Below are positions 1 to 64,000 of a stretch of 64,000 nt of DNA, piece by piece (position 1 is the stretch's first letter; each line of letters opens with the position of its first letter). The notes under the pieces were generated by a model. That model was given only the letters and a program-made list of their open reading frames with translations, was not told the DNA's origin and did no database searches. Made by a program: the position numbers and the translations under genes. Location of the stretch: positions 1,798,001-1,862,000 of the forward strand of contig JAPWKE010000003.1 of the NCBI GenBank assembly GCA_028283655.1, given 5' to 3'. This DNA comes from Acidobacteriaceae bacterium. GTDB lineage: Bacteria; Acidobacteriota; Terriglobia; Terriglobales; Acidobacteriaceae.

Positions 1-987
1 ATTCCTAGCAGGGTCAGGTTTCGATATTTTCTGGAGAACTATGACAATACCTGGATTGACGGTGGGAATCGTCATGAAGCGGTGTACTCGAAGCTTCCTC
101 CCGGCCACTATGTGTTCCACGTGACGGCGTGCAACGACGATGGTCTATGGAATGAGGTCGGCGCTACGCTGACGATTACAGTTCTTCCTACATTGACGCA
201 GCGCACAATGTTCCGAATATTTCTGGGCATCTTGCTTTTGGCTGCGACGTTTTTAGTAGTGCATCTCCGTCTGACGCGGGCTCGGCGGATGGTGGCGGCC
301 CAGATGTACGAGATCTTCGACGAGCGTCAAAGGATTGCGAGGGATCTCCACGATACCTTGCTACAAAGCGTGCAGGCTCTGATTTTCAAATTCTCTGTGA
401 TAACGCAGAAAATGCCGATGAGCGACCCAAACAGAGCACTTCTCGATCTAACCCTTGATCAGGCTGATTTGGTGTTGTTAGACGGACGACGAATGGTGGC
501 CAACCTCCATACTTCGGAGCTTGAGACCGTTGCGTTGGTTGAAAGCCTACGCAGTGTAGGCGAGGAGCTTGAAGAGCTTCACCGTATCGACTTTCATCTT
601 GATGCTCAAGGCGTGGAGCGAAGTATGGATAGTGTCGTCGTCCGTGAAATCTTAGCGTTTGGACGAGAAGCGTTGACGAACGCATTCCGCCATTCTGAAG
701 GTCGAAATGTCTGGCTCTCCCTCCTGGCCACGTCGAAGGGCGTATTGCTCCGGGTGAAAGACGATGGCCTTGGGATCCACCCGACAATCTTGCAAAAGGG
801 CAAACGCGAAGGCCATTTCGGGTTGCAGAATATGCGCGATCGCGCGAAACGGCTGGGAGGCCGGTGTACGGTCATCAGCAGCGCCGGCGAGGGTAGCACG
901 ATCGAGCTGAATATTCCGGCGTACCTTGCCTATACCGATGCTGCCAACGGGATATGGAGTCGCATCCGCCGAGCTTGGAAGTCGTAA
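1..987 (+). CDS. Sensor histidine kinase, Y_Y_Y/HisKA_3 type (5' end outside window)
   Basis: The reading frame is open from base 1 and ends at TAA 985-987, so the N-terminus lies outside the window. The visible part begins in a Y_Y_Y-like periplasmic domain (Trp/Tyr-rich, LPPGHYVFHV), followed by one membrane segment (FLGILLLAATFLVVHL). A HisKA_3 dimerisation and phosphoacceptor helix follows, with the His in ARDLHDTLLQ, and then a HATPase domain with an N-box-like EALTNAFRHSE, VKDDGLGI and GHFGLQNMRDRA. Proteins of this family usually start with a beta-propeller sensor and signal to a NarL-type response regulator. No regulator follows here, so the partner is probably upstream. The type is secure; the ligand is unknown. 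Confidence 0.9.
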   Translation: MPSRVRFRYFLENYDNTWIDGGNRHEAVYSKLPPGHYVFHVTACNDDGLWNEVGATLTITVLPTLTQRTMFRIFLGILLLAATFLVVHLRLTRARRMVAAQMYEIFDERQRIARDLHDTLLQSVQALIFKFSVITQKMPMSDPNRALLDLTLDQADLVLLDGRRMVANLHTSELETVALVESLRSVGEELEELHRIDFHLDAQGVERSMDSVVVREILAFGREALTNAFRHSEGRNVWLSLLATSKGVLLRVKDDGLGIHPTILQKGKREGHFGLQNMRDRAKRLGGRCTVISSAGEGSTIELNIPAYLAYTDAANGIWSRIRRAWKS

Positions 988-1090
988 AGGAATGTGGCTG
1001 CACAGAATTAGGATGTGGCCCCTCCTGGCCATGCGCACTGAATGTTCACGGCTGACATCGCAACAACGATATAGGAAAGGAACAAGCCTG

Positions 1091-1669
1091 ATGCATGAGC
1101 CGATCATCAAACCTTTTGAAAGAGTCGAACTCGTGGATTCCGTGCATGGAATCCATGAGCAAGTCGCGGCTTTCGTCAGATCGTTTACATCGGCTGCCTG
1201 GCGTCATCGTCAGGCTGATGGTGCATGGTCTCCATCAGAGATCGTTGAACATCTGCTTTTGGTAGAAGAGGAACTTCTCTCTGCCGTTCAAGAGCGATGC
1301 GGAGACGATCCTTGTTTGGACTGGGCGAAGGTCACCCATGGGAAAGAATTATTACTACGTAGGTTTTTGCCAAACGCCGGAAGGGCCCAAGCAAGTGACA
1401 GTACCTCACGCTTTTTGGGAATCAGTCAAGGGGAGGCTCTTTCGCAATTGGCACGAAGTGAGCGACGGTTGGAGGAGCAACTGGCTGTTTGGGCAAACCT
1501 TCCACTGAAGGCCATTGTTTGGAACCATACGGGCTTCGGCCCTCTGAGTGGGTATCACTGGCTGCTTTATATTCCCCTTCATTCGGAGCGGCACCTGAAT
1601 CAACTGAGGCAGCGTTACCCCATCGCTGGCCAAGCGTCAGGGCTGCTTGAAAATGATCGTGGTATGTGA
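1091..1669 (+). CDS. DinB family protein
   Basis: This 192-residue protein has the four-helix DinB/YfiT-like pattern. His54 (IVEHLLLVEEE) and a C-terminal LHSERHLNQLRQRYP helix supply the usual metal-binding histidines. I chose ATG 1091 because GGAAAGG lies about 10 bases upstream. The same frame is open further up to 926, but that part overlaps the kinase and does not look like protein. Family members are metal-dependent, often thiol-linked enzymes or DNA-damage-induced proteins; the substrate here cannot be told. The gene stands alone between the kinase and the hydrolase. Confidence 0.8.
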   Translation: MHEPIIKPFERVELVDSVHGIHEQVAAFVRSFTSAAWRHRQADGAWSPSEIVEHLLLVEEELLSAVQERCGDDPCLDWAKVTHGKELLLRRFLPNAGRAQASDSTSRFLGISQGEALSQLARSERRLEEQLAVWANLPLKAIVWNHTGFGPLSGYHWLLYIPLHSERHLNQLRQRYPIAGQASGLLENDRGM

Positions 1670-1964
1670 TCGCACATCCGCGATAAGCCATTGCACATCC
1701 GCAGCTCAGTAAATGAGAGTGGTTTGGTCAGCTGGTGGCTCTTCATCCCAAAAGCGCCGAGTTCTGCCAAGAGAACCTCTGTCACTCAGTCTAGTTTCTA
1801 GCTACATGGGGCAGATTCCGATGGGTCGTTCTGTGCAAGCCGCTCGATTTGGTTTCCTGGGCACATGGCAACTCTCACGTGAAATTCGATGAGGCTTCGA
1901 CTCGGGGCAATCTTATCGTGAGCAATGAGCGGGCCGATGCAGCGGCCACAGCAAGAGAAGAGAG

Positions 1965-2858
1965 ATGAATATGAGTGATTTACGTGATCGTGAGTACACG
2001 CAGCGATGGCTTCCTGGCGTACCAGTGGAATATGTGGCCCTCGGAGTCGGCGGTCCGAAGGTTCGCTATATTCGGGTTGGGCAAGGGCCCGCTCTCGTTC
2101 TGATGCACACCGTTCGTACGCAGTTAGACATCTTCCAGCGTGTAATCCCAAAACTCGCACAACATTTCACGGTGTATGCGTTCGACTATCCGGGCTTTGG
2201 TTGGTCTGAAATTGTTCCCGGAGGAGACTATCGGGAGCCTGCATTCCGTCAGCATGTTGTTAACTTTGTCGAACGTCTCAACCTCCGCGATGTCACCTTA
2301 GCTGGCGAATCGATGGGCGCCACGCTGGCCCTGACCGCTGCATCTGCGTTGGGAAACAGAGTCACGCGTGTCGTCGCATTCAACACCTACGATTACTTTC
2401 CCGGTCTCGAACGAGCTAATTTCCTCGCGTGGTTCATCATCAAGTGGGTGCGCGCACCGTTCGTGGGACCGGTGTTCGCCGCGCTTGAGAACAGGATGAT
2501 TCTGAAAGGCATTATGAGCGGTGGGGTCTATGACCCGTCCACGTTGCCACCGGACTTCATCGATGAATTGGATCGCGTCGGCAAGCGTAAAGGCTACTCG
2601 AAGGTAGCCCGGGCTGTGTACAAGAGTCTTTCGAGCTATGTTGCAGCCAAGGCTCTTTACGGAAAGCTGAAAGTGCCCGTGGTGATGGTGTATGGAGATC
2701 ATGATTGGTCGCGTCCCTCCGACCGCTCAGCCTCGATCGCCAAGATTCCTGGAGCCGCACAGGTTGAGCTGCTGAACACAGGTCATTTCGCTTCAATGGA
2801 GGATCCTGATCAGTTTGCCCAGATTCTGATCGATTCGAAATCCGTATCCGGCGACTGA
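1965..2858 (+). CDS. Alpha/beta-fold hydrolase
   Basis: This 297-residue alpha/beta hydrolase has its nucleophile elbow GESMG at Ser116, a likely acid in YGDHDW (Asp245 or Asp247) and the catalytic His274 in NTGHFASMEDP. An oxyanion-region LMHTVR follows the first strands, and a helical cap lies around residues 145-225. GAGAAGAGAG precedes ATG 1965 at normal spacing. No signal peptide is seen, so the protein is probably cytoplasmic. It could be an esterase, haloperoxidase-like enzyme or C-C hydrolase; the substrate is not deducible. The tautomerase gene 70 bases downstream on the same strand may be co-transcribed. Confidence 0.85.
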   Translation: MNMSDLRDREYTQRWLPGVPVEYVALGVGGPKVRYIRVGQGPALVLMHTVRTQLDIFQRVIPKLAQHFTVYAFDYPGFGWSEIVPGGDYREPAFRQHVVNFVERLNLRDVTLAGESMGATLALTAASALGNRVTRVVAFNTYDYFPGLERANFLAWFIIKWVRAPFVGPVFAALENRMILKGIMSGGVYDPSTLPPDFIDELDRVGKRKGYSKVARAVYKSLSSYVAAKALYGKLKVPVVMVYGDHDWSRPSDRSASIAKIPGAAQVELLNTGHFASMEDPDQFAQILIDSKSVSGD

Positions 2859-2929
2859 GCAAGCGCGCTCAAGCGGCAGTAAAGCGCACTATGGAGCAAC
2901 AGTTTGAGCGGAACACTCAGGAGATCGCT

Positions 2930-3370
2930 ATGCCGATGATCGATGTTTATGCTGCGAAGGACCTATTTCCCAAAGGAAGCGAGCGCGATCTGGGCCAAGC
3001 GTTAACGTTTGCACTACTTCGCGCTGAGGGTGTGAGAGATCCTGGGCCTACTCACCTAAACAACACTGGGGTATATCTCCACCGAATGGAGCCCAATACC
3101 GTGCAGACTGCCGCCTCGCCTTCGGCGCGAACAGTCCGCGTCCAAGTCGTTACGCCTCCCGCCGCTTTGACCCGAGAGGGCCAAAAGCAATTGGTCAAGG
3201 AAGCAACCGAGATCGTGACGAAGTTCTCTGGCGATCCGACGCAGGCCGGTCGCACGTGGGTCTTGCTGACGGAAGCCGCTGAGGGCGGCTGGGGGATTGC
3301 GGGGATCGCATTTGGCCGCGAAGAGTTCGCCGCTTTAGCAGCAAACTCATCCACTGAACACAAGGCTTGA
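2930..3370 (+). CDS. Tautomerase-like protein
   Basis: A 146-residue protein starts at ATG 2930, seven bases after AGGAG (2919-2923). The frame is open from 2891, but this start places Pro directly after Met (MPMIDVYA), as in 4-oxalocrotonate tautomerase enzymes whose N-terminal proline is the catalytic base. The C-terminal half (LTREGQKQLVKEATEIVTKF, then WVLLTEAAEGGWGIAG) matches the second beta-alpha-beta unit of that fold. Its stop codon overlaps the frame of the following serine hydrolase. The substrate is unknown. Confidence 0.7.
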   Translation: MPMIDVYAAKDLFPKGSERDLGQALTFALLRAEGVRDPGPTHLNNTGVYLHRMEPNTVQTAASPSARTVRVQVVTPPAALTREGQKQLVKEATEIVTKFSGDPTQAGRTWVLLTEAAEGGWGIAGIAFGREEFAALAANSSTEHKA

Positions 3371-3387
3371 AGGAGCGAAGTTTGTTC

Positions 3388-4902
3388 ATGCAGAAGCACA
3401 TCTGGTTTGCGGGACGATTCTCCCCGATTAGGATCAGGTCGACGACGCGACGGACCGTTGATATCAGGGGATTGGTCTTTTCCACTTTATTCTTGTCTGC
3501 CTCGTGCATCGCCCAGCCCGGGAACGTGGCGGCGATGGCTCAGTCGCCCGATGACAATGCCGACGCAATCCTGCGAAGGGCCATGGCAGATCGAGGGATT
3601 CCTGGGATGCAAGCCGCCGTGGTTAAGGATGGCAAAGTCGTATTTCTCCGATCCTACGGCGAAGCAAATCTTCAGACACCCGTACCTGTCTCCAACGCGA
3701 CCGTCTTCTCGATCAACTCCATAACTAAAGCTTTCACGGGAGTGGCGATTATGCAGGAGGTTGAAAAGGGAAAGCTCGACTTGTCGGCTCCGATTTCGAC
3801 TTATCTGCCAAACATTCCGCCCAGTTGGGGCGCTGTGACTGTCCGGCAGCTCGCCGGACAGATCTCGGGGCTCCCAGATATCTTTTCGTATGGCGGAGAT
3901 GACACTGACAAGATGGGGCTTATCCATGAGGATAAGGCGTGGCAGTGGGCTCTCGCTCAGCCACCATCTCCCCGTGGAGAAAAGGAGTATTACAACCAGA
4001 CGAATCTGGCTCTGGCGCAGCGAATTGTAGATCGATTGGAGGGCCTCCCGCCGGACACTCCTATCATTGGCAACGAGCTATCCATCGCAGGCATGACAGC
4101 TACAAGCTTTGGAGCGTCGCCCGAAGTTACCAAAAATAAAAGCGGCGAGTATGTCTACGAGTACGATGGGCTTGCACACGATGGAGTTCTTCATAACGAA
4201 GTATTCTTCTTTGGGCCCATGATGCGGGCCAGCTCAGGCCTAAATAGCTCAGTGGGCGACATGACGCGATGGATGCTTTCCATCCTCAACGGAAAGCAGT
4301 TAAGTAAGGCTTCATTGCGAACCCTTTGGACACCTGCCCTGCTGAACAATGGAACGCCAAGTTCATTCGCGGTTGGTTGGGGTGTCGATAAGAAAGACGG
4401 CTACTTCAAGGTCGGCATGATTGGCGGAGAGCGCGCGGCGGTCTACCTGTATCCGGAACTGAACGCTGGAGTTGTCATTCTGACGAATTTGCGAGGTGCA
4501 AATCCCGAAGAGTTTGCGGATGAGATCGCCGCTCTCTTCGTGCCGGGGATCAAGCTGAGTGCGGTGCAGGAACTGCGGGCCGAGGCGGAGCGCTCTAACT
4601 TCGTAGATTTGGAGGCGGTGTTCGCCCGGATCAAGGCAGAACACAACCGACCCAACTATGACGAGCAGGAGCTAAGACGATGGGCCCAGAGCCTGCAATG
4701 GAGTGGAGGCCACTCCGCAAGAGCAGTAGTTGTCTCGCAGTTTCTGGTCGCTCTGTTCCCTGAAAGCAAGGATGCGCTTGCGGTGCTTGCGAGGGCCTAC
4801 ACCGCGAACGCTCAGCCAGAAGAAGCTAACCGTACCTACCGACTCCTACTCATCAAAGACCCCGGAAATCAAGAAGCCCGAGCTTACTTGAAGTTGCCGT
4901 AG
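3388..4902 (+). CDS. Serine hydrolase, beta-lactamase family (class C/PBP-like)
   Basis: This is a beta-lactamase/D-aminopeptidase-type hydrolase of about 504 residues. It has the SxxK motif SITK (Ser111-Lys114), YYN near residues 201-203 as the second motif, and a hydrophobic segment near residues 25-43 acting as a late signal peptide (LVFSTLFLSASCIAQPG). After the catalytic domain comes a TPR-like tail (ALAVLARAYTANAQPEEANRTY). The start is uncertain: AGGAG 3371-3375 would suit TTG 3382 best, ATG 3388 is the usual codon, and the frame is open to 3367, overlapping the preceding stop. It is probably a periplasmic esterase or peptidase and need not be an antibiotic resistance enzyme. Confidence 0.85.
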   Translation: MQKHIWFAGRFSPIRIRSTTRRTVDIRGLVFSTLFLSASCIAQPGNVAAMAQSPDDNADAILRRAMADRGIPGMQAAVVKDGKVVFLRSYGEANLQTPVPVSNATVFSINSITKAFTGVAIMQEVEKGKLDLSAPISTYLPNIPPSWGAVTVRQLAGQISGLPDIFSYGGDDTDKMGLIHEDKAWQWALAQPPSPRGEKEYYNQTNLALAQRIVDRLEGLPPDTPIIGNELSIAGMTATSFGASPEVTKNKSGEYVYEYDGLAHDGVLHNEVFFFGPMMRASSGLNSSVGDMTRWMLSILNGKQLSKASLRTLWTPALLNNGTPSSFAVGWGVDKKDGYFKVGMIGGERAAVYLYPELNAGVVILTNLRGANPEEFADEIAALFVPGIKLSAVQELRAEAERSNFVDLEAVFARIKAEHNRPNYDEQELRRWAQSLQWSGGHSARAVVVSQFLVALFPESKDALAVLARAYTANAQPEEANRTYRLLLIKDPGNQEARAYLKLP

Positions 4903-5052
4903 TTCACGCCTTGTGAGGAATCCTACGAATTGGACTTTGTCACTCTCGTGGGGAAAGGTGCAGGAAGGGCGAACGATCCTGTTGCGAAACTCACGGAACG
5001 TTATTTTGCGGGACCGATTCCTGACGATAAGCCGACTTATGAGGACTATTGA
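4903..5052 (+). pseudogene. Open remnant immediately after the serine hydrolase stop
   Basis: The serine hydrolase frame stays open for 49 codons after its TAG stop and ends at TGA 5050-5052. The translation (for example LVGKGAGRANDPVAKLTER followed by YFAGPIPDDKPTYEDY) looks like the C-terminus of a real small protein, with no ATG of its own. It is probably the tail of a lost gene joined here by deletion. Readthrough of the TAG is possible but unsupported. I do not recognise the family. Confidence 0.3.
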
Positions 5053-5096
5053 TCTCCCCTGAGATTCGAGTACGGCTACTTCGGTAGGATTGGATC

Positions 5097-5633
5097 ATGG
5101 AGCGCGATTGGAATTTGCACTATGCAAGATGGGTCATCGACGACGGTGAGCCAGAGTTACATGTCGGCGAAGAGTTTGATTGGTTCGCGGTCAGCTTCTG
5201 GTCTGACGCACCGCTCATGCATTCTACAGAAAACACGAGGAGCGCAGTTCCGATCGCCGATGGCCGTTATCGCGTGAATGCAGAGGTCATCTACATCTCG
5301 CAAGACGCGAATCTACCAGCACTCATTATCGATTTCGGTATCAGAGCGGTGTGCGACGGAGCAAGTCTGCTTCCCGATGGATGCGTGGAGGCCGATTACA
5401 TAAGCGGTGAGATAAGCCTAGACTTGCCTCTCTGCACTGCGCCTCACCCCTACGACCTTTCTCATCGATGGCGTGCCAATGAGATTCTTGCCGACCTGAC
5501 GCCCTTCGTTCTGAGTTCACACGGTCGCGTGTACGTACGGGATAGCTCACATATCCGTTACGAGACCGTTGCTGGTACGGATTCTGTGAAAGCTAGCTCG
5601 TATCTTCTGAAATGTAGCCTGCTTACGACTTGA
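5097..5633 (+). CDS. Hypothetical protein
   Basis: A 178-residue protein starts at ATG 5097, after a short leader containing GGTAGGATT. It is acidic and rich in aromatic residues (EEFDWFAVSFWSD near the N-terminus), has no signal peptide or membrane segment, and has a beta-rich middle with three spaced cysteines. I do not recognise the family. The IS110 element begins about 40 bases after its stop, so the original downstream neighbour may have been displaced. Confidence 0.55.
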   Translation: MERDWNLHYARWVIDDGEPELHVGEEFDWFAVSFWSDAPLMHSTENTRSAVPIADGRYRVNAEVIYISQDANLPALIIDFGIRAVCDGASLLPDGCVEADYISGEISLDLPLCTAPHPYDLSHRWRANEILADLTPFVLSSHGRVYVRDSSHIRYETVAGTDSVKASSYLLKCSLLTT

Positions 5634-5671
5634 GTCGAGACGTCTTCACTTTACTCGTGCAAGTGTCACTA

Positions 5672-6883
5672 CCGATAAATGGGATGAGCAGGCCCTCCGA
5701 AGGAGGAGCAGACTGTTCCCATGAAGAAGCGGACGCAACACCTCATCGCGGAAGTACCCCGGAAGCGTGGCCAGGTAGAGCTGACGATCGGCATCGACCT
5801 GGGCGACGTTTGGAGCCATTACTGCACGCTCAACCAGCAAGGCGAAGTGATCGATCGAGGCCGCTTCAGGACGACGCCGAAGGCCATCGACAAGTGGTTT
5901 ACCGATGTGCCTTATGCCCGCGTGGCGATGGAAGCGGGCGTGCATTCGATCTGGATCAGTGAACAACTTGAGCATCTAGGCCACGAGGTGATCGTCGCCA
6001 ACGTGCGCGAACTGCGGGCGATCTCACGCAGCGACCGCAAGAGCGACGATGTCGATGCAGAGAAGCTGGCACGGTACGCTCGGCTCGATCCCGAGATCCT
6101 CCGGCCGATCTCCCATCGCACGGTCGAACAGCAGGAAGCCCTGACTCTGATCCGCGCCCGAGAACTTCTCGTTCGGCTGCGGACGGCCGCCATCAACGCA
6201 GTTCGTGGCTTGACCAAGGCGTGCGGCCACCGCATGCCCGCTTCGTCCACGAAGTGCTTCGCCCAGCGGGGTCAAGCTGCGATGCCGCCAGGGCTGAAGC
6301 TGGCACTCGATCCGATCCTTGCCCAGATCGCAGACATGACTCAGAAGATTAAACAGTACGACCGGGAGATCCAGCGCCTGACCCAGACCGAGTACGTCGA
6401 GACCCAGGCCATGATGACGATTCATGGAGTCGGTCACATCACCGCTCTTACCTTCGTGCTTACGCTCGGCGACAAGACGCGATTCGGTCGAAGTCGCGAT
6501 GCGGGCTGCTACTTCGGGCTACGACCAAAACGCAGCCAGTCGGGCGAACGTGATCCGCAACTCGGCATCACCAAGGCTGGCAACGCCTATCTTCGAAGTC
6601 TACTGATCGAGTGCGCGAACCACATCCTGCGGCCGCATGGCCGAGACTCGGCGCTGCGGCAGTGGGGCCTGCACCTCGCAGCACGTGGCGGTAAGCAAGC
6701 GAAGAACAAGTCCGTCGTGGCAGTGGCTCGCAAGCTGGCCGTTCTGCTCCATCACCTCTGGACAACACAGCAGTCGTACGTGCCGTTCTACCAGCAGGCC
6801 GCATAGAGTTCACCCGTTGCATCGACACCGCGTTCCGATGACTGCGTCCGCGTTTTGGTCCTCTGAGACCGTCCGATAAATGG
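5672..6883 (+). mobile_element. IS110-family insertion sequence (tentative ends)
   Basis: A single DEDD transposase gene is bracketed by the 11-base direct repeat CCGATAAATGG at 5672-5682 and 6873-6883. IS110 elements lack terminal inverted repeats and carry short core sequences at both junctions, so these repeats could be the recombination cores. The non-coding ends inside the repeats are short (about 40 and 66 bases). That leaves little room for a typical bridge RNA, so the true element may extend further, most likely rightward into 6884-7030. A small hairpin, CCTCCgaaGGAGG, lies at 5694-5706. Confidence 0.55.
5721..6806 (+). CDS. IS110-family transposase (DEDD recombinase)
   Basis: This 361-residue protein is normal length for the family. 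The N-terminal RuvC-like domain has Asp26 (IGIDLGD), Glu71 (AMEAGVHS) and the Asp109/Asp112 pair (KSDDVDAEKLARYA). The C-terminal Transposase_20 domain contains MTIHGVGHITALTFV and the SGERDPQLGITKAGN region. In this family these proteins carry out site-specific excision and insertion guided by a bridge RNA. GGAGGAG lies 12-18 bases before ATG 5721. No frameshift or early stop is seen, so the enzyme may be active. Confidence 0.93.
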   Translation: MKKRTQHLIAEVPRKRGQVELTIGIDLGDVWSHYCTLNQQGEVIDRGRFRTTPKAIDKWFTDVPYARVAMEAGVHSIWISEQLEHLGHEVIVANVRELRAISRSDRKSDDVDAEKLARYARLDPEILRPISHRTVEQQEALTLIRARELLVRLRTAAINAVRGLTKACGHRMPASSTKCFAQRGQAAMPPGLKLALDPILAQIADMTQKIKQYDREIQRLTQTEYVETQAMMTIHGVGHITALTFVLTLGDKTRFGRSRDAGCYFGLRPKRSQSGERDPQLGITKAGNAYLRSLLIECANHILRPHGRDSALRQWGLHLAARGGKQAKNKSVVAVARKLAVLLHHLWTTQQSYVPFYQQAA

Positions 6884-7130
6884 CAGCATCGACTCTCTTC
6901 TCGAACCCCAACCGGCACCGAGTCCAGAACACATACGGCTCATCAGAGTGCGAATACAAACCCGGTGGAGAGCAACATCAAACGCAACAGCAACAGCAAC
7001 AGCAAAGACCCTGATAAGGAAAAGAATTGACAACTAGGACCTGCTCATACAAAACGCCGTTCTCGGAAGTGAGCGCCGCAGGCAATAAAGGGACAGAATG
7101 CAAAGAGGAGGAACTTGACTCTTTGCCGCG

Positions 7131-7203
7131 CAGCCGGCGAGCGAGGGCCGGAAGTAAAGCGGGAAGATGGTCGCAGGAAGAAACCGAAGGGGTGTCTTCC
7201 TGC
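7131..7203 (-). other. Conserved hairpin pair downstream of parB fragment (copy 1 of 3)
   Basis: Two hairpins lie just past the 3' end of the parB fragment: CCGGC 7134-7138 with GCCGG 7147-7151, and GCAGGAAG 7173-7180 with CTTCCTGC 7196-7203. The same arrangement recurs after the other two parB copies (13047-13107 and 51894-51951). The stems are kept although the bases change (GGAAG/CTTCC here, GGGAG/CTCCC at 51.9 kb), which favours a structured RNA or DNA element. Its function is unknown. Confidence 0.5.
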
Positions 7204-7217
7204 GCAATTTAGGCGGC

Positions 7218-7251
7218 AAAAAAATGAGAGGCGGCAGGTTCGCCGCCCCTC
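7218..7251 (-). terminator. Intrinsic terminator of the parB fragment
   Basis: Read on the minus strand, stem GGCGGC/GCCGCC (7242-7247 with 7230-7235) is extended by GAG/CTC outer pairs, has a six-base loop, and is followed by seven T residues (the A-run 7218-7224). It lies about 14 bases beyond the stop codon of the parB fragment. The loop is also found at 13147 and 51990. Confidence 0.75.
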
Positions 7252-7264
7252 GTCGAATGAGACG

Positions 7265-7724
7265 CTAGGCCGCTCTCTTGACCTTGGGTGCGGGTTTGGT
7301 GACAGGCTTAGGTTCCTTCTTTACCCTGGCCTTGGCTGCGAACTCCTGCTTTACCTTCTGGCCGATGGCCTCCGTGTCCACCTTGTACAGCGCGGCGGCA
7401 TCCTTGAGGACATTGGTTCCGTTGTGGCGAGATGCGGCGAGCAGAATAGTCGCCTCGACGGTAAGCCGGGACAGCGCGCCTTCATCGGCACGGCGCATGA
7501 AGGCCAGTAACGTTTTTGCAATGCCTCCCTCATCGCGCTTTTGCCGGATGCCGTGCTGCCGTGCCAGTGTTTCGATGCGTGGCTCATCCAAGACGCCAAT
7601 CAACTTCTCCAGCACGAAGAAGAGATCACGCTTGAGTAGCCGTACCGGAACGGCGGCGCCGATGGCAGACAGTACCCGGAGCCCGGTCGCATTGGCGATG
7701 GCTTGATCGCGCCGTTGCTTCTTG
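7265..7724 (-). pseudogene. ParB-like partition protein, C-terminal fragment
   Basis: About 150 codons closely match the C-terminal third of the intact ParB at 52.0-53.6 kb. Shared blocks include QAIANATGLRVL, VPVRLLKRDL and LARQHGIRQKRDEGG against LTRQHGIRQQRDDGG, and both end in a Lys/Ala-rich tail. The N-terminal CTP/DNA-binding part is absent because the IS3 element abuts codon KKQRRDQ at about 7725. A longer frame running into the IS end (to 7795) is only an artefact of that junction. The fragment keeps its terminator. Confidence 0.85.
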
Positions 7725-7755
7725 GCCTGACCGATCTTTTGTACCAGTTGGATTG

Positions 7756-8690
7756 TTAGTGTAGCGCAACGATTTCTGAGTTCAGATCGATGCACGATAA
7801 GGCGGTAAGAGGAGCTGGGAGCGAAGCGACCGGCTCCTCTTGCCGCCGAACAGTGGATGCTAGCCAGGCCTCTGGCGCCGGCGGTCTGTAGCCTAGTGAT
7901 GAGTGCGGTCTGGCGGTGTTGTAATGCCTGCGCCAGCGTTCGGCCAGCACACGCAGTTCCTTCAGCGAGTAGAAGATCTCACCGTTCAGGAACTCATCTC
8001 TCATCTTCGAGTTGAAGCTTTCGCAGTAACCGTTCTCCCACGGTGAACCGGGTTCGATGTACATCGTCTTTGCTCCTGTCTTGGCCAGCCATGTACGTAG
8101 ATCATGCGCCACGAACTCCGGTCCGTTGTCCGAGCGAAGATGCTCGGGCACGCCCTTGCTCACCATCACATCAGCCAGTGCTTCGATCACCTTCGCACTC
8201 GACCAGCGCCGCTCTACCTTTACGATGAGCGCCTCACGTGTGTGCTCGTCGATCAGGTTCAACGTACGCGCCGTCCTGCCGTCATGCGTTCGCACGCTGA
8301 CGAAGTCGTAGCTCCACACATGGTTGCGATGCATCGGCCGCAGCCGCACACACGATCCATCGTTGAGCCACAGCCTACCGCGTGGCTTCTGCTTCTTCGG
8401 TACCTTCAGCCCCTCGCGACGCCAGATGCGCTCCACGCGATCCTTGCCCACCTTCCAGCCCGCATGCACCAGCAGCGCCGTGATGCGCCGGTAACCGTAG
8501 CGGCCATACTGGCCGGCCAGAACAACGATGGCTTGTGTGAGTTGATCTTCATCTTCGCGCTGTGTCGGTCGATAACGCTGCGTGCCGCGCGGTTGCTTCA
8601 CCACACGACACGCCCAGCGCTCACTCATGCCCTTCTGCTGAGCATGATCCACCGCACAACGCCGTCGCTCAGGGCTTAGAAGTTTCCCTC
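7756..8690 (-). CDS. IS3-family transposase OrfB (frameshift product with OrfA)
   Basis: This DDE integrase-core protein has Asp in SYDFVSVRTHDG, Asp in SDNGPEF and Glu in ENGYCESFNSKMRDE, plus the HTH_21-like RYGYRRITALLVHAGW. The open frame extends upstream to 8862, but translation most likely enters by a -1 shift at the heptamer GGGAAAC (8682-8688) near the end of orfA. That gives the joined sequence EG-KLLSPERRR. It catalyses cut-and-copy transposition of the element. The frame is intact. Confidence 0.88.
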
Positions 8691-8954
8691 CGCGATGTCC
8701 TTCAACACCAGCTTCTCCAGGCTCAGGTTCGCAACCAGGCGCTTCAGCTTCGAGTTCTCCTGCTCCAACTCCTTCAGCCGTTTCGCCTGGTCCACCTGCA
8801 GACCGCCGTACTCTTTGCGCCAGCGGTAGTACGTCTGCTCTGTGATCAACGCTTCCTTGCACGCAAGAACAGTCGTCTTGCCGTTCGCGATCCCTACTTC
8901 CACTTGCCGAAGCAGGTTCACCACCTGCTCAGCTGTATGCCGTTTCCTTGCCAT
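8676..8954 (-). CDS. IS3-family transposase OrfA
   Basis: This 92-residue protein is a HTH_8-type DNA-binding domain (EQVVNLLRQVEVGIANG, ACKEALITEQTYYRWRKEYGG) followed by a leucine-zipper-like coiled coil (LKELEQENSKLKRLVANL). The last codons read GAG GGA AAC TTC TAA, so the slippery heptamer G GGA AAC sits in the zero frame just before the stop, as expected for programmed -1 frameshifting into orfB. A degenerate forward copy at 41.7-41.9 kb preserves the same site. Confidence 0.88.
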   Translation of the reverse strand: MARKRHTAEQVVNLLRQVEVGIANGKTTVLACKEALITEQTYYRWRKEYGGLQVDQAKRLKELEQENSKLKRLVANLSLEKLVLKDIAEGNF

Positions 8955-11511
8955 AACCAGCTCCTTGTATCCAGTTCCAATGATTACAACTGGTACAAAT
9001 CAAGCCGGGCAGACCAGTGAGCCGCCCCAAGGCGTCTGTGTCTCGCGCATACATATCCCCTCGTTCATCAGTGATTGTTGTCCTATTTTGCGAATATGAA
9101 TAGGTGCGGATGGACTCTAGTTCATCATCGTCCTCGATGACTCGGCCTAATGCATCGAAAGCTCGATAGTGACCACGCATTCCGATCGTACTGGGGTTGC
9201 CTTCTGTCTCTAGCCAAGGTGTTCCAGTGTCGTCATAGCTAATGCTTGTGTAACGAGTAGCCGGGTCGTTATCCGCACCTAACTGAGAAGAGATCTCCCG
9301 AGTAAGACCATCAAAATTCTTTTTAAAGAATAAAGATGATGTTGGCGATGTGGTCGTAGTGACCGACATCCAAGTAGGAGAGGGATCGTGGTATGTCGTG
9401 GTAGCCGTGCCCCCATCGGGATTCGTCTTCTTGATGATCCTACCCAGGGCGTCATAGCTCAATAAGGTGGTAGCACCATTGGGATCAAGCACAGACGCCA
9501 CCTGTCCCGTGCAAGAATAAAATGTGAAGAAAGTTGTCTGATTCTTCGAGTTGATTAGGCTGTTTGGAGATGAGAAGCGAGACTGGCCAGATGGCACAGG
9601 GCATTTTGCCGGGCTTTCAAACGTTCCTGAGTCCGAATAAACAGCACGCTGCCAATTACCTAGAGGATCAGTGATCTTCGTGACATTACCTGTATCATCG
9701 TACTCAAGCGTCGTTGTATAAGGGGTATTCCCGTTCCATCTGGAAATCGAAGTTATGTTCCCCACATTGCGACCTGTATCATGCTGCATGGCACCAGTCG
9801 CCGCTGGGCTAGCACCATCGTATCCATAAGTCGTTTTGAAACTACCATGCGAATCGGAAATGGTTTGAGCTGTGAGCAATTCCGGCCAAGTTGCCCCGCC
9901 TGGATAAGTTGATTCAATAACCTTTAGCACTGCTCCATCAAAATCTTGGATCGTTTCTTTCTTCACCAGAGGCGAGCCGTGCGTGACATTCGCATATTCG
10001 AACGTCTGGGTGCTTGTTGGGAATTGGTGGTGAGAGACAATAAGCCCGTCCGTGAGGACGGTACGCTTAGTGGTAGGCGCGTAGGCACTCGGATCATAGA
10101 TAACTTCCGAAATCTGCAGGCCACGATTATCATCTCTGGTTACGATATCTGCGTCATAAGCCCCTACTGTCGCTAGCGCGAAGGTGTGATAATCATGCTT
10201 CCCAGATTCGTACAAGACTTCGTTTGAGCTGTTCTCGTAGATTTCACCCGCTAATGTTCCAAGAATCGGATGATATGAAGTCGTCTCGCTATTTCCATTA
10301 CCGTCATAGGTGGTCTTTTCGTTGACCTGTCTCACGTCTACCGAACTGCAGGCCAATGTCGGATCGTATGTGGAGGTGGTGGTATATGCGTATTCTGTCC
10401 ACCCTCCGGATGGATAACCAACTCTGAGAACCTCTTGCTCTACATCGTAGTCAATGCTATAAACTCGGTCATTTGCTCGATTTGTATCAGTAGGGATTGT
10501 CAACGTCTGACGATAAACATTGAATAGATCGGTAGAGATAAGCCGGTCCAAGGCAAATACATAGCCCGTATCTCCTATGTTGCAGTTATGCATGCCGAAG
10601 GTGGCTTGAGGACCTTTTTGCGCAAGCAACATTCCGCCACCTGTAATCTGCTGCGCGTTCCCATCTTCGTCGGTCCATGAAATCGTGTCATTCGCCCAAG
10701 AGATCAATATCTTTCGGCCGACTGTATCGGTAATTTCCGTGTGGTCCGGAAGCATCGAGTCCTGAGAACGAGTGTTCGCAAAGGATATTACGTTACCATT
10801 ACGATCAACTATCTTAGTGGGCAACAGGGAAAAAAGCGTATCGGCGGGACTTGTGGTGAAGTAATATCTCGTTCCATCTTCAAGCGTGACGATAGGGTGG
10901 TAAACATCTGTCAGATCCATGTAGGCATCTAGCCCAGGACCCTGTATTCCATTTACAGCCGCTGGTCTAGAGTACGCCGTTCCGCCTTGACCATAGACGC
11001 TTGCTACGCCGTATGAATCCACGCAGCCAGCAATCATGCCACTAAATCCTGCTACTCGACCATCCGGGGCCGTAAAGCGTGGTGACTCCTGACACGTAAC
11101 TCCGTTTAGGGAGCCGTTTGGGGGGGGAACCCACAGGAAAACTAAGCTAGGGAGAGTGAGGCGTCCGGATGCGAAACCAGGTACTTCCGAGTCCCAATCC
11201 CACTCAGGTCCAGACCAACCCCCATCGCCTTCATCGGGATCGGAATACTGATAGAGTTTGGTGTCCTTTTGATACTGAAGGTCCAAGTCCATACCACCCC
11301 TTCCCTTCAAGTGAAGGAGAGGGATCGTGATATTCAGATTACCGTTACCGAGGTTGATGTTCTCTCGGGTTCCATCCATGGGTGCAAAGGGTGGAACTCC
11401 GCGCTCGACCATAGGGTCGAGCGACGTTGCATAGCTTTGAGCTTGTATCGTGGTGGCAGCAATACAGATAAACAACAGGCCGAGTGAAAGGATTGAAATG
11501 AAAGTTTTCAT
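8929..11511 (-). CDS. RHS-repeat protein, C-terminus truncated by IS3
   Basis: The protein has a signal peptide (FISILSLGLLFICIAATTIQAQS), an N-terminal beta-rich domain, and YD/RHS repeats such as YDALGRIIKKTNPDGG, FDALGRVIED and TDALGRLT. Native coding ends at about 9017. The last 30 or so codons are read from the IS3 end and stop inside it, so the RHS core and any variable toxin tip are missing. A G8 run at 11120-11127 encodes Pro-Pro-Pro. The start codon is one base after the stop of the preceding secreted protein gene, so the two form an operon. The product is probably non-functional as a toxin; the shell might still be secreted. Confidence 0.85.
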   Translation of the reverse strand: MKTFISILSLGLLFICIAATTIQAQSYATSLDPMVERGVPPFAPMDGTRENINLGNGNLNITIPLLHLKGRGGMDLDLQYQKDTKLYQYSDPDEGDGGWSGPEWDWDSEVPGFASGRLTLPSLVFLWVPPPNGSLNGVTCQESPRFTAPDGRVAGFSGMIAGCVDSYGVASVYGQGGTAYSRPAAVNGIQGPGLDAYMDLTDVYHPIVTLEDGTRYYFTTSPADTLFSLLPTKIVDRNGNVISFANTRSQDSMLPDHTEITDTVGRKILISWANDTISWTDEDGNAQQITGGGMLLAQKGPQATFGMHNCNIGDTGYVFALDRLISTDLFNVYRQTLTIPTDTNRANDRVYSIDYDVEQEVLRVGYPSGGWTEYAYTTTSTYDPTLACSSVDVRQVNEKTTYDGNGNSETTSYHPILGTLAGEIYENSSNEVLYESGKHDYHTFALATVGAYDADIVTRDDNRGLQISEVIYDPSAYAPTTKRTVLTDGLIVSHHQFPTSTQTFEYANVTHGSPLVKKETIQDFDGAVLKVIESTYPGGATWPELLTAQTISDSHGSFKTTYGYDGASPAATGAMQHDTGRNVGNITSISRWNGNTPYTTTLEYDDTGNVTKITDPLGNWQRAVYSDSGTFESPAKCPVPSGQSRFSSPNSLINSKNQTTFFTFYSCTGQVASVLDPNGATTLLSYDALGRIIKKTNPDGGTATTTYHDPSPTWMSVTTTTSPTSSLFFKKNFDGLTREISSQLGADNDPATRYTSISYDDTGTPWLETEGNPSTIGMRGHYRAFDALGRVIEDDDELESIRTYSYSQNRTTITDERGDMYARDTDALGRLTGLPGLICTSCNHWNWIQGAGYGKETAYS

Positions 11512-11512
11512 G

Positions 11513-12379
11513 CTAGTTATTACCGGCGGGATCCCACAGTTCTGCAGGTAGATTTTGATAGAGCTTCACGTCCGTGATCGTGAGGACGCGCTCCATAGAT
11601 TCGGAGATGGTTTCAACGATCCTTTGTGGGTACATAAAACCGTTCTGACTTTTATATGAAGCAAACGTTCGTTTGATTATTCGGAACTGGTTGGAATTAG
11701 TTCGGCCGATGCCGCAGGTTCGAATCTCCAATGGCTGTTTGCTCCTAGGATCGAGGAAGAATTCGGTCTCAGATGTGCGGCCACTGAGGCGATGGGGGAC
11801 GAACAGCTCAGTGAAGCTGCGCCCATCGGCTGCTAATACGGGCGGGCGAGTCACATGAAAGCTTCTCAAATATTCGGTGCTCTCTTCGTCCTTGTTTTCT
11901 AATTCAGGAGAAGTGAGAAGAACTTCAGATGTAGGAGCAGTGATATCGGAAACGAAAGGCAGGAACGAATACTGATTCCAGATAACCTCGGCGGGGACGC
12001 GCTGAATACCGACTGCGGATACAACATATCCTGTGGCATCTTTCACTAGGAAGCTGCGTGGATCGGGCCCACCACTTATATCAATGCGGAAGCGACGTTG
12101 GCCCTCGAAGTACAGCCTAACGCTCCTTTGAACTCCATTTAGGCTCGTAAGCTTACCATCAACTTCTATTCCTAAGGCGAGGGCGGATTGGGTCCATCCC
12201 AATTCCGTCCGTATCATGTCTATCCTCTTGGACGTGTCGGAGGCGCTCAGCAGCTTTGCTTTTGGAATTCGGTAGCCCTCCGACGCCCGCAATTCTGGCT
12301 CGCAACGCTCTAAGCCTTGAGCCCAGATCGCGGCTGGGGTTGAAAAAGCTAAAAAAAGCGCAAGATCACGAAAATTCAT
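11513..12379 (-). CDS. Secreted hypothetical protein paired with rhs
   Basis: This 288-residue protein has a clear signal peptide (MNFRDLALFLAFSTPAAIWAQG), so I start it at ATG 12379 although the frame is open to 12433. The mature part is beta-rich with repeated short strands (VRLYFEGQRRFRIDISGG, SFLVKDATGYVV), resembling a lipoprotein or beta-sandwich carrier. Its stop nearly abuts the rhs start, so the two are probably translated together; it may help export or display of the RHS protein. That role is inferred from position only. Confidence 0.65.
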   Translation of the reverse strand: MNFRDLALFLAFSTPAAIWAQGLERCEPELRASEGYRIPKAKLLSASDTSKRIDMIRTELGWTQSALALGIEVDGKLTSLNGVQRSVRLYFEGQRRFRIDISGGPDPRSFLVKDATGYVVSAVGIQRVPAEVIWNQYSFLPFVSDITAPTSEVLLTSPELENKDEESTEYLRSFHVTRPPVLAADGRSFTELFVPHRLSGRTSETEFFLDPRSKQPLEIRTCGIGRTNSNQFRIIKRTFASYKSQNGFMYPQRIVETISESMERVLTITDVKLYQNLPAELWDPAGNN

Positions 12380-12787
12380 GGCAAACCCCGGCGGATAAGG
12401 TTCTTGGCCGTGCGCGAATGCACCAGCCCTCACCTAGGAGAATAGAGTGTGACTTTGGTCACTATCTCCATCGGTACCAAGTTTGTCAAATGAAAACTTT
12501 GGTATAGGTTCTCAGATCAGCTTCGTTTATGCATAAAGCCTCATCTCTCGAGAGCAAGCAAAGCTGCGATGTTGGCGTGGTGTCGGGTTCCCAGTACCTG
12601 TACCGAAGTTCCCGCACCTGGCTGCGCCTTCGATAGACAGCCTTGGTAGACCTTGAGCATGGAGCTAACCACCAAGTGTCCCTCCGAGTGGTTTGCCCGG
12701 CATGATTTTGATCGACCTCGTTATATTTAAACCAATTTAGATGTTAGTCTTCGGCCAAAACTGACCTTGAATAAGGGGAGCGTTTGG
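12380..12787 (+). other. Intergenic region without a gene
   Basis: About 400 bases lie between the secreted protein and the IS3 stub. They hold no credible coding frame. An AT-rich stretch near 12718-12745 leads into CGGCCAAAACTGACCTTGAA, which may be the left end of the lost IS3 element whose orfA starts at 12788. Confidence 0.4.
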
Positions 12788-12934
12788 ATGAGGAAGAAGC
12801 GTTTTAGTGTGGAGCAGATCGTTGGTGTGTTGAAGCAGTCTGAGCTTGGTGTTCCAGTGGCTGAGGTGATCCGTAAGGCTGGGATCAGCGAGCAGACTAG
12901 CTGCGCAGACCACCAGACCTACTGCCGTTGGTGA
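12788..12934 (+). pseudogene. IS3-family orfA remnant (different subgroup)
   Basis: ATG 12788 opens 48 codons whose first 37 (MRKKRFSVEQIVGVLKQSEL, then AEVIRKAGISEQT) are a typical OrfA helix-turn-helix N-terminus. After SEQT the expected FYRWK region is replaced by unrelated codons and a stop. It differs from the 7.7-9.0 kb element, so a second IS3 type once inserted here. No orfB or right end remains. Confidence 0.7.
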
Positions 12935-13046
12935 GCGCGGCAATCGACTCGAATAAACAGTTTCCGTCTAAATGGATATTTGAAGGATAGAGCGCCGCAG
13001 GCCATAAAGGGGAAAATCCAGAAGGGGGAACGTCTTCTGGCGCGCG

Positions 13047-13161
13047 ACCGGAGAGCGCGGGCCGGTGACTGCCGGAAACGGGTGCAGGGAGAAACCGAGC
13101 GGGTTTCTTCCTCCCGCGTGGAAAGCGCGAACGACGAAGAGGCCGCAGGTTCGCTGGCCTC
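13047..13161 (-). other. Conserved hairpin series downstream of parB pseudogene (copy 2 of 3)
   Basis: Three stems lie in the same order as at 7.1 and 51.9 kb: ACCGG/CCGGT (13047-13051 with 13062-13066), GAAACC/GGTTTC (13091-13096 with 13102-13107), and GAGGCC/GGCCTC (13139-13144 with 13156-13161) around the shared GCAGGTTCGC loop. The last corresponds in position to the terminator of copy 1 but lacks a clear T-run. Confidence 0.45.
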
Positions 13162-13174
13162 TCCGATGTCTATT

Positions 13175-14578
13175 TTACGCGGCTTTCCTGAGCTTTGAAA
13201 CCGCTTGGCTTGATGGCTTTGCTTCCTTCTTCGCTTTGGCTTTCGCTGCGAACTCGGCCTTGGCCTTCTGCGCGATGGCATCGATGTCCACCTTGTAAAG
13301 AGCGGCTGCTTCCTTGCGCACACTCGGCGTATTGGAGCGAGACGCGGCCAACACGATGGTCAACTCGACCACAGTGCGAGAGAGTGTGCTTTCGTCGGCA
13401 CGGCGGAGATAGGCGAGAAACAGCTTGTCGATGTTCTCGGTATCCCTCGACCGTCTGATGCCATGCTGTTTGGCAAGGGCTTCAAGGCGCGGTCAATTGC
13501 GACGCGACGAACAGCAGATCACGCTTCATCAGGCGCACCGGAACGGCGGCGCTGATGGCAGCAAGAACGCGTAACCCGGTCGCATTGGCGATGGCTTGCT
13601 CTCTGCGCTGCTTCTCCTGCTCGGCCTTCCAACCTTGCCTCGTCGCGGTCGTCGCGCTGCGGCTTCGGGTGGTGAACCGGGCAAGCGGAATTTGTGCAGA
13701 CCCTGCGCAACGTGCCGACTTCGCTTCCATCAGTCACGATGGCTTCGGTGGTGAAGTTGCACGACTTGAACTCAGGCCGCTTCGCCTCGTCCTTGTCGGC
13801 TGGCTTCTCCGCGCGAATCTCTGTGTACTTGTTGCGCGGCAACGTCACGCTACCTTCCCGACTGCTGCCCATAGGCTGTGCTGATTTGCGCGAGCTTGGG
13901 ACGTTCCGCGATGGTCTTGGCGACGTGCGCCGCAGCCTTCGACTGGTAGCAGGTTGGGTCTGTGCAGGAATCGAGCTTGCCCCTGATGTCCGAAAACAGG
14001 AGCTTGTTGTGTCCGGTGCTCTTGGGGCAATCAACACAGCTTCCCGCTACTGGCACAAGCTGCGCGTTACGCTTGTCGAACGGCGCATCCTTGAGTGCGA
14101 GGACGATGTTGTATCAATCCAGAATTGCAGGTTACGGACGGGCAACAGGACGCGGGTGGGCTTGCTGCCTCCGTTGTAAACCTCCTTGAAGCAAACGGAC
14201 AATGCCTGTTCCTGCTCGACTGGTTGCAGCTTCGCCAGCAAGAGAGCATGCCCCACGCCGATTTCTCGGCATAGAACGCCTCGACCACAACCCGCGGACG
14301 GTCTACGAGCTTAAGACGCTGGGCCACAAACGCCGGTGTCTTGCCCACTCGCACTGCTATCTGCTCAATGCAGTATTTCGGCTCCTCCAAGTCAACAACG
14401 CACGGAAGCTGTAATTGTGAAAGCGGCTCATGGCCGTGAGGTAATTGGTGAGGGCTTCTGAGTGTCCGGCCTCCAACTGTTCAATCAGTAGCTTGATGTT
14501 GGCGGCGATGAGTTCCTGTTTGGTGGAGGGCTTCTTGCCGTCGATGGCGGTGACATTGGTGGTGGCCTTGCTGCTCAT
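13175..14578 (-). pseudogene. ardC-parB deletion fusion, multiply frameshifted
   Basis: The gene begins like ArdC: ATG 14578, AAAGGAG upstream, STKQELIAANIKLLIEQLEA, then MSRFHNYSF. After roughly 50 codons it passes at about 14405-14414 into the middle of ParB (FRALL, then LEEPKYCIEQIAVRVGKTPA). The deletion removed the rest of ardC, the small DUF gene and the ParB N-terminus. The ParB part is scattered over frames, including the cysteine block CVDCPKSTGHNKLLFSDI and the C-terminal ALYKVDIDAIAQKAKAEF. There is also a small deletion near 13490. It cannot make a working protein. Confidence 0.88.
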
Positions 14579-14764
14579 TGTGTTTGCTCCTTTGGTCGGC
14601 TTTGGCTTTTGCACTTACCGCGTTGAAACGCGGCATGTACATGCCGAACGCCACCTGGCGAAGGCGGGGGTAGCAAACGGAAAGGTCTTCGAGCGAAGCT
14701 TTTTGGGGGACCGCGCGCAGCGTGGGGGAGCCAAAACCCGAAGGGCGAATGGCCTTGGAGAGCG

Positions 14765-14920
14765 CGGGGGCAGCGCCCCCGAGGGAAAGTCTGGTTACCG
14801 CATTCCGTGCGCGTCAGCGCACAGAGATGACAGGGTGGGCGTTGCGGGAGGGAAAGTCCCGCAGAGGAGGGTGGCGGAAGACGCGCAGCGTCTGGAGACA
14901 GGGAGGAGCATCATCCTCCC
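14765..14920 (-). other. Structured multi-hairpin leader upstream of ardC (copy A)
   Basis: Five stems lie 187-342 bases upstream of the ardC-like start: 14765-14781 (CGGGGGC/GCCCCCG), 14807-14822 (GTGCGC/GCGCAC), 14844-14862 (GCGGGA/TCCCGC), 14880-14892 (GACGC/GCGTC) and 14901-14920 (GGGAGGA/TCCTCCC). Copy B upstream of the intact ardC has the stems in the same order and at the same distance, with different bases in stems 1, 3 and 5 that keep pairing. This suggests a selected secondary structure: a leader RNA, a transfer-origin part, or a single-stranded promoter. Confidence 0.6.
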
Positions 14921-15457
14921 TCCACAGGAGACATTTCTCTTTTGCTGGTGTCCAATCGTAGTGATCACGGACACGATTCGGAGACACCTTCTATGGGGCG
15001 AGTGCGGCTACTTGGTGAAGATAGGAAAGCGATGGGTAGGCTGCTGGCACTGCGAGGGATTGCTGCCCTTTTGCCTTGATGGCATTGCTGACTGCTGGAG
15101 CGCAGCCTATCCGCCAGACGAAATTGGTCACGATCTACACACTTCCCCAACACCGACCAGCGGCCTCCGACGCCACAAGTCCGCCGTCTCATTAACCAAC
15201 TCGGGAGCCCCGATCCAGTCATTGCTGAAGGCGCGGAATATGCACTCCTCAAACCTTTGTCCAGAGATCGAGCCACAGCTCCGATATGCCTTTGGCGAAG
15301 AGTTCAGGAAGCTACCACCGCCGCTTCCGAAATCGTTCTTGATGGAACATGGCTGCGTTGGCGGCGGAGGGTTTGGTGGTGCCCAGCCTGCCGAACGTCA
15401 GCCGCATCCGATCTATGCGTCCCTCGCCGCATTGCTGGAGCGGCGTAGTGAGCTTCG
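14921..15457 (+). other. Degenerate region without an intact gene
   Basis: Frames in this stretch are open on the plus strand but do not hold together as a protein. One short part at about 15165-15230 reads LINQLGSPDPVIAEGAEYAL, loosely like a HEAT repeat, and then runs into a different composition. I treat the stretch as gene debris. Confidence 0.3.
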
Positions 15458-15673
15458 CTACAGCAGCCCACCGTTCACTCCCGCAACATTCCTTATTTCA
15501 AATCCAACGGAACGAAAGTGATCGCAGGATTCGAGGGCAATTTCGGGAACTTCGACTTCAGACCGGTGAAGGGATGCCAAGGGAAGGATTATGGAAGAGT
15601 CTTCAAGAGTTCGGCAGGCTTCACCAAGGGCCAAAGCCAGCTTGCAAATAATATGGCTGCCCCAGTGAGATGA
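15458..15673 (+). pseudogene. Unidentified C-terminal gene remnant
   Basis: After an in-frame stop, about 71 codons end at TGA 15671-15673 and read like the glycine/aromatic-rich end of a real protein (YFKSNGTKVIAGFEGNFGNF, then GRVFKSSAGFTKGQSQLANN). No start codon or complete domain is present. It might be the tail of a surface or RHS-associated protein; I cannot assign it. Confidence 0.25.
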
Positions 15674-18114
15674 CCCATCATACCGATGGCTACGATCTCC
15701 GATTACAGGGTTCGAAAGCTATCCTGTGGGATGAAGTCTTGAATCGATGCTACAGTGCGAATATGCCTTGATGCTGGTCCACACTTTGTACCCGACCGCT
15801 TTGAAAACGGTGAGTCCTTTGAGTTCGAAAGGGCCTTGACTCAAGACATAATGACGACTCGCTCGTCTATGCCTGCAGTGCCAACGTGTATGTCTAGGTT
15901 GTTAGGGAGCTGCAAGCGTGATGAGGTCTTGCTGTCTGGCAGGATAGCGAATGCGATGAAGTGCATGCCTATAAGTATTTGCGATAGCCGCTCGTAGTCT
16001 CTTGCAAGTCTTTGGAAGGGAGCTGCCGGGCCGCAGGAGCATTCGACAACCATCGTCCAGACGGTAAGACGATGCCTCGTGTGGCCATGGGGCCGACTGA
16101 GTCGGATCTGGTGCTGTTGGGCGGTTTCGACGGCGTTCGACGTGATAGGCGCTCATCGACTTGGGCACGTCTTCCCTAGTCGACTGGTGTAATCGTCAGT
16201 GCAAGCAGATGGCCCAGGGTGTCGACCGTGATATGCACTTCGATCCCTTGCGCCGCTTGTCCCAATCGTAGTCTGCACGTGCTCCACACCCGAGCGTGGG
16301 CGGCACAGTTGGTTCGCTAAAATCCAACCGTCGCATCTGCGTACTTCATACCTTCCGAAGGAACTCTAGGAGACCTTGGAAAATTTCCAGGTTCGCCGCT
16401 CGCAGGCTTCGCATCGCCATGGAAACAAATGAACCACGCTCAGAATGTATCGTTCGATAATTCCGATTCTGTGACTTCTACGGAGAGTTTTAGTGCCACA
16501 ATGACGACAAGACCTCATGGGTACCTCCGAAGTTCGCGGTCACGTCAATCACAACCCGTGCGCTCTTACTTTCGCATCGGACTGCCCTTCGCTTCATCAA
16601 CGATAGTATCTTATTCGTTGATGTCACGCAAGTAGACGACTACTTGCTCGGGTTGCGTGGGTGTATTCGGCGGCGAGGAGAACTCTTTCTGTCACGCCAT
16701 CCTACTTCGGCGTGTCCAGTTTAAAGTTTGCAGCTGCGACACCCATACAAATAACGCTATCATAGGTCATGAATCACTGGTACCGCCCACTGGGATTCGA
16801 TGTTGAACTCTTTGCTCTTCGAAACTAACGCATAGTGGCGACCACCCCTTGAATGATTGGGTGGTGAGTTGTAACGCGGACGCAGATCCGAGCCCCTCAG
16901 CGTGGTGTTCCGTTCCCTGAAGATCAGACTTCCCCGCACCAATCCGATCTTCAAGCAATCCGTTATGTGTTGCCTTTCGGTATCTGTTTCGACAGATTTG
17001 ATCCAGCAAGAGAGGCGGTGCTACTGACAAGACGAGCAATGCGCCGGCCAACAAGACCAGAGTTGAGAACATACCTACCTCCACGATCAAAATCTTGACC
17101 ACGGTCAGCATGGGCGCGCCGTATCAACAGACAATGAACTGATCGTTGTTTTTCGATAGAACTTCGAATTAGGGGTGAGGGGTTTCTGACCTCCGGACCA
17201 CTGTATGACCCAAGGCGGCATGGTGTGCCGTAGGATTCGGCATAAATTACGCGTCAAAGATGTATGACTCTCGCCCCGAAATAGACGCGCGAAATAAAGA
17301 TCCTGGGTTCTCACCGAGCCACATCCGACGAATTCTTTAGATCGTTCGCACATCTTCTAAAGCCCAGCCTCGGTGGAGGAATAATTTCCTCTCCGGCTAT
17401 TGCACGTAGGCCGCCCAAAGCTCCGGATGGCGAGCACTCATGAGCCGCCTACCTGGGTTGGAGAGTTTCGTGAGTATTGCAAGCGGCAAGCATATTCGGG
17501 AAAAATCTCAAATTGATACGTGGTTTAGCGATGGATACTGAGGGATGAGGCTTCCTTCGCTTATGGCGCGTTACCTTTCGGAACAAATTTCACCCAGCAC
17601 CAAATTTGCGAAAATGGTTATCCATAGTAATAATCAATAGATCGAGGCTAGGTAACGACGGGACCTCGGAGGTTCTGAGGCTAAGTGTCTTCCCTCCCGA
17701 AAGCGATGTCCCCGCGTTGCAAACTTCCAAGCCGGTTCGAATACGGCAAGCGGAACCGTCATCGGAGGGATTGCGAATAAGGGGATGTTTCAGTTGGTGC
17801 CGTTGGTGTCACGCACCTGATCTTGGCGCCGTCCTGCTGGGCCCATTAGTGGCTGTGGTGCCAAAGGGTGGGAACTCCCGCACGGAGGCTTCACTAACCT
17901 TGAGGCGCCGACCGTCTTCTGCACACAGGCACGAGTATCATTCCTCCTAGCATCCCCTGCCGACACCGGAGCCGGGGGTGGGGGCACCATAGAGCAGATC
18001 CTGATCCCTGTGCCTCCAATCCTGAATGCCAACAAAGGGCAACGATATGCCATGAAGACAATGGTATTCCTCACTTCTGTTAGCATAAAGTGCAATTAAG
18101 GAATTTCAAACTCG
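15674..18114 (+). other. Long gene-poor region with IS debris
   Basis: About 2.4 kb has many short frames and none convincing. The IS5 transposase remnant near 16.2 kb is the only recognised item. A minus-strand frame at 16767-17111 starts with a hydrophobic helix (FSTLVLLAGALLVLSVAPPL) and then loses protein-like composition. A plus-strand frame ending at about 18100 has a Gly-rich segment without a start. The region separates the mobile-DNA zone from the EPS locus. Confidence 0.5.
16150..16280 (-). pseudogene. IS5-family transposase remnant
   Basis: On the minus strand the codons ADYDWDKRRKGSK, then after a frameshift VHITVDTLGHLLALTITPVD, match the DDE-region block typical of IS5-family transposases (KGSKVHxAVDTLGHLLAL). 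Frameshifts and an in-frame stop show it is dead. No ends of the element were identified. Confidence 0.6.
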
Positions 18115-19173
18115 ATGCCAAGCTCAGAAATGCAAAGGCCTAGGTACGAGGGGTTGCAAACTCTTCGTGCGATTGCGGTTCTTCTGGTTTTGACCTACCA
18201 TGCGGCGGCCCGAACTGCCCAGATTCTCTCGCGAAATATCGCTGACTGGGGCCGTGGACGCGCAGGGGTCGATATCTTTTTCGTGCTGAGCGGATTCGTA
18301 ATGGTGTACTCATCCCTGCGTCTCTTCGACGATCCATACGGATGGAAAATTTTCCTAGAGAGGCGGCTCGCGCGGGTTGTTCCAATGTATTGGATTGCGA
18401 CAACGATTAAGATCGCGATCATGCTGATGGCAGCATCGCTAGTCTTACACTCATCACTTACTCCTTCGACTATATTCCTTTCATTTCTTTTCCTCCCTTC
18501 CGCTCTAAAGGAAGGCTCCGGCTTATTGATTCAAGCGGCATGGACTCTCAGTTTCGAGATGCTGTTCTATTGCCTTTTCACTTTTATTCTTTATTTTCGC
18601 TTGAGTCTCTTTCCAGTCATGGGAATAGTGCTTTCGTGTTTTACGCTTATCTCATTTTTGCACCCCCAGTCATCCTCCTCGCCCCTCTTTTTCTTCTTCA
18701 ATTCGGTGATATTTGAGTTTTATTTAGGCATGTTGATTGCGAGATACTGTACAGGGCGCTTCCGAGTCACGCGGGTTCAGGGAATGGCGATCTTTAGTCT
18801 AGGAATATCGCTTCTCCTGCTCTTGCCGGAATATCCGACTATTCCTCGACTCTTTACGATGGGCTTACCGTCTGCCATGATGGTAATGGCTATAGTTTTG
18901 CTAGAGGAATATCTAGCCCGTCCAGCCAAAGCGATTCTATGGATTGCGGAGGCTTCGTATGCAATCTATCTATTTCAGATGCTTACAATTCAGATAGTTC
19001 CTACACTACTAAAACGTATTCACTATCCAAGTGTCACATTGTCGTTTATCGGATGCATCTTTGTCGGTGTGGCGAGCGGCGCAGTCATGCACCATGGCGT
19101 TGAAAGACCAATCACAACTTGGCTTAGGGATCATCTGAGAGTGCGGCATCGGAAGTTCATTCATCAGCCATAA
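18115..19173 (+). CDS. Acyltransferase 3 family membrane protein (OafA/ExoZ-like)
   Basis: This 352-residue polytopic membrane protein has the acyltransferase-3 signature: RYEGLQTLRAIAVLLVLTYH with the catalytic-type His, followed by GVDIFFVLSGFVMVYSS. About ten hydrophobic segments are visible. In EPS loci such enzymes transfer acetyl or other acyl groups to sugars. It is the first gene of the EPS locus on the plus strand. The end (VERPITTWLRDHLR) is complete, and the length is normal for the short members. Confidence 0.88.
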   Translation: MPSSEMQRPRYEGLQTLRAIAVLLVLTYHAAARTAQILSRNIADWGRGRAGVDIFFVLSGFVMVYSSLRLFDDPYGWKIFLERRLARVVPMYWIATTIKIAIMLMAASLVLHSSLTPSTIFLSFLFLPSALKEGSGLLIQAAWTLSFEMLFYCLFTFILYFRLSLFPVMGIVLSCFTLISFLHPQSSSSPLFFFFNSVIFEFYLGMLIARYCTGRFRVTRVQGMAIFSLGISLLLLLPEYPTIPRLFTMGLPSAMMVMAIVLLEEYLARPAKAILWIAEASYAIYLFQMLTIQIVPTLLKRIHYPSVTLSFIGCIFVGVASGAVMHHGVERPITTWLRDHLRVRHRKFIHQP

Positions 19174-19311
19174 TTGCGTCCCGATCGGATGTGGAAGATG
19201 TGCACTATCCTATCAAACTAGGGACTTCCTATGGTGAACCTTCGCAATTGCACCAGCGCCGGACGTGGCGTTGTCGTGTCCGATGTGCCGCTCGAAGTCG
19301 TCATTTCGGCC

Positions 19312-19336
19312 CACTATGCCCTATCGGGGCATAGTG
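19312..19336. repeat. Perfect 10-base inverted repeat in intergenic region
   Basis: CACTATGCCC and GGGCATAGTG are separated by a five-base loop, in the 315-base gap between the acyltransferase and the glycosyltransferase genes. No T-run follows on either strand, so it is not a classic terminator. It could be an operator or RNA hairpin. Nothing else coding is seen in 19174-19488. Confidence 0.5.
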
Positions 19337-19488
19337 TTACAATCAGGTGAATCGCCTGCTCAAAATGAACGATTGGTCAGGCGTCCGACTAGAGGTGTTC
19401 CGAAGGAAACATGTTTGGGCATACTAGCTCGTACCCTTCTTTATAAGGGTTCTACATAAAATCTTCTGCCCGGAATGATCATTAACTC

Positions 19489-20604
19489 ATGGAAGTTCAA
19501 ATTCTCGGTACGAGAGGTGTGCCGGCTGCTCACGGCGGTTTCGAAACCTTCGCGGAGGTGCTCGCTCTTCATCTGACGAAACTAGGACATAGGGTCACCG
19601 TGTATTGCCAGTCCGACGTTACGAGTTCCGCCAAGGAAGATTTTTGGCAAGGCATCCGAAGAATTCACCTCCACGGCGGCGAGGGTCCCCTTGGTACGAT
19701 GAGATTCGACCTTGCGGCAGTTCGCGAATCCCTCAGATCGCAGGGTGTGCCTTTGATCTTGGGATACAACACAGCGATCTTCAGCGTTCTCTACCTGCTC
19801 AAGCGTCGCAAGACAATTATGAATATGGACGGCATTGAGTGGAAGCGCGAGAAATGGAGCCGAGTCGAGAGGCTTTGGCTCATGTTCAATGAATTCCTAG
19901 GAGCGCGGCTTTCCACCCATCTCATTGCCGATCACCCCGAGATCGCCCGACATCTCGAGCGGCATACATCCAAAGCCAAAATTTCGGTCATCGCTTATGG
20001 AGCTGACGAACTACCACCAATCGATGTTCCGACCGAGGAAGAGCGAATTATTCTAGCGACATTTGGAGTCGAGGTGGGGCGATACATGATTGTTATTGCG
20101 CGACCTGAACCCGAAAACTCCATTTTGGAAATCGTCGAGGCTTTCTGCAGAAGATCTCGTCCCGGCAAGCTCATCGTGCTAGGGCGGCTTTCTCCCCAAT
20201 CGAACGCCTATCACTCACGTATCATGGACATGGCAAATTCCGACGTAATCATGCCTGGAGCAATCTTCGACAAAACAGTTGTGAAGACTCTACGTAGGTT
20301 CTCTATGGCTTATATCCACGGGCACAAGGTCGGCGGTACGAACCCCTCGCTCGTCGAGGCACTCGCCGCAGGAAATCCAGTCATCGCTCGATCAACCCCC
20401 TTCAACGCCTGGGTGGCTGGTCCGGGAGCAGAATACTTCCAGTCCACAACGCACCTTGACGACATTATTTCAAAGCTCTTCGCGGACCCTGAATGTCTTG
20501 CGAATATGCGTGCAGCAAGCCGCGCTCGATTCCAGGTTGACTTCAAGCAGGAGAAGATCCTTGGGGCTTATACCCAGCTTCTGGAGGCCTATGCAACTGA
20601 CTAA
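19489..20604 (+). CDS. Glycosyltransferase family 4 with DUF1972 N-terminal domain
   Basis: This 371-residue protein opens with MEVQILGTRGVPAAHGGFET, the hallmark of DUF1972-type glycosyltransferases (often rhamnosyltransferases). The C-terminal GT4 domain includes HGHKVGGTNPSLVEALAAGN for nucleotide-sugar binding. It should add a sugar to the lipid-linked EPS repeat unit at the inner face of the membrane. The following GT2 gene starts within about 10 bases of its stop, so the two are co-transcribed. Confidence 0.88.
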   Translation: MEVQILGTRGVPAAHGGFETFAEVLALHLTKLGHRVTVYCQSDVTSSAKEDFWQGIRRIHLHGGEGPLGTMRFDLAAVRESLRSQGVPLILGYNTAIFSVLYLLKRRKTIMNMDGIEWKREKWSRVERLWLMFNEFLGARLSTHLIADHPEIARHLERHTSKAKISVIAYGADELPPIDVPTEEERIILATFGVEVGRYMIVIARPEPENSILEIVEAFCRRSRPGKLIVLGRLSPQSNAYHSRIMDMANSDVIMPGAIFDKTVVKTLRRFSMAYIHGHKVGGTNPSLVEALAAGNPVIARSTPFNAWVAGPGAEYFQSTTHLDDIISKLFADPECLANMRAASRARFQVDFKQEKILGAYTQLLEAYATD

Positions 20605-20614
20605 AGAGAACACG

Positions 20615-21388
20615 ATGCAGAGCTTTGTGCCAGGGCGTGTTTCCGTTATCACGGCAACATTCAATGCCGAAACACTGCTGGCGAGATGTATCAACAGCGT
20701 CTCTACGCAAGACTACCCCGATGTCGAACACGTGATCATCGACGGTGGATCTAGTGACCGCACCCTCGACGTTATTGAGCAATATAAGGACTACATCGGC
20801 TACTTTACAAGCGAGAAAGACAAGGGCATTTATGATGCTTGGAATAAAGGAGTGAAGGCTGCGACAGGAGAATGGATTGCTTTTCTCGGCTCTGACGATG
20901 AGTATTATCCAGGAGCAATCTCTTCCTACATGCGCCTCGCAGCCGGTCACCCCGGTACGGAGTACATGAGTTCTCAGGTCCGTTGGGTTCCGGCCCCACC
21001 TGAGAAAGTGAAAATCATCGGAGCCCCTTGGGATTGGCCAGGTTTCCAGCGTGAAATGCGTGTGGCCCATGTAGGAAGCATGCATCACCGCTCTCTGTTC
21101 CATCGGCTAGGACTATACGACTTGACGTACCGCATCACAGGAGATTACGAACTCTTGTTGCGCGCGGGGGATACTTTACGAACGGCCTTCCTTCCTCAAG
21201 TCACCGCTGAAATGCAAGCAGGTGGAACCAGCGATTCGTTCGAAGCGTTGGTCGAAGCGAAGAAAGCAAAGGTTCTTTCTGGAGGGCGATCGAGAGCGTG
21301 GGCTTCGTTCGAATATATGATCAAGCATTCGAAGCTCCAATACCGTCGAGGACTCGTAGCAGCTCATCGTTACTGGGCCACACGGTAA
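20615..21388 (+). CDS. Glycosyltransferase family 2
   Basis: This GT-A enzyme has SVITATFNAETLLARCINSV, the UDP-binding DGGSSDRT, the GSDD metal motif in AFLGSDDEYYPGA, and TGDYELLLRAG. I start it at ATG 20615 (AAAGAGA upstream). ATG 20591 in the same frame would overlap the preceding gene and has GGAGG only three bases away. Length is about 257 residues and there is no membrane segment. It is a probable EPS glycosyltransferase with unknown sugar. Confidence 0.88.
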   Translation: MQSFVPGRVSVITATFNAETLLARCINSVSTQDYPDVEHVIIDGGSSDRTLDVIEQYKDYIGYFTSEKDKGIYDAWNKGVKAATGEWIAFLGSDDEYYPGAISSYMRLAAGHPGTEYMSSQVRWVPAPPEKVKIIGAPWDWPGFQREMRVAHVGSMHHRSLFHRLGLYDLTYRITGDYELLLRAGDTLRTAFLPQVTAEMQAGGTSDSFEALVEAKKAKVLSGGRSRAWASFEYMIKHSKLQYRRGLVAAHRYWATR

Positions 21389-21487
21389 TTGGCTTTACAT
21401 TTGTGTGGCATGTCGGGCTCGACATTCGCAGTACTTGCGCAGCTCGGTATGACACAGAGTAATTTTGCTTGATCTTCGAGGTGTGAT

Positions 21488-22609
21488 GTGCCCCTCTCTA
21501 TTTTGTTCGTCCACCAAGGCTACGAATTGTACGGGTCCGATCGGACGATGTTACAGTCCGTTCGTGCCGCTCAGTTGCGCTGGCCAAACGCACGGCTTAC
21601 AGTTCTACTCCCTCGCGAAGGATCACTTTCGAAGGCGATGCGCGACATCGTGGATGATGTCCGTATATCGGATCTAGCCATTTTGCGCAAAAGCAACTTG
21701 AAGAATCTTCGTCTTGGAAGTGTCATCCGTCTAATAAAAAGGGTCTATAGAGCATCGATCCTCATGCGTGACTACGACCTTGTCTACATAAATACGATTC
21801 CCGTTCTTGACTATATTCTTGCCACTAGATTTAGCCATCAACCTGCTATCGTGCATGTTCACGAACTACCGACCGGCACTACAAGCACGATTCTCTCAGC
21901 TCTGCTTCGGTTTAGCGGGGCCGCCGTGCTCTTCAACTCTCACGCCACCGCGCAATCATTCTCGCTTTCGCAAGATCAATCCAGAGAGGTACTTTGGAAC
22001 GGATTGCCAGATTATACGGTTCCTCGTTCAACTAAGCCAAAGGCTGAACTCAATATTTTAATGATCGGACGATTCAATGCTTGGAAAGGGCAGGCTACCC
22101 TAATTAGGGCTCTAGCCTCGCTTTCGATAGATCAGCGAGCCAAGATTCGAGTGCGCATCGTCGGAAGCTATTTTGAAAACCAGCGTCACTACTATGACAA
22201 TATCGTTCAGCTTGTGCAAGAGAATGACCTGAGCGAGATCGCTGAAATACTTCCCTTTCGTGAAGATCCATCCGACCTCTACGCTTGGGCTGATATCGTT
22301 ACGGTCCCATCCGAGGCACCAGAGCCCTTCGGTCTCGTTGCAGTCGAAGCGATGGCGGCCAGCTGCTGTGTGATTGCGGCCAACCATGGAGGTCTGCGCG
22401 AAATCGTAGTCGACGGTTCTACCGGCACTCTGGTCGTACCTGGAAACGCGGATCATCTCGCAACCGCTATCGCTACCTATCTCGAGAATCCTATTCTCGC
22501 ACAGCAACACGGCTCTGCTGGTCGTGATCGCTTCCTCAGTGAGTTCCACGAATCTCGCTACATGGAAAGGATCGGGAACTTCATAGGATCGCGCATTTCT
22601 CGGAGCTAG
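21488..22609 (+). CDS. Glycosyltransferase family 4
   Basis: This 373-residue GT-B protein starts at GTG 21488 with GAGG a few bases upstream. It has an N-terminal VHQGYELYGSDRTML and the C-terminal donor site IGRFNAWKGQATLIRALA, then EPFGLVAVEAMAASCCVIAA with the EX7E-like pair. It ends in a CTAG that also forms the stop of the convergent acyltransferase gene. Confidence 0.88.
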   Translation: MPLSILFVHQGYELYGSDRTMLQSVRAAQLRWPNARLTVLLPREGSLSKAMRDIVDDVRISDLAILRKSNLKNLRLGSVIRLIKRVYRASILMRDYDLVYINTIPVLDYILATRFSHQPAIVHVHELPTGTTSTILSALLRFSGAAVLFNSHATAQSFSLSQDQSREVLWNGLPDYTVPRSTKPKAELNILMIGRFNAWKGQATLIRALASLSIDQRAKIRVRIVGSYFENQRHYYDNIVQLVQENDLSEIAEILPFREDPSDLYAWADIVTVPSEAPEPFGLVAVEAMAASCCVIAANHGGLREIVVDGSTGTLVVPGNADHLATAIATYLENPILAQQHGSAGRDRFLSEFHESRYMERIGNFIGSRISRS

Positions 22610-23697
22610 GTGGTATTCGGTAGGTGGATGACTTTTTTGCCAGCGATTTTTATTCGATCACGGAAGAATCGTGTGATGGGCTCTTCGACACACGAATGGA
22701 TAAGACTACCTACACCTAGCGACACGAGCACACTACAGATGATTGAGAGCCATGGCTTCGTCAGATGCAGTTTCGCGAAAACTGCCGGTACGCCCGGCGC
22801 GATTAGCGAATGGAAGAGGTAAATGGCATACGAAGCATCGGCAAGATACAGAACGAAATTCGGAATGCGCGTGAGGCGATCTTCTAGTGATGCCATTGAG
22901 TAAATGATGAGAGCGGCAGCTAGCCCATGTGATATGGCATGCGCCCTAAGCATAGGCTGCCATGGGGTCACAAGAGCCCAAAACGCAAGAAGTAAAACAG
23001 CCACTGCTGCATTTACGGGCAGATGACGTCCCTTCATGCAAGCTCTTGCAATCAACATCCCATAGAGGAACTCCAGCACAGAGACCTTCAGATAGAATGA
23101 AATCGCGGGCCATTCGGAGTGCCGGATAAATGCGCCACAGGAAAGCAGTATAAGCACAGATCCAACAAAACGATAGACGTTCAGCCGAAGCCAAAGGGCC
23201 AGAGTGAACAGAAAATAGAAAAACATTTCGAAGTTAAGCGTCCATCCTACACCCAATAGTGGACCAATCTCTCCAGTGGAGTTGCGGGACGGGAGGAATA
23301 GATAGGACGCAATTACCTCAAACATCCCTAGCTTCGCGTGCAACACCACTCCCGATGCAACAAGCAGCAGAATCACCTTAGCCGTAGTCGCCAACCAATA
23401 AAGCGGAACAATGCGAACAATACGGCGTTCAGCGAAGATCTTCCATCCTTTCGGGTCGCCAAACAGCTTTGTCGAAGAGTAGATCATGACGAATCCGCTC
23501 AAGACGAAGAAGATGTCTACACCTGCCGCGCCGTTCTTCCAATAGCCAAAGCCTCCGGCCAAACGCTCCGAAGCGTAGTAACCAGAATGCGTGACGAGTA
23601 CCATGAATGCTGCAACGAAGCGCAATATTTGAAGTCCCAGGTATTTCCGGCGCATCGCTGTAGGCTCTTTCATGCTTTTATATCCCATATCTTGCAC
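22606..23697 (-). CDS. Acyltransferase 3 family membrane protein
   Basis: The signature motifs are LGLQILRFVAAFMVLVTHSG and GAAGVDIFFVLSGFVMIYSS, with about ten membrane segments and the ending VEEPITRFFRDR. It is clearly related to the protein at 18.1 kb. The frame opens at GTG 23697; internal ATGs at 23673 and 23655 are alternatives, and no strong ribosome site decides between them. It is likely an EPS O-acyltransferase lying just downstream of the polymerase on the same strand. Confidence 0.87.
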   Translation of the reverse strand: MQDMGYKSMKEPTAMRRKYLGLQILRFVAAFMVLVTHSGYYASERLAGGFGYWKNGAAGVDIFFVLSGFVMIYSSTKLFGDPKGWKIFAERRIVRIVPLYWLATTAKVILLLVASGVVLHAKLGMFEVIASYLFLPSRNSTGEIGPLLGVGWTLNFEMFFYFLFTLALWLRLNVYRFVGSVLILLSCGAFIRHSEWPAISFYLKVSVLEFLYGMLIARACMKGRHLPVNAAVAVLLLAFWALVTPWQPMLRAHAISHGLAAALIIYSMASLEDRLTRIPNFVLYLADASYAIYLFHSLIAPGVPAVFAKLHLTKPWLSIICSVLVSLGVGSLIHSCVEEPITRFFRDRIKIAGKKVIHLPNTT

Positions 23698-23716
23698 AAT
23701 GCTCGTTTCAGAAAGT

Positions 23717-25171
23717 TCACGATGGTCGACGGCTTGAATCCGTATCTCGCTGAATGTCCATCGGAAGACGTAAGGGTCGTAGGATCACTTGTTGCTGTCG
23801 CTCATCGCTTATAAGGCAGGCCCCCCCTCCGAGGATTAGTGCATACGCGATGTGTTGTAGGTAAAACAATTGCTGCAATGGGATGTTATATGCAGAGGAT
23901 TCGATCCCATTGATCAGGCAGTAGAGTTCTATTGCGGTGCCACAGCACAGGGCGTGGTAGGCTGCGGAGGCTGCTTTCCGAACAGAGGCTTTCCTGATAA
24001 AACGATGCACGAGAAGTGCCAATTGCAGTGTAAGCAATAGAAAGCACAACAGCCCCAACCATCCTGCATCTAGAAGGTACTGAAGAAATGTATTGTGCGC
24101 AGTACCGAGTTTACTAATGTCACCATTGAAGTAAATGTCGAAACGATTTGCCATAGCGTGACGGAAGCCGGCAACGTAGCCGAGACCTTGCGGACTCTCA
24201 GAAACCAAGGAAAACGCGAGCTGCCAAAGGTAACTCCTGCCTGAACCCTGTGCTATTTCCGCCGTAGATTGGCCGCGATGAAAGGCCGTTACAATCTTTT
24301 CACTACCTACGACAAGGGTCGCTAGGGCAGAGGTCGCCAGCAAAACTAGGATGGACGTAGTCAGCTTGAGTCGACGAGTCGCACTGTCAGTGGCCCAGAG
24401 GAAGGAAATCATCGCCATTACTACGAGCATTGCAAAGATGGCACCACGAGATGCACTTGCAAGAGTACCGAATACACCAAAAATTACGAGAGCCAAATTC
24501 TTGGGTGACTTGTCGAGCTTGTGTAATAGAAAATACAGCGAAATGAACGCGATGACTGGACCAAGAATGACTGTGCTGCCAACGGCTCCGCCGGTCAGTC
24601 TAAATGCCTGACCATTTTCCGTGGTGAAAACCATGCTAGGGCTAATAATGAAGACAGCAATGATCAAGAGGTAAGAAGATACGCAAACCCTCCGAAGTGC
24701 CCTAAGAGCCTCGATCCAGTCCTGAGTATTCGTATAGGTGTCTGAGACAAATTGAACGACGACCACCCATGTCATGAAATAGAGAAGGGCGAACTCGGCC
24801 GAAACCGTTCTCCCTGGCGAATACAAAATGGATACTGCAAAGAGAACCCCCAACAAAAGGGCGGTCCGGATAATCCCTTGGACTTGAGGCGGAATGAACA
24901 TACTGGAGCGGATGCGGTAGATGGCATTCGCCGCCACAGCACCGATCCAAGTAACTTGTAGAACCGACCAGAGGTCGGCGTGCGCCTGGGATGTATCCGT
25001 ACCAACACCAGCAGTTCTCAAAACCGGAGGTCCCAACGCTAGCAAGAATATAGGATACCGCAGAAGAAATCTCAAAGTTGAGCGATTCCGTCCGGTCCGG
25101 CTCGCATCTAAGCGAGCACCACCGCTCCATCTTCTTATAATTGAATGTTTACCACGACCTAAATTTAGCAA
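23717..25171 (-). CDS. wzy: O-antigen ligase/polymerase-like membrane protein (Wzy type)
   Basis: This 484-residue integral membrane protein has about 11-12 hydrophobic helices and the periplasmic loop pattern of the Wzy_C/RfaL family (GSGRSYLWQLAFSLVSESPQ, GLGYVAG, and GTAHNTFLQYLLDAGWLGLL with the conserved HN). It should polymerise repeat units in the periplasm. A C7 run at 23821-23827 falls near its 3' end. The symbol is given by role; a ligase function cannot be excluded. Confidence 0.8.
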   Translation of the reverse strand: MLNLGRGKHSIIRRWSGGARLDASRTGRNRSTLRFLLRYPIFLLALGPPVLRTAGVGTDTSQAHADLWSVLQVTWIGAVAANAIYRIRSSMFIPPQVQGIIRTALLLGVLFAVSILYSPGRTVSAEFALLYFMTWVVVVQFVSDTYTNTQDWIEALRALRRVCVSSYLLIIAVFIISPSMVFTTENGQAFRLTGGAVGSTVILGPVIAFISLYFLLHKLDKSPKNLALVIFGVFGTLASASRGAIFAMLVVMAMISFLWATDSATRRLKLTTSILVLLATSALATLVVGSEKIVTAFHRGQSTAEIAQGSGRSYLWQLAFSLVSESPQGLGYVAGFRHAMANRFDIYFNGDISKLGTAHNTFLQYLLDAGWLGLLCFLLLTLQLALLVHRFIRKASVRKAASAAYHALCCGTAIELYCLINGIESSAYNIPLQQLFYLQHIAYALILGGGACLISDERQQQVILRPLRLPMDIQRDTDSSRRPS

Positions 25172-25302
25172 GATTAGCTCCGCCGTGCGAGAGCGGCGAA
25201 AGTGTAGACACCGCAGATTTCCTCTATTTTACACGCCTTCTGTTCCGTATTTGGTTCTGTTGACGTGACGCTAAAAGTGATAAACTTGCCACTCTGGCAA
25301 CC

Positions 25303-26375
25303 ATGAACGTACGACATCACCATGTGGCGGAGTTGCAGTCTCTTCGTGGACTTGCGGCAATATTAGTGCTTCTTCATCATTCGGCTGCAGTTTTCACGCT
25401 CCCCCCCCCTCCGAACTCTGGATAGAACGGCTTTTGAATGCCCATGCCGCAGTGATGTTATTCTTCGTCATGAGCGGATATGTACTCTCACGCTCCCTCG
25501 ACAGAGTCAGTTTAAGTTTAAGCAGCCTTTTCAAGTTCTACCTTGCACGACTATTCCGCATCTATCCTGCTCTACTTGCAGCATGCCTTTTGGCAGCCGT
25601 TTACATGATGGTGGTACGTCCCCATTTGCCGGTCTCCGGCGCCTCCAAGTGGTACATCGTGAACGCAGCCAAGCCCCGATTAGGCTTGATGCTCTCGACG
25701 TTCACTGGGCGTCCCACCTCGCTTCTTCCACCCATGTGGTCAATAAAAGTGGAGATGATAGCATCACTTGTAATACCCTTCATTGCCGTATTTGTTCGAC
25801 GCGGCTTTGGTGGACCTCTGCTGGCCATTGCCCTCTACGTTGGTTTCCACACTCAGGGAGGATCGTTGCTCATCTTCCTCCCTTCGTTTGTGCTAGGTTC
25901 ACTTGCACGTCACATTCAGATTAGGTACGGCTGGCTCTTTCGCAGCAGGTTTGTCTTATGGTTCTCACTTTTTGCCATGCTATTCTTTCGCACGCTGAAT
26001 CCCAAATGGCGCTTCGAGGTGGATTACAACGCTTTTATCCCGCTTGTAGTTGAATCGCTATGTGCATCTATCTTCATTCTTGGTCTGGTTGAGCGGAGAT
26101 GCATCCCCCTGCAGGGTCGCCATGTCACAAGACTGGGAGACATCTCATACAGCATATACCTCTTGCATTTCACAGTGATGTCCGTCTGCGCTGGCATTAT
26201 TAGCCTAACTCCTGTCAGTGCCACGTGGAGATGCATCATCCTGATGCTAGTGACTCTAACTATGAGTTGGCCAATTTCATCAATCTTTTATGACAAGATC
26301 GAGCTACCTGGCATAGCTTTAGGCAAAATTCTCTACGCCAAGCTTACACTGAGACCTGCTACCCTTAAGCAATAG
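25303..26375 (+). pseudogene. Acyltransferase 3, out of frame at a C9 tract (possible phase-variable gene)
   Basis: ATG 25303 starts MNVRHHHVAELQSLRGLAAI with LVLLHHSAA, the normal family N-terminus. The frame then hits TAG just after a run of nine C (25401-25409). One more C would join it exactly to the remaining 313-codon frame (ELWIERLLNAHAAVMLFF, VMSGYVLSRSL and the later membrane segments). The rest is intact to the stop at 26375. Either the gene is switched off by slippage at the C tract or the base was miscalled. Confidence 0.8.
25401..25409 (+). repeat. C9 tract at the acyltransferase frameshift
   Basis: Nine consecutive C residues lie within codons 33-36 of the acyltransferase. Nine Cs put the gene out of frame and ten restore it, the arrangement of a slipped-strand contingency switch. 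Confidence 0.85.
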
Positions 26376-26380
26376 ACACT

Positions 26381-27472
26381 TCACATTGACATTTGGTCGA
26401 TGATCGGCGCGTAGGCCTTCAACATGGGATCAACCTTCTGGATCCCTCGGTCGGCCCAAACAAATAGAAGGCAAAGGCTCAAATAATACGCGAGCGTCTG
26501 GGCGGAGGAGTTCTGGCAATACTCATCGCTCAAAGCGTCCTTGCACTGTCGAATCACCTCAGCGGCCTTTCTTGCGATCATTTCCGGGGGGGCCACGCGA
26601 AGAGCGAGGGGTTTGAGTGCAAAATGAAGCGGATCCAAAAGAGGAAGTGATTCCGGTTCCCCGTACTCCCAGTCAAAAACGTAGGCACGCCCAGCCGCCA
26701 GGCGCACGTTCCAAGGAGTAAAGTCATTGTGACCAATTACATATGGCATATTGGAATCGCCGAACAGGCGCTCAACGGCATACGACGCTTTACGCAGTCG
26801 TATGGCCCATTCGGTGGGTAGCAGACTTTCCACATCATCCAAGCGCGACGCGATTGTTCTCGCAAACTGGCTTTCGGAATATCGTCTACTTTGATGTGAG
26901 GTTGCTTGAAGTACATTCAGATAAGCGAAATGAGGCTGCCCCAACTCGAAGCTCATTTCTCCTTCCAAAACCTCCTGTGCCAGGAATGATATCCCAGATG
27001 GGTTTTGGTCATATCCCAACAAGCGAGGCACATGCATCATAAGATTCCGGTTCTGTCCGAGCCGCTTTAGCCATCCCGCTTCGTTCTCCAGCAGTTTCGC
27101 GATCGCTGGCCCTTTTCCTGCTTTCACCACATACTTCGGTTCCATCTCCTTCGAGAGCAGAAGAATCGTATCCTTTGACCAGGGCCCGGCCGCCCCTCTC
27201 CTTGAGCATGAAAGGAGAGCATCTGAAGGCAGAAGGCTACGGATCCACGCAAGGTTCTCTGACTCGACGGATGGCACAGCGCCAGTGATCACTGGGAACG
27301 CCGTCTGTAATCGTAGAAATGGTTCGACGCGCCCTGGCTTAAACAAACTCAAGCAAGCCCTTTGGGCGTTACGATCCATCGGAAGAATATAACGTACTGT
27401 TCCCTTCCAAGAGACTGCGAGATGTGTAGAAGAGGTTCGTGCCGGCTTATAGAAATTTCCCAGATCATCCAT
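26381..27472 (-). CDS. Aminoglycoside phosphotransferase (APH)-fold kinase in EPS locus
   Basis: This 363-residue protein has the APH/choline-kinase catalytic loop HNDFTPWN and the metal-binding DWEYGEPESLPLLD, with an N-terminal lysine in KYVVKAGKGP that would bind ATP. Its position in the EPS operon argues for phosphorylation of a sugar or lipid intermediate rather than drug resistance. It overlaps the upstream thymidylate-kinase-like gene by eight bases, so the two are translationally coupled. A G7 run lies at 26586-26592. Confidence 0.75.
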   Translation of the reverse strand: MDDLGNFYKPARTSSTHLAVSWKGTVRYILPMDRNAQRACLSLFKPGRVEPFLRLQTAFPVITGAVPSVESENLAWIRSLLPSDALLSCSRRGAAGPWSKDTILLLSKEMEPKYVVKAGKGPAIAKLLENEAGWLKRLGQNRNLMMHVPRLLGYDQNPSGISFLAQEVLEGEMSFELGQPHFAYLNVLQATSHQSRRYSESQFARTIASRLDDVESLLPTEWAIRLRKASYAVERLFGDSNMPYVIGHNDFTPWNVRLAAGRAYVFDWEYGEPESLPLLDPLHFALKPLALRVAPPEMIARKAAEVIRQCKDALSDEYCQNSSAQTLAYYLSLCLLFVWADRGIQKVDPMLKAYAPIIDQMSM

Positions 27473-28064
27473 TGGAGATCGGCCCCAGCGCGATTGCCGC
27501 GGTCACCGCATCTGTTACGTCAGCGATCACCCTTTCCAGCGGTTGGGATGCGTCCACAATCACGTGCCGTCTTTGTGTTTGAACAAAGTGCAAATATGCG
27601 GCGCATTGTCTCGCTGTTTCCTCAGGAGTAACTTCTTGCTTGCGCGCTTGTAGCACTTCAGGCGGCGCGTTCAATAAGATCCAGAGCCGTGGCTGTGGCA
27701 TGAACTTCCCAAACAACCTAGCGAGCCAAATTGGCGCTCCGAATCGGTATCGCACTGGATCCACGAGTAAATCGTGATAGTAGCGATCACAAACGAGCAC
27801 GTCGTTCTTCTCTGTAAACCAGCGCGCATACCATTCCTCTCCTAGCCAGATCCCAATCTTAACCATCGAGGCGAATGCTCCCCGCGGCGGCTTGCCATGC
27901 GGATCGGTGACGATTGTTACTTGCTGACCGCGCAAAGTTGCCACCATCCTTGGCTTTAGGTGGCGCATACCTGCATCTATGCCCGCCGAACTCAGGCTGG
28001 CCATGAGCCCAGCGATGACGGAACTCTTGCCTGCACCGTCGGGTCCAAGGAATACAAATCTCAT
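27465..28064 (-). CDS. Thymidylate-kinase-like P-loop kinase
   Basis: This 199-residue protein has Walker A GPDGAGKSS at the N-terminus, DRYYHDLLVDP as the DR(Y/H) substrate motif, and a lid region around EVTPEETAR. The fold is that of dTMP kinase, but the locus suggests a specialised nucleotide or sugar kinase. The last third resembles the C-terminus of the next upstream gene (PQPRLWILL against PRTDLWILL, VDAS in both), so the two are related by duplication. Confidence 0.78.
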   Translation of the reverse strand: MRFVFLGPDGAGKSSVIAGLMASLSSAGIDAGMRHLKPRMVATLRGQQVTIVTDPHGKPPRGAFASMVKIGIWLGEEWYARWFTEKNDVLVCDRYYHDLLVDPVRYRFGAPIWLARLFGKFMPQPRLWILLNAPPEVLQARKQEVTPEETARQCAAYLHFVQTQRRHVIVDASQPLERVIADVTDAVTAAIALGPISNG

Positions 28065-28159
28065 TCCGTCACTCCGTAATATTGTGCGCTAAGGGTTGTG
28101 CTCAGGCGTCGTCGCGGATGCGCCAACACAGAGATAGTTGTATGAAAGAGCTACCTTCT

Positions 28160-29500
28160 TCAGAGTTCGGATTCGCGGCTCGCAATTCCTTTGGCAAGCA
28201 AAGCTCTCTTTAAGATTGAAACTAGTTTCACCTCGGTACGCTGAGCGAGTGCATCAACCACAGCTACGCGCATGTTAGCGACTACATCCGAAGCAGGATC
28301 CGAGGCATCCACTTCTATGCAGTTTTTCTTAGACCGCATCCACTCCCCGCAGATTGCTAGGGAATCAGTCTGAGTGTGAGGCTTGAGTAGTATCCATAGG
28401 TCCGTACGAGGAAGAAACCGCACAGCAAGTGATGCAGCCCACCGATGCATAGCGGGTTTGAGACCTTTTGCATTCCCACACTGGTAAAGGAGCTCTGAAG
28501 ATGAAACTCGAAGAGTCAGATTCTTCCTGCCGCCAAATTGTCGGCGCCACTCGGCGCTCAGCCAACACGCGATGCGGGCAATGGAAAATGAGGACGAAAT
28601 ATCCAGCCCCGCACCATATTCGACTTCTGGTGCAATATATCGGAGTGCAGCCACAAGATTATCTGCGGCCTGTTTGCCGAGCCGAGCATTAGGACAAAAT
28701 ATCCTAATAGTCTGCAAGGTTTGAGGAGAATGCCGCACTCTTAGAACGATGGCATGATGCCGGATCACGGCTAATAGGCTTTCCAAAGGCTTACGTAAAA
28801 AGCGGCGAATCAAAAGCGCCCGGCGCAACGGACCGATACACAAGAGAATTTTGCTCTTATCACCATCTATCGTCGCTTCAACGAGGCGGGCGGCAACACG
28901 TTGCCCAAACGCCGGTCGAAGAATCGCCTTTGCTTCGGCCGGGTGGCTGGCCAACTCCCTTCGCACATCGGCAAAGTATCGCTCCTTGACAAATCCCGAA
29001 ATTACGAGACTCGTTAGAAGAGAGATGAGTGCTTCACATACCGGGGAGGGCACGAAAAACTTGAACCCATCTTGATTGCGCTGCACCGCAGACGCGATAA
29101 CGTCCTCAGGCACCAGATACGGCAAACCCTTCCAGGTGAAGGAGCGGATGAAATCCACTTGAAAAGCATTTCTTCCTGGAACCGCGGAGACTCCATCCAA
29201 GAAGGTCATAGCCACATGATATTGTTCGTTATATCCGGTTATACGAATCCCGGGAATGGACTCCACCGCCTGGATAGCGAAAGGCAATTGGTCCGGACGA
29301 ATCATGAAATCCACGTCATTTCCAATGTTTGTTTCGGGGAATCCTTCATAATTCCGCAGCACGCATGGAATAATCTGATGCGTTTGCAGTTGAGCGACAA
29401 GTTGGCGGAGAAACCCACCGAAAGAGAGCACTGGTGCCTGCTCAAGGGCTCTACCCTGAGGAGCTTCGCTGTTGAGGATTCGCACCATAGATCCATTCAC
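28160..29500 (-). CDS. Nucleotidyltransferase-like domain fused to a degenerate kinase domain
   Basis: The N-terminal part of this 446-residue protein (residues about 25-200) looks like a nucleotidyltransferase fold (VLRNYEGFPETNIGNDVDFM). From about residue 260 it resembles the thymidylate-kinase-like neighbour: IRIFCPNARLGKQAADNLVA aligns with the P-loop region, but the GxxGxGK motif is destroyed. The DLWILLKPH and IEVDASDP blocks are kept. It may be a regulatory or scaffold partner of the active kinase. The assignment is by visual comparison only. Confidence 0.6.
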   Translation of the reverse strand: MNGSMVRILNSEAPQGRALEQAPVLSFGGFLRQLVAQLQTHQIIPCVLRNYEGFPETNIGNDVDFMIRPDQLPFAIQAVESIPGIRITGYNEQYHVAMTFLDGVSAVPGRNAFQVDFIRSFTWKGLPYLVPEDVIASAVQRNQDGFKFFVPSPVCEALISLLTSLVISGFVKERYFADVRRELASHPAEAKAILRPAFGQRVAARLVEATIDGDKSKILLCIGPLRRALLIRRFLRKPLESLLAVIRHHAIVLRVRHSPQTLQTIRIFCPNARLGKQAADNLVAALRYIAPEVEYGAGLDISSSFSIARIACWLSAEWRRQFGGRKNLTLRVSSSELLYQCGNAKGLKPAMHRWAASLAVRFLPRTDLWILLKPHTQTDSLAICGEWMRSKKNCIEVDASDPASDVVANMRVAVVDALAQRTEVKLVSILKRALLAKGIASRESEL

Positions 29501-29505
29501 CGTTT

Positions 29506-30486
29506 CTATATGTTCAAGCTTTTGCTCATGGCCTTCGAAGCCGAAGCTCGTCGTTGAGCAAGGAGTTTTGTTGTAATCTGGGGCAAGATCATGCCGGGAC
29601 GGAGCATCACCCCCAGAAACGCATTCGCGACCGCGCCAAAATAGTGGCGTCGGGCATACTCAAATGTTGCGTTCTTATAAAATATTTTGGCATAATCTTT
29701 GCGATCTTGATTAACACGAATTCTCCAAGGTAACGTCTTACGGAAAGCGACAAATTCGCCCCAACTCAGTTCTGGCTTGCCCTTTCGTCTGCGCAGCATG
29801 CAATCTTTGCACCATCGCAACTGCTGCCAGCAAAGCTTGTTCTTCCCTACCGTCGCGGACGTTCCATGAATACGATAACGCAAGAGATATTCTGGCTGAA
29901 CCAAAATCTTATGTCCCTGCTCGAGTAGTCGATTCCAAAGATCGACGTCCTCGTTGGTACGAAATTGGTCTCGATATCCTCCAGCGGCCAAAACAATGTC
30001 TTTTCGCAAGATTGCGGCGGGATGACTTATCGCTATTACCTCGTCGGCGGCTACGAGTTTCTGAACGGCTGCGTGCGTGGTGAGTTTAGAGTGATCTCGT
30101 GCGAACTCTCGACCATTCGCGTCAATGTGGATTACTCGACTACTAGCAACGGCTAGTTCGGGATGTTCGGTGATGAAGGCCAATTGGGACTCAATCCGGT
30201 TTGGAAGCATCTCATCGTCCGCGTGCATCAGAACCACCCATTCACTTGTCGCCAAGGCAAGTCCGCGATTTAACGTAGCAGCAGGGCCGATATTCTCATG
30301 GAATGAGACGTGAACGCGCGAATCCAATGACTCAAATCGCCTGGCAATGGTGAGCGTGTCATCGTCCGAACCATCGTCCAATATCATCAGCTCAAAGTCT
30401 TCATACGTCTGCGCCAATACGCTTTCAATGGCTTTAGCGATGTAGCGCTCGGCATTATAGGCAGGCATCAATATAGTAATCGGCAT
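29506..30486 (-). CDS. Glycosyltransferase family 2
   Basis: This 326-residue GT-A enzyme starts MPITILMPAYNAERYIAKAI and has LDDGSDDDTL for nucleotide binding, MHADDEMLP as the DxD site and RTNEDVDLWNRLLEQ as the later acidic motif. The stop lies six bases before the next gene in the minus-strand series. It should add a sugar to the EPS repeat unit; donor and acceptor are unknown. Confidence 0.88.
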   Translation of the reverse strand: MPITILMPAYNAERYIAKAIESVLAQTYEDFELMILDDGSDDDTLTIARRFESLDSRVHVSFHENIGPAATLNRGLALATSEWVVLMHADDEMLPNRIESQLAFITEHPELAVASSRVIHIDANGREFARDHSKLTTHAAVQKLVAADEVIAISHPAAILRKDIVLAAGGYRDQFRTNEDVDLWNRLLEQGHKILVQPEYLLRYRIHGTSATVGKNKLCWQQLRWCKDCMLRRRKGKPELSWGEFVAFRKTLPWRIRVNQDRKDYAKIFYKNATFEYARRHYFGAVANAFLGVMLRPGMILPQITTKLLAQRRASASKAMSKSLNI

Positions 30487-30582
30487 ACTAAAACTCCCAA
30501 CCTAGGATTCAACTCATCCATAAATCTATACTGATCGAACATTATCATTCCAAAGTCCGGCGCGGGCGTTCCGCTGCCTGCT

Positions 30583-31947
30583 CTAGTTCGACTGCAGAGC
30601 AGGCTCGGAGTGCCTGCGGATATGCCTAGCCTTCCAGACCAGCGATATGCCTACGATACCCTGGAAGATTATCTGTGCACTTAGAAGACCCAATAAGGAC
30701 CCGCTCATTCCTAGCCACTTCGCCATTGGCATGGCAAACACAAACGCAAACCCGGTCATCACGAGATAAGAGAAGAAGACAGGCATAGTGAATTCTAGAG
30801 CCTGTAAGCCAGCCCGGAGAGGCCCACCTATAAATGAGATGAGGTAGAGCGCGGCGTAGAGACGCAAAACATAACCATAGGAGCCCATTTGTGGTCCGTA
30901 GATCAATTTAAGCAACAATCCGGGCATAATAGATATCAATGCGGCATATAGGAACGTCAGGCCGCCCCATTTCCAAATCACCGAGCGAATGTAACGTAGC
31001 ATCGCCGCAAGCCCCCCGACGTGGAGTTGCCGTGCACTCTCGGCTGGAACGATGTTTTCCAGACCTAGAAACCAGATGTTTGCGACACCCATCACGTTCT
31101 GCGATGCCTTAAGGACTCCGGCCGCAGCGACACCGTAGTAAACGGGGGCGGACAAAATAAAAAGATTGCTCGACGTCCACACAAGCAGAGCGGATCCTGT
31201 GAGCCAACGAGATATCTTCCAGTGTCGCCACCAGATCATCCGTATCCACTCGGCTTGAAACCGGATCCTTTCCAGCCAGAAAGAACCTATAATCAAGCCC
31301 AGAATGGAAGTAGCGGCCATGGCCCAAAGTGCCGATGCGCTGTTGAGCAATTTTGCTCGGTGCAGCAGACCGATGAGCAAGAGTTGAGGAAGATAGCTTA
31401 GGGCATCATCCCAAAGCGCGCGCTGGCTCTGACGAGTGGCGAAAAAATATCTTCGCACGAAATCCTGACCTTGATAGGCAAAAGCTGCAACAGCAAGCGG
31501 TAATGCTAGATGTGAGATTTCAGGATGGTGAAAGACGCCACTACACGTTCTGACGCCAAAGAAAATAAACGAGAAGCAGAGTAGCAGAAGACATATTTCT
31601 TGGGCGACTACTGCACCAAAATATAAGGGCCTGTCTTTCTCTTCCTGCTTGGGCCCGATGCTCATCATCGGTGCGACAATTAGTGCAGTCTGTAGGCTGT
31701 TCACAAACAAGATCGCCATCCAAGTGAGTGCAAATTGGCCGAATTCGTGAAGCCCCATAAAGCGAGCAAGCATTACATTTGTGAGAAAACTCACCGCACT
31801 AACGAGTCCCTGATCCACCAGAGCCCAAACCTCTCGACCAAGAAAAAGACCTAGTGGGCTCTTCTTAATGAGTTCTTTCCATGGCGCGATGGGCATCTGG
31901 TTTTCAGTTCTATTTGTTGCAACCGGGGGTGGGATCAAATTTGCCAT
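30583..31947 (-). CDS. wzx: Polysaccharide flippase, Wzx-type MATE-fold membrane protein
   Basis: This 454-residue protein has about 12-14 membrane helices. The first (VWALVDQGLVSAVSFLTNVM then LARFMGLHEFGQFALTW) is the typical Wzx N-terminus. It translocates the lipid-linked repeat unit to the periplasmic side. An internal ATG 17 codons in (MPIAPWKEL) is an alternative start. It follows wza by 14 bases. Confidence 0.83.
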   Translation of the reverse strand: MANLIPPPVATNRTENQMPIAPWKELIKKSPLGLFLGREVWALVDQGLVSAVSFLTNVMLARFMGLHEFGQFALTWMAILFVNSLQTALIVAPMMSIGPKQEEKDRPLYFGAVVAQEICLLLLCFSFIFFGVRTCSGVFHHPEISHLALPLAVAAFAYQGQDFVRRYFFATRQSQRALWDDALSYLPQLLLIGLLHRAKLLNSASALWAMAATSILGLIIGSFWLERIRFQAEWIRMIWWRHWKISRWLTGSALLVWTSSNLFILSAPVYYGVAAAGVLKASQNVMGVANIWFLGLENIVPAESARQLHVGGLAAMLRYIRSVIWKWGGLTFLYAALISIMPGLLLKLIYGPQMGSYGYVLRLYAALYLISFIGGPLRAGLQALEFTMPVFFSYLVMTGFAFVFAMPMAKWLGMSGSLLGLLSAQIIFQGIVGISLVWKARHIRRHSEPALQSN

Positions 31948-31961
31948 TCCAGAAGCGGCTC

Positions 31962-32963
31962 TTAGCGTGCTGCAACAATGGTGGCCGAAGCCGCAGACGA
32001 CAGGATAGATGAGGCCGCAACGAAACTTGCCTTGAGCTTACTCATGGGCACGTAGACAACATCTTCGGCCTTTAGGGCGATTGGCTCCTGCTTTCCATCT
32101 GCAATTTGGTCATAGGAAAGCCGAATGTCGGCGATCGTCCCGTCTGCATTGCGACGCACAACCCGAAGGCCTCCCGTCTTAGCCTGCAACGCGGTCCCGC
32201 CTGCGAGTGATAATGCCTGGGCAACGTTCAGTGAGCCGTCCTCCTGCATAACGTAGCCACCAGGATGGTTTACAGCGCCCAATACGTAGATAATACCTGC
32301 GCGCGGAATCACAATGATATCCCCGGGCGAAATTTCCGTCTGTCCAGTTGCCTCGTTGCTTGTGCGCCGAGAATAGAAGACGACAGTTTCAGAACCAAGT
32401 GGCTGTCCGTCGTGGCGAATTCTTACATCCGCGCCAGCCAGAGGCGTGACGCCGCCTGCTTGGGCCAATATATCGGTTAAGTGTGCCGGTCCGATCACCG
32501 GAAAGCGTCCTGGGTTTGAAACTTCGCCGAGGACAGTTACGAATCGACTCGCGTATTGAGAAATATCTACATTAACTTGGGGATTCACTAGTATTTGCTC
32601 GCTACGCAAGGTCTGTTCGAGCATTGTGGCAATCTCCGCTTGCGTCATTCCTGCAACGTGTCGCTTCCCGATCAGCGGAACCGCAATATCGCCATTCGGA
32701 TCGACGCGGTACTGACCTGTGAACTCGGGAGTTTCATAAATATCGACGCTCAACAAATCACCGGCACCAACCCTGAGTTTAGAAAAATCTTCAGGGAGCT
32801 TGACCGGGCCAAATTCTCCTCCGCTGGTCTGACTCTTTGCTGCAGATTTTGTCTGGAGGGTCGATGTTGCTACGCTATCAGTCGACGCAGATTGTGCGTG
32901 GATTCCGATGGACATGAGACCGAGGACTGCAATGCTTAGCGAGGTCAGGCTACTTTTTCCCAT
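31962..32963 (-). CDS. wza: Polysaccharide export outer-membrane protein (Wza family)
   Basis: This 333-residue protein has a signal peptide (SLSIAVLGLMSIGIHAQS), the Poly_export domain (LRVGAGDLLSVDIYETPEF, YRVDPNGDIAVPLIG) and two SLBB modules (FVTVLGEVSNPGRFPV and IIYVLGAVNHPGGYVM). It would form the periplasm-to-outer-membrane channel for EPS. Its start overlaps the end of wzc by 14 bases, which matches their joint function. Confidence 0.92.
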   Translation of the reverse strand: MGKSSLTSLSIAVLGLMSIGIHAQSASTDSVATSTLQTKSAAKSQTSGGEFGPVKLPEDFSKLRVGAGDLLSVDIYETPEFTGQYRVDPNGDIAVPLIGKRHVAGMTQAEIATMLEQTLRSEQILVNPQVNVDISQYASRFVTVLGEVSNPGRFPVIGPAHLTDILAQAGGVTPLAGADVRIRHDGQPLGSETVVFYSRRTSNEATGQTEISPGDIIVIPRAGIIYVLGAVNHPGGYVMQEDGSLNVAQALSLAGGTALQAKTGGLRVVRRNADGTIADIRLSYDQIADGKQEPIALKAEDVVYVPMSKLKASFVAASSILSSAASATIVAAR

Positions 32964-35259
32964 AGTATGCCTCGATATTGTAACCGTAGGTATAACGGTA
33001 TTCCCCCGCAGACATCTCGACCGCCTCCATCACAACACCAACCATATGGATTCTGTTTCTCTGCAAGATTTGCACAAAGCGGCGGAGCGCCTTGCGACTT
33101 GTTTTTCCTGCGCGGATTACACCAATTGTCGCGTCACAATAGCTCGCGATCTGCACAGGGTCTGCTACCGGTAAAGCCGGCGCGTTATCGACAAGAATGA
33201 GATCAAATGTTTCCTTAGCTTCTTTGAGGACTTTACCCATATCGCCTGAGCTAATAAGTTCTGATGCGAGTGCCGTGATTGGTCCTGACGGAAGAATCCA
33301 GAGGTTAGGCTGGTCGGTGTGCTGCTTTACGAGGTCAGTGACTTTGCCTTGCCCCGAAAGGAGGGTTGAAAGGCCCTCAGCACCAGACACGCGGAACAAT
33401 ACGTGTTGGCGTGGACGGCGAAGGTCGGCATCGATAATCAGCACCCTTGTACCCGCCGCAGCAAAGGCGTGACCGAGATTATAGACCGTGAAGGTTTTCC
33501 CCTCCCCGCTCAAGGAGCTCATAAAGGCAATTGTACGAATCCTCCGTCCTGCGCCAGCGAAGCCCAGGCCGGACCGGAGGCTCCTGAAAGCCTCGGCAGT
33601 CGGACTCTCAGGCTCGACAATGAACGGGCTGCTCTCCACAGCTCCCGCCCCGCCATATCGGCGGTTCGCTGTGCGATCAAACAAGGGTATGATCCCAAGG
33701 ACTGGAACTCGCGTCAGGGACTCCACTTGGAGAACATCTGCTAGTGTGTCATCGAGACTTTCTAGGACGAAGGCAAAAACAAGGCCCAAGAACAAGCCTG
33801 CGGCAAGACCAACAACGGGAGAAAGCAGTCTACGTGGCGAGTAGGGGGTACCTGGAACACGAGCAGGATCTGCAAGGGTTACATTCGTTGCGGTACCACC
33901 CGCTTGAATATTTGCTTGCTGCAATTTACCGTAAAGAAGATCGTACAGCTCACGACTGGATCGGGCTTGCTCCATAAGAATCCCAAGCTGCACCACGTCT
34001 TCATTCAAGTTGCCCGCCACCTTCTTCTGCGCTTCATATTCGCCGCGTATGGCAGTTTCGTTCGCGCGCGCGAGTTGTAACTCGCTCTCAGCACGGTGTT
34101 CGACCTTTCCTATCTCGAGTTGGATTTGCTGCTCGGTCGCGGAAAGACGAGTCTGCAGTGCTTTCATGTGGTCGTCTCTGGGACCGTACTTTGTTCCGGC
34201 CTCGGCAATAAGAATTCTAATTTGCGCTTCTTGAGCACGAAGGGACGTGAGATTGCTGATTGACTGCTCTCCAAGTAATGAACTGTTATCTGGGCTCGTC
34301 TGGATTCCTAATCCTCCAGGAGAGGCCGAAGCTATTAGATCTGGATTACCAGTCTTGACAAGTCGATAGACCGCCTCGGCCTGCATTCGTCGTGCCGCAG
34401 CCCCGGTAAGTTCACTATTCAATGCCGTCAGGCGATCTAACTCCTGGATATGAACGCCCCCCCCCCCGCTCGTGCCTTGCTTACCGCCTCCCGAAGATGA
34501 ACCCAATGAGCTTAGTCCAAACATCTCTGCCGAAAGGTTATGGCTACGCTCATATTGCTCCACGTCGTGCTGGGAACGTTGAACCTCGTCTGCCAAACCA
34601 GACAGTTGATTTGTGAGCCAAGATGAAACGTCTTTGGAAGAGGTGAAGCTGGAACTAAGTAGGTACGATTTGTACTCCGTAACGATCTCATTGGCGACCT
34701 TGGCAGCCGTTTTCGGATCGGTGCTGGTGAAACTGACCGTGATTAGGCGCGAATTCTCCACAGAAGCGACTTTGAGGTGCGACTTGAATGTACGTATTAA
34801 ACTTTCACGCTGGGCTGGCGGGACGTGTTCTGGATCTGCAAGCCGCGGGTCTGAGCCTGTGGCAACATCGCGTTGACCACCAGGAAGCATGCCAGTGTTC
34901 TTCATCACGGCTAAGGCGATCGAATCATTCGTAATCACGGCAACTGCCGTTTGCATCTGAACCTTCATCTCGTCAACGCCGCCTGTAGCCATAGAGGCTA
35001 GATCAGAAAGCAAGTTGCTATTGTTTCCCTCCTTCATCTCGATTGTTGCAGTGGCAACATATTTAGAGGGGGAGATAATTACGTAGATAATGGAAAGAAG
35101 AAGCCCCACAGCAGCGAAGCCGATAACAACGTTCCGCCATTTCCACGGCACGAGAAGGATCTGCTGAAGAGAAACTTCGTCTGCTATATCAGTGATGGGA
35201 GCCCGATCGATAACATCAGCCGGCTCCTGATCTACAACATGCTCTGTGTTATCGCTCAA
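32950..35259 (-). CDS. wzc: Chain-length regulator with BY-kinase domain (Wzc family)
   Basis: This 769-residue protein has an N-terminal Wzz domain with a membrane helix after residue 40, a long periplasmic coiled coil, a second membrane helix (LLSPVVGLAAGLFLGLVFAF), and a cytoplasmic tyrosine kinase with Walker A (SLSGEGKT) and Walker A' (VLIIDADLRRP). The C-terminus carries the autophosphorylation cluster (YRYTYGYNIEAYYGKK). It controls EPS polymerisation with Wzy and Wza. A C11 run at 34457-34467 encodes GGGG in the periplasmic part; a one-base change would truncate the protein. Confidence 0.93.
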   Translation of the reverse strand: MSDNTEHVVDQEPADVIDRAPITDIADEVSLQQILLVPWKWRNVVIGFAAVGLLLSIIYVIISPSKYVATATIEMKEGNNSNLLSDLASMATGGVDEMKVQMQTAVAVITNDSIALAVMKNTGMLPGGQRDVATGSDPRLADPEHVPPAQRESLIRTFKSHLKVASVENSRLITVSFTSTDPKTAAKVANEIVTEYKSYLLSSSFTSSKDVSSWLTNQLSGLADEVQRSQHDVEQYERSHNLSAEMFGLSSLGSSSGGGKQGTSGGGGVHIQELDRLTALNSELTGAAARRMQAEAVYRLVKTGNPDLIASASPGGLGIQTSPDNSSLLGEQSISNLTSLRAQEAQIRILIAEAGTKYGPRDDHMKALQTRLSATEQQIQLEIGKVEHRAESELQLARANETAIRGEYEAQKKVAGNLNEDVVQLGILMEQARSSRELYDLLYGKLQQANIQAGGTATNVTLADPARVPGTPYSPRRLLSPVVGLAAGLFLGLVFAFVLESLDDTLADVLQVESLTRVPVLGIIPLFDRTANRRYGGAGAVESSPFIVEPESPTAEAFRSLRSGLGFAGAGRRIRTIAFMSSLSGEGKTFTVYNLGHAFAAAGTRVLIIDADLRRPRQHVLFRVSGAEGLSTLLSGQGKVTDLVKQHTDQPNLWILPSGPITALASELISSGDMGKVLKEAKETFDLILVDNAPALPVADPVQIASYCDATIGVIRAGKTSRKALRRFVQILQRNRIHMVGVVMEAVEMSAGEYRYTYGYNIEAYYGKK
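34457..34467. repeat. C11 homopolymer inside wzc
   Basis: Eleven consecutive C (G on the coding strand) encode a glycine run at about residue 266 of Wzc. The frame is intact at this length. It is one of the two longest such tracts in the window and a potential slippage site. Confidence 0.8.
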
Positions 35260-35642
35260 TTGGGACCGATTTCCTTCAAAATGATGGGAGCAAAAGCATA
35301 GATCCGTACCGCCGTCACATGCCTACTTCGGTGAAACTCAAATCTATCATCCTCGACTTCATGAGTGGCGGGCAACAACCAGCCGAGCCAAACACCTTAA
35401 GAGGCAAGCAGAGTGCCGCCAAGGCCCAATGGAGGGTTCGACCTGACTTTCTTGCAGATAGCGGTTCGTCTAAGTAGCTACTCCACCAGTATCAAGCAGC
35501 ATGAAACCATCTGTCAAACAAAGACCCTCGGTTTCCGGAGATCCGCCCAGCGACATCAGTTTACAGGCATTAGATGATTTTACGCAAATGCAAGGTGGTG
35601 CACCGAACCATCCTCTGGCTCTGTCCATTATATAGTGAACAC
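35260..35642. promoter_or_regulatory. Divergent intergenic region between wzc and glycosyltransferase
   Basis: About 380 bases separate the minus-strand EPS genes from the plus-strand glycosyltransferase and must hold both promoters. An AT-rich TTATATAG at 35628-35635 lies 8 bases before ATG 35643 and may be a -10 element or part of a leader. I see no clear operator or hairpin. Confidence 0.35.
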
Positions 35643-36887
35643 ATGCGAGTCCTAATATCAGCGTATGCCTGCGAACCCGGCAAGGGATCGGAACAAGAGA
35701 TAGGCTGGCAACGTACACTTGAGATGGTAAAGACGGTTGAAGAGGTTTGGGTCCTCACCCGCAGTAACAACAAGGATCCTATAGAGCGTGACCCTCGCTC
35801 TCGTAATCCAAACCTTCACTTTATCTATTTTGATCTGCCTCAACCGCTGAGAGCTCTGAAGAAGAAAATCCCAGGTTTTCTTTACCTCTACGTTTACCTC
35901 TGGCAAAGGGGTGCCTTTCGCGTAGCTCAGGCACAACAGCAAAAGACTCCTTTCGATGCGGTGTTCTACGTGACGTTCTCCGGCATGATGACGGGATGCC
36001 CCTTGGGAAAGTTGGGGTTACCATTTATCGTTGGGCCCGTAGCCGGCGGCGAAGTAGCACCATCGGGTATAATGCATTCGCTCCCTCTTCGGTTTCGCCT
36101 TTTCGAGGCGGTCCGTCGGCTAGGTATCTCAGTTCAGAGAATTAGCCCCATCACTCAGCAAGCCTATGATAGGGCTTCCCATATTTTCGTTACTAGCAGA
36201 GAAAGTCTACAACTCATATCGCCCCAGAAGCGACATAAGGCCAGTATCCTATTGAGCGTTGGCCTTTCCCCAAGTGACTTGGCTCTTCCAATGAGCGAGC
36301 GTCCGAATACACCCAAGTTTGTGTGCATTGCGAGACTGCTGCACTGGAAAGGTATCCATCTGGCAATCAAAGCCTTCGCACAAGTCGTATCCGTTTTGCC
36401 AGATGCAAGCTTGGATATCCTCGGCACCGGGCCCCACAAGGACTGGCTGCATTCAGTCGCGGTCAAATGCGGTGTTGAGAACAAAGTTCACTTCATGGGA
36501 CACATGGATCGCCAAGCCTCCATGGATTACCTGAAGCTTTGTACGGCTCTCGTTTTTCCGAGTATGCATGACTCCGGCGGGATGGCCGTGCTGGAGTCTC
36601 TAGCCAGAGGGACTCCGGTCATCTGTCTTGATCTGGGAGGCCCCGGAACAATGATAGATAACAGTTGCGGCTATAAACTGGAAACTGCAAACCGCCACGA
36701 GGGTGCGATCGTACAGGAGATCGCACAGGCGATGCAGATGTTCAATCATATGTCAGACGCCGAATACAACGCTTACGCGATGGGCGCTCGGGATCGAGCG
36801 GCACAACTCACATGGACTAGATTGCACAACAGTATCTTTGAACAATCTGGCTTGGTTACAACATTAAAGATTCCTGATTCAGAATAG
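35643..36887 (+). CDS. Glycosyltransferase family 4
   Basis: This 414-residue GT-B enzyme begins MRVLISAYACEPGKGSEQEI at ATG 35643; the frame is open to 35574, but this is the usual N-terminus of the family. The donor half has IARLLHWKGIHLAIKAFA, LDILGTGPHKDWL and MHDSGGMAVLESLARGTPV with the two conserved Glu/Gly positions. It is followed by rfbC on the same strand and is probably an EPS glycosyltransferase. Confidence 0.88.
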   Translation: MRVLISAYACEPGKGSEQEIGWQRTLEMVKTVEEVWVLTRSNNKDPIERDPRSRNPNLHFIYFDLPQPLRALKKKIPGFLYLYVYLWQRGAFRVAQAQQQKTPFDAVFYVTFSGMMTGCPLGKLGLPFIVGPVAGGEVAPSGIMHSLPLRFRLFEAVRRLGISVQRISPITQQAYDRASHIFVTSRESLQLISPQKRHKASILLSVGLSPSDLALPMSERPNTPKFVCIARLLHWKGIHLAIKAFAQVVSVLPDASLDILGTGPHKDWLHSVAVKCGVENKVHFMGHMDRQASMDYLKLCTALVFPSMHDSGGMAVLESLARGTPVICLDLGGPGTMIDNSCGYKLETANRHEGAIVQEIAQAMQMFNHMSDAEYNAYAMGARDRAAQLTWTRLHNSIFEQSGLVTTLKIPDSE

Positions 36888-36985
36888 ACGGCAGAATGAT
36901 ATACCTCTTCGCCAGACGAAACAGAAGAGTCATAGTAATGACGCAAGCTCGTCCAGCCTTGCATCGTTCAAGGTAGAATTCGCTT

Positions 36986-37531
36986 ATGCATATCATCAAA
37001 ACGTCTCTTCCTGACGTCCTACGTGTGGTACCTAAAAAGCATGGCGATGATCGCGGCTGGTTTGCAGAAGCATTCAGCAAGCAAACATTCGAGGATCTGA
37101 AGCTTCCGACAGATTATGCCCAAGAGAATCAGTCCTTCTCTCGCTATGGTGTTCTCCGTGGACTCCACTATCAACTTGGCAAACCCCAAGGCAAGCTCGT
37201 TCGCGTGCTGACTGGTCATATCTGGGATGTTGCGGTCGACATCCGCCCAGCGTCGCCATACTTTGGCAGATGGGTAGGCGTCGACCTCCGCGAAGAGAGT
37301 TTAGAGTATTTGTGGATTCCCGAGGGCTTTGCGCATGGCTTCGTAGTATTATCTGAGACCGCAAATGTCTTGTATAAGACTACTCAACCGTATTACCCCG
37401 ATGGCGAACGTGCAATCCGTTGGAACGATCCACAATTGGCGATTAGCTGGCCCTTGGACCATATTCTACCGGCAGTCTCACACAAAGACGCTCATGCTCC
37501 CAGCCTCACTGAAGCAGAGCTACCCCAATAG
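36986..37531 (+). CDS. rfbC: dTDP-4-dehydrorhamnose 3,5-epimerase
   Basis: This 181-residue cupin epimerase has the family blocks VVPKKHGDDRGWFAEAFSKQ, NQSFSRYGVLRGLHYQ (catalytic His in LRGLHYQ), DVAVDIRPASPYFGRW, IPEGFAHGFVVLSE with the second key His, and YKTTQPYYPDGERAIRWNDP. It makes dTDP-4-dehydro-L-rhamnose from the RfbB product. rfbA and rfbB lie 1.2 kb away on the other strand, with IS3 debris between. Confidence 0.95.
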   Translation: MHIIKTSLPDVLRVVPKKHGDDRGWFAEAFSKQTFEDLKLPTDYAQENQSFSRYGVLRGLHYQLGKPQGKLVRVLTGHIWDVAVDIRPASPYFGRWVGVDLREESLEYLWIPEGFAHGFVVLSETANVLYKTTQPYYPDGERAIRWNDPQLAISWPLDHILPAVSHKDAHAPSLTEAELPQ

Positions 37532-37719
37532 TGATCTAGACGCTAGTTGGTAGGCAGAGCAGATCTCGAATAGCTATCCCGATCCAGAACGGGAATAGTA
37601 CCTAAGCATTTCCCTATCTAGATACCTTGGCTTTTAGCCGAGCTTACCTGGAGGTTGGGCTTCTCCCAATTCCCTGGTATTTTCATACGGTATCCTGTTT
37701 CTCAGGAAGTTGCACGACT

Positions 37720-38408
37720 GCCTGACCGATCTTTCGTACCAATGAGTTTGTTAGTGTAGTGCATCAATCCTCTTGTATCGATCGATGCAGGATGTGGCCT
37801 GCCATTCCTCCGGGGCCGGCGGGCGGTATCCCAGCGAGGAGTGCGGCCGGACGGTGTTGTAGTTTCTGCGCCAGCGTCCCGCCAACACCCGCAGCTCCTT
37901 CAACGAGTAAAAGATCTAGCCGTTGAAACTCATCCTCATCTTCGAGTTGAAGCTCCCGCAGCGGCCGTTCTCCCACAGCGGGCCGGATTCAATCTACATC
38001 GTCTTCGCTCCCCTATCGGCAAGCCACTTGCGCAGGTCGTGCGCAATGAACTCGGGCCGTTGTCGGAGCGAAGATGCTCAGGAATGCCCTTCGTGACCAT
38101 CGCATCGGCCAGAGCACCGATGACCTTTCGCGCTCGACCAGCGGCATTCGAACCGCACCATAAGCGCCTCCCTCGTGTGCTCATCGATCTGGTTCAGCGT
38201 CCTGGCCATGAGGGGGCTTCGTGCGTGCGCACATTCACCAAGGCGTAACTCCAGAAGTGGCTCGCGTGCGTGGGCCCAAGCCGCACGTCCGCCATAGCGG
38301 CCATACTGGCCAGTCACGATCACTTGTGTGAGCTTGTCCTCGTCTGCCCGTTGCGTCGGACGTACCCAGTCTCTATCACTCAGACTGGTACAAAAACGCC
38401 GGGCAGAC
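37720..38408 (-). mobile_element. Degenerate, internally deleted IS3 copy
   Basis: It has the same outer ends as the 7.7-9.0 kb element: GCCTGACCGATCTTT on the left, GCCGGGCAGAC on the right, with GGTACAAA inside. OrfA and the N-terminal part of orfB are deleted, and the remaining orfB region is broken by stops and frameshifts, although DEHTREAL- and SDNGP-like codons survive. About 690 bases are left. It sits between rfbC and rfbA, where an rfbD gene would often be found. Confidence 0.85.
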
Positions 38409-38570
38409 TACCGCCGGATCACTCCCTCGACTTGAACGAGATTCTGTCTGCCGATTGCACATAGTAGCTGAATAGGATCCTGCGGGCGACGACGCGCGCG
38501 AGATAGCTAGCCTTATACCAACCATGTATCACATCTGACGAATCCGCTCGAAAGCAGGACTGTTCCCCTA

Positions 38571-38580
38571 CCCCCCCCCC
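38571..38580. repeat. C10 homopolymer in intergenic DNA downstream of rfbA
   Basis: Ten consecutive C lie between the IS3 remnant and the 3' end of rfbA. It is not in a recognisable gene. It may be chance, or a relic of a coding tract in a gene lost with the IS insertion. Confidence 0.6.
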
Positions 38581-38742
38581 GCAATCTATTTTTGCGAGAC
38601 GGCTGTGAAAGATCGAAAATCAGAAGATTTTTAGCGTTAGCGGGTATAGCCAGTATGCTTACTTGCTTCGCTGTTAACTCCTGCCCTACTCATCTTTATT
38701 TCATCCTCACATCCTCAAAACAGATCAGGTAGTTGCCCACAA

Positions 38743-39618
38743 CTAGAAGACGCTCTCCTCCAACACCCGCCTGAGATATGTAGCGTAGCTACTTTTGCCC
38801 AGCCGATCAGCTAAGACCCTCACCCTCTCAGCATTAATCCATCCATTGCGCCATGCGATCTCTTCCGGGCACGCTATCTTTAACCCTTGGCGTCGCTCTA
38901 CGACATGAATAAAATTGGCTGCTTCCAATAGTGAGTCATGCAAACCTGTGTCGAGCCATGCAAACCCACGTCCCATTATCTCTACATTCAGCCGATCCCG
39001 CTTGAGATACCACATATTCACATCTGTGATCTCTAGTTCGCCACGACAAGAAGGACGTAGGCTCTCAGCCACAGTTGTTATCTCGGCATCATAAAAGTAA
39101 AGTCCGGTTACAGCATATTTTGATTTAGGGCTTATCGGCTTTTCTTCAAGTGAAATCGCGCGCTGGTTACCATTAAATTCTACGACACCATAACGTTCTG
39201 GATCACTCACAGGATATGCGAACACAGTCGCCCCTGAGGTGCGCTTCGCTGCCTTCTCCAATATCTTAGCCATATCGTGGCCAAAGAAAATGTTATCGCC
39301 AAGTACGAGACAACAGCCTTCACCTGCAAGAAACGCCCTACCGATCAAGAACGCTTGAGCAATGCCATCCGGGGATGATTGGATTGCATACTGCAGATTG
39401 AGGCCCCATTGACTTCCGTCGCCAAGTAACATCTCGAAACGAGGCGTATCAATTGGCGTAGAAATAATAAGGATTTCGCGGATTCCTGCTAACATAAGCA
39501 CAGACAACGGATAATAAATCATTGGCTTATCGTAGACTGGTAAAAGTTGTTTCGAGACAGCCTGCGTTACAGGGTAAAGTCGCGTACCGGATCCACCGGC
39601 TAAAATGATCCCTTTCAC
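38743..39618 (-). CDS. rfbA: Glucose-1-phosphate thymidylyltransferase
   Basis: This 291-residue nucleotidyltransferase has [49 protein letters not shown] and the sugar-binding [20 protein letters not shown]; the length is typical. It makes dTDP-glucose, the first step to dTDP-L-rhamnose. Its start overlaps the rfbB stop by four bases (ATGA), so the two genes are coupled. Confidence 0.96.
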
Positions 39619-40715
39619 TGGTGCATACCTGCTTTCGCCGCGCGGCGCGCGTAATTGCTCTCGATCCAGTTTTTGTAAGCGCCGCTCTTAACGCTGTCTA
39701 CCCACTGGCGATTACTGAGATACCATTCAACGGTCTTCCTAAGGCCTGTCTCGAAAGTCTCTGCAGGCCTCCATCCGAGCTCACGTTCGATCTTTGTCGG
39801 GTCGATTGCATAGCGTTGATCATGTCCCGGACGGTCATCTACATAGGTGATAAGTCGATCATAGGGTTCCGCAGCGGGGCGCAATTCATCTAGTAGCGAG
39901 CAGATTGCCTTGACAACGTAGAGATTTGTCTGCTGATTGCAGCCGCCGACATTATAACTTTCACCTATTTTTCCTGCGTCGAGCACTCTGCGAATCGCAG
40001 ACGTATGATCCTTCACATACAGCCAGTCACGCACCTGCTGGCCGTCGCCGTAAATTGGCAGAGGCTGCCCTGCCAAGCCATTCTCTATAACAAGAGGAAT
40101 GAGCTTCTCTGGAAAATGATACGGACCGTAATTGTTGGAGCAATTAGTTTCCAGTGTCGGCAGATTATACGTATGGTGCCACGCACGTACCAAATGATCG
40201 CTGGCGGCTTTAGAAGCCGCATAAGGACTATTGGGCGCATATTGCGTTTCTTCATTAAAGGCGGAGTCATTAGGACCTAGTGTTCCGTAAACCTCATCCG
40301 TCGAAACGTGATGAAAACGAAAGGCATCACGCTCACACGTTTTCAGACTCTCAAAATATGTACGTGCGGCGCTCAGCATCTGAAATGTACCGGTTATATT
40401 TGTTCGAAGGAATGCCTCGGGCGCCGCGATGGAGCGATCGACATGACTCTCTGCAGCAAAATTAACCACAGCACCGGGACGATACTCTGAAAACACGCGT
40501 GCTAATAGCGTGGCGTCCGATATGTCGCCGTGCACAAAAGCGTAATCAGGATGGTTCTCAACGGATGCGAGCGTCATAAGATTGCCGGCATAAGTCAGCT
40601 TATCCAGATTAACAACAGGCCCGAGTCCTAGATTCAACCAATCAAGAATAAAATTTCCGCCAATAAATCCAGCTCCACCGGTGACAAGAATCGGCCTTCG
40701 CATCTGGTTTCTCAT
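39615..40715 (-). CDS. rfbB: dTDP-glucose 4,6-dehydratase
   Basis: This extended SDR enzyme has [14 protein letters not shown] for [12 protein letters not shown], and [15 protein letters not shown] with the YxxxK catalytic pair, followed by [14 protein letters not shown]. It converts dTDP-glucose to dTDP-4-dehydro-6-deoxyglucose. The frame starts at ATG 40715, with ATG 40703 as an alternative. Together with rfbA and rfbC it supplies three of the four rhamnose steps; the reductase RfbD is not in the window. Confidence 0.95.
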
Positions 40716-41023
40716 TTCATGTTAAGATCGGCAGCATTCCAAGAGCTTGCTGAACCCCAATGGCCATCGGAACAAACGCACTCAACACTGATAAACAGTT
40801 TCGACATTACCTCTCTCGCGAGAGTACGGTTGCACCCACGTACTGGCAAGCTTAATCACACGCCTGAGGCTATTCTAACAACGTTTTGGAGCGACAAAGT
40901 TATCTCGCTGATTCTTTAGAAAGATAGGTGGCAGGAGACATGATGCAAAAACAGGATGTCATTCAGGCTGCGGAATAACACAACCGCCAGGATGGCGCGC
41001 GATTCATTGTCGATGACAAGCTA
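40716..41023. other. Intergenic region between rfbB and the VanZ-like gene
   Basis: About 300 bases hold no credible coding frame. The rfbBA promoter should lie here, reading leftward from about 40.72-40.85 kb. I see no obvious operator or terminator hairpin. Confidence 0.35.
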
Positions 41024-41356
41024 TCACCGGCTCAGTTCCTTTCTTTTTCCACGCCTCTGCATCAAGAGAGCCAGAGCTACACCGAGGATCGCTCCTAGCA
41101 TGTCGACAAGAACATCTGCTCTTTCGACGGGCGCATTATCGAACAAATGCTCATACCACTCGGTTCCGGTACCAAGAAGCCCAACGACGAGCAGAACCTG
41201 AATGGGGCGTCTCGGCCAGCCGAGCACAAGGAAAATCGCTAGCGTTCCAAAAGGCGCGGCATGAGCTAGATCGTGAGTTATACCATATGTTTTGAAGTGA
41301 AATCCAGAACTGCTGACACGAGCAATGGTCGCACAGACGATGCAGAGGCCGAGCAT
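41024..41356 (-). CDS. VanZ-like family membrane protein
   Basis: This 110-residue protein has four hydrophobic stretches and the VanZ-type pattern ITHDLAHAAPFGTLAIFL, GTGTEWYEHLFDN and RADVLVDMLGAILGVALA. I start it at ATG 41356 because AGGA lies just upstream; the frame is open to 41584, but that part has no hydrophobic character. VanZ-like proteins often occur in polysaccharide loci, with unknown function. Confidence 0.75.
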   Translation of the reverse strand: MLGLCIVCATIARVSSSGFHFKTYGITHDLAHAAPFGTLAIFLVLGWPRRPIQVLLVVGLLGTGTEWYEHLFDNAPVERADVLVDMLGAILGVALALLMQRRGKRKELSR

Positions 41357-41658
41357 TATTCCTGCTCGACGCGATTTTCGTTCGCTCAGTTCTCTAGATG
41401 ACGGTCGCACTTGTGTGATTTTACGCCGGGGAAGACCTGCGCAGAGTCTGCACGGAACGCATCTTAGTATTATGGAGGCCGACATGGCATCCGTCACCGA
41501 CAAAGCGGAACTCAAGCCGGGCTTGGTCCTCACCGCGGCGATGTGGAGCATCGCACGTCGTACTGCCCGCATGAAGATTCCCAAGGCCGACCGCTACAAA
41601 ACCGTTTCCCTCAAAGCAACAGACATCGACGTGACGCGGGGAGGCGACGGGGCAGGCC

Positions 41659-41985
41659 TAGAAGGAAACGCTGATCACGGAGCAGACGTGCGACCATTGG
41701 CGCAAGGAGTACAGGGGTTGCAGGTGGACCAGGCGAAGCGGCTGAAGGGAGCTTGGGCAAGAGAACTAGAAGCTGAACCGACTGGTGGAACCTGATCTTG
41801 GAGAAGCTTGTGCTGAGGGACACCGGGGAGGGAAACTTCTAAGCCCTGAGCGACGGCGCAGTGCGGCGGATCATGTGCAGCAACAAGGCATGAGCGAGCG
41901 CTGGGCGTGCCGTGTGGTGAAGCAGCCACGCGGCACTCAGCGCTTCGGCCGACACAGCGCGAAGACCAAGACGACTCGCACAAGC
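41659..41985 (+). mobile_element. Third IS3 fragment (orfA end and orfB start)
   Basis: On the plus strand the codons LITEQTCDHWRKEY, GLQVDQAKRLK, then EKLVLRDTGEGNF with the GGGAAAC slippery site, and SPERRRSAADH with MSERWACRVVKQPRGTQR, match the 7.7-9.0 kb element in the opposite orientation. Frameshifts break it, and neither end is present. It is the same IS type in an older, more degraded state. Confidence 0.8.
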
Positions 41986-42069
41986 CAATTCGATGTTCCT
42001 CCGTAGCCCAATTACTCAGGTCGTACGACAGTTGGAGCACCTTACCAGTGGTGGAAGTAGAGGAGTCCA

Positions 42070-42531
42070 ATGAGGAGATCGTACCTTCGTCTTTTGCTTA
42101 TCCCGACTGCTGAGATACTTGCATCCGTGGTTGTGTGTGGCATGGCACTCCGACTGACTGGGCAGGTGAGCCGCCACACTTTTGGTTGTTCGAGGGCTTG
42201 CGTCTGGAATACTGGTGCGGCTTCGGCTTGCTGTTCACGAGCATCTGGTTGGGGGCACGAATGGGCTAGCGTGGGCAAATGTCCACGCTAGCTCTTGCCA
42301 TGGTGGGCGCGCTGTTCGCTTGCAACCGAAGTGCTGACCTCGATCTACTTCTGGAAAAAGCTGCCTTCTAATCAGGTCGGCTACTTGGGATGGTCGAGTC
42401 ATCAACGGTACCTCGTCGAACACCTGACCACATCTGTCATCGTCATGCTGCCTAGTCTTCTTGTCATGTACATCAGGGACAGGCGTCGGAAGTCGCAGTC
42501 CCCAATCGCTGCAACGGTTGCAGGGCGTTAG
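42070..42531 (+). pseudogene. Broken small membrane protein gene
   Basis: Two frames that seem to belong together are seen: 42070-42291 begins MRRSYLRLLLIPTAEILASV, and a shifted frame gives GEPPHFWLFEGLRLEYWCGF with LLFTSIWLGARMG before a stop. A second part, 42295-42531, gives LATEVLTSIYFWKK, then VIVMLPSLLVMYIRDRRRKS. Hydrophobic helices and a positive tail fit a small integral membrane protein disrupted by at least two frameshifts. The family is not recognised. Confidence 0.4.
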
Positions 42532-44172
42532 TCCGTAGGCGGGTGGTGGTCTGAGTCCTGTAGAGGCTCCGGTGGGATGTCCCTCCGGCCTTCGTACCGC
42601 CGAAGCAAAGCGCGCTGCCTACGGCATCGGGTTGGCGCTACGACACGTCACCCCCGAATGGGAGCTGCGGAGGAACTGAAAGTTCCTCCGCGCGAACCAA
42701 TGGAATGAGCGGCCTACAGCGGATAATCGCGAAAGTGCTGGCGTTTACGAGTTGCTGTGGGTGAACCTACTGAAAACACAGGGCCGGAGCATCTGCGGCT
42801 TAAATCCCCTCCGCTCCGTCGTCCGTCAAGGCTCTGCGCTGCGCTCCGACCGATGGCGCGGCACTGCGTGGCCCTGACCGACGCCTCCGCTGCGGGTGTT
42901 GGCTGGTCATGAGGAGCATGTCTGCTCGTCCGTCCTCAAGAGAACCGGAGTGCGACTGCGGAGCCGTTCGGGGCAGCATCAGTGGGCCAGCGGAGGACGG
43001 TCAAGTAGACACCATCCCTAAGCCTGTCGGCTTAGAGCGTGGCTGCTGGGGCGGCACACTCGACCAGAAACCGTACAACGCCGGACGTGTCCGGCCCTGT
43101 ACGAGCATCGTTCGAGGTCACTTGCGGAGCTTCTTCTTGGCTGCATTCTGCCGCTTCTTCACATCGCGGATCACGTCATCGGCGGCCCGGTTCCGGCGGA
43201 TGGACGACGAATCCCGTCCAGAACTTCTACCTCGTAACTATTACTGCATGTTCTACACCCAGTCCGTATCCGGGCGCTCTGACCAGTGTTCTGTCCATCG
43301 AGATGACGGCTCCGGGCTGAAAGCCTGAACCGCTCTTGCCGGAGGATGCGGTCAAGATTTACGACCTGAGAGAACGGTTCGAATTGAGTCTGAAGGCCCA
43401 TTGCGGAGGGCTAGTGCGGTATTAGCATTCCGCCGGACAGCAAGGTTCGCGCAGTTGAGCTGAAGACATATCTGCGGGACACGATCTACAGCGACGATAG
43501 CGCCTGGCTGATCCTCCTTCCCCTCTCCGCCTGACAGATTCCGTGCTTTCCGTCTATCTACTGTGGTTCTCCTTGGGGCATAAACTGCAACTGCACACCA
43601 GCCGGAAGCACGAGCAACGCCACGGACGCCGTACCAAAGGCCCGTGATTGCTTAACTGATTGCACGGCTCCCGTGACGGCGGCAACCGTTCCAGATTGGA
43701 GCGTGAAGGTGTCTTTGGGAGATTTCTTCCAGCCGCCGGCTTTGAAGCTCCGTGCCGTTTGGAGGCCAGCCACTTTCTACTAATTGGTAACAGAGACTCC
43801 GGCAAGAGGACAACATACTGCCGTGTTCCTAGTTCCCCATCACAACGGGCCGTTGAACTGCGTACCAGTTTCGAGAGAACATGAGAAGGTACCAATCGGC
43901 ATGATACCTGTCTAAATTAGGGAAAAATTGTTATATGCCATCGGCGATGTCCCTCAGGACCCCAGAATCCGTGCGCATTGTATTGAGCTGCCAGCGCCCG
44001 CCCCCGGCCGGATTCGACGGAAGTCACAGCGAAGCCGGCAAGTTGCTTTCCTGTAATCGGTTCACCACAGCGGGAACACAAACTGCTACACTTATTGACT
44101 AGACCCTATTCTTTGTCATTAGCAATCAGCACAGCACCCATGATCGATGAGCGCTGCGCATCAGGAGGCTTT
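42532..44172. other. Long region without an intact gene
   Basis: About 1.6 kb contains only weak frames. On the minus strand, 43118-43199 reads RRNRAADDVIRDVKKRQNAA followed by KKKLRK and a stop, a plausible lysine-rich C-terminus of a lost gene. GC-rich inverted stretches occur around 42660-42690 (GGAGGAACT with AGTTCCTCC). The rest resembles decayed mobile DNA, and I assign no product. Confidence 0.45.
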
Positions 44173-44730
44173 ATGTTGAACTTACGTCACTCCGCCTTGG
44201 TTCTTGCTTTTGTTGTTGCGGGCGGTATGCTTTCCGGGCACGCGCAAGCGATACCAACAGCCACCCACGGCGGTATACTCCAAGTCGGCGCTGGCTTTTC
44301 CACGAGTAAAACCGACCTCATGGACGTAGGAAATAAGAATATACAGGGACTGACGATCTATAGCTCTTTCGACCTCGTGAACCTGGGATTAGAGGCAGAT
44401 CTCCACTTCACCAATATAGTGACACCCAAGGATTTCGGAGAAAACTCTTTTCTTCTCGGACCGAGATACGTTTTTCGGCTCGGGCGATTCGAGCCTTACG
44501 TCAAAGTCCAGGCAGGCCTCGGCCAAGTTAGAAATGATGAACCCTGGATCCACATTCAGGGAGCTCCCGACTCCTACTTTGCTTATGCTTTTGGGGGGGG
44601 ACTAGACTTCAAGCTGCGTCACCATATTAATGTTAGGGCGGATATCGATTCTCAGAGCTGGCCAGGGTTTCTGAAACACGGGCTGACACCCTACGTCGCC
44701 ACCGTCGGGGCCGCTTATAGATTTCGCTAA
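44173..44730 (+). CDS. Outer-membrane beta-barrel protein
   Basis: This 185-residue protein starts at ATG 44173 directly after AGGAGG (44163-44168). It has a signal peptide (LRHSALVLAFVVAGGMLSG, HAQA) and alternating aromatic strands such as LGPRYVFRLGRFEPYVKVQA and the terminal YVATVGAAYRFR, ending in Phe-Arg as in many OmpA/OmpW-like barrels. A G8 run at 44593-44600 encodes FGGG. It may contribute to EPS anchoring or porin function, inferred from position. Confidence 0.75.
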   Translation: MLNLRHSALVLAFVVAGGMLSGHAQAIPTATHGGILQVGAGFSTSKTDLMDVGNKNIQGLTIYSSFDLVNLGLEADLHFTNIVTPKDFGENSFLLGPRYVFRLGRFEPYVKVQAGLGQVRNDEPWIHIQGAPDSYFAYAFGGGLDFKLRHHINVRADIDSQSWPGFLKHGLTPYVATVGAAYRFR

Positions 44731-45109
44731 CGACGGTAGCAGCGCAAAACCTTCGACTGGCAACCCCTTTTATATCGGTATGGCCTCGCCGTCTTGCTCT
44801 AGCCAGTGGCTTTCTCCATCATGCTGTCCTAATCTCGGCGCATCATGTCCCGAGATTGGATGACATCAACGTTGCGTGGAGGTTAGAAACGTATATATAG
44901 ATCTGGTGGGAATCGTTCGGCGCTGTCGCATCTCATGAGAGCGCGTTTTCCGAAGATGTAGTGTGTTTCATAAGGCCTACGATAGATACCATGCCTTGTC
45001 TTCGGCGGCGGCAATAGAAGAGACAAAGGTAATCTCCGGTGTTTCATGCTCTTTCTCTCATTGCAGTAGCCGTATTGAACTTGTAAACCTATACAGCTAC
45101 ACTCCCGAC
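44731..45109 (+). other. Intergenic region upstream of the Wzi-like gene
   Basis: The reading frame of the next gene is open back to 44963, but the translation lacks a signal peptide until ATG 45110, so I treat this as non-coding. An AT-rich GTATATATAG at 44892-44901 may be a promoter element for the Wzi-like gene. Nothing else is recognised. Confidence 0.4.
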
Positions 45110-47044
45110 ATGCCCTATCTCACCCTCAAGAGGAACGCACTTCGACCCATCCTCCCATTTGCGTGTTTTTTTCTTTTTCTCCCGATAGCCGGTGCCCAGT
45201 TCCCTTCGTTGCTTTTGGCCTCTCCAAATGCCGACGAAAACTACCACCCCCAGCACAGTGGATTCACCCCCCCCCCCAGAGGCCGGGAACAATCACTTAC
45301 CTTTATACCAGTGTCCTGGGATCAACAGTTACCGCAAGTACATGGCCCCGTCTGCCCAGTGGATGAGCCCTCAGCTGCACTCATCCCCATTAAAGAACAT
45401 ATACCTGCGGATGAATTAGGCTCTACATACATTCCGGTCGATAGCGCCATCTACTCTATGGCATTGCGACTCTATTCGCTTGGATATATCAACACTGCCT
45501 TCATCAGCATGCGCCCTTGGACGCGCCGCAGCTTACTGCACATTTTAAAACAGTCGCAGTCTTCCATCGTACAGGATGGTAACACGCAAGCAGTTGCTAT
45601 CCTCGCTCGCCTGAATACATTACTCATTGAAGAGACACCGGGTAACAATTTTGTCCGCGGTGGCGTCTACGGAATCGAGTCTGTTTACATGCGGATTGCC
45701 ACTATCCGTGGACAGACCCTAAGAGACAGCTACCACCTTGGCGAAACCATTAACAATGACTATGGTCGACCCTACGAAGCTGGATTTAACAACATCACTG
45801 GTTTCTCCAGCCTCAATGAGTGGAAGCGCTTTTCACTCAACATTCGCGGTGAATATCAGCATTCCCCCTCTTCTTTGGGTTACTCCCTGGGCGTATCACA
45901 AGCCTTGGCCTCGCTCGACGCTTATAAATTCACTCCGCTCAGCAAGCCTTTGGACAGCACTATTCCTTACGGCTATCTTGCGGAGCAAAACACATTTCGC
46001 TTGGTTGAGGCCTCCCTCTCATTTCATCTCGTCGGACATGAAATTTCAGGCGGTAAAACCGACTCATGGATGGGGCCTGCGGAGGGCGGGGCTTTCGCAT
46101 GGACCAACAATGCTGAAAACATCTACGCGTTTCGAATCAACCGCGTAGAACCGTTGCATCTTCCCGTACTCTCTAAGTTACTCGGTCCGATCCGGTATGA
46201 CTTCCAAGTCGGCTCATTGAAGGGCCATAACTCGCCGCGTGCTCCTTGGGTCCATTCCGAGATGTTCGCATTTCGTCCCACCTCTAACGTGGAATTCGGC
46301 TTCCAGCGCACCGTCATTTGGGGCGGAGAGGGCCACGAACCAGTCACGTTGCATACCTTTTTTCGAAGCTTCTTTTCATTCGAAGATACCGAGTCTGATC
46401 CTAGTGCCAAGATCGGTTCTTCAGACCCGGGGGCGCGTTTCACGGCTTTCAACTTTTCCTGGCGTCTGCCGCTTCTTACACATCGTGTGACACTTTATGC
46501 AGATTCCGAAGCACATGACGACGTAACACCTCCAAGTGCACCACGCCGCGCTGCCTATCGTCCGGGACTCTACATCTCCCAATTCCCCACTATTCCCAAG
46601 TTGGATCTGCGCGTGGAAGCCGTCAGTACTGATACCTCCACACTGCGTAGCATTAAGGGGTCTTTCAATTACTTCGAGGGTCAGCAACGACAGGGTTACA
46701 CCAATAAAGGACAAATCTTCGGTGATTGGATTGGACGCGAAGCTAAAGGGGGTCAGACGTGGTTGACATATCATTTATCCGCCAGTGAGTGGGTGCAACT
46801 TCAATATCTCTACAAGAAGACGCCTAAAGACTTTATCCCGAACGGCACAACTCAGCACCAACTGAAATTAGACATCGTGAAAGATTTTTTCCGCAATAAA
46901 ATGCAGCTTCACGCGTGGCTCCAACTCGAGCAATGGAAAGCGCCAATATATATTCCGGGGCGCACCACAAATACCATTGCGGCGGCGCAAATCCGCTGGT
47001 TTCCAAAGCTGCGCACCACGCCTATCTCGGTCAACGGAAAGTAA
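45110..47044 (+). CDS. wzi: Capsule assembly Wzi-family outer-membrane protein
   Basis: This 644-residue protein is read from ATG 45110, where the signal peptide starts (LRPILPFACFFLFLPIAGAQ). The mature protein has a helical N-terminal part (DSAIYSMALRLYSLGYINTA), then a long beta-barrel with Wzi-like blocks (HEISGGKTDSWMGPAEGGAF, ENIYAFRINRVEPL, WVHSEMFAFRPTSNVEFGFQ) and ends in barrel strands. Wzi proteins bind the exported polysaccharide at the outer membrane. A C11 run at 45267-45277 encodes TPPP just after the signal region; slippage there would abolish the protein. Confidence 0.83.
   Translation: MPYLTLKRNALRPILPFACFFLFLPIAGAQFPSLLLASPNADENYHPQHSGFTPPPRGREQSLTFIPVSWDQQLPQVHGPVCPVDEPSAALIPIKEHIPADELGSTYIPVDSAIYSMALRLYSLGYINTAFISMRPWTRRSLLHILKQSQSSIVQDGNTQAVAILARLNTLLIEETPGNNFVRGGVYGIESVYMRIATIRGQTLRDSYHLGETINNDYGRPYEAGFNNITGFSSLNEWKRFSLNIRGEYQHSPSSLGYSLGVSQALASLDAYKFTPLSKPLDSTIPYGYLAEQNTFRLVEASLSFHLVGHEISGGKTDSWMGPAEGGAFAWTNNAENIYAFRINRVEPLHLPVLSKLLGPIRYDFQVGSLKGHNSPRAPWVHSEMFAFRPTSNVEFGFQRTVIWGGEGHEPVTLHTFFRSFFSFEDTESDPSAKIGSSDPGARFTAFNFSWRLPLLTHRVTLYADSEAHDDVTPPSAPRRAAYRPGLYISQFPTIPKLDLRVEAVSTDTSTLRSIKGSFNYFEGQQRQGYTNKGQIFGDWIGREAKGGQTWLTYHLSASEWVQLQYLYKKTPKDFIPNGTTQHQLKLDIVKDFFRNKMQLHAWLQLEQWKAPIYIPGRTTNTIAAAQIRWFPKLRTTPISVNGK
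45267..45277 (+). repeat. C11 homopolymer near the start of wzi
   Basis: Eleven C within the codons for Thr-Pro-Pro-Pro, about residue 54 of the Wzi-like protein. In frame at this length. It matches in length the tract in wzc and is well placed for an on/off switch. Confidence 0.85.
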
Positions 47045-47288
47045 TACATCTAGTCATCTGGCAGTTAGATTAGAGCCTGGGTAGAATGCGTGTAAGGAAA
47101 GGCATTTTGCAGGATCAACCGCAAGGTTCTTCTGCTCACAATTAGCAGTGAATCTGCGGATCGAGACATCGCATGCTTTCTTGTCGCGTCATGGAGAATT
47201 CGGACGAAACAACCCGAGGCGACAGTCGGATTCGCAATTCATATTGGGAGCTAGCCGCCGTTGACAAGGGTGCAAGCTGAGTTCCCGA

Positions 47289-47873
47289 CTAATGCGAGGA
47301 TCGCAACCTATCTGCCGCCTCATCTGCGGAGACCTTAGCCGCGACTAGATCAATTTGCCTTATCACATATTCCTGCATCGCGGTGCTTGCTGCGCGGGCG
47401 TCAGCATTTTGCTCAATGTTGAGACAATAACCCGAACTGAGGAGTCTCCATCCCACAAAGTGTCCCGCTTGTCTTGAGGTTTTCACAATTTGATGGCACG
47501 CGCTCGCGTTTTTTTGGTCGAGCTCCGAAACGGTGTCGAGATTATGCCGTAGTGTCGCTAAATAGAACTCCCGGGCGAGATCCATTTCCATAGCTATTCG
47601 AAGCAGTCGATCACCATTTGCGTAGATGCTGTCATGCCGATCCTCCTCCTCCAACAGCCGCGTGACAGAAGCTTCTATCTTCTGATGATCGGCCTGCTGT
47701 TGCGCGGTGAAGTCTCCTGATGAGATCACAGACTTCAACCCTATAGGATCCGTAAGCTTCGCCTGAAACTCTTGGACTATGTCCCTCATAGCTGGAGAGA
47801 TCAACGGCCTTGAATCAGGCGGAGCGGGGGTGGCTGCCAACAAAAGTGTAAGCGTGACGACGGTCAGATGCAT
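47289..47873 (-). CDS. Secreted hypothetical protein
   Basis: This 194-residue protein has a short signal peptide (MHLTVVTLTLLLAATPAPPD) and a mostly helical mature part (AMRDIVQEFQAKL, HQKIEASVTRLLEEEDRHD). Two cysteines (SACHQIVK and SSGYCLNI) may form a disulfide. No family is recognised. It is transcribed away from the epimerase gene, and its place at the edge of the EPS locus is the only hint of function. Confidence 0.55.
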   Translation of the reverse strand: MHLTVVTLTLLLAATPAPPDSRPLISPAMRDIVQEFQAKLTDPIGLKSVISSGDFTAQQQADHQKIEASVTRLLEEEDRHDSIYANGDRLLRIAMEMDLAREFYLATLRHNLDTVSELDQKNASACHQIVKTSRQAGHFVGWRLLSSGYCLNIEQNADARAASTAMQEYVIRQIDLVAAKVSADEAADRLRSSH

Positions 47874-48068
47874 AGCAACTAGGATTGAGCAAGTCCAGTG
47901 ACCGCGTCAATCTAAATCTGCTTCCGATCATGCCATACCATAGAGAGGCCATATTGACAGGACCCAGGTTACACGTGAAACTTGGAGACTAAGCAGAACG
48001 AATCCATCTTCAGTTGTGCCCCACGACCGGGCCCGGCAGTCAATCCCATATCGCATTAGGAGTTTTAC

Positions 48069-49070
48069 ATGAATTTGAAGGGCAAGAAAGCTGTCATTTG
48101 CGGGGCCGGCGGCTTCGTCGGTGGGCACCTAGTCAAGTACCTAATGGCCCAAGGGATAGATGTCGTCCGTGCGGTGGACATCAAGCCTCTGGACAGGTGG
48201 TACCAGACTACTGACGGAGTCGAATGTGTCTCGCTCGATCTAAAGGGGAAGATCAACTGCGAAGCTGCGGTTAGGAATGCCGACATCGTCTATCAACTCG
48301 CCGCGGACATGGGCGGTATGGGCTTCATAGAGAAGAATAAGGCGCTCTGCATGCTCAGTGTACTTACGAACACGCACATGCTGTTAGCCGCCAAGGAAGC
48401 CGGCGTAAGTCGTTTTTTCTACTCTTCCTCGGCATGCGTATATAACGGGGAGAGACAGACAGAGGCGAACGTCGTACCACTCAAAGAGTCGGACGCCTAT
48501 CCTGCGTTGCCGGAAGATGGCTACGGTTGGGAGAAGCTCTTTTCCGAGCGCATGTGTAAACATTTTGAAGAGGATTATGGCATGACCTGTCGTGTAGCCC
48601 GTTACCACAATGTCTACGGGCCGGAAGGCACATGGACCGGCGGTCGCGAAAAGGCTCCTGCAGCGATCTGCCGGAAGGTTATCGAGGCTAAAAATTCCGG
48701 CAAACATGAGATCGACATCTGGGGCGATGGAAATCAAACGCGGAGCTTCATGTATGTCGACGATTGTGTAAAGGGCACTCAGATGATCATGGAAAGCGAC
48801 ATTGACGAGCCGATTAATCTCGGGTCGCATGAGATGGTGAGCATCAATCAGCTTGTCGACATCGCAGAGCAGATTGCAGGTGTCACGCTGAAGCGGACGT
48901 ACAATCTAAATGCGCCCAAGGGAGTCAACGGACGCAACTCTGACAACACAATGATCTTGGAGAAGCTCGGCTGGGAACCTTCGATCAAACTACTCGATGG
49001 TCTGACGAAAACCTACAAATGGATTGAAAATGAGATCGCCGCAGGTTCGAGGATAAAGTACAACCAGTAA
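48069..49070 (+). CDS. NAD-dependent epimerase, GDP-mannose 3,5-epimerase-like
   Basis: This 333-residue extended SDR has the NAD site CGAGGFVGGHLVKYLMAQG, the MGGMGFIEKNKA loop, the catalytic SSSACVY and YGWEKLFSE (YxxxK), and YHNVYGPEGTWTGGREKAPA, which is close to plant and bacterial GDP-mannose 3,5-epimerases. The expected product is GDP-L-galactose for polysaccharide synthesis. TTAGGAG precedes ATG 48069. It stands alone between the secreted protein and the plasmid-like segment. Confidence 0.82.
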   Translation: MNLKGKKAVICGAGGFVGGHLVKYLMAQGIDVVRAVDIKPLDRWYQTTDGVECVSLDLKGKINCEAAVRNADIVYQLAADMGGMGFIEKNKALCMLSVLTNTHMLLAAKEAGVSRFFYSSSACVYNGERQTEANVVPLKESDAYPALPEDGYGWEKLFSERMCKHFEEDYGMTCRVARYHNVYGPEGTWTGGREKAPAAICRKVIEAKNSGKHEIDIWGDGNQTRSFMYVDDCVKGTQMIMESDIDEPINLGSHEMVSINQLVDIAEQIAGVTLKRTYNLNAPKGVNGRNSDNTMILEKLGWEPSIKLLDGLTKTYKWIENEIAAGSRIKYNQ

Positions 49071-49331
49071 TCAGCAGACCTTTCGACTATTGATTGCTCA
49101 GCATTTCCTTGGAATGCCATTGTCGTCTGACGAACTTCTAACGATGGTGCGCGCCGCGCAGAACTCTTTCGCGACTTCCCCTATGCGCTAGGATACAAGA
49201 AACGTCGTTCTGCTGTGGATATCGATCAGAGGCCGGCAAGGGCTCTCATTACGTCGCGGACAGGAGCCGGAAGGCGCTTATTGCCACGCGCCCTCCCAAC
49301 GTTAGGTTGGATATGTGGCGTCCGACTGGAC

Positions 49332-49637
49332 CTATTCTCTTTGCATTTCGGCGATAGCTCTTTCACACTTCTTGGACATTGCGATATTTCCCGCAAAGGC
49401 ATATTGATTCCGCAACTTGCCCAAAAGTCTGATCACCGCAATCAGATCATCCGAAATCGATGCATTCGTAACGCCGCTGCGAATGAACTGAGAGATGGTT
49501 TGATTGGTTTTGCTTGCGGCCCGTTCTATCTTCTGTAGGTCTAGGGCACTGAAGCGTATTGGGACGATTTTCGTCATAGCCTGGTCCTTGTCAAGCCTCG
49601 GACGACCGATTTTCTTTTGTTTAGACATGGTTGGCAT
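49332..49637 (-). CDS. Ribbon-helix-helix protein, plasmid MobC-like
   Basis: This 101-residue basic protein has IVPIRFSALDLQKIERAASK, a ribbon-helix-helix strand and helix, then TNQTISQFIRSGVTNA and a helical C-terminus (IAVIRLLGKLRNQYAFAG). This is the layout of plasmid mobilisation accessory proteins that help the relaxase at oriT, or of CopG-type repressors. No relaxase is adjacent; the MobF gene is 11 kb away. The first or fourth codon may be the start. Confidence 0.65.
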   Translation of the reverse strand: MPTMSKQKKIGRPRLDKDQAMTKIVPIRFSALDLQKIERAASKTNQTISQFIRSGVTNASISDDLIAVIRLLGKLRNQYAFAGNIAMSKKCERAIAEMQRE

Positions 49638-50315
49638 TAGCTCTCATTTCGGCCACGATGGCGGTGCATACAGTCGCCCGCTGGTGCGGCAGGGAGGACT
49701 TATCAGTCCGGAAAGATGACATGGTCCACATACGCCACCGTCAATATTATGAACCGGCGTCAGCTGTTTTCTGTAAAAGGCCAGGACCCTGGCGAGAATG
49801 ATAATGGTTATCCGTCGGGAGTTCATATTCGATTTAAAATGCCCTTGCGAGCAAAGTCCTCTGGGATGCCCTTGCAAACCGCTTGGCCCGGTATGTAATT
49901 CCCAATGATTTTGAAGTAGCTTTTCGACCTGCGTCATACACTCCTCCAGCCAAGGGGCGCACGTCTTGAGCTTTCGAGAAGCCGGATGGAGGCTAACAAA
50001 CTCGGGAAGGGTCAACCTACAACGCCTTTTGTTCGCGCCACAAAGGATTGTGCATTTGAGACCGTCAGGATGAACAGTTGTCCGACCACGATCAGGTACC
50101 GCCAAGATTATGTCATTCCTAAAATGCAAGAGGTATAGTTCCCGAATTCAACACCCCGCTTGAGCCTGGACCCCTTGCAACCGCTTGAACAAGCGGGGGT
50201 GGACGGACAAATGAACGGATGACAATGCCGCGAACCAATCCCGGATGGGAAGATGTATTATAATCTAGCGGCTAGAATACCCAAATAGCATTGTGCCGAT
50301 GACTGAGGAACTGCC
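49638..50315. other. Region without a confident gene
   Basis: A minus-strand frame at 49644-50129 (161 codons) has a cysteine-containing N-terminal part (GLKCTILCGANKRRCRLTL) but ends in low-quality sequence and lacks a clear ribosome site. I leave it unassigned. No IS ends or hairpins of note were found. Confidence 0.35.
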
Positions 50316-50540
50316 ATGACCAGATTGCCAATCGTACTCACCTGTTACTTCGTTGTGAATTTGATCCTCGCTATCTATACTCACTTGTCTACAAAAGCAA
50401 GCACGTCAATTCGACCCCGACGCGGAGAATTAATCGTATTTTCCGCATTCATGATTTTGTTGGGATTACCGATCATATTAATCAGGATTAATATCCATCT
50501 GATAGGAATTTTCGCTAGAAGGACTTTTGCGAATAGATAG
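50316..50540 (+). CDS. Small membrane protein
   Basis: This 74-residue protein starts at ATG 50316 with GAGGAA about eight bases upstream. It has two hydrophobic helices (IVLTCYFVVNLILAIYTHL and LIVFSAFMILLGLPIILI) joined by a basic loop, and a basic C-terminus. Good start context and composition support a real gene; no family or function is recognised. Confidence 0.5.
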   Translation: MTRLPIVLTCYFVVNLILAIYTHLSTKASTSIRPRRGELIVFSAFMILLGLPIILIRINIHLIGIFARRTFANR

Positions 50541-50647
50541 CGAAGTCTGTCTTACGTTGAGCGTGAGACTAACCAGCTGCTGTTTCCAGAGGGATGTTCC
50601 GCTCAATTCCCTAAGCCAGCTCACCTTACAAGCCATGGCAACCAAGA

Positions 50648-51310
50648 ATGATTTTGAGTCCTTCCAGGATGCCAATAACAAATTACCATCAAAACGTTGA
50701 ATCTTTTTTGAGTACAGCAGCGCTTTTCCAGAATAATCTGCAAGTCTTCCAATACCTACAGAAACATCCAGGAACTCCACGCGAAGGGCTGCCCGGGGTC
50801 GTGGCATGGTACGTGAATAGCATGGATCCTGTGGTTGCAGCATGGACAGCGGCTGGACATACCGATGTGCTTGCCTTAATGCCTCGCGAGGAAGTGCGGC
50901 GGAATACGGAACTCTATCTTCAGCTCCAGATCATTGGTGATACCTACACGAACCGCGTTCTGCCTGTCCTCAGCCGATGCAGTTCCTACGTCTCCCGCAC
51001 GAATGATCCAACCACACTCTCTCCCTCTGAAATTAATGAAGAGGTCAGCTGCATCAGTGAACTGGTCCGTATGCAACAGCTCTGCGGCATCTACCTTTGG
51101 CAACTCAGTGAAGAACAGCCTGACTTTGGGCCTGGACCATCAGAGACTCAACTAAGGATGTTGAACTCGGACCAATCCCTGTCAGAGCTTTCGAAAGAGT
51201 ATCCCAAAGCATTCAAAATGACGCAGCATCGACTCGAGCAGATACTTGGGAATTCGTCGCCAAGTACGCTAGACAAGTCTCCTGCTGACCAAGAGGAGAG
51301 AAAACACTAG
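50648..51310 (+). CDS. Hypothetical protein, possibly N-terminally frameshifted
   Basis: About 220 mainly helical residues, with ESFLSTAALFQNNLQVFQYL and ELYLQLQIIGDTYTNRVLPV in the middle. There is no signal peptide. Upstream, another frame reads LSQLTLQAMATKNDFESFQD up to about 50690 and could be the true N-terminal part, which would make this gene frameshifted. ATG 50669 is an alternative start. The family is not recognised. Confidence 0.45.
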   Translation: MILSPSRMPITNYHQNVESFLSTAALFQNNLQVFQYLQKHPGTPREGLPGVVAWYVNSMDPVVAAWTAAGHTDVLALMPREEVRRNTELYLQLQIIGDTYTNRVLPVLSRCSSYVSRTNDPTTLSPSEINEEVSCISELVRMQQLCGIYLWQLSEEQPDFGPGPSETQLRMLNSDQSLSELSKEYPKAFKMTQHRLEQILGNSSPSTLDKSPADQEERKH

Positions 51311-51893
51311 GGGGATTATAAAGCGTGCTGAGGCGCACGATATAGCTATCTTGTGCAATAGCTATATCGAGATTCCATGATTAGGTCCAATTTGTTGATC
51401 GTTCTGCGGGACCTTAATGAAGAGATGATGTTCCGCTACGACCGAAATCGTATGGGCACTCTGCTGCAAGACTTCGTGCTCTAGGGCGACGGGCAACTTC
51501 TCGCGGTGAAGATTTGCGCATCATGCGCTCCACGCGAGACGGCGACGTAGGCCATTAGGTTATTGAGCAGGTCTTTCGCGCCAAGCTCCGTATCGACATG
51601 CACTAACACTCATTCAATCTGGCCTTAGCTCGAATGACCGGTCACGGCGTAACCATGATCGAGATGTCGGTTCCGCACCGGATCACTCTCAACGAGCGGC
51701 CATCATCCGTTCGCACACCCGTCCGCCCATCAGTGATTCGTTCAACGGTTGCGAGTTCACGGTTAGCGATCTTGAGTCATTGTCGGGCGCGGTGAATTGA
51801 AATCGCCCGCTCATCATGCGAATGCCCGCGAAAATGAGCCCGCCGAAACAGATGACAGCACCTGCATAGATTGCGAAGGTCTTCTGGTGCGCA
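51311..51893. other. Region without a gene, ending in the parB 3' element
   Basis: No credible protein frame was found. A near-perfect inverted repeat lies at 51338-51366 (GATATAGCTATCTTGTG with CAATAGCTATATC), downstream of the hypothetical gene, and may act as its terminator or as an operator. The rest holds only short frames with mixed composition. Confidence 0.35.
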
Positions 51894-52004
51894 GCCGGCG
51901 AGCGGGGGCCGGAAGCAGGTGCAGGGAGAAACCGAACGGGTGTCTCCCTGCCGCGCGTCGAGCGCGCAAAGAAACGACGGAGAGGCTGCAGGTTCGCGGC
52001 TCTC
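51894..52004 (-). other. Conserved hairpin series downstream of parB (copy 3 of 3)
   Basis: Stems CCGGC/GCCGG (51894-51898 with 51908-51912), GCAGGGAG/CTCCCTGC (51921-51928 with 51944-51951) and GAGAG/CTCTC (51980-51984 with 52000-52004) keep the order and loops of copies 1 and 2. The second stem differs from copy 1 by a compensatory A-T to G-C exchange. The last hairpin lies just past the parB stop and probably ends its transcript. Confidence 0.5.
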
Positions 52005-52019
52005 TCCGATGCCTCCAGT

Positions 52020-53615
52020 TTACGCGGCTTTCTTGACGGCTGCTGCTGCCTTGATGGGCTTGGCTTCCTTCTTTGCCTTGGCCTTGGCCGCGAACTCCGC
52101 TTTGACCTTCTGCGCGATGGCATCGGTGTCCACCTTATAGGCGGTCGCGGCATCCTTGAGAACGGCGCTCGGATTCCCGCGCGTTGCCGCCAGCAGGATA
52201 CTTGCCTCCACCAGCAGCCGGGAGAGAGTCCCTTCATCGGCACGGCGAACAAAGGCGGTCAGCGTTTTCTTTACGCCTCCATCGTCGCGCTGCTGCCGGA
52301 TGCCATGCTGCCGCGTCAACATCTCGATGCGGCTTTCGTCCATGACAGACGCCAACCGTTCGATGACGAAAAGCAAGTCACGCTTGAGCAAGCGCACCGG
52401 GACAGCCGAACCGATGGCAGTGAGGACGCGCAACCCGGTTGCATTGGCAATCGCCTGCTCCTTGCGCTGCTTCTCTTGTTCGGCCTTCCACTTCTCCTCA
52501 TCCCGCCTGTTGCTTTTCCGCTGCGGAGGATGATGCACGGGACAGGTAGGATTGGTGCACACCTTGCGCAACGTGCCGACTTCGCTCCCATCGGTCACGA
52601 TGGCTTCGGTGGTGAACTTGCACACCTTGAACTCAGGCCGCTTGGCTTCGTCCTTGCTCGAAGGCTTCTCGGCGCGAATCTCGGTGTATTTGTTGCGCGG
52701 GAGCGTGGTGCTACCTTCCTTCTGCTGGCCGTAGGCTGTGCTGATTTGCACGAGGTCGGGCTTCGCGGCGATGGTCTTGGCAACATGCGCCGCAACCTTG
52801 GACTGGTAGCAGGTGGGGTCAGTGCACGAGTCCAGCTTGCCGCCGATGTCTGAAAACAGGAGCTTGTTGTGTCCTGTCCGCTTGGGGCAATCGACGCAGC
52901 TTCCCGCCGCTGGCACAAGCTGCGCGTCCCGCTTGTCGAAGGGTGCATCTTTCAGTGCAAGGACGATGTTGGTGTCAATCCAGAATTGGAGGTTGCGGAC
53001 AGGCAACAGAACGCGCGTTGGTTTCGCGCCTCCGTTGTAGACCTCCTTATAGCAAGCGGAGAGTGCCTGTTCCTGCTGGTCTGGCTGCAGCTTCGCGAGC
53101 AGGAGCGCGTGTCCCACGCCGATTTCCTCGGCATAGAAGGCCTCGACCGCAACAGGCGCGAGGTCGGTAAGTTTGAGGCGGGTTGTCACATACGCCGGAC
53201 TCTTGCCCATCTTGGCGGCGATCTGCTCCACGGTATAGGTCGGTTCCTCCAAGTTCAGAAGCGCACGAAAGCCCTGCGCCTCTTCCATCGGGTGGACATC
53301 GCGGCGTTGCAGGTTTTCAATAAGCTGCGCTTCGAGTGCCTGGGCGTCGGTCAAGTCCACGATGCGAACCGGAACGGTGACGGATTCGGCCATCTGTGCA
53401 GCGCGGAAGCGTCGGGCACCTGCCACAATCTCGAAGCCATGCTCCGTAAGCGGTCGAACCAATAACGGCGAAAGTACGCCCTGCGTACGGATGGACGATG
53501 CAAGCTCCTTCAAGGCGTCATCCTCGAAGATGCGGCGCGGGTTGGTCGTGGACTCGCTCAAGAGAGCAAGCGAGACGTTGCGGTATTCGGTGGCGTTGAC
53601 GATTTGAGTTTCCAT
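52020..53615 (-). CDS. parB: ParB/Spo0J-family plasmid partition protein
   Basis: This 531-residue protein starts at ATG 53615 after AAAGGAG; the frame is open to 53678. The N-terminal ParB domain has AGARRFRAAQMA and ENLQRRDVHPMEEA, the GxRRxxA and ENLQR boxes of CTP-binding ParB clamps. A helix-turn-helix follows (YTVEQIAAKMGKSPAYVTTR). Mid-protein it carries a cysteine cluster (CVDCPK, then CTDPTCYQ) and later CTNPTCPVHH, which could bind metal. The C-terminus is a Lys/Ala-rich tail. No ParA gene is near, so the protein may act in regulation or as a plasmid-type DNA-binding protein rather than in segregation. Confidence 0.88.
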   Translation of the reverse strand: METQIVNATEYRNVSLALLSESTTNPRRIFEDDALKELASSIRTQGVLSPLLVRPLTEHGFEIVAGARRFRAAQMAESVTVPVRIVDLTDAQALEAQLIENLQRRDVHPMEEAQGFRALLNLEEPTYTVEQIAAKMGKSPAYVTTRLKLTDLAPVAVEAFYAEEIGVGHALLLAKLQPDQQEQALSACYKEVYNGGAKPTRVLLPVRNLQFWIDTNIVLALKDAPFDKRDAQLVPAAGSCVDCPKRTGHNKLLFSDIGGKLDSCTDPTCYQSKVAAHVAKTIAAKPDLVQISTAYGQQKEGSTTLPRNKYTEIRAEKPSSKDEAKRPEFKVCKFTTEAIVTDGSEVGTLRKVCTNPTCPVHHPPQRKSNRRDEEKWKAEQEKQRKEQAIANATGLRVLTAIGSAVPVRLLKRDLLFVIERLASVMDESRIEMLTRQHGIRQQRDDGGVKKTLTAFVRRADEGTLSRLLVEASILLAATRGNPSAVLKDAATAYKVDTDAIAQKVKAEFAAKAKAKKEAKPIKAAAAVKKAA

Positions 53616-53700
53616 GAGGGTGTGCTCCTTTCGAGCGGTTGAGTGGTGAAGGGTCACAGAGCGGCACACGTCGGGCATGGTTCCGCTCCAACGGAGCGGA

Positions 53701-54115
53701 CTAGCCGAGAATGCACTTGTCCGTGAAAGCCTCCACGAAACCCTGCGCGTCTAGGTTCTTGTCCCAGAGTTTGGCGAAGCTCTCGTGTTGTTCGTGCAGT
53801 TGGGTGTGGTAGCAGTAATTGCCGTCCTGAATGAAGCGGCTCCACCGCTCAACGCCTACATAGTCATTCCTCCAATAGAACGCGTTCAGGTGTGGCCCTC
53901 CCGCCATGCCAAGCTCGAAGCACATTTCGGGGTCGCGCATGAGGTCGCCATTCTGTTCGCCGTAGTGCGCGACAGAAATAGCAGGAAGGCCGCAATGGCC
54001 CGGACTCGTCCATCGACTCAATGACAAGCTCCATAAACGGCTCATTGGTCACTTTGAGGTACAGGCCGGGGTGCCATCCACCAGCCCGCTTGATAAGTTC
54101 GAGCACGGTCTTCAT
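53701..54115 (-). pseudogene. Conserved DUF protein between ArdC and ParB, frameshifted
   Basis: ATG 54115 overlaps the ardC stop (ATGA). The first part reads MKTVLELIKRAGGWHPGLYL, then FMELVIESMDESGP. Near 53992-53998 the frame changes and continues as GLPAISVAHYGEQNGDLMRD with NAFYWRNDYVGVERWSRFIQ to the stop at 53701. The two halves are clearly one protein of about 138 residues with a one-base indel. I believe similar proteins (perhaps DUF6908) occur beside ArdC genes, but that is recollection. Function unknown. Confidence 0.7.
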
Positions 54116-55029
54116 GCCGCTACCTCCGCCAATTCCGGGGCTTCGGTGTCGGCTGCGTCGTAGGAATCCGCGAGGGGCGGCTCCAACGCGGCGAGGATGA
54201 CAGCGGAGGTCTGCTGGATGACCTCCAAGCTCTCGGCCAACAGTGAGGCGTTGCCGTGGTAAAGCTGGATGTAATCAGCGGATGCCGAACCCGTCACGAG
54301 TCCAACGGCCTTGCCGACAACGAAGGCCACAGCCTCGGCTTCTGTCTCGCGCACGGTCTTGGTGGTGGCGGTGCGACGCTCTGCCTTATGCAGAAGCTCG
54401 TGCGCTGTTTCGTGTACCAGCGTCGAAAATTCCTCGGCTTTAGGCTGTCCGCGAAGGATGGCGATGCGACCGCCGTAGCTCATGCCGAGTGCGCCCTTAA
54501 GATCGTCGCTGTAGGTAAGCTGAATACCACGCGAACGAACAAACGCGGCCAAACGCTCCAAGTTCTCGCCGGGGTCGCCGGAAATTTCGCGCATCTCGGG
54601 AAGGTCTGCACCTTCGGTCTGCGAGACATCGAAGACATAGGCATTGCGGAATCCGACTAAAACGCGCTCGTTCTGCTTGGTAATGTCCTTGTTGGCTTCG
54701 TCGTCCCTCTTGCGGCGAACGCCGACGATGGGGGCAAGAATGCGAATGCCTTTCTGTCCCGATTTGACGAAACGGCCAACCTGCTTCCACGTCCAGAACC
54801 CGGCGACGCGGGTTGCGGTCGGCATCTGCCGCGCAATCTCCAGCACGTTCCCGAACGAGTAGTTATGGAATCGGCTCATGGCCGTGAGGTAATTGGTGAG
54901 GGCTTCGGAGTGTCCGGCCTCCAACTGCTCAATCAAGAGCTTGACGTTGGCGGCAATAAGTTCCTGCTTGGTGGAAGGCTTCTTGCTGTCGATGGTGGCG
55001 ACGTTGGTTGTGGTGGCTGCGCTGCTCAT
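54112..55029 (-). CDS. ArdC-like antirestriction / ssDNA-binding protein with HExxH domain
   Basis: This 305-residue protein starts at ATG 55029 after AAAGGAG. The N-terminal ArdC domain (STKQELIAANVKLLIEQLEA, MSRFHNYSFGNVLEIARQ, GFWTWKQVGRFVKSGQKGIR) is followed by a metallopeptidase-like domain with VHETAHELLH and a downstream Glu in RETEAEAVAFVVG. ArdC proteins protect incoming plasmid DNA from restriction and bind single strands. The downstream DUF and parB genes are likely co-transcribed. It has a long structured leader (see 55216-55366). Confidence 0.87.
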   Translation of the reverse strand: MSSAATTTNVATIDSKKPSTKQELIAANVKLLIEQLEAGHSEALTNYLTAMSRFHNYSFGNVLEIARQMPTATRVAGFWTWKQVGRFVKSGQKGIRILAPIVGVRRKRDDEANKDITKQNERVLVGFRNAYVFDVSQTEGADLPEMREISGDPGENLERLAAFVRSRGIQLTYSDDLKGALGMSYGGRIAILRGQPKAEEFSTLVHETAHELLHKAERRTATTKTVRETEAEAVAFVVGKAVGLVTGSASADYIQLYHGNASLLAESLEVIQQTSAVILAALEPPLADSYDAADTEAPELAEVAA

Positions 55030-55215
55030 GGTGTTTCTCCTTTGCGGTTGCTGTTGCTTTTCATGCCGTGCGCGGCATGTACCTACATGCCGAACGCCTC
55101 CTGGCGAAGGCGGGGCGGCAAGGCGCAATGAGGAGGGGGATCGCCCACCCGAAGGGCAAGCGCAGCGCAGTGATTTTTCGCAGAAAAATTATGGGGAGAC
55201 CTCTTGCGCCGCGCC

Positions 55216-55366
55216 AGGGCAGAGCCCTCAGCGAAGGTCTGGTTTCCTTATTCGGGCGCACTAGCGCACAGGATTCACAGGGTCGCGTTGCGGCAGGAAC
55301 AGGCCGCTGTGGAGGGTGGCGGAAGACGCATCGCGGCTGGAGTCAGGGAGGAGTGCAACTCCTCCC
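55216..55366 (-). other. Structured multi-hairpin leader upstream of ardC (copy B)
   Basis: Stems AGGGC/GCCCT (55216-55228), GCGC/GCGC (55256-55267), GCGGC/GCCGC (55290-55307), a weak CGC/GCG (55327-55335) and GGGAGGAG/CTCCTCCC (55346-55366) lie 187-337 bases upstream of the ardC start. They match copy A in order and spacing, with changed but still pairing bases in stems 1, 3 and 5. No open frame explains the conservation. It may be a leader RNA, an oriT segment or a single-stranded promoter. Confidence 0.6.
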
Positions 55367-55578
55367 TTCATGATGAGGCGACGCTGGGAGTAAGCAGTTT
55401 GGTTCCTGCCTCAGAGATTCGAGAAGCCATCTCGCCGACAAATAATCCAACCCTGCAACGTACGAGATGAACGGTCGGTCCTTCCAACGAAGGGTTCGAC
55501 AAGGTTTGAATACGATCGAAGCTCTTCTCCCGCATTTAGATTGAAGCGTAGGTCCCGTGCGAAATAGTTGCTCCCCAG

Positions 55579-57132
55579 TTGAGTTGCAAGGAGAGCCCCA
55601 CGGTGTACCGAAGTGTCGGTCGAAAAGAGATCATTGCGCGGATGGAACATATCCGTGCGCTTCTGCGGCAGATAGAACCCAGCAATGAAGCCGAAGAGGT
55701 GCTGCAGAAAAAGCGAGAACAAACGCTTAAGGACTTCATCGGAAATCTGCGACGAGTGAGTACACGCCCCATGGCCCATACACTCAACGCGATTGAGAGT
55801 CTGTGCTTGCTAACCAAGGACGGGAGTTATCGCCTTTTCGGTTATTCGCTGGATTCGATCCGCGAACGCGACTCGGAATTGAACGGTGACCGTACACATC
55901 TCATCGACTCCTATATCTATGACCGCGACTATGAAGTCGAACTTCCCTTGGAGCTTGCTAACGAAGCAGGGTTCCAAAGGAATTTGCTGCTGAAAGATCT
56001 TGTCCGGCGCTGGCAGGCGCAGATACCCATTCGACAGTTGAGCCGGAGAGACTGGCATCATCCGGGAAGTTTCTACCTGCGTATCGGTACCGATGACAGC
56101 GAGGGAGGCAGCCTTCCTGCGGGAGCTATCGCCGTAGCGCAGCTCCTCGATGATGACGAACGAGCTAATCCGAATCCGGATGCTGTATACGTCCTTCAAT
56201 TCCGAAATGGTTATCAATGTCATCAGTGCATTGTGGTGGACGGCACTCTGCATCTTGCGAATGGCACGGTTCTTCACCCGGGTGCGGCGCGGATCATTGG
56301 ACGCGTGCGTGCGTTCGCAACCGAGTTGCCTGTACGAAGGAATCCTTTGGTACGCCAGCTCCGCAGCTACGAGGGCGATGCGGAACTCGTTTTGCCGTGG
56401 GAGCACTTGTCCATTGGTAAGCTCTTTGCTACAGAGCACAAACGATTCGCACGGTCGAACGTAGATCGGTTGGAGAGGCGGAAAAAGCTAGAAGCAATCT
56501 TCCACTCGAACATCAGCGAGCGGACGCGGAGGCGGTATCGGAGCGAAACAGATTCGGAGCCGCATGTGGATGCCCTTATCCAGATGAGCTTGGAGAATTG
56601 TGTACGGTACAGCGATGTGTTGCGGGCAGGCGGGTACGCGACTCACGATGCGAACCGGTTTTCTCTGGCGTCGCTGCTTCGTGCGAACCGATTCTCGGAT
56701 CTTCGGTCCTCCGTTCCAGAGGTGGTTTCACCGATGACTCCAGGGATGTGGGCAACTCTCTCAACGGAGTTTCTGGAATACAGCGCCTTGTTTGCTCGAA
56801 GATTCCCCAAGCCGAGCCGACTACAGGACCGCGTTTTGAGAGTCGGAGATAGCGGGGCGTTCCATAGCGTTGACGGCATCATTAAGCCGGGATCGTGGCT
56901 TCTGCTGGAGGCGTTGGCAGCGAGCCCGGTCTCTCCGCGAGAGACGCTGGCTGAGAACGGGCAACGACCGCTACATGTATTGCTGAATCAAGCCGATCCT
57001 GCCATCGGCTATCTGGATCATGATGAAGACGGGTTTTTTCTGGTGGACGGCGACGCCGAAAAACGCTGTCGACTTGGTCCTGCGGAACTCAAAAGCCTTC
57101 GTCGCGTGTGCGGGGGCATCGTGCCCGTGTAG
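55579..57132 (+). CDS. Protein with two S24/LexA-like modules (possible regulator)
   Basis: In this 517-residue protein, residues about 155-250 (FYLRIGTDDSEGGSLPAGAI, then DAVYVLQFRNGYQCHQCIVV and IIGRVRAFATEL) and about 415-517 (LRVGDSGAFHSVDGIIKPGS, then HDEDGFFLVD and LRRVCGGIVPV) both resemble the S24 fold of LexA and cI repressors. A clear Ser-Lys catalytic pair is not seen, so they may be sensing rather than self-cleaving. Helical segments at 66-94 and 300-370 may bind DNA. The start may be at ATG 55642. The family is unrecognised and the S24 reading is by eye. Confidence 0.5.
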   Translation: MSCKESPTVYRSVGRKEIIARMEHIRALLRQIEPSNEAEEVLQKKREQTLKDFIGNLRRVSTRPMAHTLNAIESLCLLTKDGSYRLFGYSLDSIRERDSELNGDRTHLIDSYIYDRDYEVELPLELANEAGFQRNLLLKDLVRRWQAQIPIRQLSRRDWHHPGSFYLRIGTDDSEGGSLPAGAIAVAQLLDDDERANPNPDAVYVLQFRNGYQCHQCIVVDGTLHLANGTVLHPGAARIIGRVRAFATELPVRRNPLVRQLRSYEGDAELVLPWEHLSIGKLFATEHKRFARSNVDRLERRKKLEAIFHSNISERTRRRYRSETDSEPHVDALIQMSLENCVRYSDVLRAGGYATHDANRFSLASLLRANRFSDLRSSVPEVVSPMTPGMWATLSTEFLEYSALFARRFPKPSRLQDRVLRVGDSGAFHSVDGIIKPGSWLLLEALAASPVSPRETLAENGQRPLHVLLNQADPAIGYLDHDEDGFFLVDGDAEKRCRLGPAELKSLRRVCGGIVPV

Positions 57133-57195
57133 ATCGCCCTACTCAATTTTGCGGAATTTTCGGCCGGAAACATCCCATTTTGCTAAACTTTCGCT

Positions 57196-57462
57196 ATGGA
57201 GATCACGGTTCAACTTCCGGACGATTTGTCGGTGCACGCGAATCCCGGACGGGACGCTTTGGAAGCGCTCGCTATCGAGGGATACCGGAGCGGTACTCTC
57301 TCCGACCACCAGGCAGGTCAGTTGTTGGGTATGGATCGTTTCGAATTTGAAGGCTTCCTTAAGGAGCGCCAGATCTTTGACCACGCCTATGACATCGTGG
57401 ACCTCGAACATGATGAGGAAACCCTCCATACCCTCCGAAGCAAGGGCCTCTTGTCGGCATGA
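57196..57462 (+). CDS. UPF0175 family antitoxin
   Basis: This 88-residue protein, MEITVQLPDDLSVHANPGRD with ALEALAIEGYRSGTLSDHQA and GQLLGMDRFEFEGFLKERQI, matches the UPF0175 pattern: a strand followed by a helix-turn-helix-like region and a C-terminal tail. It overlaps the next gene by four bases (ATGA), the usual layout of an antitoxin preceding a DUF3368 toxin. It probably binds and neutralises the toxin and represses the operon. Confidence 0.83.
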   Translation: MEITVQLPDDLSVHANPGRDALEALAIEGYRSGTLSDHQAGQLLGMDRFEFEGFLKERQIFDHAYDIVDLEHDEETLHTLRSKGLLSA

Positions 57463-57941
57463 TCGTTGTTGCAGATACGTCTCCTCTGAATTACCTCGTC
57501 CAGATCGAATACGAATCTCTTCTTCCGCGGCTCTATCGAACGGTGATTGTTCCCGAAGGCGTCATTGCAGAATTGAGGAGTCCGAAAGCCCCAAGAATGG
57601 TCAAAGCGTGGTGCGAGCAACTTCCTGACTGGATCGATATTTATCCGGCTCCGGCTCCTCCGGACGTTGAACTAAATTATCTTGGTCGCGGGGAGCGCGA
57701 GGCGATCCAGTTGGCGGAAGGTCTCATCGATTCCTTACTCTTGATCGATGAGCGTAGAGGGCGCATGGAAGCCCTGCGCCGCGGTTTGTATACGACGGGA
57801 ACGCTGGGTGTCCTTCTCGCAGCAGGTGAGGCTGGACTTGTCGATCCGCGACGCGCCTACAGAAGTCTGGTAGAGGAGACGACGTTCCGCACGTCCCCTG
57901 CACTGGAAGCGTCCTTCCTACGCCGATTCATCAGCGAATAG
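57459..57941 (+). CDS. DUF3368 PIN-like toxin
   Basis: This 160-residue PIN-domain protein has Asp in VVADTSPLNYLVQIE, the conserved Glu in VPEGVIAELRSP, GRGEREAIQLAEGL and LLIDERRGRMEALRRGL with the later acidic residue, followed by TGTLGVLLAAGEAGLV. Proteins of this kind are probable RNases paired with UPF0175. Its 3' end overlaps the convergent XRE gene by 11 bases. Confidence 0.83.
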   Translation: MIVVADTSPLNYLVQIEYESLLPRLYRTVIVPEGVIAELRSPKAPRMVKAWCEQLPDWIDIYPAPAPPDVELNYLGRGEREAIQLAEGLIDSLLLIDERRGRMEALRRGLYTTGTLGVLLAAGEAGLVDPRRAYRSLVEETTFRTSPALEASFLRRFISE

Positions 57942-58242
57942 CGTCTGGCTTCCCGTTCTTCCTGGGAAGCGACTCGGCAAATGTCCAAAGTTCGCCTATA
58001 GACATATGGAAGTACCCGCTGACCGCCGATAAGACATCCACGGTCACATTGGCTTCGCCACGTTCCATCCGTCCGACGTAGTAGTTGCTGTAGCCTAGAT
58101 TCGCTGCGAACGTGGCTTGTGAGAGTTTGCGACTAAGCCTCAACTCCGTGACGGCTCTGCCGAAGATCTGGTTCGGAGTCGCCGTTTTCCGTTTTCTGTC
58201 TGCACCGAGAGGTTTAGCCACAGCACCATCGTTTCGTGGCAC
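57931..58242 (-). CDS. XRE-family helix-turn-helix regulator
   Basis: This 103-residue protein has a classic Cro/cI helix-turn-helix (AVTELRLSRKLSQATFAANL, GYSNYYVGRMERGEANVTVD) and a short basic tail. Length and form match small phage or ICE repressors. A perfect palindrome (58259-58270) lies 17 bases upstream of its start in the divergent gap with the HD-GYP gene, suggesting autoregulation and control of that gene. Confidence 0.88.
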   Translation of the reverse strand: MPRNDGAVAKPLGADRKRKTATPNQIFGRAVTELRLSRKLSQATFAANLGYSNYYVGRMERGEANVTVDVLSAVSGYFHMSIGELWTFAESLPRKNGKPDAIR

Positions 58243-58258
58243 CTAACCCCTGTAATAG

Positions 58259-58270
58259 CAACTATAGTTG
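58259..58270. promoter_or_regulatory. Palindromic operator candidate for the XRE regulator
   Basis: CAACTATAGTTG is a perfect 12-base palindrome, with partly symmetric flanks (TAG before, TTG after), in the 119-base gap between the divergent XRE and HD-GYP genes. Such sites are typical for small XRE repressors. That it is the binding site is inference. Confidence 0.5.
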
Positions 58271-58361
58271 TTGTATCCTTGAGATAGGCAATACCCTAGT
58301 GACGGCGGGGGAGGCAGAGTTGTAGAATCTCTCCCCATTGCGGTCCACGAGGAGCTGAGCG

Positions 58362-58955
58362 GTGATCCCTCTGGATGATGTTGCGATGGGGCGGCTTGCC
58401 CGTAGCTGGATGCTGCGAGCCAAGCAGCATGACGTTCACTTTTATCGTCATAGCTTGCACCTCGGAGAGTTGGCGCGGGGCTTTTGCAACTTTCTTCACT
58501 TTTCGGTCGAAGACACCAAGAGGATTGAGATCGCGGCTCTGCTACACGATATAGGAAAGCTCTCCATCCCTACGAAGGTACTTTCTAAGGCCACTTCTCT
58601 TTCCGATGAAGAGGTCCGCCTTATCAGGACGCACCCTGACCAGGGACATCGGTTATTGGCTGAAGTGGAAGGGATCGATGAGCTGGTGCGAATCGTCGCC
58701 CGAGACCATCATGAACGTCTGGACGGAACGGGGTATCCGAGGGGTCTTCTGGCATCCTCGATTCCCGTAGAAGTTCGGATCGTGACTCTCTGCGACGTGT
58801 TTGGAGCGATGACAGAAGAGCGGCCCTACGGAGTGCCTATGGGCGTGGCAGAAGCAGTGCAACGGATGAAAGCGAAACAGACACGCCTGGATCAAGCGCT
58901 GCTGGAACATTTCACCAAGATGATTTGGACAAGAGCACTGCCGTCGGTGGAATAA
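58362..58955 (+). CDS. HD-GYP domain phosphodiesterase-like protein
   Basis: This 197-residue protein starts at GTG 58362 after GAGGAG. It carries HD at residues 62-63 (LLHDIGKLSIP) and HHERLDGTGYPRGL at 116-129, the HD-GYP signature for cyclic-di-nucleotide hydrolysis. The protein is short, with no receiver or sensor domain, so it is a stand-alone catalytic domain. It may be induced when the neighbouring XRE repressor is released. Confidence 0.87.
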   Translation: MIPLDDVAMGRLARSWMLRAKQHDVHFYRHSLHLGELARGFCNFLHFSVEDTKRIEIAALLHDIGKLSIPTKVLSKATSLSDEEVRLIRTHPDQGHRLLAEVEGIDELVRIVARDHHERLDGTGYPRGLLASSIPVEVRIVTLCDVFGAMTEERPYGVPMGVAEAVQRMKAKQTRLDQALLEHFTKMIWTRALPSVE

Positions 58956-58986
58956 GATCTCGTCGGCAAGAACCTCGGAGGCTTCG

Positions 58987-59253
58987 ATGGATGAATCCAG
59001 AGATGGTCAGATAGAGAAGCTAGCAAGAGGGATCATCGGTTTGTTGCTCGATAAGAACGAGTCCTTTGAGATTGTCATCGTTCCGGGGGACAACGAAACG
59101 CTGATTCGTGCCCGAACAATGTCGGCGATGTCTGCATCCAAACTCACGGGCGACAAGGGGCGAACCGCGCAATCCATACGAACGATCGTGGCAGCGGCCG
59201 GGACCAAGCTCGGGCATCGGTACAAATTCGAAGTCGAGGGATTTCGTTCATGA
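58987..59253 (+). CDS. KH-domain RNA-binding protein (KhpA-like)
   Basis: This 88-residue protein starts at ATG 58987 just after GGAGG. The C-terminal part (KLTGDKGRTAQSIRTIVAAA, GTKLGHRYKFEVEG) matches the type II KH core of KhpA, where G-x-x-G-R-T contacts RNA (here GDKGRT). The N-terminal strand-helix (LARGIIGLLLDKNESFEIVI) also fits. It follows the HD-GYP gene by 31 bases and is probably co-transcribed. An accessory-region copy is unusual, since KhpA genes are normally housekeeping. Confidence 0.6.
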   Translation: MDESRDGQIEKLARGIIGLLLDKNESFEIVIVPGDNETLIRARTMSAMSASKLTGDKGRTAQSIRTIVAAAGTKLGHRYKFEVEGFRS

Positions 59254-59282
59254 GTATTAACACACTCTGAAATCAGTCTGCC

Positions 59283-60221
59283 GTGATAATGGCAGCAACG
59301 AGACTCAAGATGACGACATACGAAAACATTCCCGAAGCCAATGAACCATCACGGCATAGCACCTCTCAGCGGTACCCGGTTGATGCATCCTGCTTTGAGG
59401 ATGCGAAGACACGGTCCGCAGCGGAAGGATTACTTGGAGAGACGCTCCGTCTACTCGGCATCCTGCGCTTCGATCTTGAAGCGCTCGATGGCGCAACACT
59501 AGCCAGGGACTGCAGGGCGACGGCCATCGCGATCCAGAAGCCGCCTGATCCGTCTTGTGTCCCGGAACACGGAGTTGGTGTTCCCAACACGTTCGAACTG
59601 GGGCGCACGATAGCGGTTAGGCGCGGTAACGAATTGCGTTTTCATATCGTTCTCTACTTCGAGATTGGCGAAATGCTTCTATCCGACGACGAACAACGGC
59701 GAGCTCTCGCGATGGCATGCATTGCTCACGAATTGGCGCACGTACAACACGAAGGAAGGTTCTATCGGAAGTTTCCGCATCTGTTCGAGGGTCCGTTGGA
59801 ATGTGGCGAGCGCAAGCGAAGCATTTTCATTCGATCGATGGACGTATGGAGCGAGTATGCCGCGTGTCGTTCTTCGGCGGCCTTTCGGCCAGAAGCGCTG
59901 GAGGAACATCAACTGCTCCTGAAAGGCGGTGTGGCAAAGTATCTGGCCACGGAGCATACGGCGCCCATCGAGGAAAGAGAGGCTGTTGCGGTGGAGACAC
60001 TTCTCTGTGCAGGGTATCTGCTCGGAGAAGTAGACGGGCTCGATCTGGAAATCGAATTGACGGCGCGTGAATCGGTTCCCGTGATCCACGATTGGATAAA
60101 GGTTTCGTCGGCGTTCGACAGACTGAAACGTATTCTTCGCGAGCTATGGGATACGGAAGAATACTGGACATCCATCGAGGTCTTCGCTCCAATTTATGAA
60201 TTGGCAATTGAGCTCAGATGA
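59283..60221 (+). CDS. HExxH metallopeptidase-like protein, ImmA/IrrE-like
   Basis: In this protein of about 312 residues, HELAH at 149-153 sits in a helix (ALAMACIAHELAHVQHEG), and Glu191 in WSEYAACRS is a likely third zinc ligand. The frame opens at GTG 59283, with ATGs at 59289 and 59313 also possible; no clear ribosome site decides. In ICEs, ImmA-type proteases cleave an XRE repressor to trigger transfer. The XRE gene 1 kb upstream and the S24-like protein are candidate targets. The remaining sequence is not recognised. Confidence 0.6.
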   Translation: MIMAATRLKMTTYENIPEANEPSRHSTSQRYPVDASCFEDAKTRSAAEGLLGETLRLLGILRFDLEALDGATLARDCRATAIAIQKPPDPSCVPEHGVGVPNTFELGRTIAVRRGNELRFHIVLYFEIGEMLLSDDEQRRALAMACIAHELAHVQHEGRFYRKFPHLFEGPLECGERKRSIFIRSMDVWSEYAACRSSAAFRPEALEEHQLLLKGGVAKYLATEHTAPIEEREAVAVETLLCAGYLLGEVDGLDLEIELTARESVPVIHDWIKVSSAFDRLKRILRELWDTEEYWTSIEVFAPIYELAIELR

Positions 60222-60285
60222 TTGATCAGAAGCAGATGTGACCGCCTATCTATCATTCAGACGCCGGGTGCGAACGGGCTGCCGA

Positions 60286-60531
60286 TTACGTTCGCAGAGT
60301 AAGCCCCACGTAGTTGAGCTGTTCGGCAGGCACGGAGTAGTCCTTGAGAAGGACAGACTCTACCGGTTCGTTTTCTATGAGTCGTGCCTCAATAGCTGGA
60401 CGGTTGCTGAAGCGAAACGCAAACATGGTTCCGTCTGTGAACTTCAGCTCCAATTGCGGCCCTGTTTCGTTGGCTTCAAAGACCGAAGCTCGTTCGATGA
60501 CTTTACCGGTCAGCTCTTTGCAGTTCACCAT
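60286..60531 (-). CDS. Small conserved hypothetical protein
   Basis: This 81-residue protein starts at ATG 60531 after GAGGAGAGA; the frame is open to 60615. The protein looks beta-rich (ELTGKVIERASVFEANETGP, LELKFTDGTMFAFRFSNRP) and ends in a polar tail. It lies on the same strand as, and downstream of, the MobF genes and may belong to their operon. The function is unknown. Confidence 0.55.
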   Translation of the reverse strand: MVNCKELTGKVIERASVFEANETGPQLELKFTDGTMFAFRFSNRPAIEARLIENEPVESVLLKDYSVPAEQLNYVGLTLRT

Positions 60532-60636
60532 GATTCTCTCCTCGCGAAGTGAGTGCATTCGCACAGAAGCACTCTCTACATTGTGAGCCCCGACGCTGTC
60601 GGTGGCAAAAACCATCTACTGAGAACTGCCTTTTCC

Positions 60637-62220
60637 TTAGCGCCCACGTCCATACCCCGGAATGGATATGTCTGGAGGCGGCAGGGTCACTCCGTTGTCC
60701 ATTCCAAGTGCTGGCACCGCTGCCTTGATCGACTTGCCTTGCGCTACGCTATTTCCCCCCGATGCGTAAATGCTGAGGTCTCGAGTGTGGCTGGGAAGCC
60801 GGGCAAGATCTTGCTGATGCTGTGCAAGCTCTGTTGAATCGCCGGTCACTATGACTCGGTCCACGCCACGATTTGAAATTGTATCAACGGCGTAGCCGTA
60901 GTCGATCATTCGGGATTGTTCCTGGGACAGTACAATGGTCTTTCCCTGGTCGGTGCGAACGGCAAGTGACTGGCCATTGCGAACTTGCTCTACGGTGGCA
61001 AGGTCATTGGTGCGGATTTGCGATTGGCGTTCGACGGCTGTGAATCGAATGCGCTCGCCTTCGGATATCTCCCGTTGTTCTTCGCGGAAGATAGAGCTTT
61101 GGTACGTTTGCCGGCGAAGATGTGCCGGGTTGTAGTTGACTTCGTTCCCGTCGCGGCTGGCGACGGTGAGACGGTTTGCCTTCGCATCGATCGATAAAAC
61201 GGTGACCTCGCTGTTGTCGGCGATACCGTGTTCGATAGGGCTGCCGGTTCTGAAATGAATTCGGTCGCCGGGCGAGTAGTTGGCAGCGAGGCGCGGCTCG
61301 TCGAGATGCCGTTCCACCCATACGGGTAGAGTATGGCTGTCGGACGATAGCCGTCCCTGCTGCACGAGTTCGTGCCGGATGAGTTGGGTCAAATCGCGCC
61401 GTTCATTTGCGTCGGGAGCGAACACAACAGTACGTCCCGATTGGGAGCTATACGCACGTGCAACCGAAGCAAGCCGATCTTCGGAAGTGGCATACGAATG
61501 GAGTTGACCCTGCTCCCTGAGGATGTCGGTGGCGGTGCTGGGATGGCTCTTTCGAAATGCAGTGACGGCGCGCTGCACGTTTGTCTGTGCCGACTCGGGT
61601 ACGAGACTCACCGCTGCCGTTTTCGAGATATCGGTGGACAGGCGCCTGCCAAGTCGGGCCGAATCATTGGTATAAATCTGTGCGTCCTCCGACGCGCGGG
61701 AGATGGCCACGTATGCCAGCCGCGAATTTATGAGCGAACGCGGACCTTCCGTATCAAAGTGCGCGATGACACGACCTGCCGTTAGACCCTGCGAGCTGTG
61801 GGAGGTGACGGCGTACCCATGGTCGAACAGCCGGGTGGTAGAGGCATTGAATGTGAGCGTTCGTCTCTGTTTGCCGTCCATCAGAACGGTGACGCGCCCG
61901 TCCTCGATGTGTTTGATGGTAGCGAGATCGCGGTTCGCGACACCATACTCCTTCAAACGGCCAGTGAACTGTATCCGGTCTCCAGTTGCAAACTCCCGCT
62001 CCTGCTCACGGAAGACATTGACTCCACGCAGGCGACGTGGGTCATAGGCAAGAGTCGTGCCATTCGCTAGTTCAACTGTCAGGAGATTGGCATGGGCATC
62101 TACTGCTCGGACGGTAGCGAAACTGCCGCGCTCAATGCCATTTGCCTTGCTACCCGCACCGTATTGGATGACATCGCCGGGAGTGTAGCGAGCGGCCCAG
62201 GTGCGATCAGCGCCGGTCAT
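60637..62220 (-). CDS. MobF relaxase-helicase, C-terminal part (split by frameshift)
   Basis: The 527 codons begin at ATG 62220, overlapping the upstream frame by ATGA. They hold the C-terminal helicase motifs SHSSQGLTAGRV (motif V) and YVAISRASEDAQIY (motif VI), plus repeated SH3-like modules (YTPGDVIQYGAG, FATGDRIQFTG, YSPGDRIHFRTGS). Upstream frame comparison shows LHTLAHRSDMTGADR is continuous with the N-terminal half, so this is the second half of one gene, not an independent protein. Confidence 0.82.
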   Translation of the reverse strand: MTGADRTWAARYTPGDVIQYGAGSKANGIERGSFATVRAVDAHANLLTVELANGTTLAYDPRRLRGVNVFREQEREFATGDRIQFTGRLKEYGVANRDLATIKHIEDGRVTVLMDGKQRRTLTFNASTTRLFDHGYAVTSHSSQGLTAGRVIAHFDTEGPRSLINSRLAYVAISRASEDAQIYTNDSARLGRRLSTDISKTAAVSLVPESAQTNVQRAVTAFRKSHPSTATDILREQGQLHSYATSEDRLASVARAYSSQSGRTVVFAPDANERRDLTQLIRHELVQQGRLSSDSHTLPVWVERHLDEPRLAANYSPGDRIHFRTGSPIEHGIADNSEVTVLSIDAKANRLTVASRDGNEVNYNPAHLRRQTYQSSIFREEQREISEGERIRFTAVERQSQIRTNDLATVEQVRNGQSLAVRTDQGKTIVLSQEQSRMIDYGYAVDTISNRGVDRVIVTGDSTELAQHQQDLARLPSHTRDLSIYASGGNSVAQGKSIKAAVPALGMDNGVTLPPPDISIPGYGRGR

Positions 62221-64000
62221 GTCAGAGCGGTGCGCAAGTGTATGCAGGGTTTCTGCACGAGAGCCAAGTAGCCCTGCTGCTTGAGTTCGTTGCGGACGGC
62301 CTCGTTGATCTCCTGACGACTGCGATTGTCGGGCGATACCACGATGGTGTCTGCAGGACGTGCCGCATAATCTTTCGCGATGGCGGCGATACGGTCGCGG
62401 CGGTCGGTGACTTCGATGATGCGCCCTTGTTCTCGTAGAAGCCTGATGCCTTCGCGAGTTTCGTTTTTCGAAAGATGCTCAACGGCTTTGAGCAGTTCCG
62501 GGTCCTTTTGCCTCAGGATGCGGTCGAGCTGCGAAGTTCGCATACCGGCCTCCTGCATCTGCTGAAAGGGACGGCCTGCATCCACGCCCTGATGCTGCGC
62601 GGTGTCTCCGATAACGAGAACGCGATCATTCGCATTCAGCTTTGTGAGGAACGCTCGCATTTGGCGAGTGCTCGCGAGACTGGATTCGTCGAGCATATAA
62701 AGATGACGCGAGTCAGCACTTCGGTCGACACTTCTGGCCAAGAAGCTCTGCAACGTGGTGGCTTCGATTCCAGCTTCACGAAGCTGTGCGGCGGCACGCG
62801 ATGTTGGCGCGAATCCTTCCACGACGAAACCACTTTTTTCGGCACCTTCACGGATGGAACTGACGACGCTCGTTTTGCCGGTTCCTGCGCGTCCCTGCAA
62901 ACCGTGGATACGATCGGTGGAATTGAGAACTTCCTCAATGACACGCTTTTGGGAGTTATTGAGATAGGAGCGGGAGTGCGCTTGATGCTGGGCGGCCTCG
63001 GCCGACATGATCGGCCTCACGGCGTTCCGTCCAGCCTGCACTTGAGCGATGTTGGCGCGTTCCGCAGCGATTGTTTCCGCTGTCGTAAAGCTTTTGCCGG
63101 ATGCGTATTTGTGGCCGTCAACGGGGAGAAAGTCGCCACGTTGTTGCCGAGCCTCAAACTCACCACGGACTTGTGGGTATGTGGTCATCCCCATGCCGCG
63201 ACGGAGCGCATCTCGGAGCAAGACACGCTCGTCCAGGACAGCCTCTCGCTCAAATAAGGATGAACGCGCGTAGGTGACGGCTTCTTTCGCATGGGCTGCC
63301 TGGTCGGGGTTGTGAGATTGGTGTTGGGCACGAACGCGGGCCTCCGCAACAACCCGTTCTGGTTGGTTGCCGTACTCTGCCGCCAGATCCCGATGGGCGG
63401 CGAGGACCTCAGCGGGCGTCAGCGTATGCTTCTTCTCGCGCGTGGAACGGGCCGCGATTTCGGCGGCCTCCGGGCCGGAAACGCCACGCCGTTCCATTTC
63501 TTCTTTGATCTTCTCCCGCCTCTGACTAGAGGCAGTCAGAAATTCGGGTGTATATCCCTTGATCTCAGGTGCCCCGCTCTGTCCGGGCTCGATCTCGTAC
63601 CCCAAGGAACGTAGACGGTACATCAACTCGGACTGGTAGACAGCCGTTACGAAGTTCTGGCTTTCAAAAAATGGTTGTTCCTGTAACGCCCGTGTTTTAC
63701 CGTCCGCGCGCTGGGTGACATTGAAGATGACAGCGTGGGTGTGGAGCTGCGGCGCGGCGTAGCCATCCACGGGCCGCGCGGTGTCATGCTCGAACTTGGC
63801 AGCGAGGAACTTACCCGTCTGCTCGGCAGGCTTATTCCCCCCGAGACGCGCGTGCGTGTACTTTTCCAACTCGTCCAACGCAACGGTGACAGCTTCGCGG
63901 TGTGCCACGCGGATGCGTTCGTCCCCGCCCACCAATGCGGTCAGTGAAACGGATTTCGCCGGGGCGAACATGGCATCCCAACCGGCGCGGTGGGCGACCG
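62217..64000 (-). CDS. MobF relaxase-helicase, N-terminal part (5' end outside window, 3' frameshifted)
   Basis: The frame is open to the right edge. It contains the TrwC/TraA relaxase core (HRAGWDAMFAPAKSVSLTAL, PQLHTHAVIFNV with the metal-binding His) and the helicase domain with LQGRAGTGKTSVV (Walker A), LYMLDESS (Walker B) and GDTAQHQG. After GYL near 62265 the frame diverges and stops in HLRTALT; a missing base there would join it to the next frame. The full protein would nick oriT and unwind DNA for conjugation. The catalytic tyrosine region lies outside the window. Confidence 0.85.
   Translation of the reverse strand, partial: VAHRAGWDAMFAPAKSVSLTALVGGDERIRVAHREAVTVALDELEKYTHARLGGNKPAEQTGKFLAAKFEHDTARPVDGYAAPQLHTHAVIFNVTQRADGKTRALQEQPFFESQNFVTAVYQSELMYRLRSLGYEIEPGQSGAPEIKGYTPEFLTASSQRREKIKEEMERRGVSGPEAAEIAARSTREKKHTLTPAEVLAAHRDLAAEYGNQPERVVAEARVRAQHQSHNPDQAAHAKEAVTYARSSLFEREAVLDERVLLRDALRRGMGMTTYPQVRGEFEARQQRGDFLPVDGHKYASGKSFTTAETIAAERANIAQVQAGRNAVRPIMSAEAAQHQAHSRSYLNNSQKRVIEEVLNSTDRIHGLQGRAGTGKTSVVSSIREGAEKSGFVVEGFAPTSRAAAQLREAGIEATTLQSFLARSVDRSADSRHLYMLDESSLASTRQMRAFLTKLNANDRVLVIGDTAQHQGVDAGRPFQQMQEAGMRTSQLDRILRQKDPELLKAVEHLSKNETREGIRLLREQGRIIEVTDRRDRIAAIAKDYAARPADTIVVSPDNRSRQEINEAVRNELKQQGYLALVQKPCIHLRTALT

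Follow-up and report, generated by a model that had tools for sequence, protein, structure and literature searches.

We describe a real, covarying, ardC-linked element of mobile elements in soil bacteria of the Acidobacteriaceae, a leader of five hairpins in which eight letters outside the first hairpin change in step with the purine arm of that hairpin. This covariation of a third strand with the stem is the main feature that goes beyond the paired hairpins recognized in the earlier note on this DNA, and the evidence for it is strong but not flawless. Our tentative reading, to which we give slightly less than an even chance, is that the leader is an intrastrand-triplex element that would form on transferred single-stranded DNA and serve early expression of ardC.

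The window, that is, the whole stretch of 64,000 nucleotides that was analyzed, contains two leaders of ~340 nt each on the minus strand, 5' of the ardC starts at 14578 and 55029. Five hairpins (H1 to H5) follow one another in identical order in both copies, all at the places and on the strand given by the earlier note, which had also quoted correctly three stem pairs whose bases differ between the copies while pairing is kept. A second block with more hairpins, module B, lies 3' of the five-hairpin part and reaches the ardC ribosome-binding site; module A denotes the first part of the leader. In RNA folding, both leaders were more stable than shuffled sequence (z of -3.3 and -2.6). Counts of stops and gap lengths in related leaders confirmed that no protein frame explains the region, as had been claimed: no single frame stays open over 330 nt in more than 20 of 101 leaders, and among 11169 gap stretches in comparisons of related leaders, 894 are multiples of three in length. 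On these counts, a protein-coding reading of the leader was rejected. The two ardC-like starts of the same note fared differently. The gene at copy 2 is intact, but the one at copy 1 is broken after 58 codons, which match copy 2 and are followed by a remnant of a ParB gene in a different frame.

Table 1. Features of the two leader copies and of neighboring genes in the window
Feature	Position	Strand	Evidence or remark
Copy 1 H1: purine 5' arm, loop, pyrimidine 3' arm	14900..14921	-	Core pairs mostly Watson-Crick
Copy 1 H1 purine arm GGGAGGA	14914..14920	-	
Copy 1 H2	14879..14893	-	Covariation
Copy 1 linker CCCTCCTC, proposed third strand	14864..14871	-	Covariation with H1 arm
Copy 1 H3	14844..14862	-	Covariation
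Copy 1 CGCCCA, 3' of H3 and AA	14836..14841	-	Possible H3 third strand, weaker evidence
Copy 1 H4	14804..14823	-	
Copy 1 H5	14766..14780	-	Insertion hotspot in relatives
Copy 1 module B, additional hairpins	14618..14666	-	
Copy 1 ardC 5' remnant, 58 codons, then out-of-frame ParB-gene remnant	14405..14578	-	
Copy 2 H1 (purine arm GGGAGGA, 55360-55366)	55345..55367	-	
Copy 2 H2	55324..55338	-	
Copy 2 linker CCCTCCAC, proposed third strand	55309..55316	-	
Copy 2 H3	55290..55307	-	
Copy 2 CGCGACC, 3' of H3	55281..55287	-	Simple third-strand code not obeyed
Copy 2 H4	55254..55270	-	
Copy 2 H5	55216..55228	-	
Copy 2 module B hairpins	55073..55112	-	
ardC, ArdcN domain, 305 aa	54112..55029	-	Pfam PF08401, E 4.3e-10
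DUF6908 gene	53701..54045	-	Pfam PF21849
ParB-family gene	52020..53678	-	Pfam ParB_N, HTH_ParB
TrwC-type (MOBF) relaxase with helicase domains, two ORFs, ardC strand	60637..63971	-	Pfam TrwC, AAA_30, UvrD_C_2

At copy 2, the intact ardC is followed by the DUF6908 gene and the ParB gene, and the relaxase ORFs lie ~5.3 kb from the leader. Between the two leaders, which have the same orientation, the window (14900-55000) carries glycosyltransferase, acyltransferase, epimerase, and capsule-assembly (Wzi) genes; judged by these genes, the stretch resembles a polysaccharide cargo island. Among named relatives, those closest to this ArdC belong to Acidobacteriaceae, e.g., Terriglobus, Acidipila, Edaphobacter, and Granulicella. 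A PDB search with it gave no match at an E value of ≤1; the ArdC of R388 is dealt with in PMC7213743.

The genome from which the window was taken has seven leader matches and six ArdcN matches, and all seven leaders (7/7) stand before ardC, one of these genes being the broken fragment at copy 1. With a profile of the seven copies, nhmmer recovered the leader in relatives (best locus of the named records, E of 2.6e-94). A covariance model (R1) made from 44 sequences of module A matched 87 of 300 genomes sampled from the family, 57 of 399 from the class, and 24 of 396 from the phylum, these samples overlapping; the matches outside the family came from four class-sample genomes and one phylum-sample genome (G720, locus L274). 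The model and genome search for which the earlier note had called thus found further copies before other ardC genes. When the loci fetched up to then were pooled, there were 177 distinct instances: ardC lies within 1.5 kb downstream on the same strand in at least 120 of them, it was not found there in 53, and 4 have too little sequence. The first figure is a lower bound, since one locus (L180) carries an ArdcN gene by Pfam that the BLAST step had not reported; some of the 53 are due to insertions, and in one instance (I026) ardC is on the opposite strand. In the held-out set described below, ardC was found within the same distance and on the same strand in 21 of 41 parsed instances. The leader is common to two divergent types of ArdC. 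Pfam searches with 20 genes near the 53 ardC-less instances returned DUF3560 (three genes), integrase (two), IS110 (two), an IS481-like transposase (one), ParB (one), other genes, four genes without a family, and the one ArdcN gene in L180; in three loci (L178, L195, and L252), the DUF3560 genes stand downstream of module A. On the Acidisarcina plasmid pACPOL2 (L124:8001-8700), an SSB gene is preceded by module B. A search of a plasmid collection with one leader (L006) as the query returned two records at an E value of ≤1e-5; the plasmid pACIX903 was located via its ArdC, and its leader was located via the profile.

Conservation starts at H1. Identity among related leaders is 0.58 in the 80 nt upstream of H1, which equals that of unrelated DNA, compared to 0.75 in module A and 0.70 over the next 200 nt. 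In three loci (L003, L056, and L259), a different 5' part replaces H1 and H2, with CCCCTCTGGACACCCC and GAGAGAATCTC in common before H3.

Covariation of the hairpins was assessed in an alignment of 103 model-aligned matches, 95 of them distinct, which was fitted to the tested structure and is therefore biased in its favor. Among the 95 distinct sequences, 95.0% of the cells are paired across the 11 base pairs that make up H2 and H3. The covariation statistics that had been asked for in the earlier note were strong, with 126 double-sided changes compared to 42 in shuffles, a number reached by none of 500 shuffles (0/500), and a covariation score of 0.324 compared to 0.118 for shuffled sequence. 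When the partner was slid by 1 to 3 columns, the H2/H3 covariation was lost. Each of the seven core pairs of H1 keeps Watson-Crick form in 90 to 108 of the 109 unique H1 sequences, and pairs 5 and 7 occur as both G-C and A-T variants. In most leaders, the H2 stem keeps a C.T mismatch (A.G on the other strand), while the neighboring pairs covary.

The linker, by which we mean the eight letters directly 5' of H3, between H2 and H3, tracks the purine arm of H1 in parallel, G going with C and A with T or A; parallel covariation of this kind is the signature of a third strand. In copy 1, 28 nt that include H2 separate H1 from the linker, and letters 1 to 7 of the latter all match GGGAGGA. Across instances, GGGAGGA is found with CCCTCCT or CCCACCT, GGGAGGGG with CCCTCCCC, GGGAAGA with CCCATCT, and GGGAAGG with CCCATCC. 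Of the 177 instances, 160 reached far enough for the linker to be parsed, which succeeded in 144 and failed in 16. Permutation of the 111 unique arm/linker pairs gave a z of 8.3 for the parallel register versus 4.6 for the antiparallel one. Because relatives share ancestry, we also formed disjoint pairs, nearest first, from 121 clear-register instances. At position 5, where 33 disjoint pairs differ by A/G in the arm, 25 have C with G and T with A, 3 have A with A, 5 are unchanged, and none is reversed; the linker differs in 28/33 pairs with a changed arm versus 6/60 pairs in which the arm letter is the same (Fisher, 4e-13). Of the 37 pairs that differ in this way at position 7, 27 are concordant with T, 2 are concordant with A, and 1 is reversed; where the arm letters agree, the linker differs in 16/59. 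The later disjoint pairs are distant; in the closer subset (similarity of 0.5 or more), 15 of 20 pairs are concordant at position 5 and 14 of 20 at position 7.

The prediction for positions 5 and 7 and for the parallel register was fixed before 60 further regions were fetched. This held-out set, which has many weak matches and was parsed with a slightly wider window than the first, gave 41 parsed regions, 14 that failed, and 5 that were already known. The overall match was again parallel (z of 5.5, 0 of 5000 shuffles, versus an antiparallel z of 2.7, 32 of 5000). Among the 31 clear-register regions, position 5 was weakly repeated: the linker has C opposite 20 of the 25 arms with G, and T or A opposite 4 of the 6 arms with A (Fisher, P = 0.04). 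Position 7 taken alone was not confirmed; C goes with 6 of the 11 arms that have G, and T or A with 10 of the 16 that have A (P = 0.45). A fixed-register control gave a z of 6.7 at parallel shift 0, at most 1.2 at other parallel shifts, and 4.4 for the best antiparallel one. In a scan of 115 windows, the linker was the single parallel outlier (z of 10.5 and a mean match of 5.95 of 8 letters; the second-ranked window had a z of 4.9 and 3.44 letters). The standard deviation of z in the background of the window scans was 2.0 to 2.6 (2.0 for the parallel scan), so relatedness inflates all z values. We also considered antiparallel Watson-Crick pairing between the linker and the arm, which explains less than the parallel register in the permutation, held-out, shift, and window comparisons; in the corresponding scan, the peak lies one base off the linker, with a z of 7.2 and only 3.06 of 8 letters. 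Three loci from other families match by eye at 6 to 7 of 8 letters each: GGGGAAAG with ACCCTATC in L272, GGGGAAAG with CCCCTTCC in L273, and GGGGAGGG with CCCCTCCA in L274. Among these, ardC is close by in L272 only.

A second triplex may exist at H3, for which the patterns are suggestive and weaker than at H1. The letters that follow H3 and AA mirror its 3' arm (CCTCCCGC AA CGCCCTCC in L006, and 8 of 9 letters in L274), and the fixed-register z is 7.4. In disjoint pairs, the putative third strand differs at position 5 in 30/35 pairs with a changed arm versus 20/84 without, and position 6 offers less support (43/52 versus 28/60). In the window scan, however, offset -1 scored a z of 8.0 (2.05 of 6 letters) versus 7.0 for the expected offset 0, and the simple code fails in some classes, for example GCGGC with CGCGA, and in copy 2.

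The code can be read on either strand. On the gene strand, it is that of the pyrimidine motif, in which T, not A, stands opposite an A-T pair; on the complementary strand, it is that of the purine motif, given as A(T).AT and G.GC in the description of triplex motifs in PMC4666352, which states that the purine motif cannot form in RNA and that pyrimidine-type triplexes can. At arm-A positions, the 73 differing disjoint pairs comprise 44 A/T, 14 C/T, 12 A/C, and 3 other changes, and at arm-G positions, the 34 differing pairs include 1 A/T and 22 C/T changes. Position 4 alone accounts for 31 of the 44 A/T changes, the remaining arm-A positions having 13 A/T, 12 C/T, and 8 A/C. This pattern favors the ardC complement, as DNA, as the folding strand; on moderate evidence, we suggest that this template DNA strand folds, the code leaning to a purine-motif DNA triplex. 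Counts made without a known-RNA control revealed no RNA-type excess of G.U in the stems of H1 to H4: H2 and H3 have 10 G.T and 10 A.C among 1022 cells, and H1, H3, and H4 have 9 G.T versus 17 A.C (P = 0.17). Searches of Rfam at gathering scores gave no match for the leaders; at an E value of ≤1, copy 1 had one match (E of 0.69, far below the cutoff) and copy 2 had none. E. coli-type -10 and -35 boxes, sought in linear register on either strand of 101 leaders, scored no higher than in shuffled sequence, and boxes resembling this consensus were not enriched upstream of, inside, or after module A.

Some loci have genes for ParB, a RepB-type primase, and SSB near the leader. The primase, detected by BLAST in nine loci, is always 3' of ardC on the same strand and is followed by SSB in six; it was found in only 8 of the 177 instances, many of the stretches read being short. 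These neighbors, in some loci with ardC at their head, look like a conjugative leading region. The only plasmid typed as conjugative is pACIX903 of Granulicella tundricola (MOBF, MPF_T), which has, in this order, the leader, ardC, two hypothetical genes, a RepB-family primase gene, and the SSB gene, and further on ParA, a stretch of ~1.4 kb in which no genes are annotated, and then the genes for type IV secretion and the relaxase. Apart from three intervening genes, these lie on the ardC strand, so that ardC, primase, and SSB point to the transfer genes. In the F plasmid, oriT lies ahead of the transfer genes. If oriT, whose position on pACIX903 we assume, is likewise ahead of them, the transferred strand would be the ardC template, the same strand as the triplex code indicates.

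We therefore consider a model, conditional throughout, in which the leader is a cis-acting DNA element. In the single-stranded ardC complement, H1 and the linker would fold into an intrastrand purine-motif triplex with H2 in between, its layers being the third strand, the purine arm, and the pyrimidine arm and its triplets G.GC, A.AT, and T.AT; H3 and the letters after it would perhaps make a second triplex. The fold would form on the incoming single strand in the recipient, and the folded site would start early synthesis of RNA (or of a primer), so that ArdC could appear before second-strand synthesis and restriction. The leader would then do the job of Frpo with a different fold, or it would prime DNA synthesis. 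Two observations count against the early-expression mechanism: E. coli-type promoter boxes are not enriched, and the E. coli PIT triplex elements showed no activity as promoters and left conjugation undisturbed in earlier work as summarized in PMC4666352.

Among known systems, we place the leader with the intrastrand triplex motifs, as an element that would work like the single-strand elements of leading regions, and not within Frpo. The earlier note had compared it with Frpo/ssi promoters, and the leading-region-like genes and the link to ardC uphold that comparison in part; the lack of enriched -10 and -35 boxes sets the leader apart. As Frpo/ssi elements are portrayed in PMC11541004 and PMC9849209, both they and the leader stand upstream of leading-region genes that include SSB and anti-defense genes, with the leading regions here deduced from gene content, and in both cases structure is expected on the transferred strand. 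In contrast, the Frpo stem-loop described in these two sources rebuilds -10 and -35 boxes, of which none are enriched here; this comparison is one of features. With the PIT, BoxC, and TM_ECO motifs as described in PMC4666352, the leader shares a bacterial origin, a single strand that supplies third-strand, purine, and pyrimidine segments, the code of G.GC and A(T).AT, and a link with instability. At H1 and the linker, three segments of one strand that obey G.GC, A.AT, and T.AT, as intrastrand purine motifs do, are found as covariation. The search definition in that source has loops of 1 to 6 nt, whereas the third strand of the leader lies beyond a hairpin, at 28 nt. TM_ECO, according to the same account, is a highly conserved 37-nt intergenic repeat that shows no association with transposons, phages, or plasmids and lacks promoter activity; the leader, in contrast, varies in sequence while its three segments covary, heads ardC on mobile elements, and has a hairpin between the third strand and the duplex. 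H-DNA has mirror-symmetric pyrimidine segments in common with the leader (the H1 3' arm and linker, and CCCGC AA CGCCC at H3) but requires just a mirror repeat in duplex DNA, whereas the leader also conserves an inverted repeat on the same strand. This conserved inverted repeat points to a single strand and disfavors plain duplex H-DNA. In searches of the literature on ArdC, leading regions, and intrastrand or mirror-repeat triplexes, we found no description of the leader element and no report of a triplex tied to conjugation and the leading region.

An RNA function had also been proposed in the earlier note. The sense RNA would form the same hairpins together with a pyrimidine-motif triple helix (C+.G-C and U.A-U) that controls transcription or translation, which would suit a leader that extends to the ardC ribosome-binding site, is on the same strand as ardC in the 120 instances so counted, and has covarying hairpins beside one gene class, as the structured leader RNAs of Rfam do; the parallel code of G with C and A with T fits the pyrimidine motif, which RNA can form by the account in PMC4666352. 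Unlike those RNAs, the leader has no family match in Rfam and no G.U excess, G.T being no commoner than A.C in the stems, and its third-strand code leans to DNA, A being frequent opposite arm A, mostly at one position. The region 5' of H1 has neither conserved sequence nor promoter enrichment. Triplets that are mostly C+.G-C would need acid, a further point against the RNA. The proposal found no support in these data, and we regard a regulatory leader RNA as unlikely. A shade less probable is an ssi-type start of DNA synthesis, possibly recognized by a RepB-type primase that the element itself encodes, that would serve the second strand in the recipient and to which the adjacency of ardC would be secondary. 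The constant place of the primase 3' of ardC in all nine primase loci, SSB after it in six, and the occurrence of module A without ardC nearby agree with such a site. Yet conservation extends to module B, as far as the ardC ribosome-binding site, and few instances have the primase, even allowing for the many short stretches.

Insertions are frequent enough in the leader to raise the question of whether folded DNA, like att or REP sites, is itself a hotspot for recombination or insertion, ardC being carried along. The same kind of insertion end at H5 is common to 17 of the 27 late-truncated instances, 3 of the 27 have an IS110-like end, another element sits within the H3 loop, and extra partial copies exist. 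Nevertheless, the link to ardC holds over divergent ArdC types, and insertion destroys the element instead of keeping it; we regard this explanation as very improbable. Insertions were seen in L064, L133, L148, L168, L187, L043, and other relatives; the common end at H5 is followed by an IS481-like transposase in L133, the IS110-like end goes with an IS110 transposase in L168 and L187, and the element in the H3 loop has inverted ends. Ordinary relatedness, under which a mirror-like linker is simply inherited with the type of H1 and there is no third strand, would account for the inflated background of z and for the failure of position 7 alone in the held-out set, but it is at odds with the disjoint pairs, the overall held-out score, the shift controls, and the loci from other families, and we think it the least credible of these explanations by a hair.

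Third-strand letters that change in step with a duplex across relatives are the trace expected from selection on a triplex, and the intrastrand-triplex reading would matter in this respect: in the account given in PMC4666352, bacterial triplex motifs have so far been without a proven function, and their stable folding in the cell has not been seen. It is a broader and doubtful proposition that a natural triplex of single-stranded DNA, visible through compensatory changes in three segments, is the working form of a gene-control element, and that DNA triplexes on the incoming conjugative strand are a new kind of promoter or primer site that switches on anti-restriction genes before the duplex is made. 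If the leader does act on the incoming strand, it would offer a testable route to early anti-restriction expression in plasmids far from the F group, and three-strand covariation would be a means of finding such elements where searches for promoter boxes fail.
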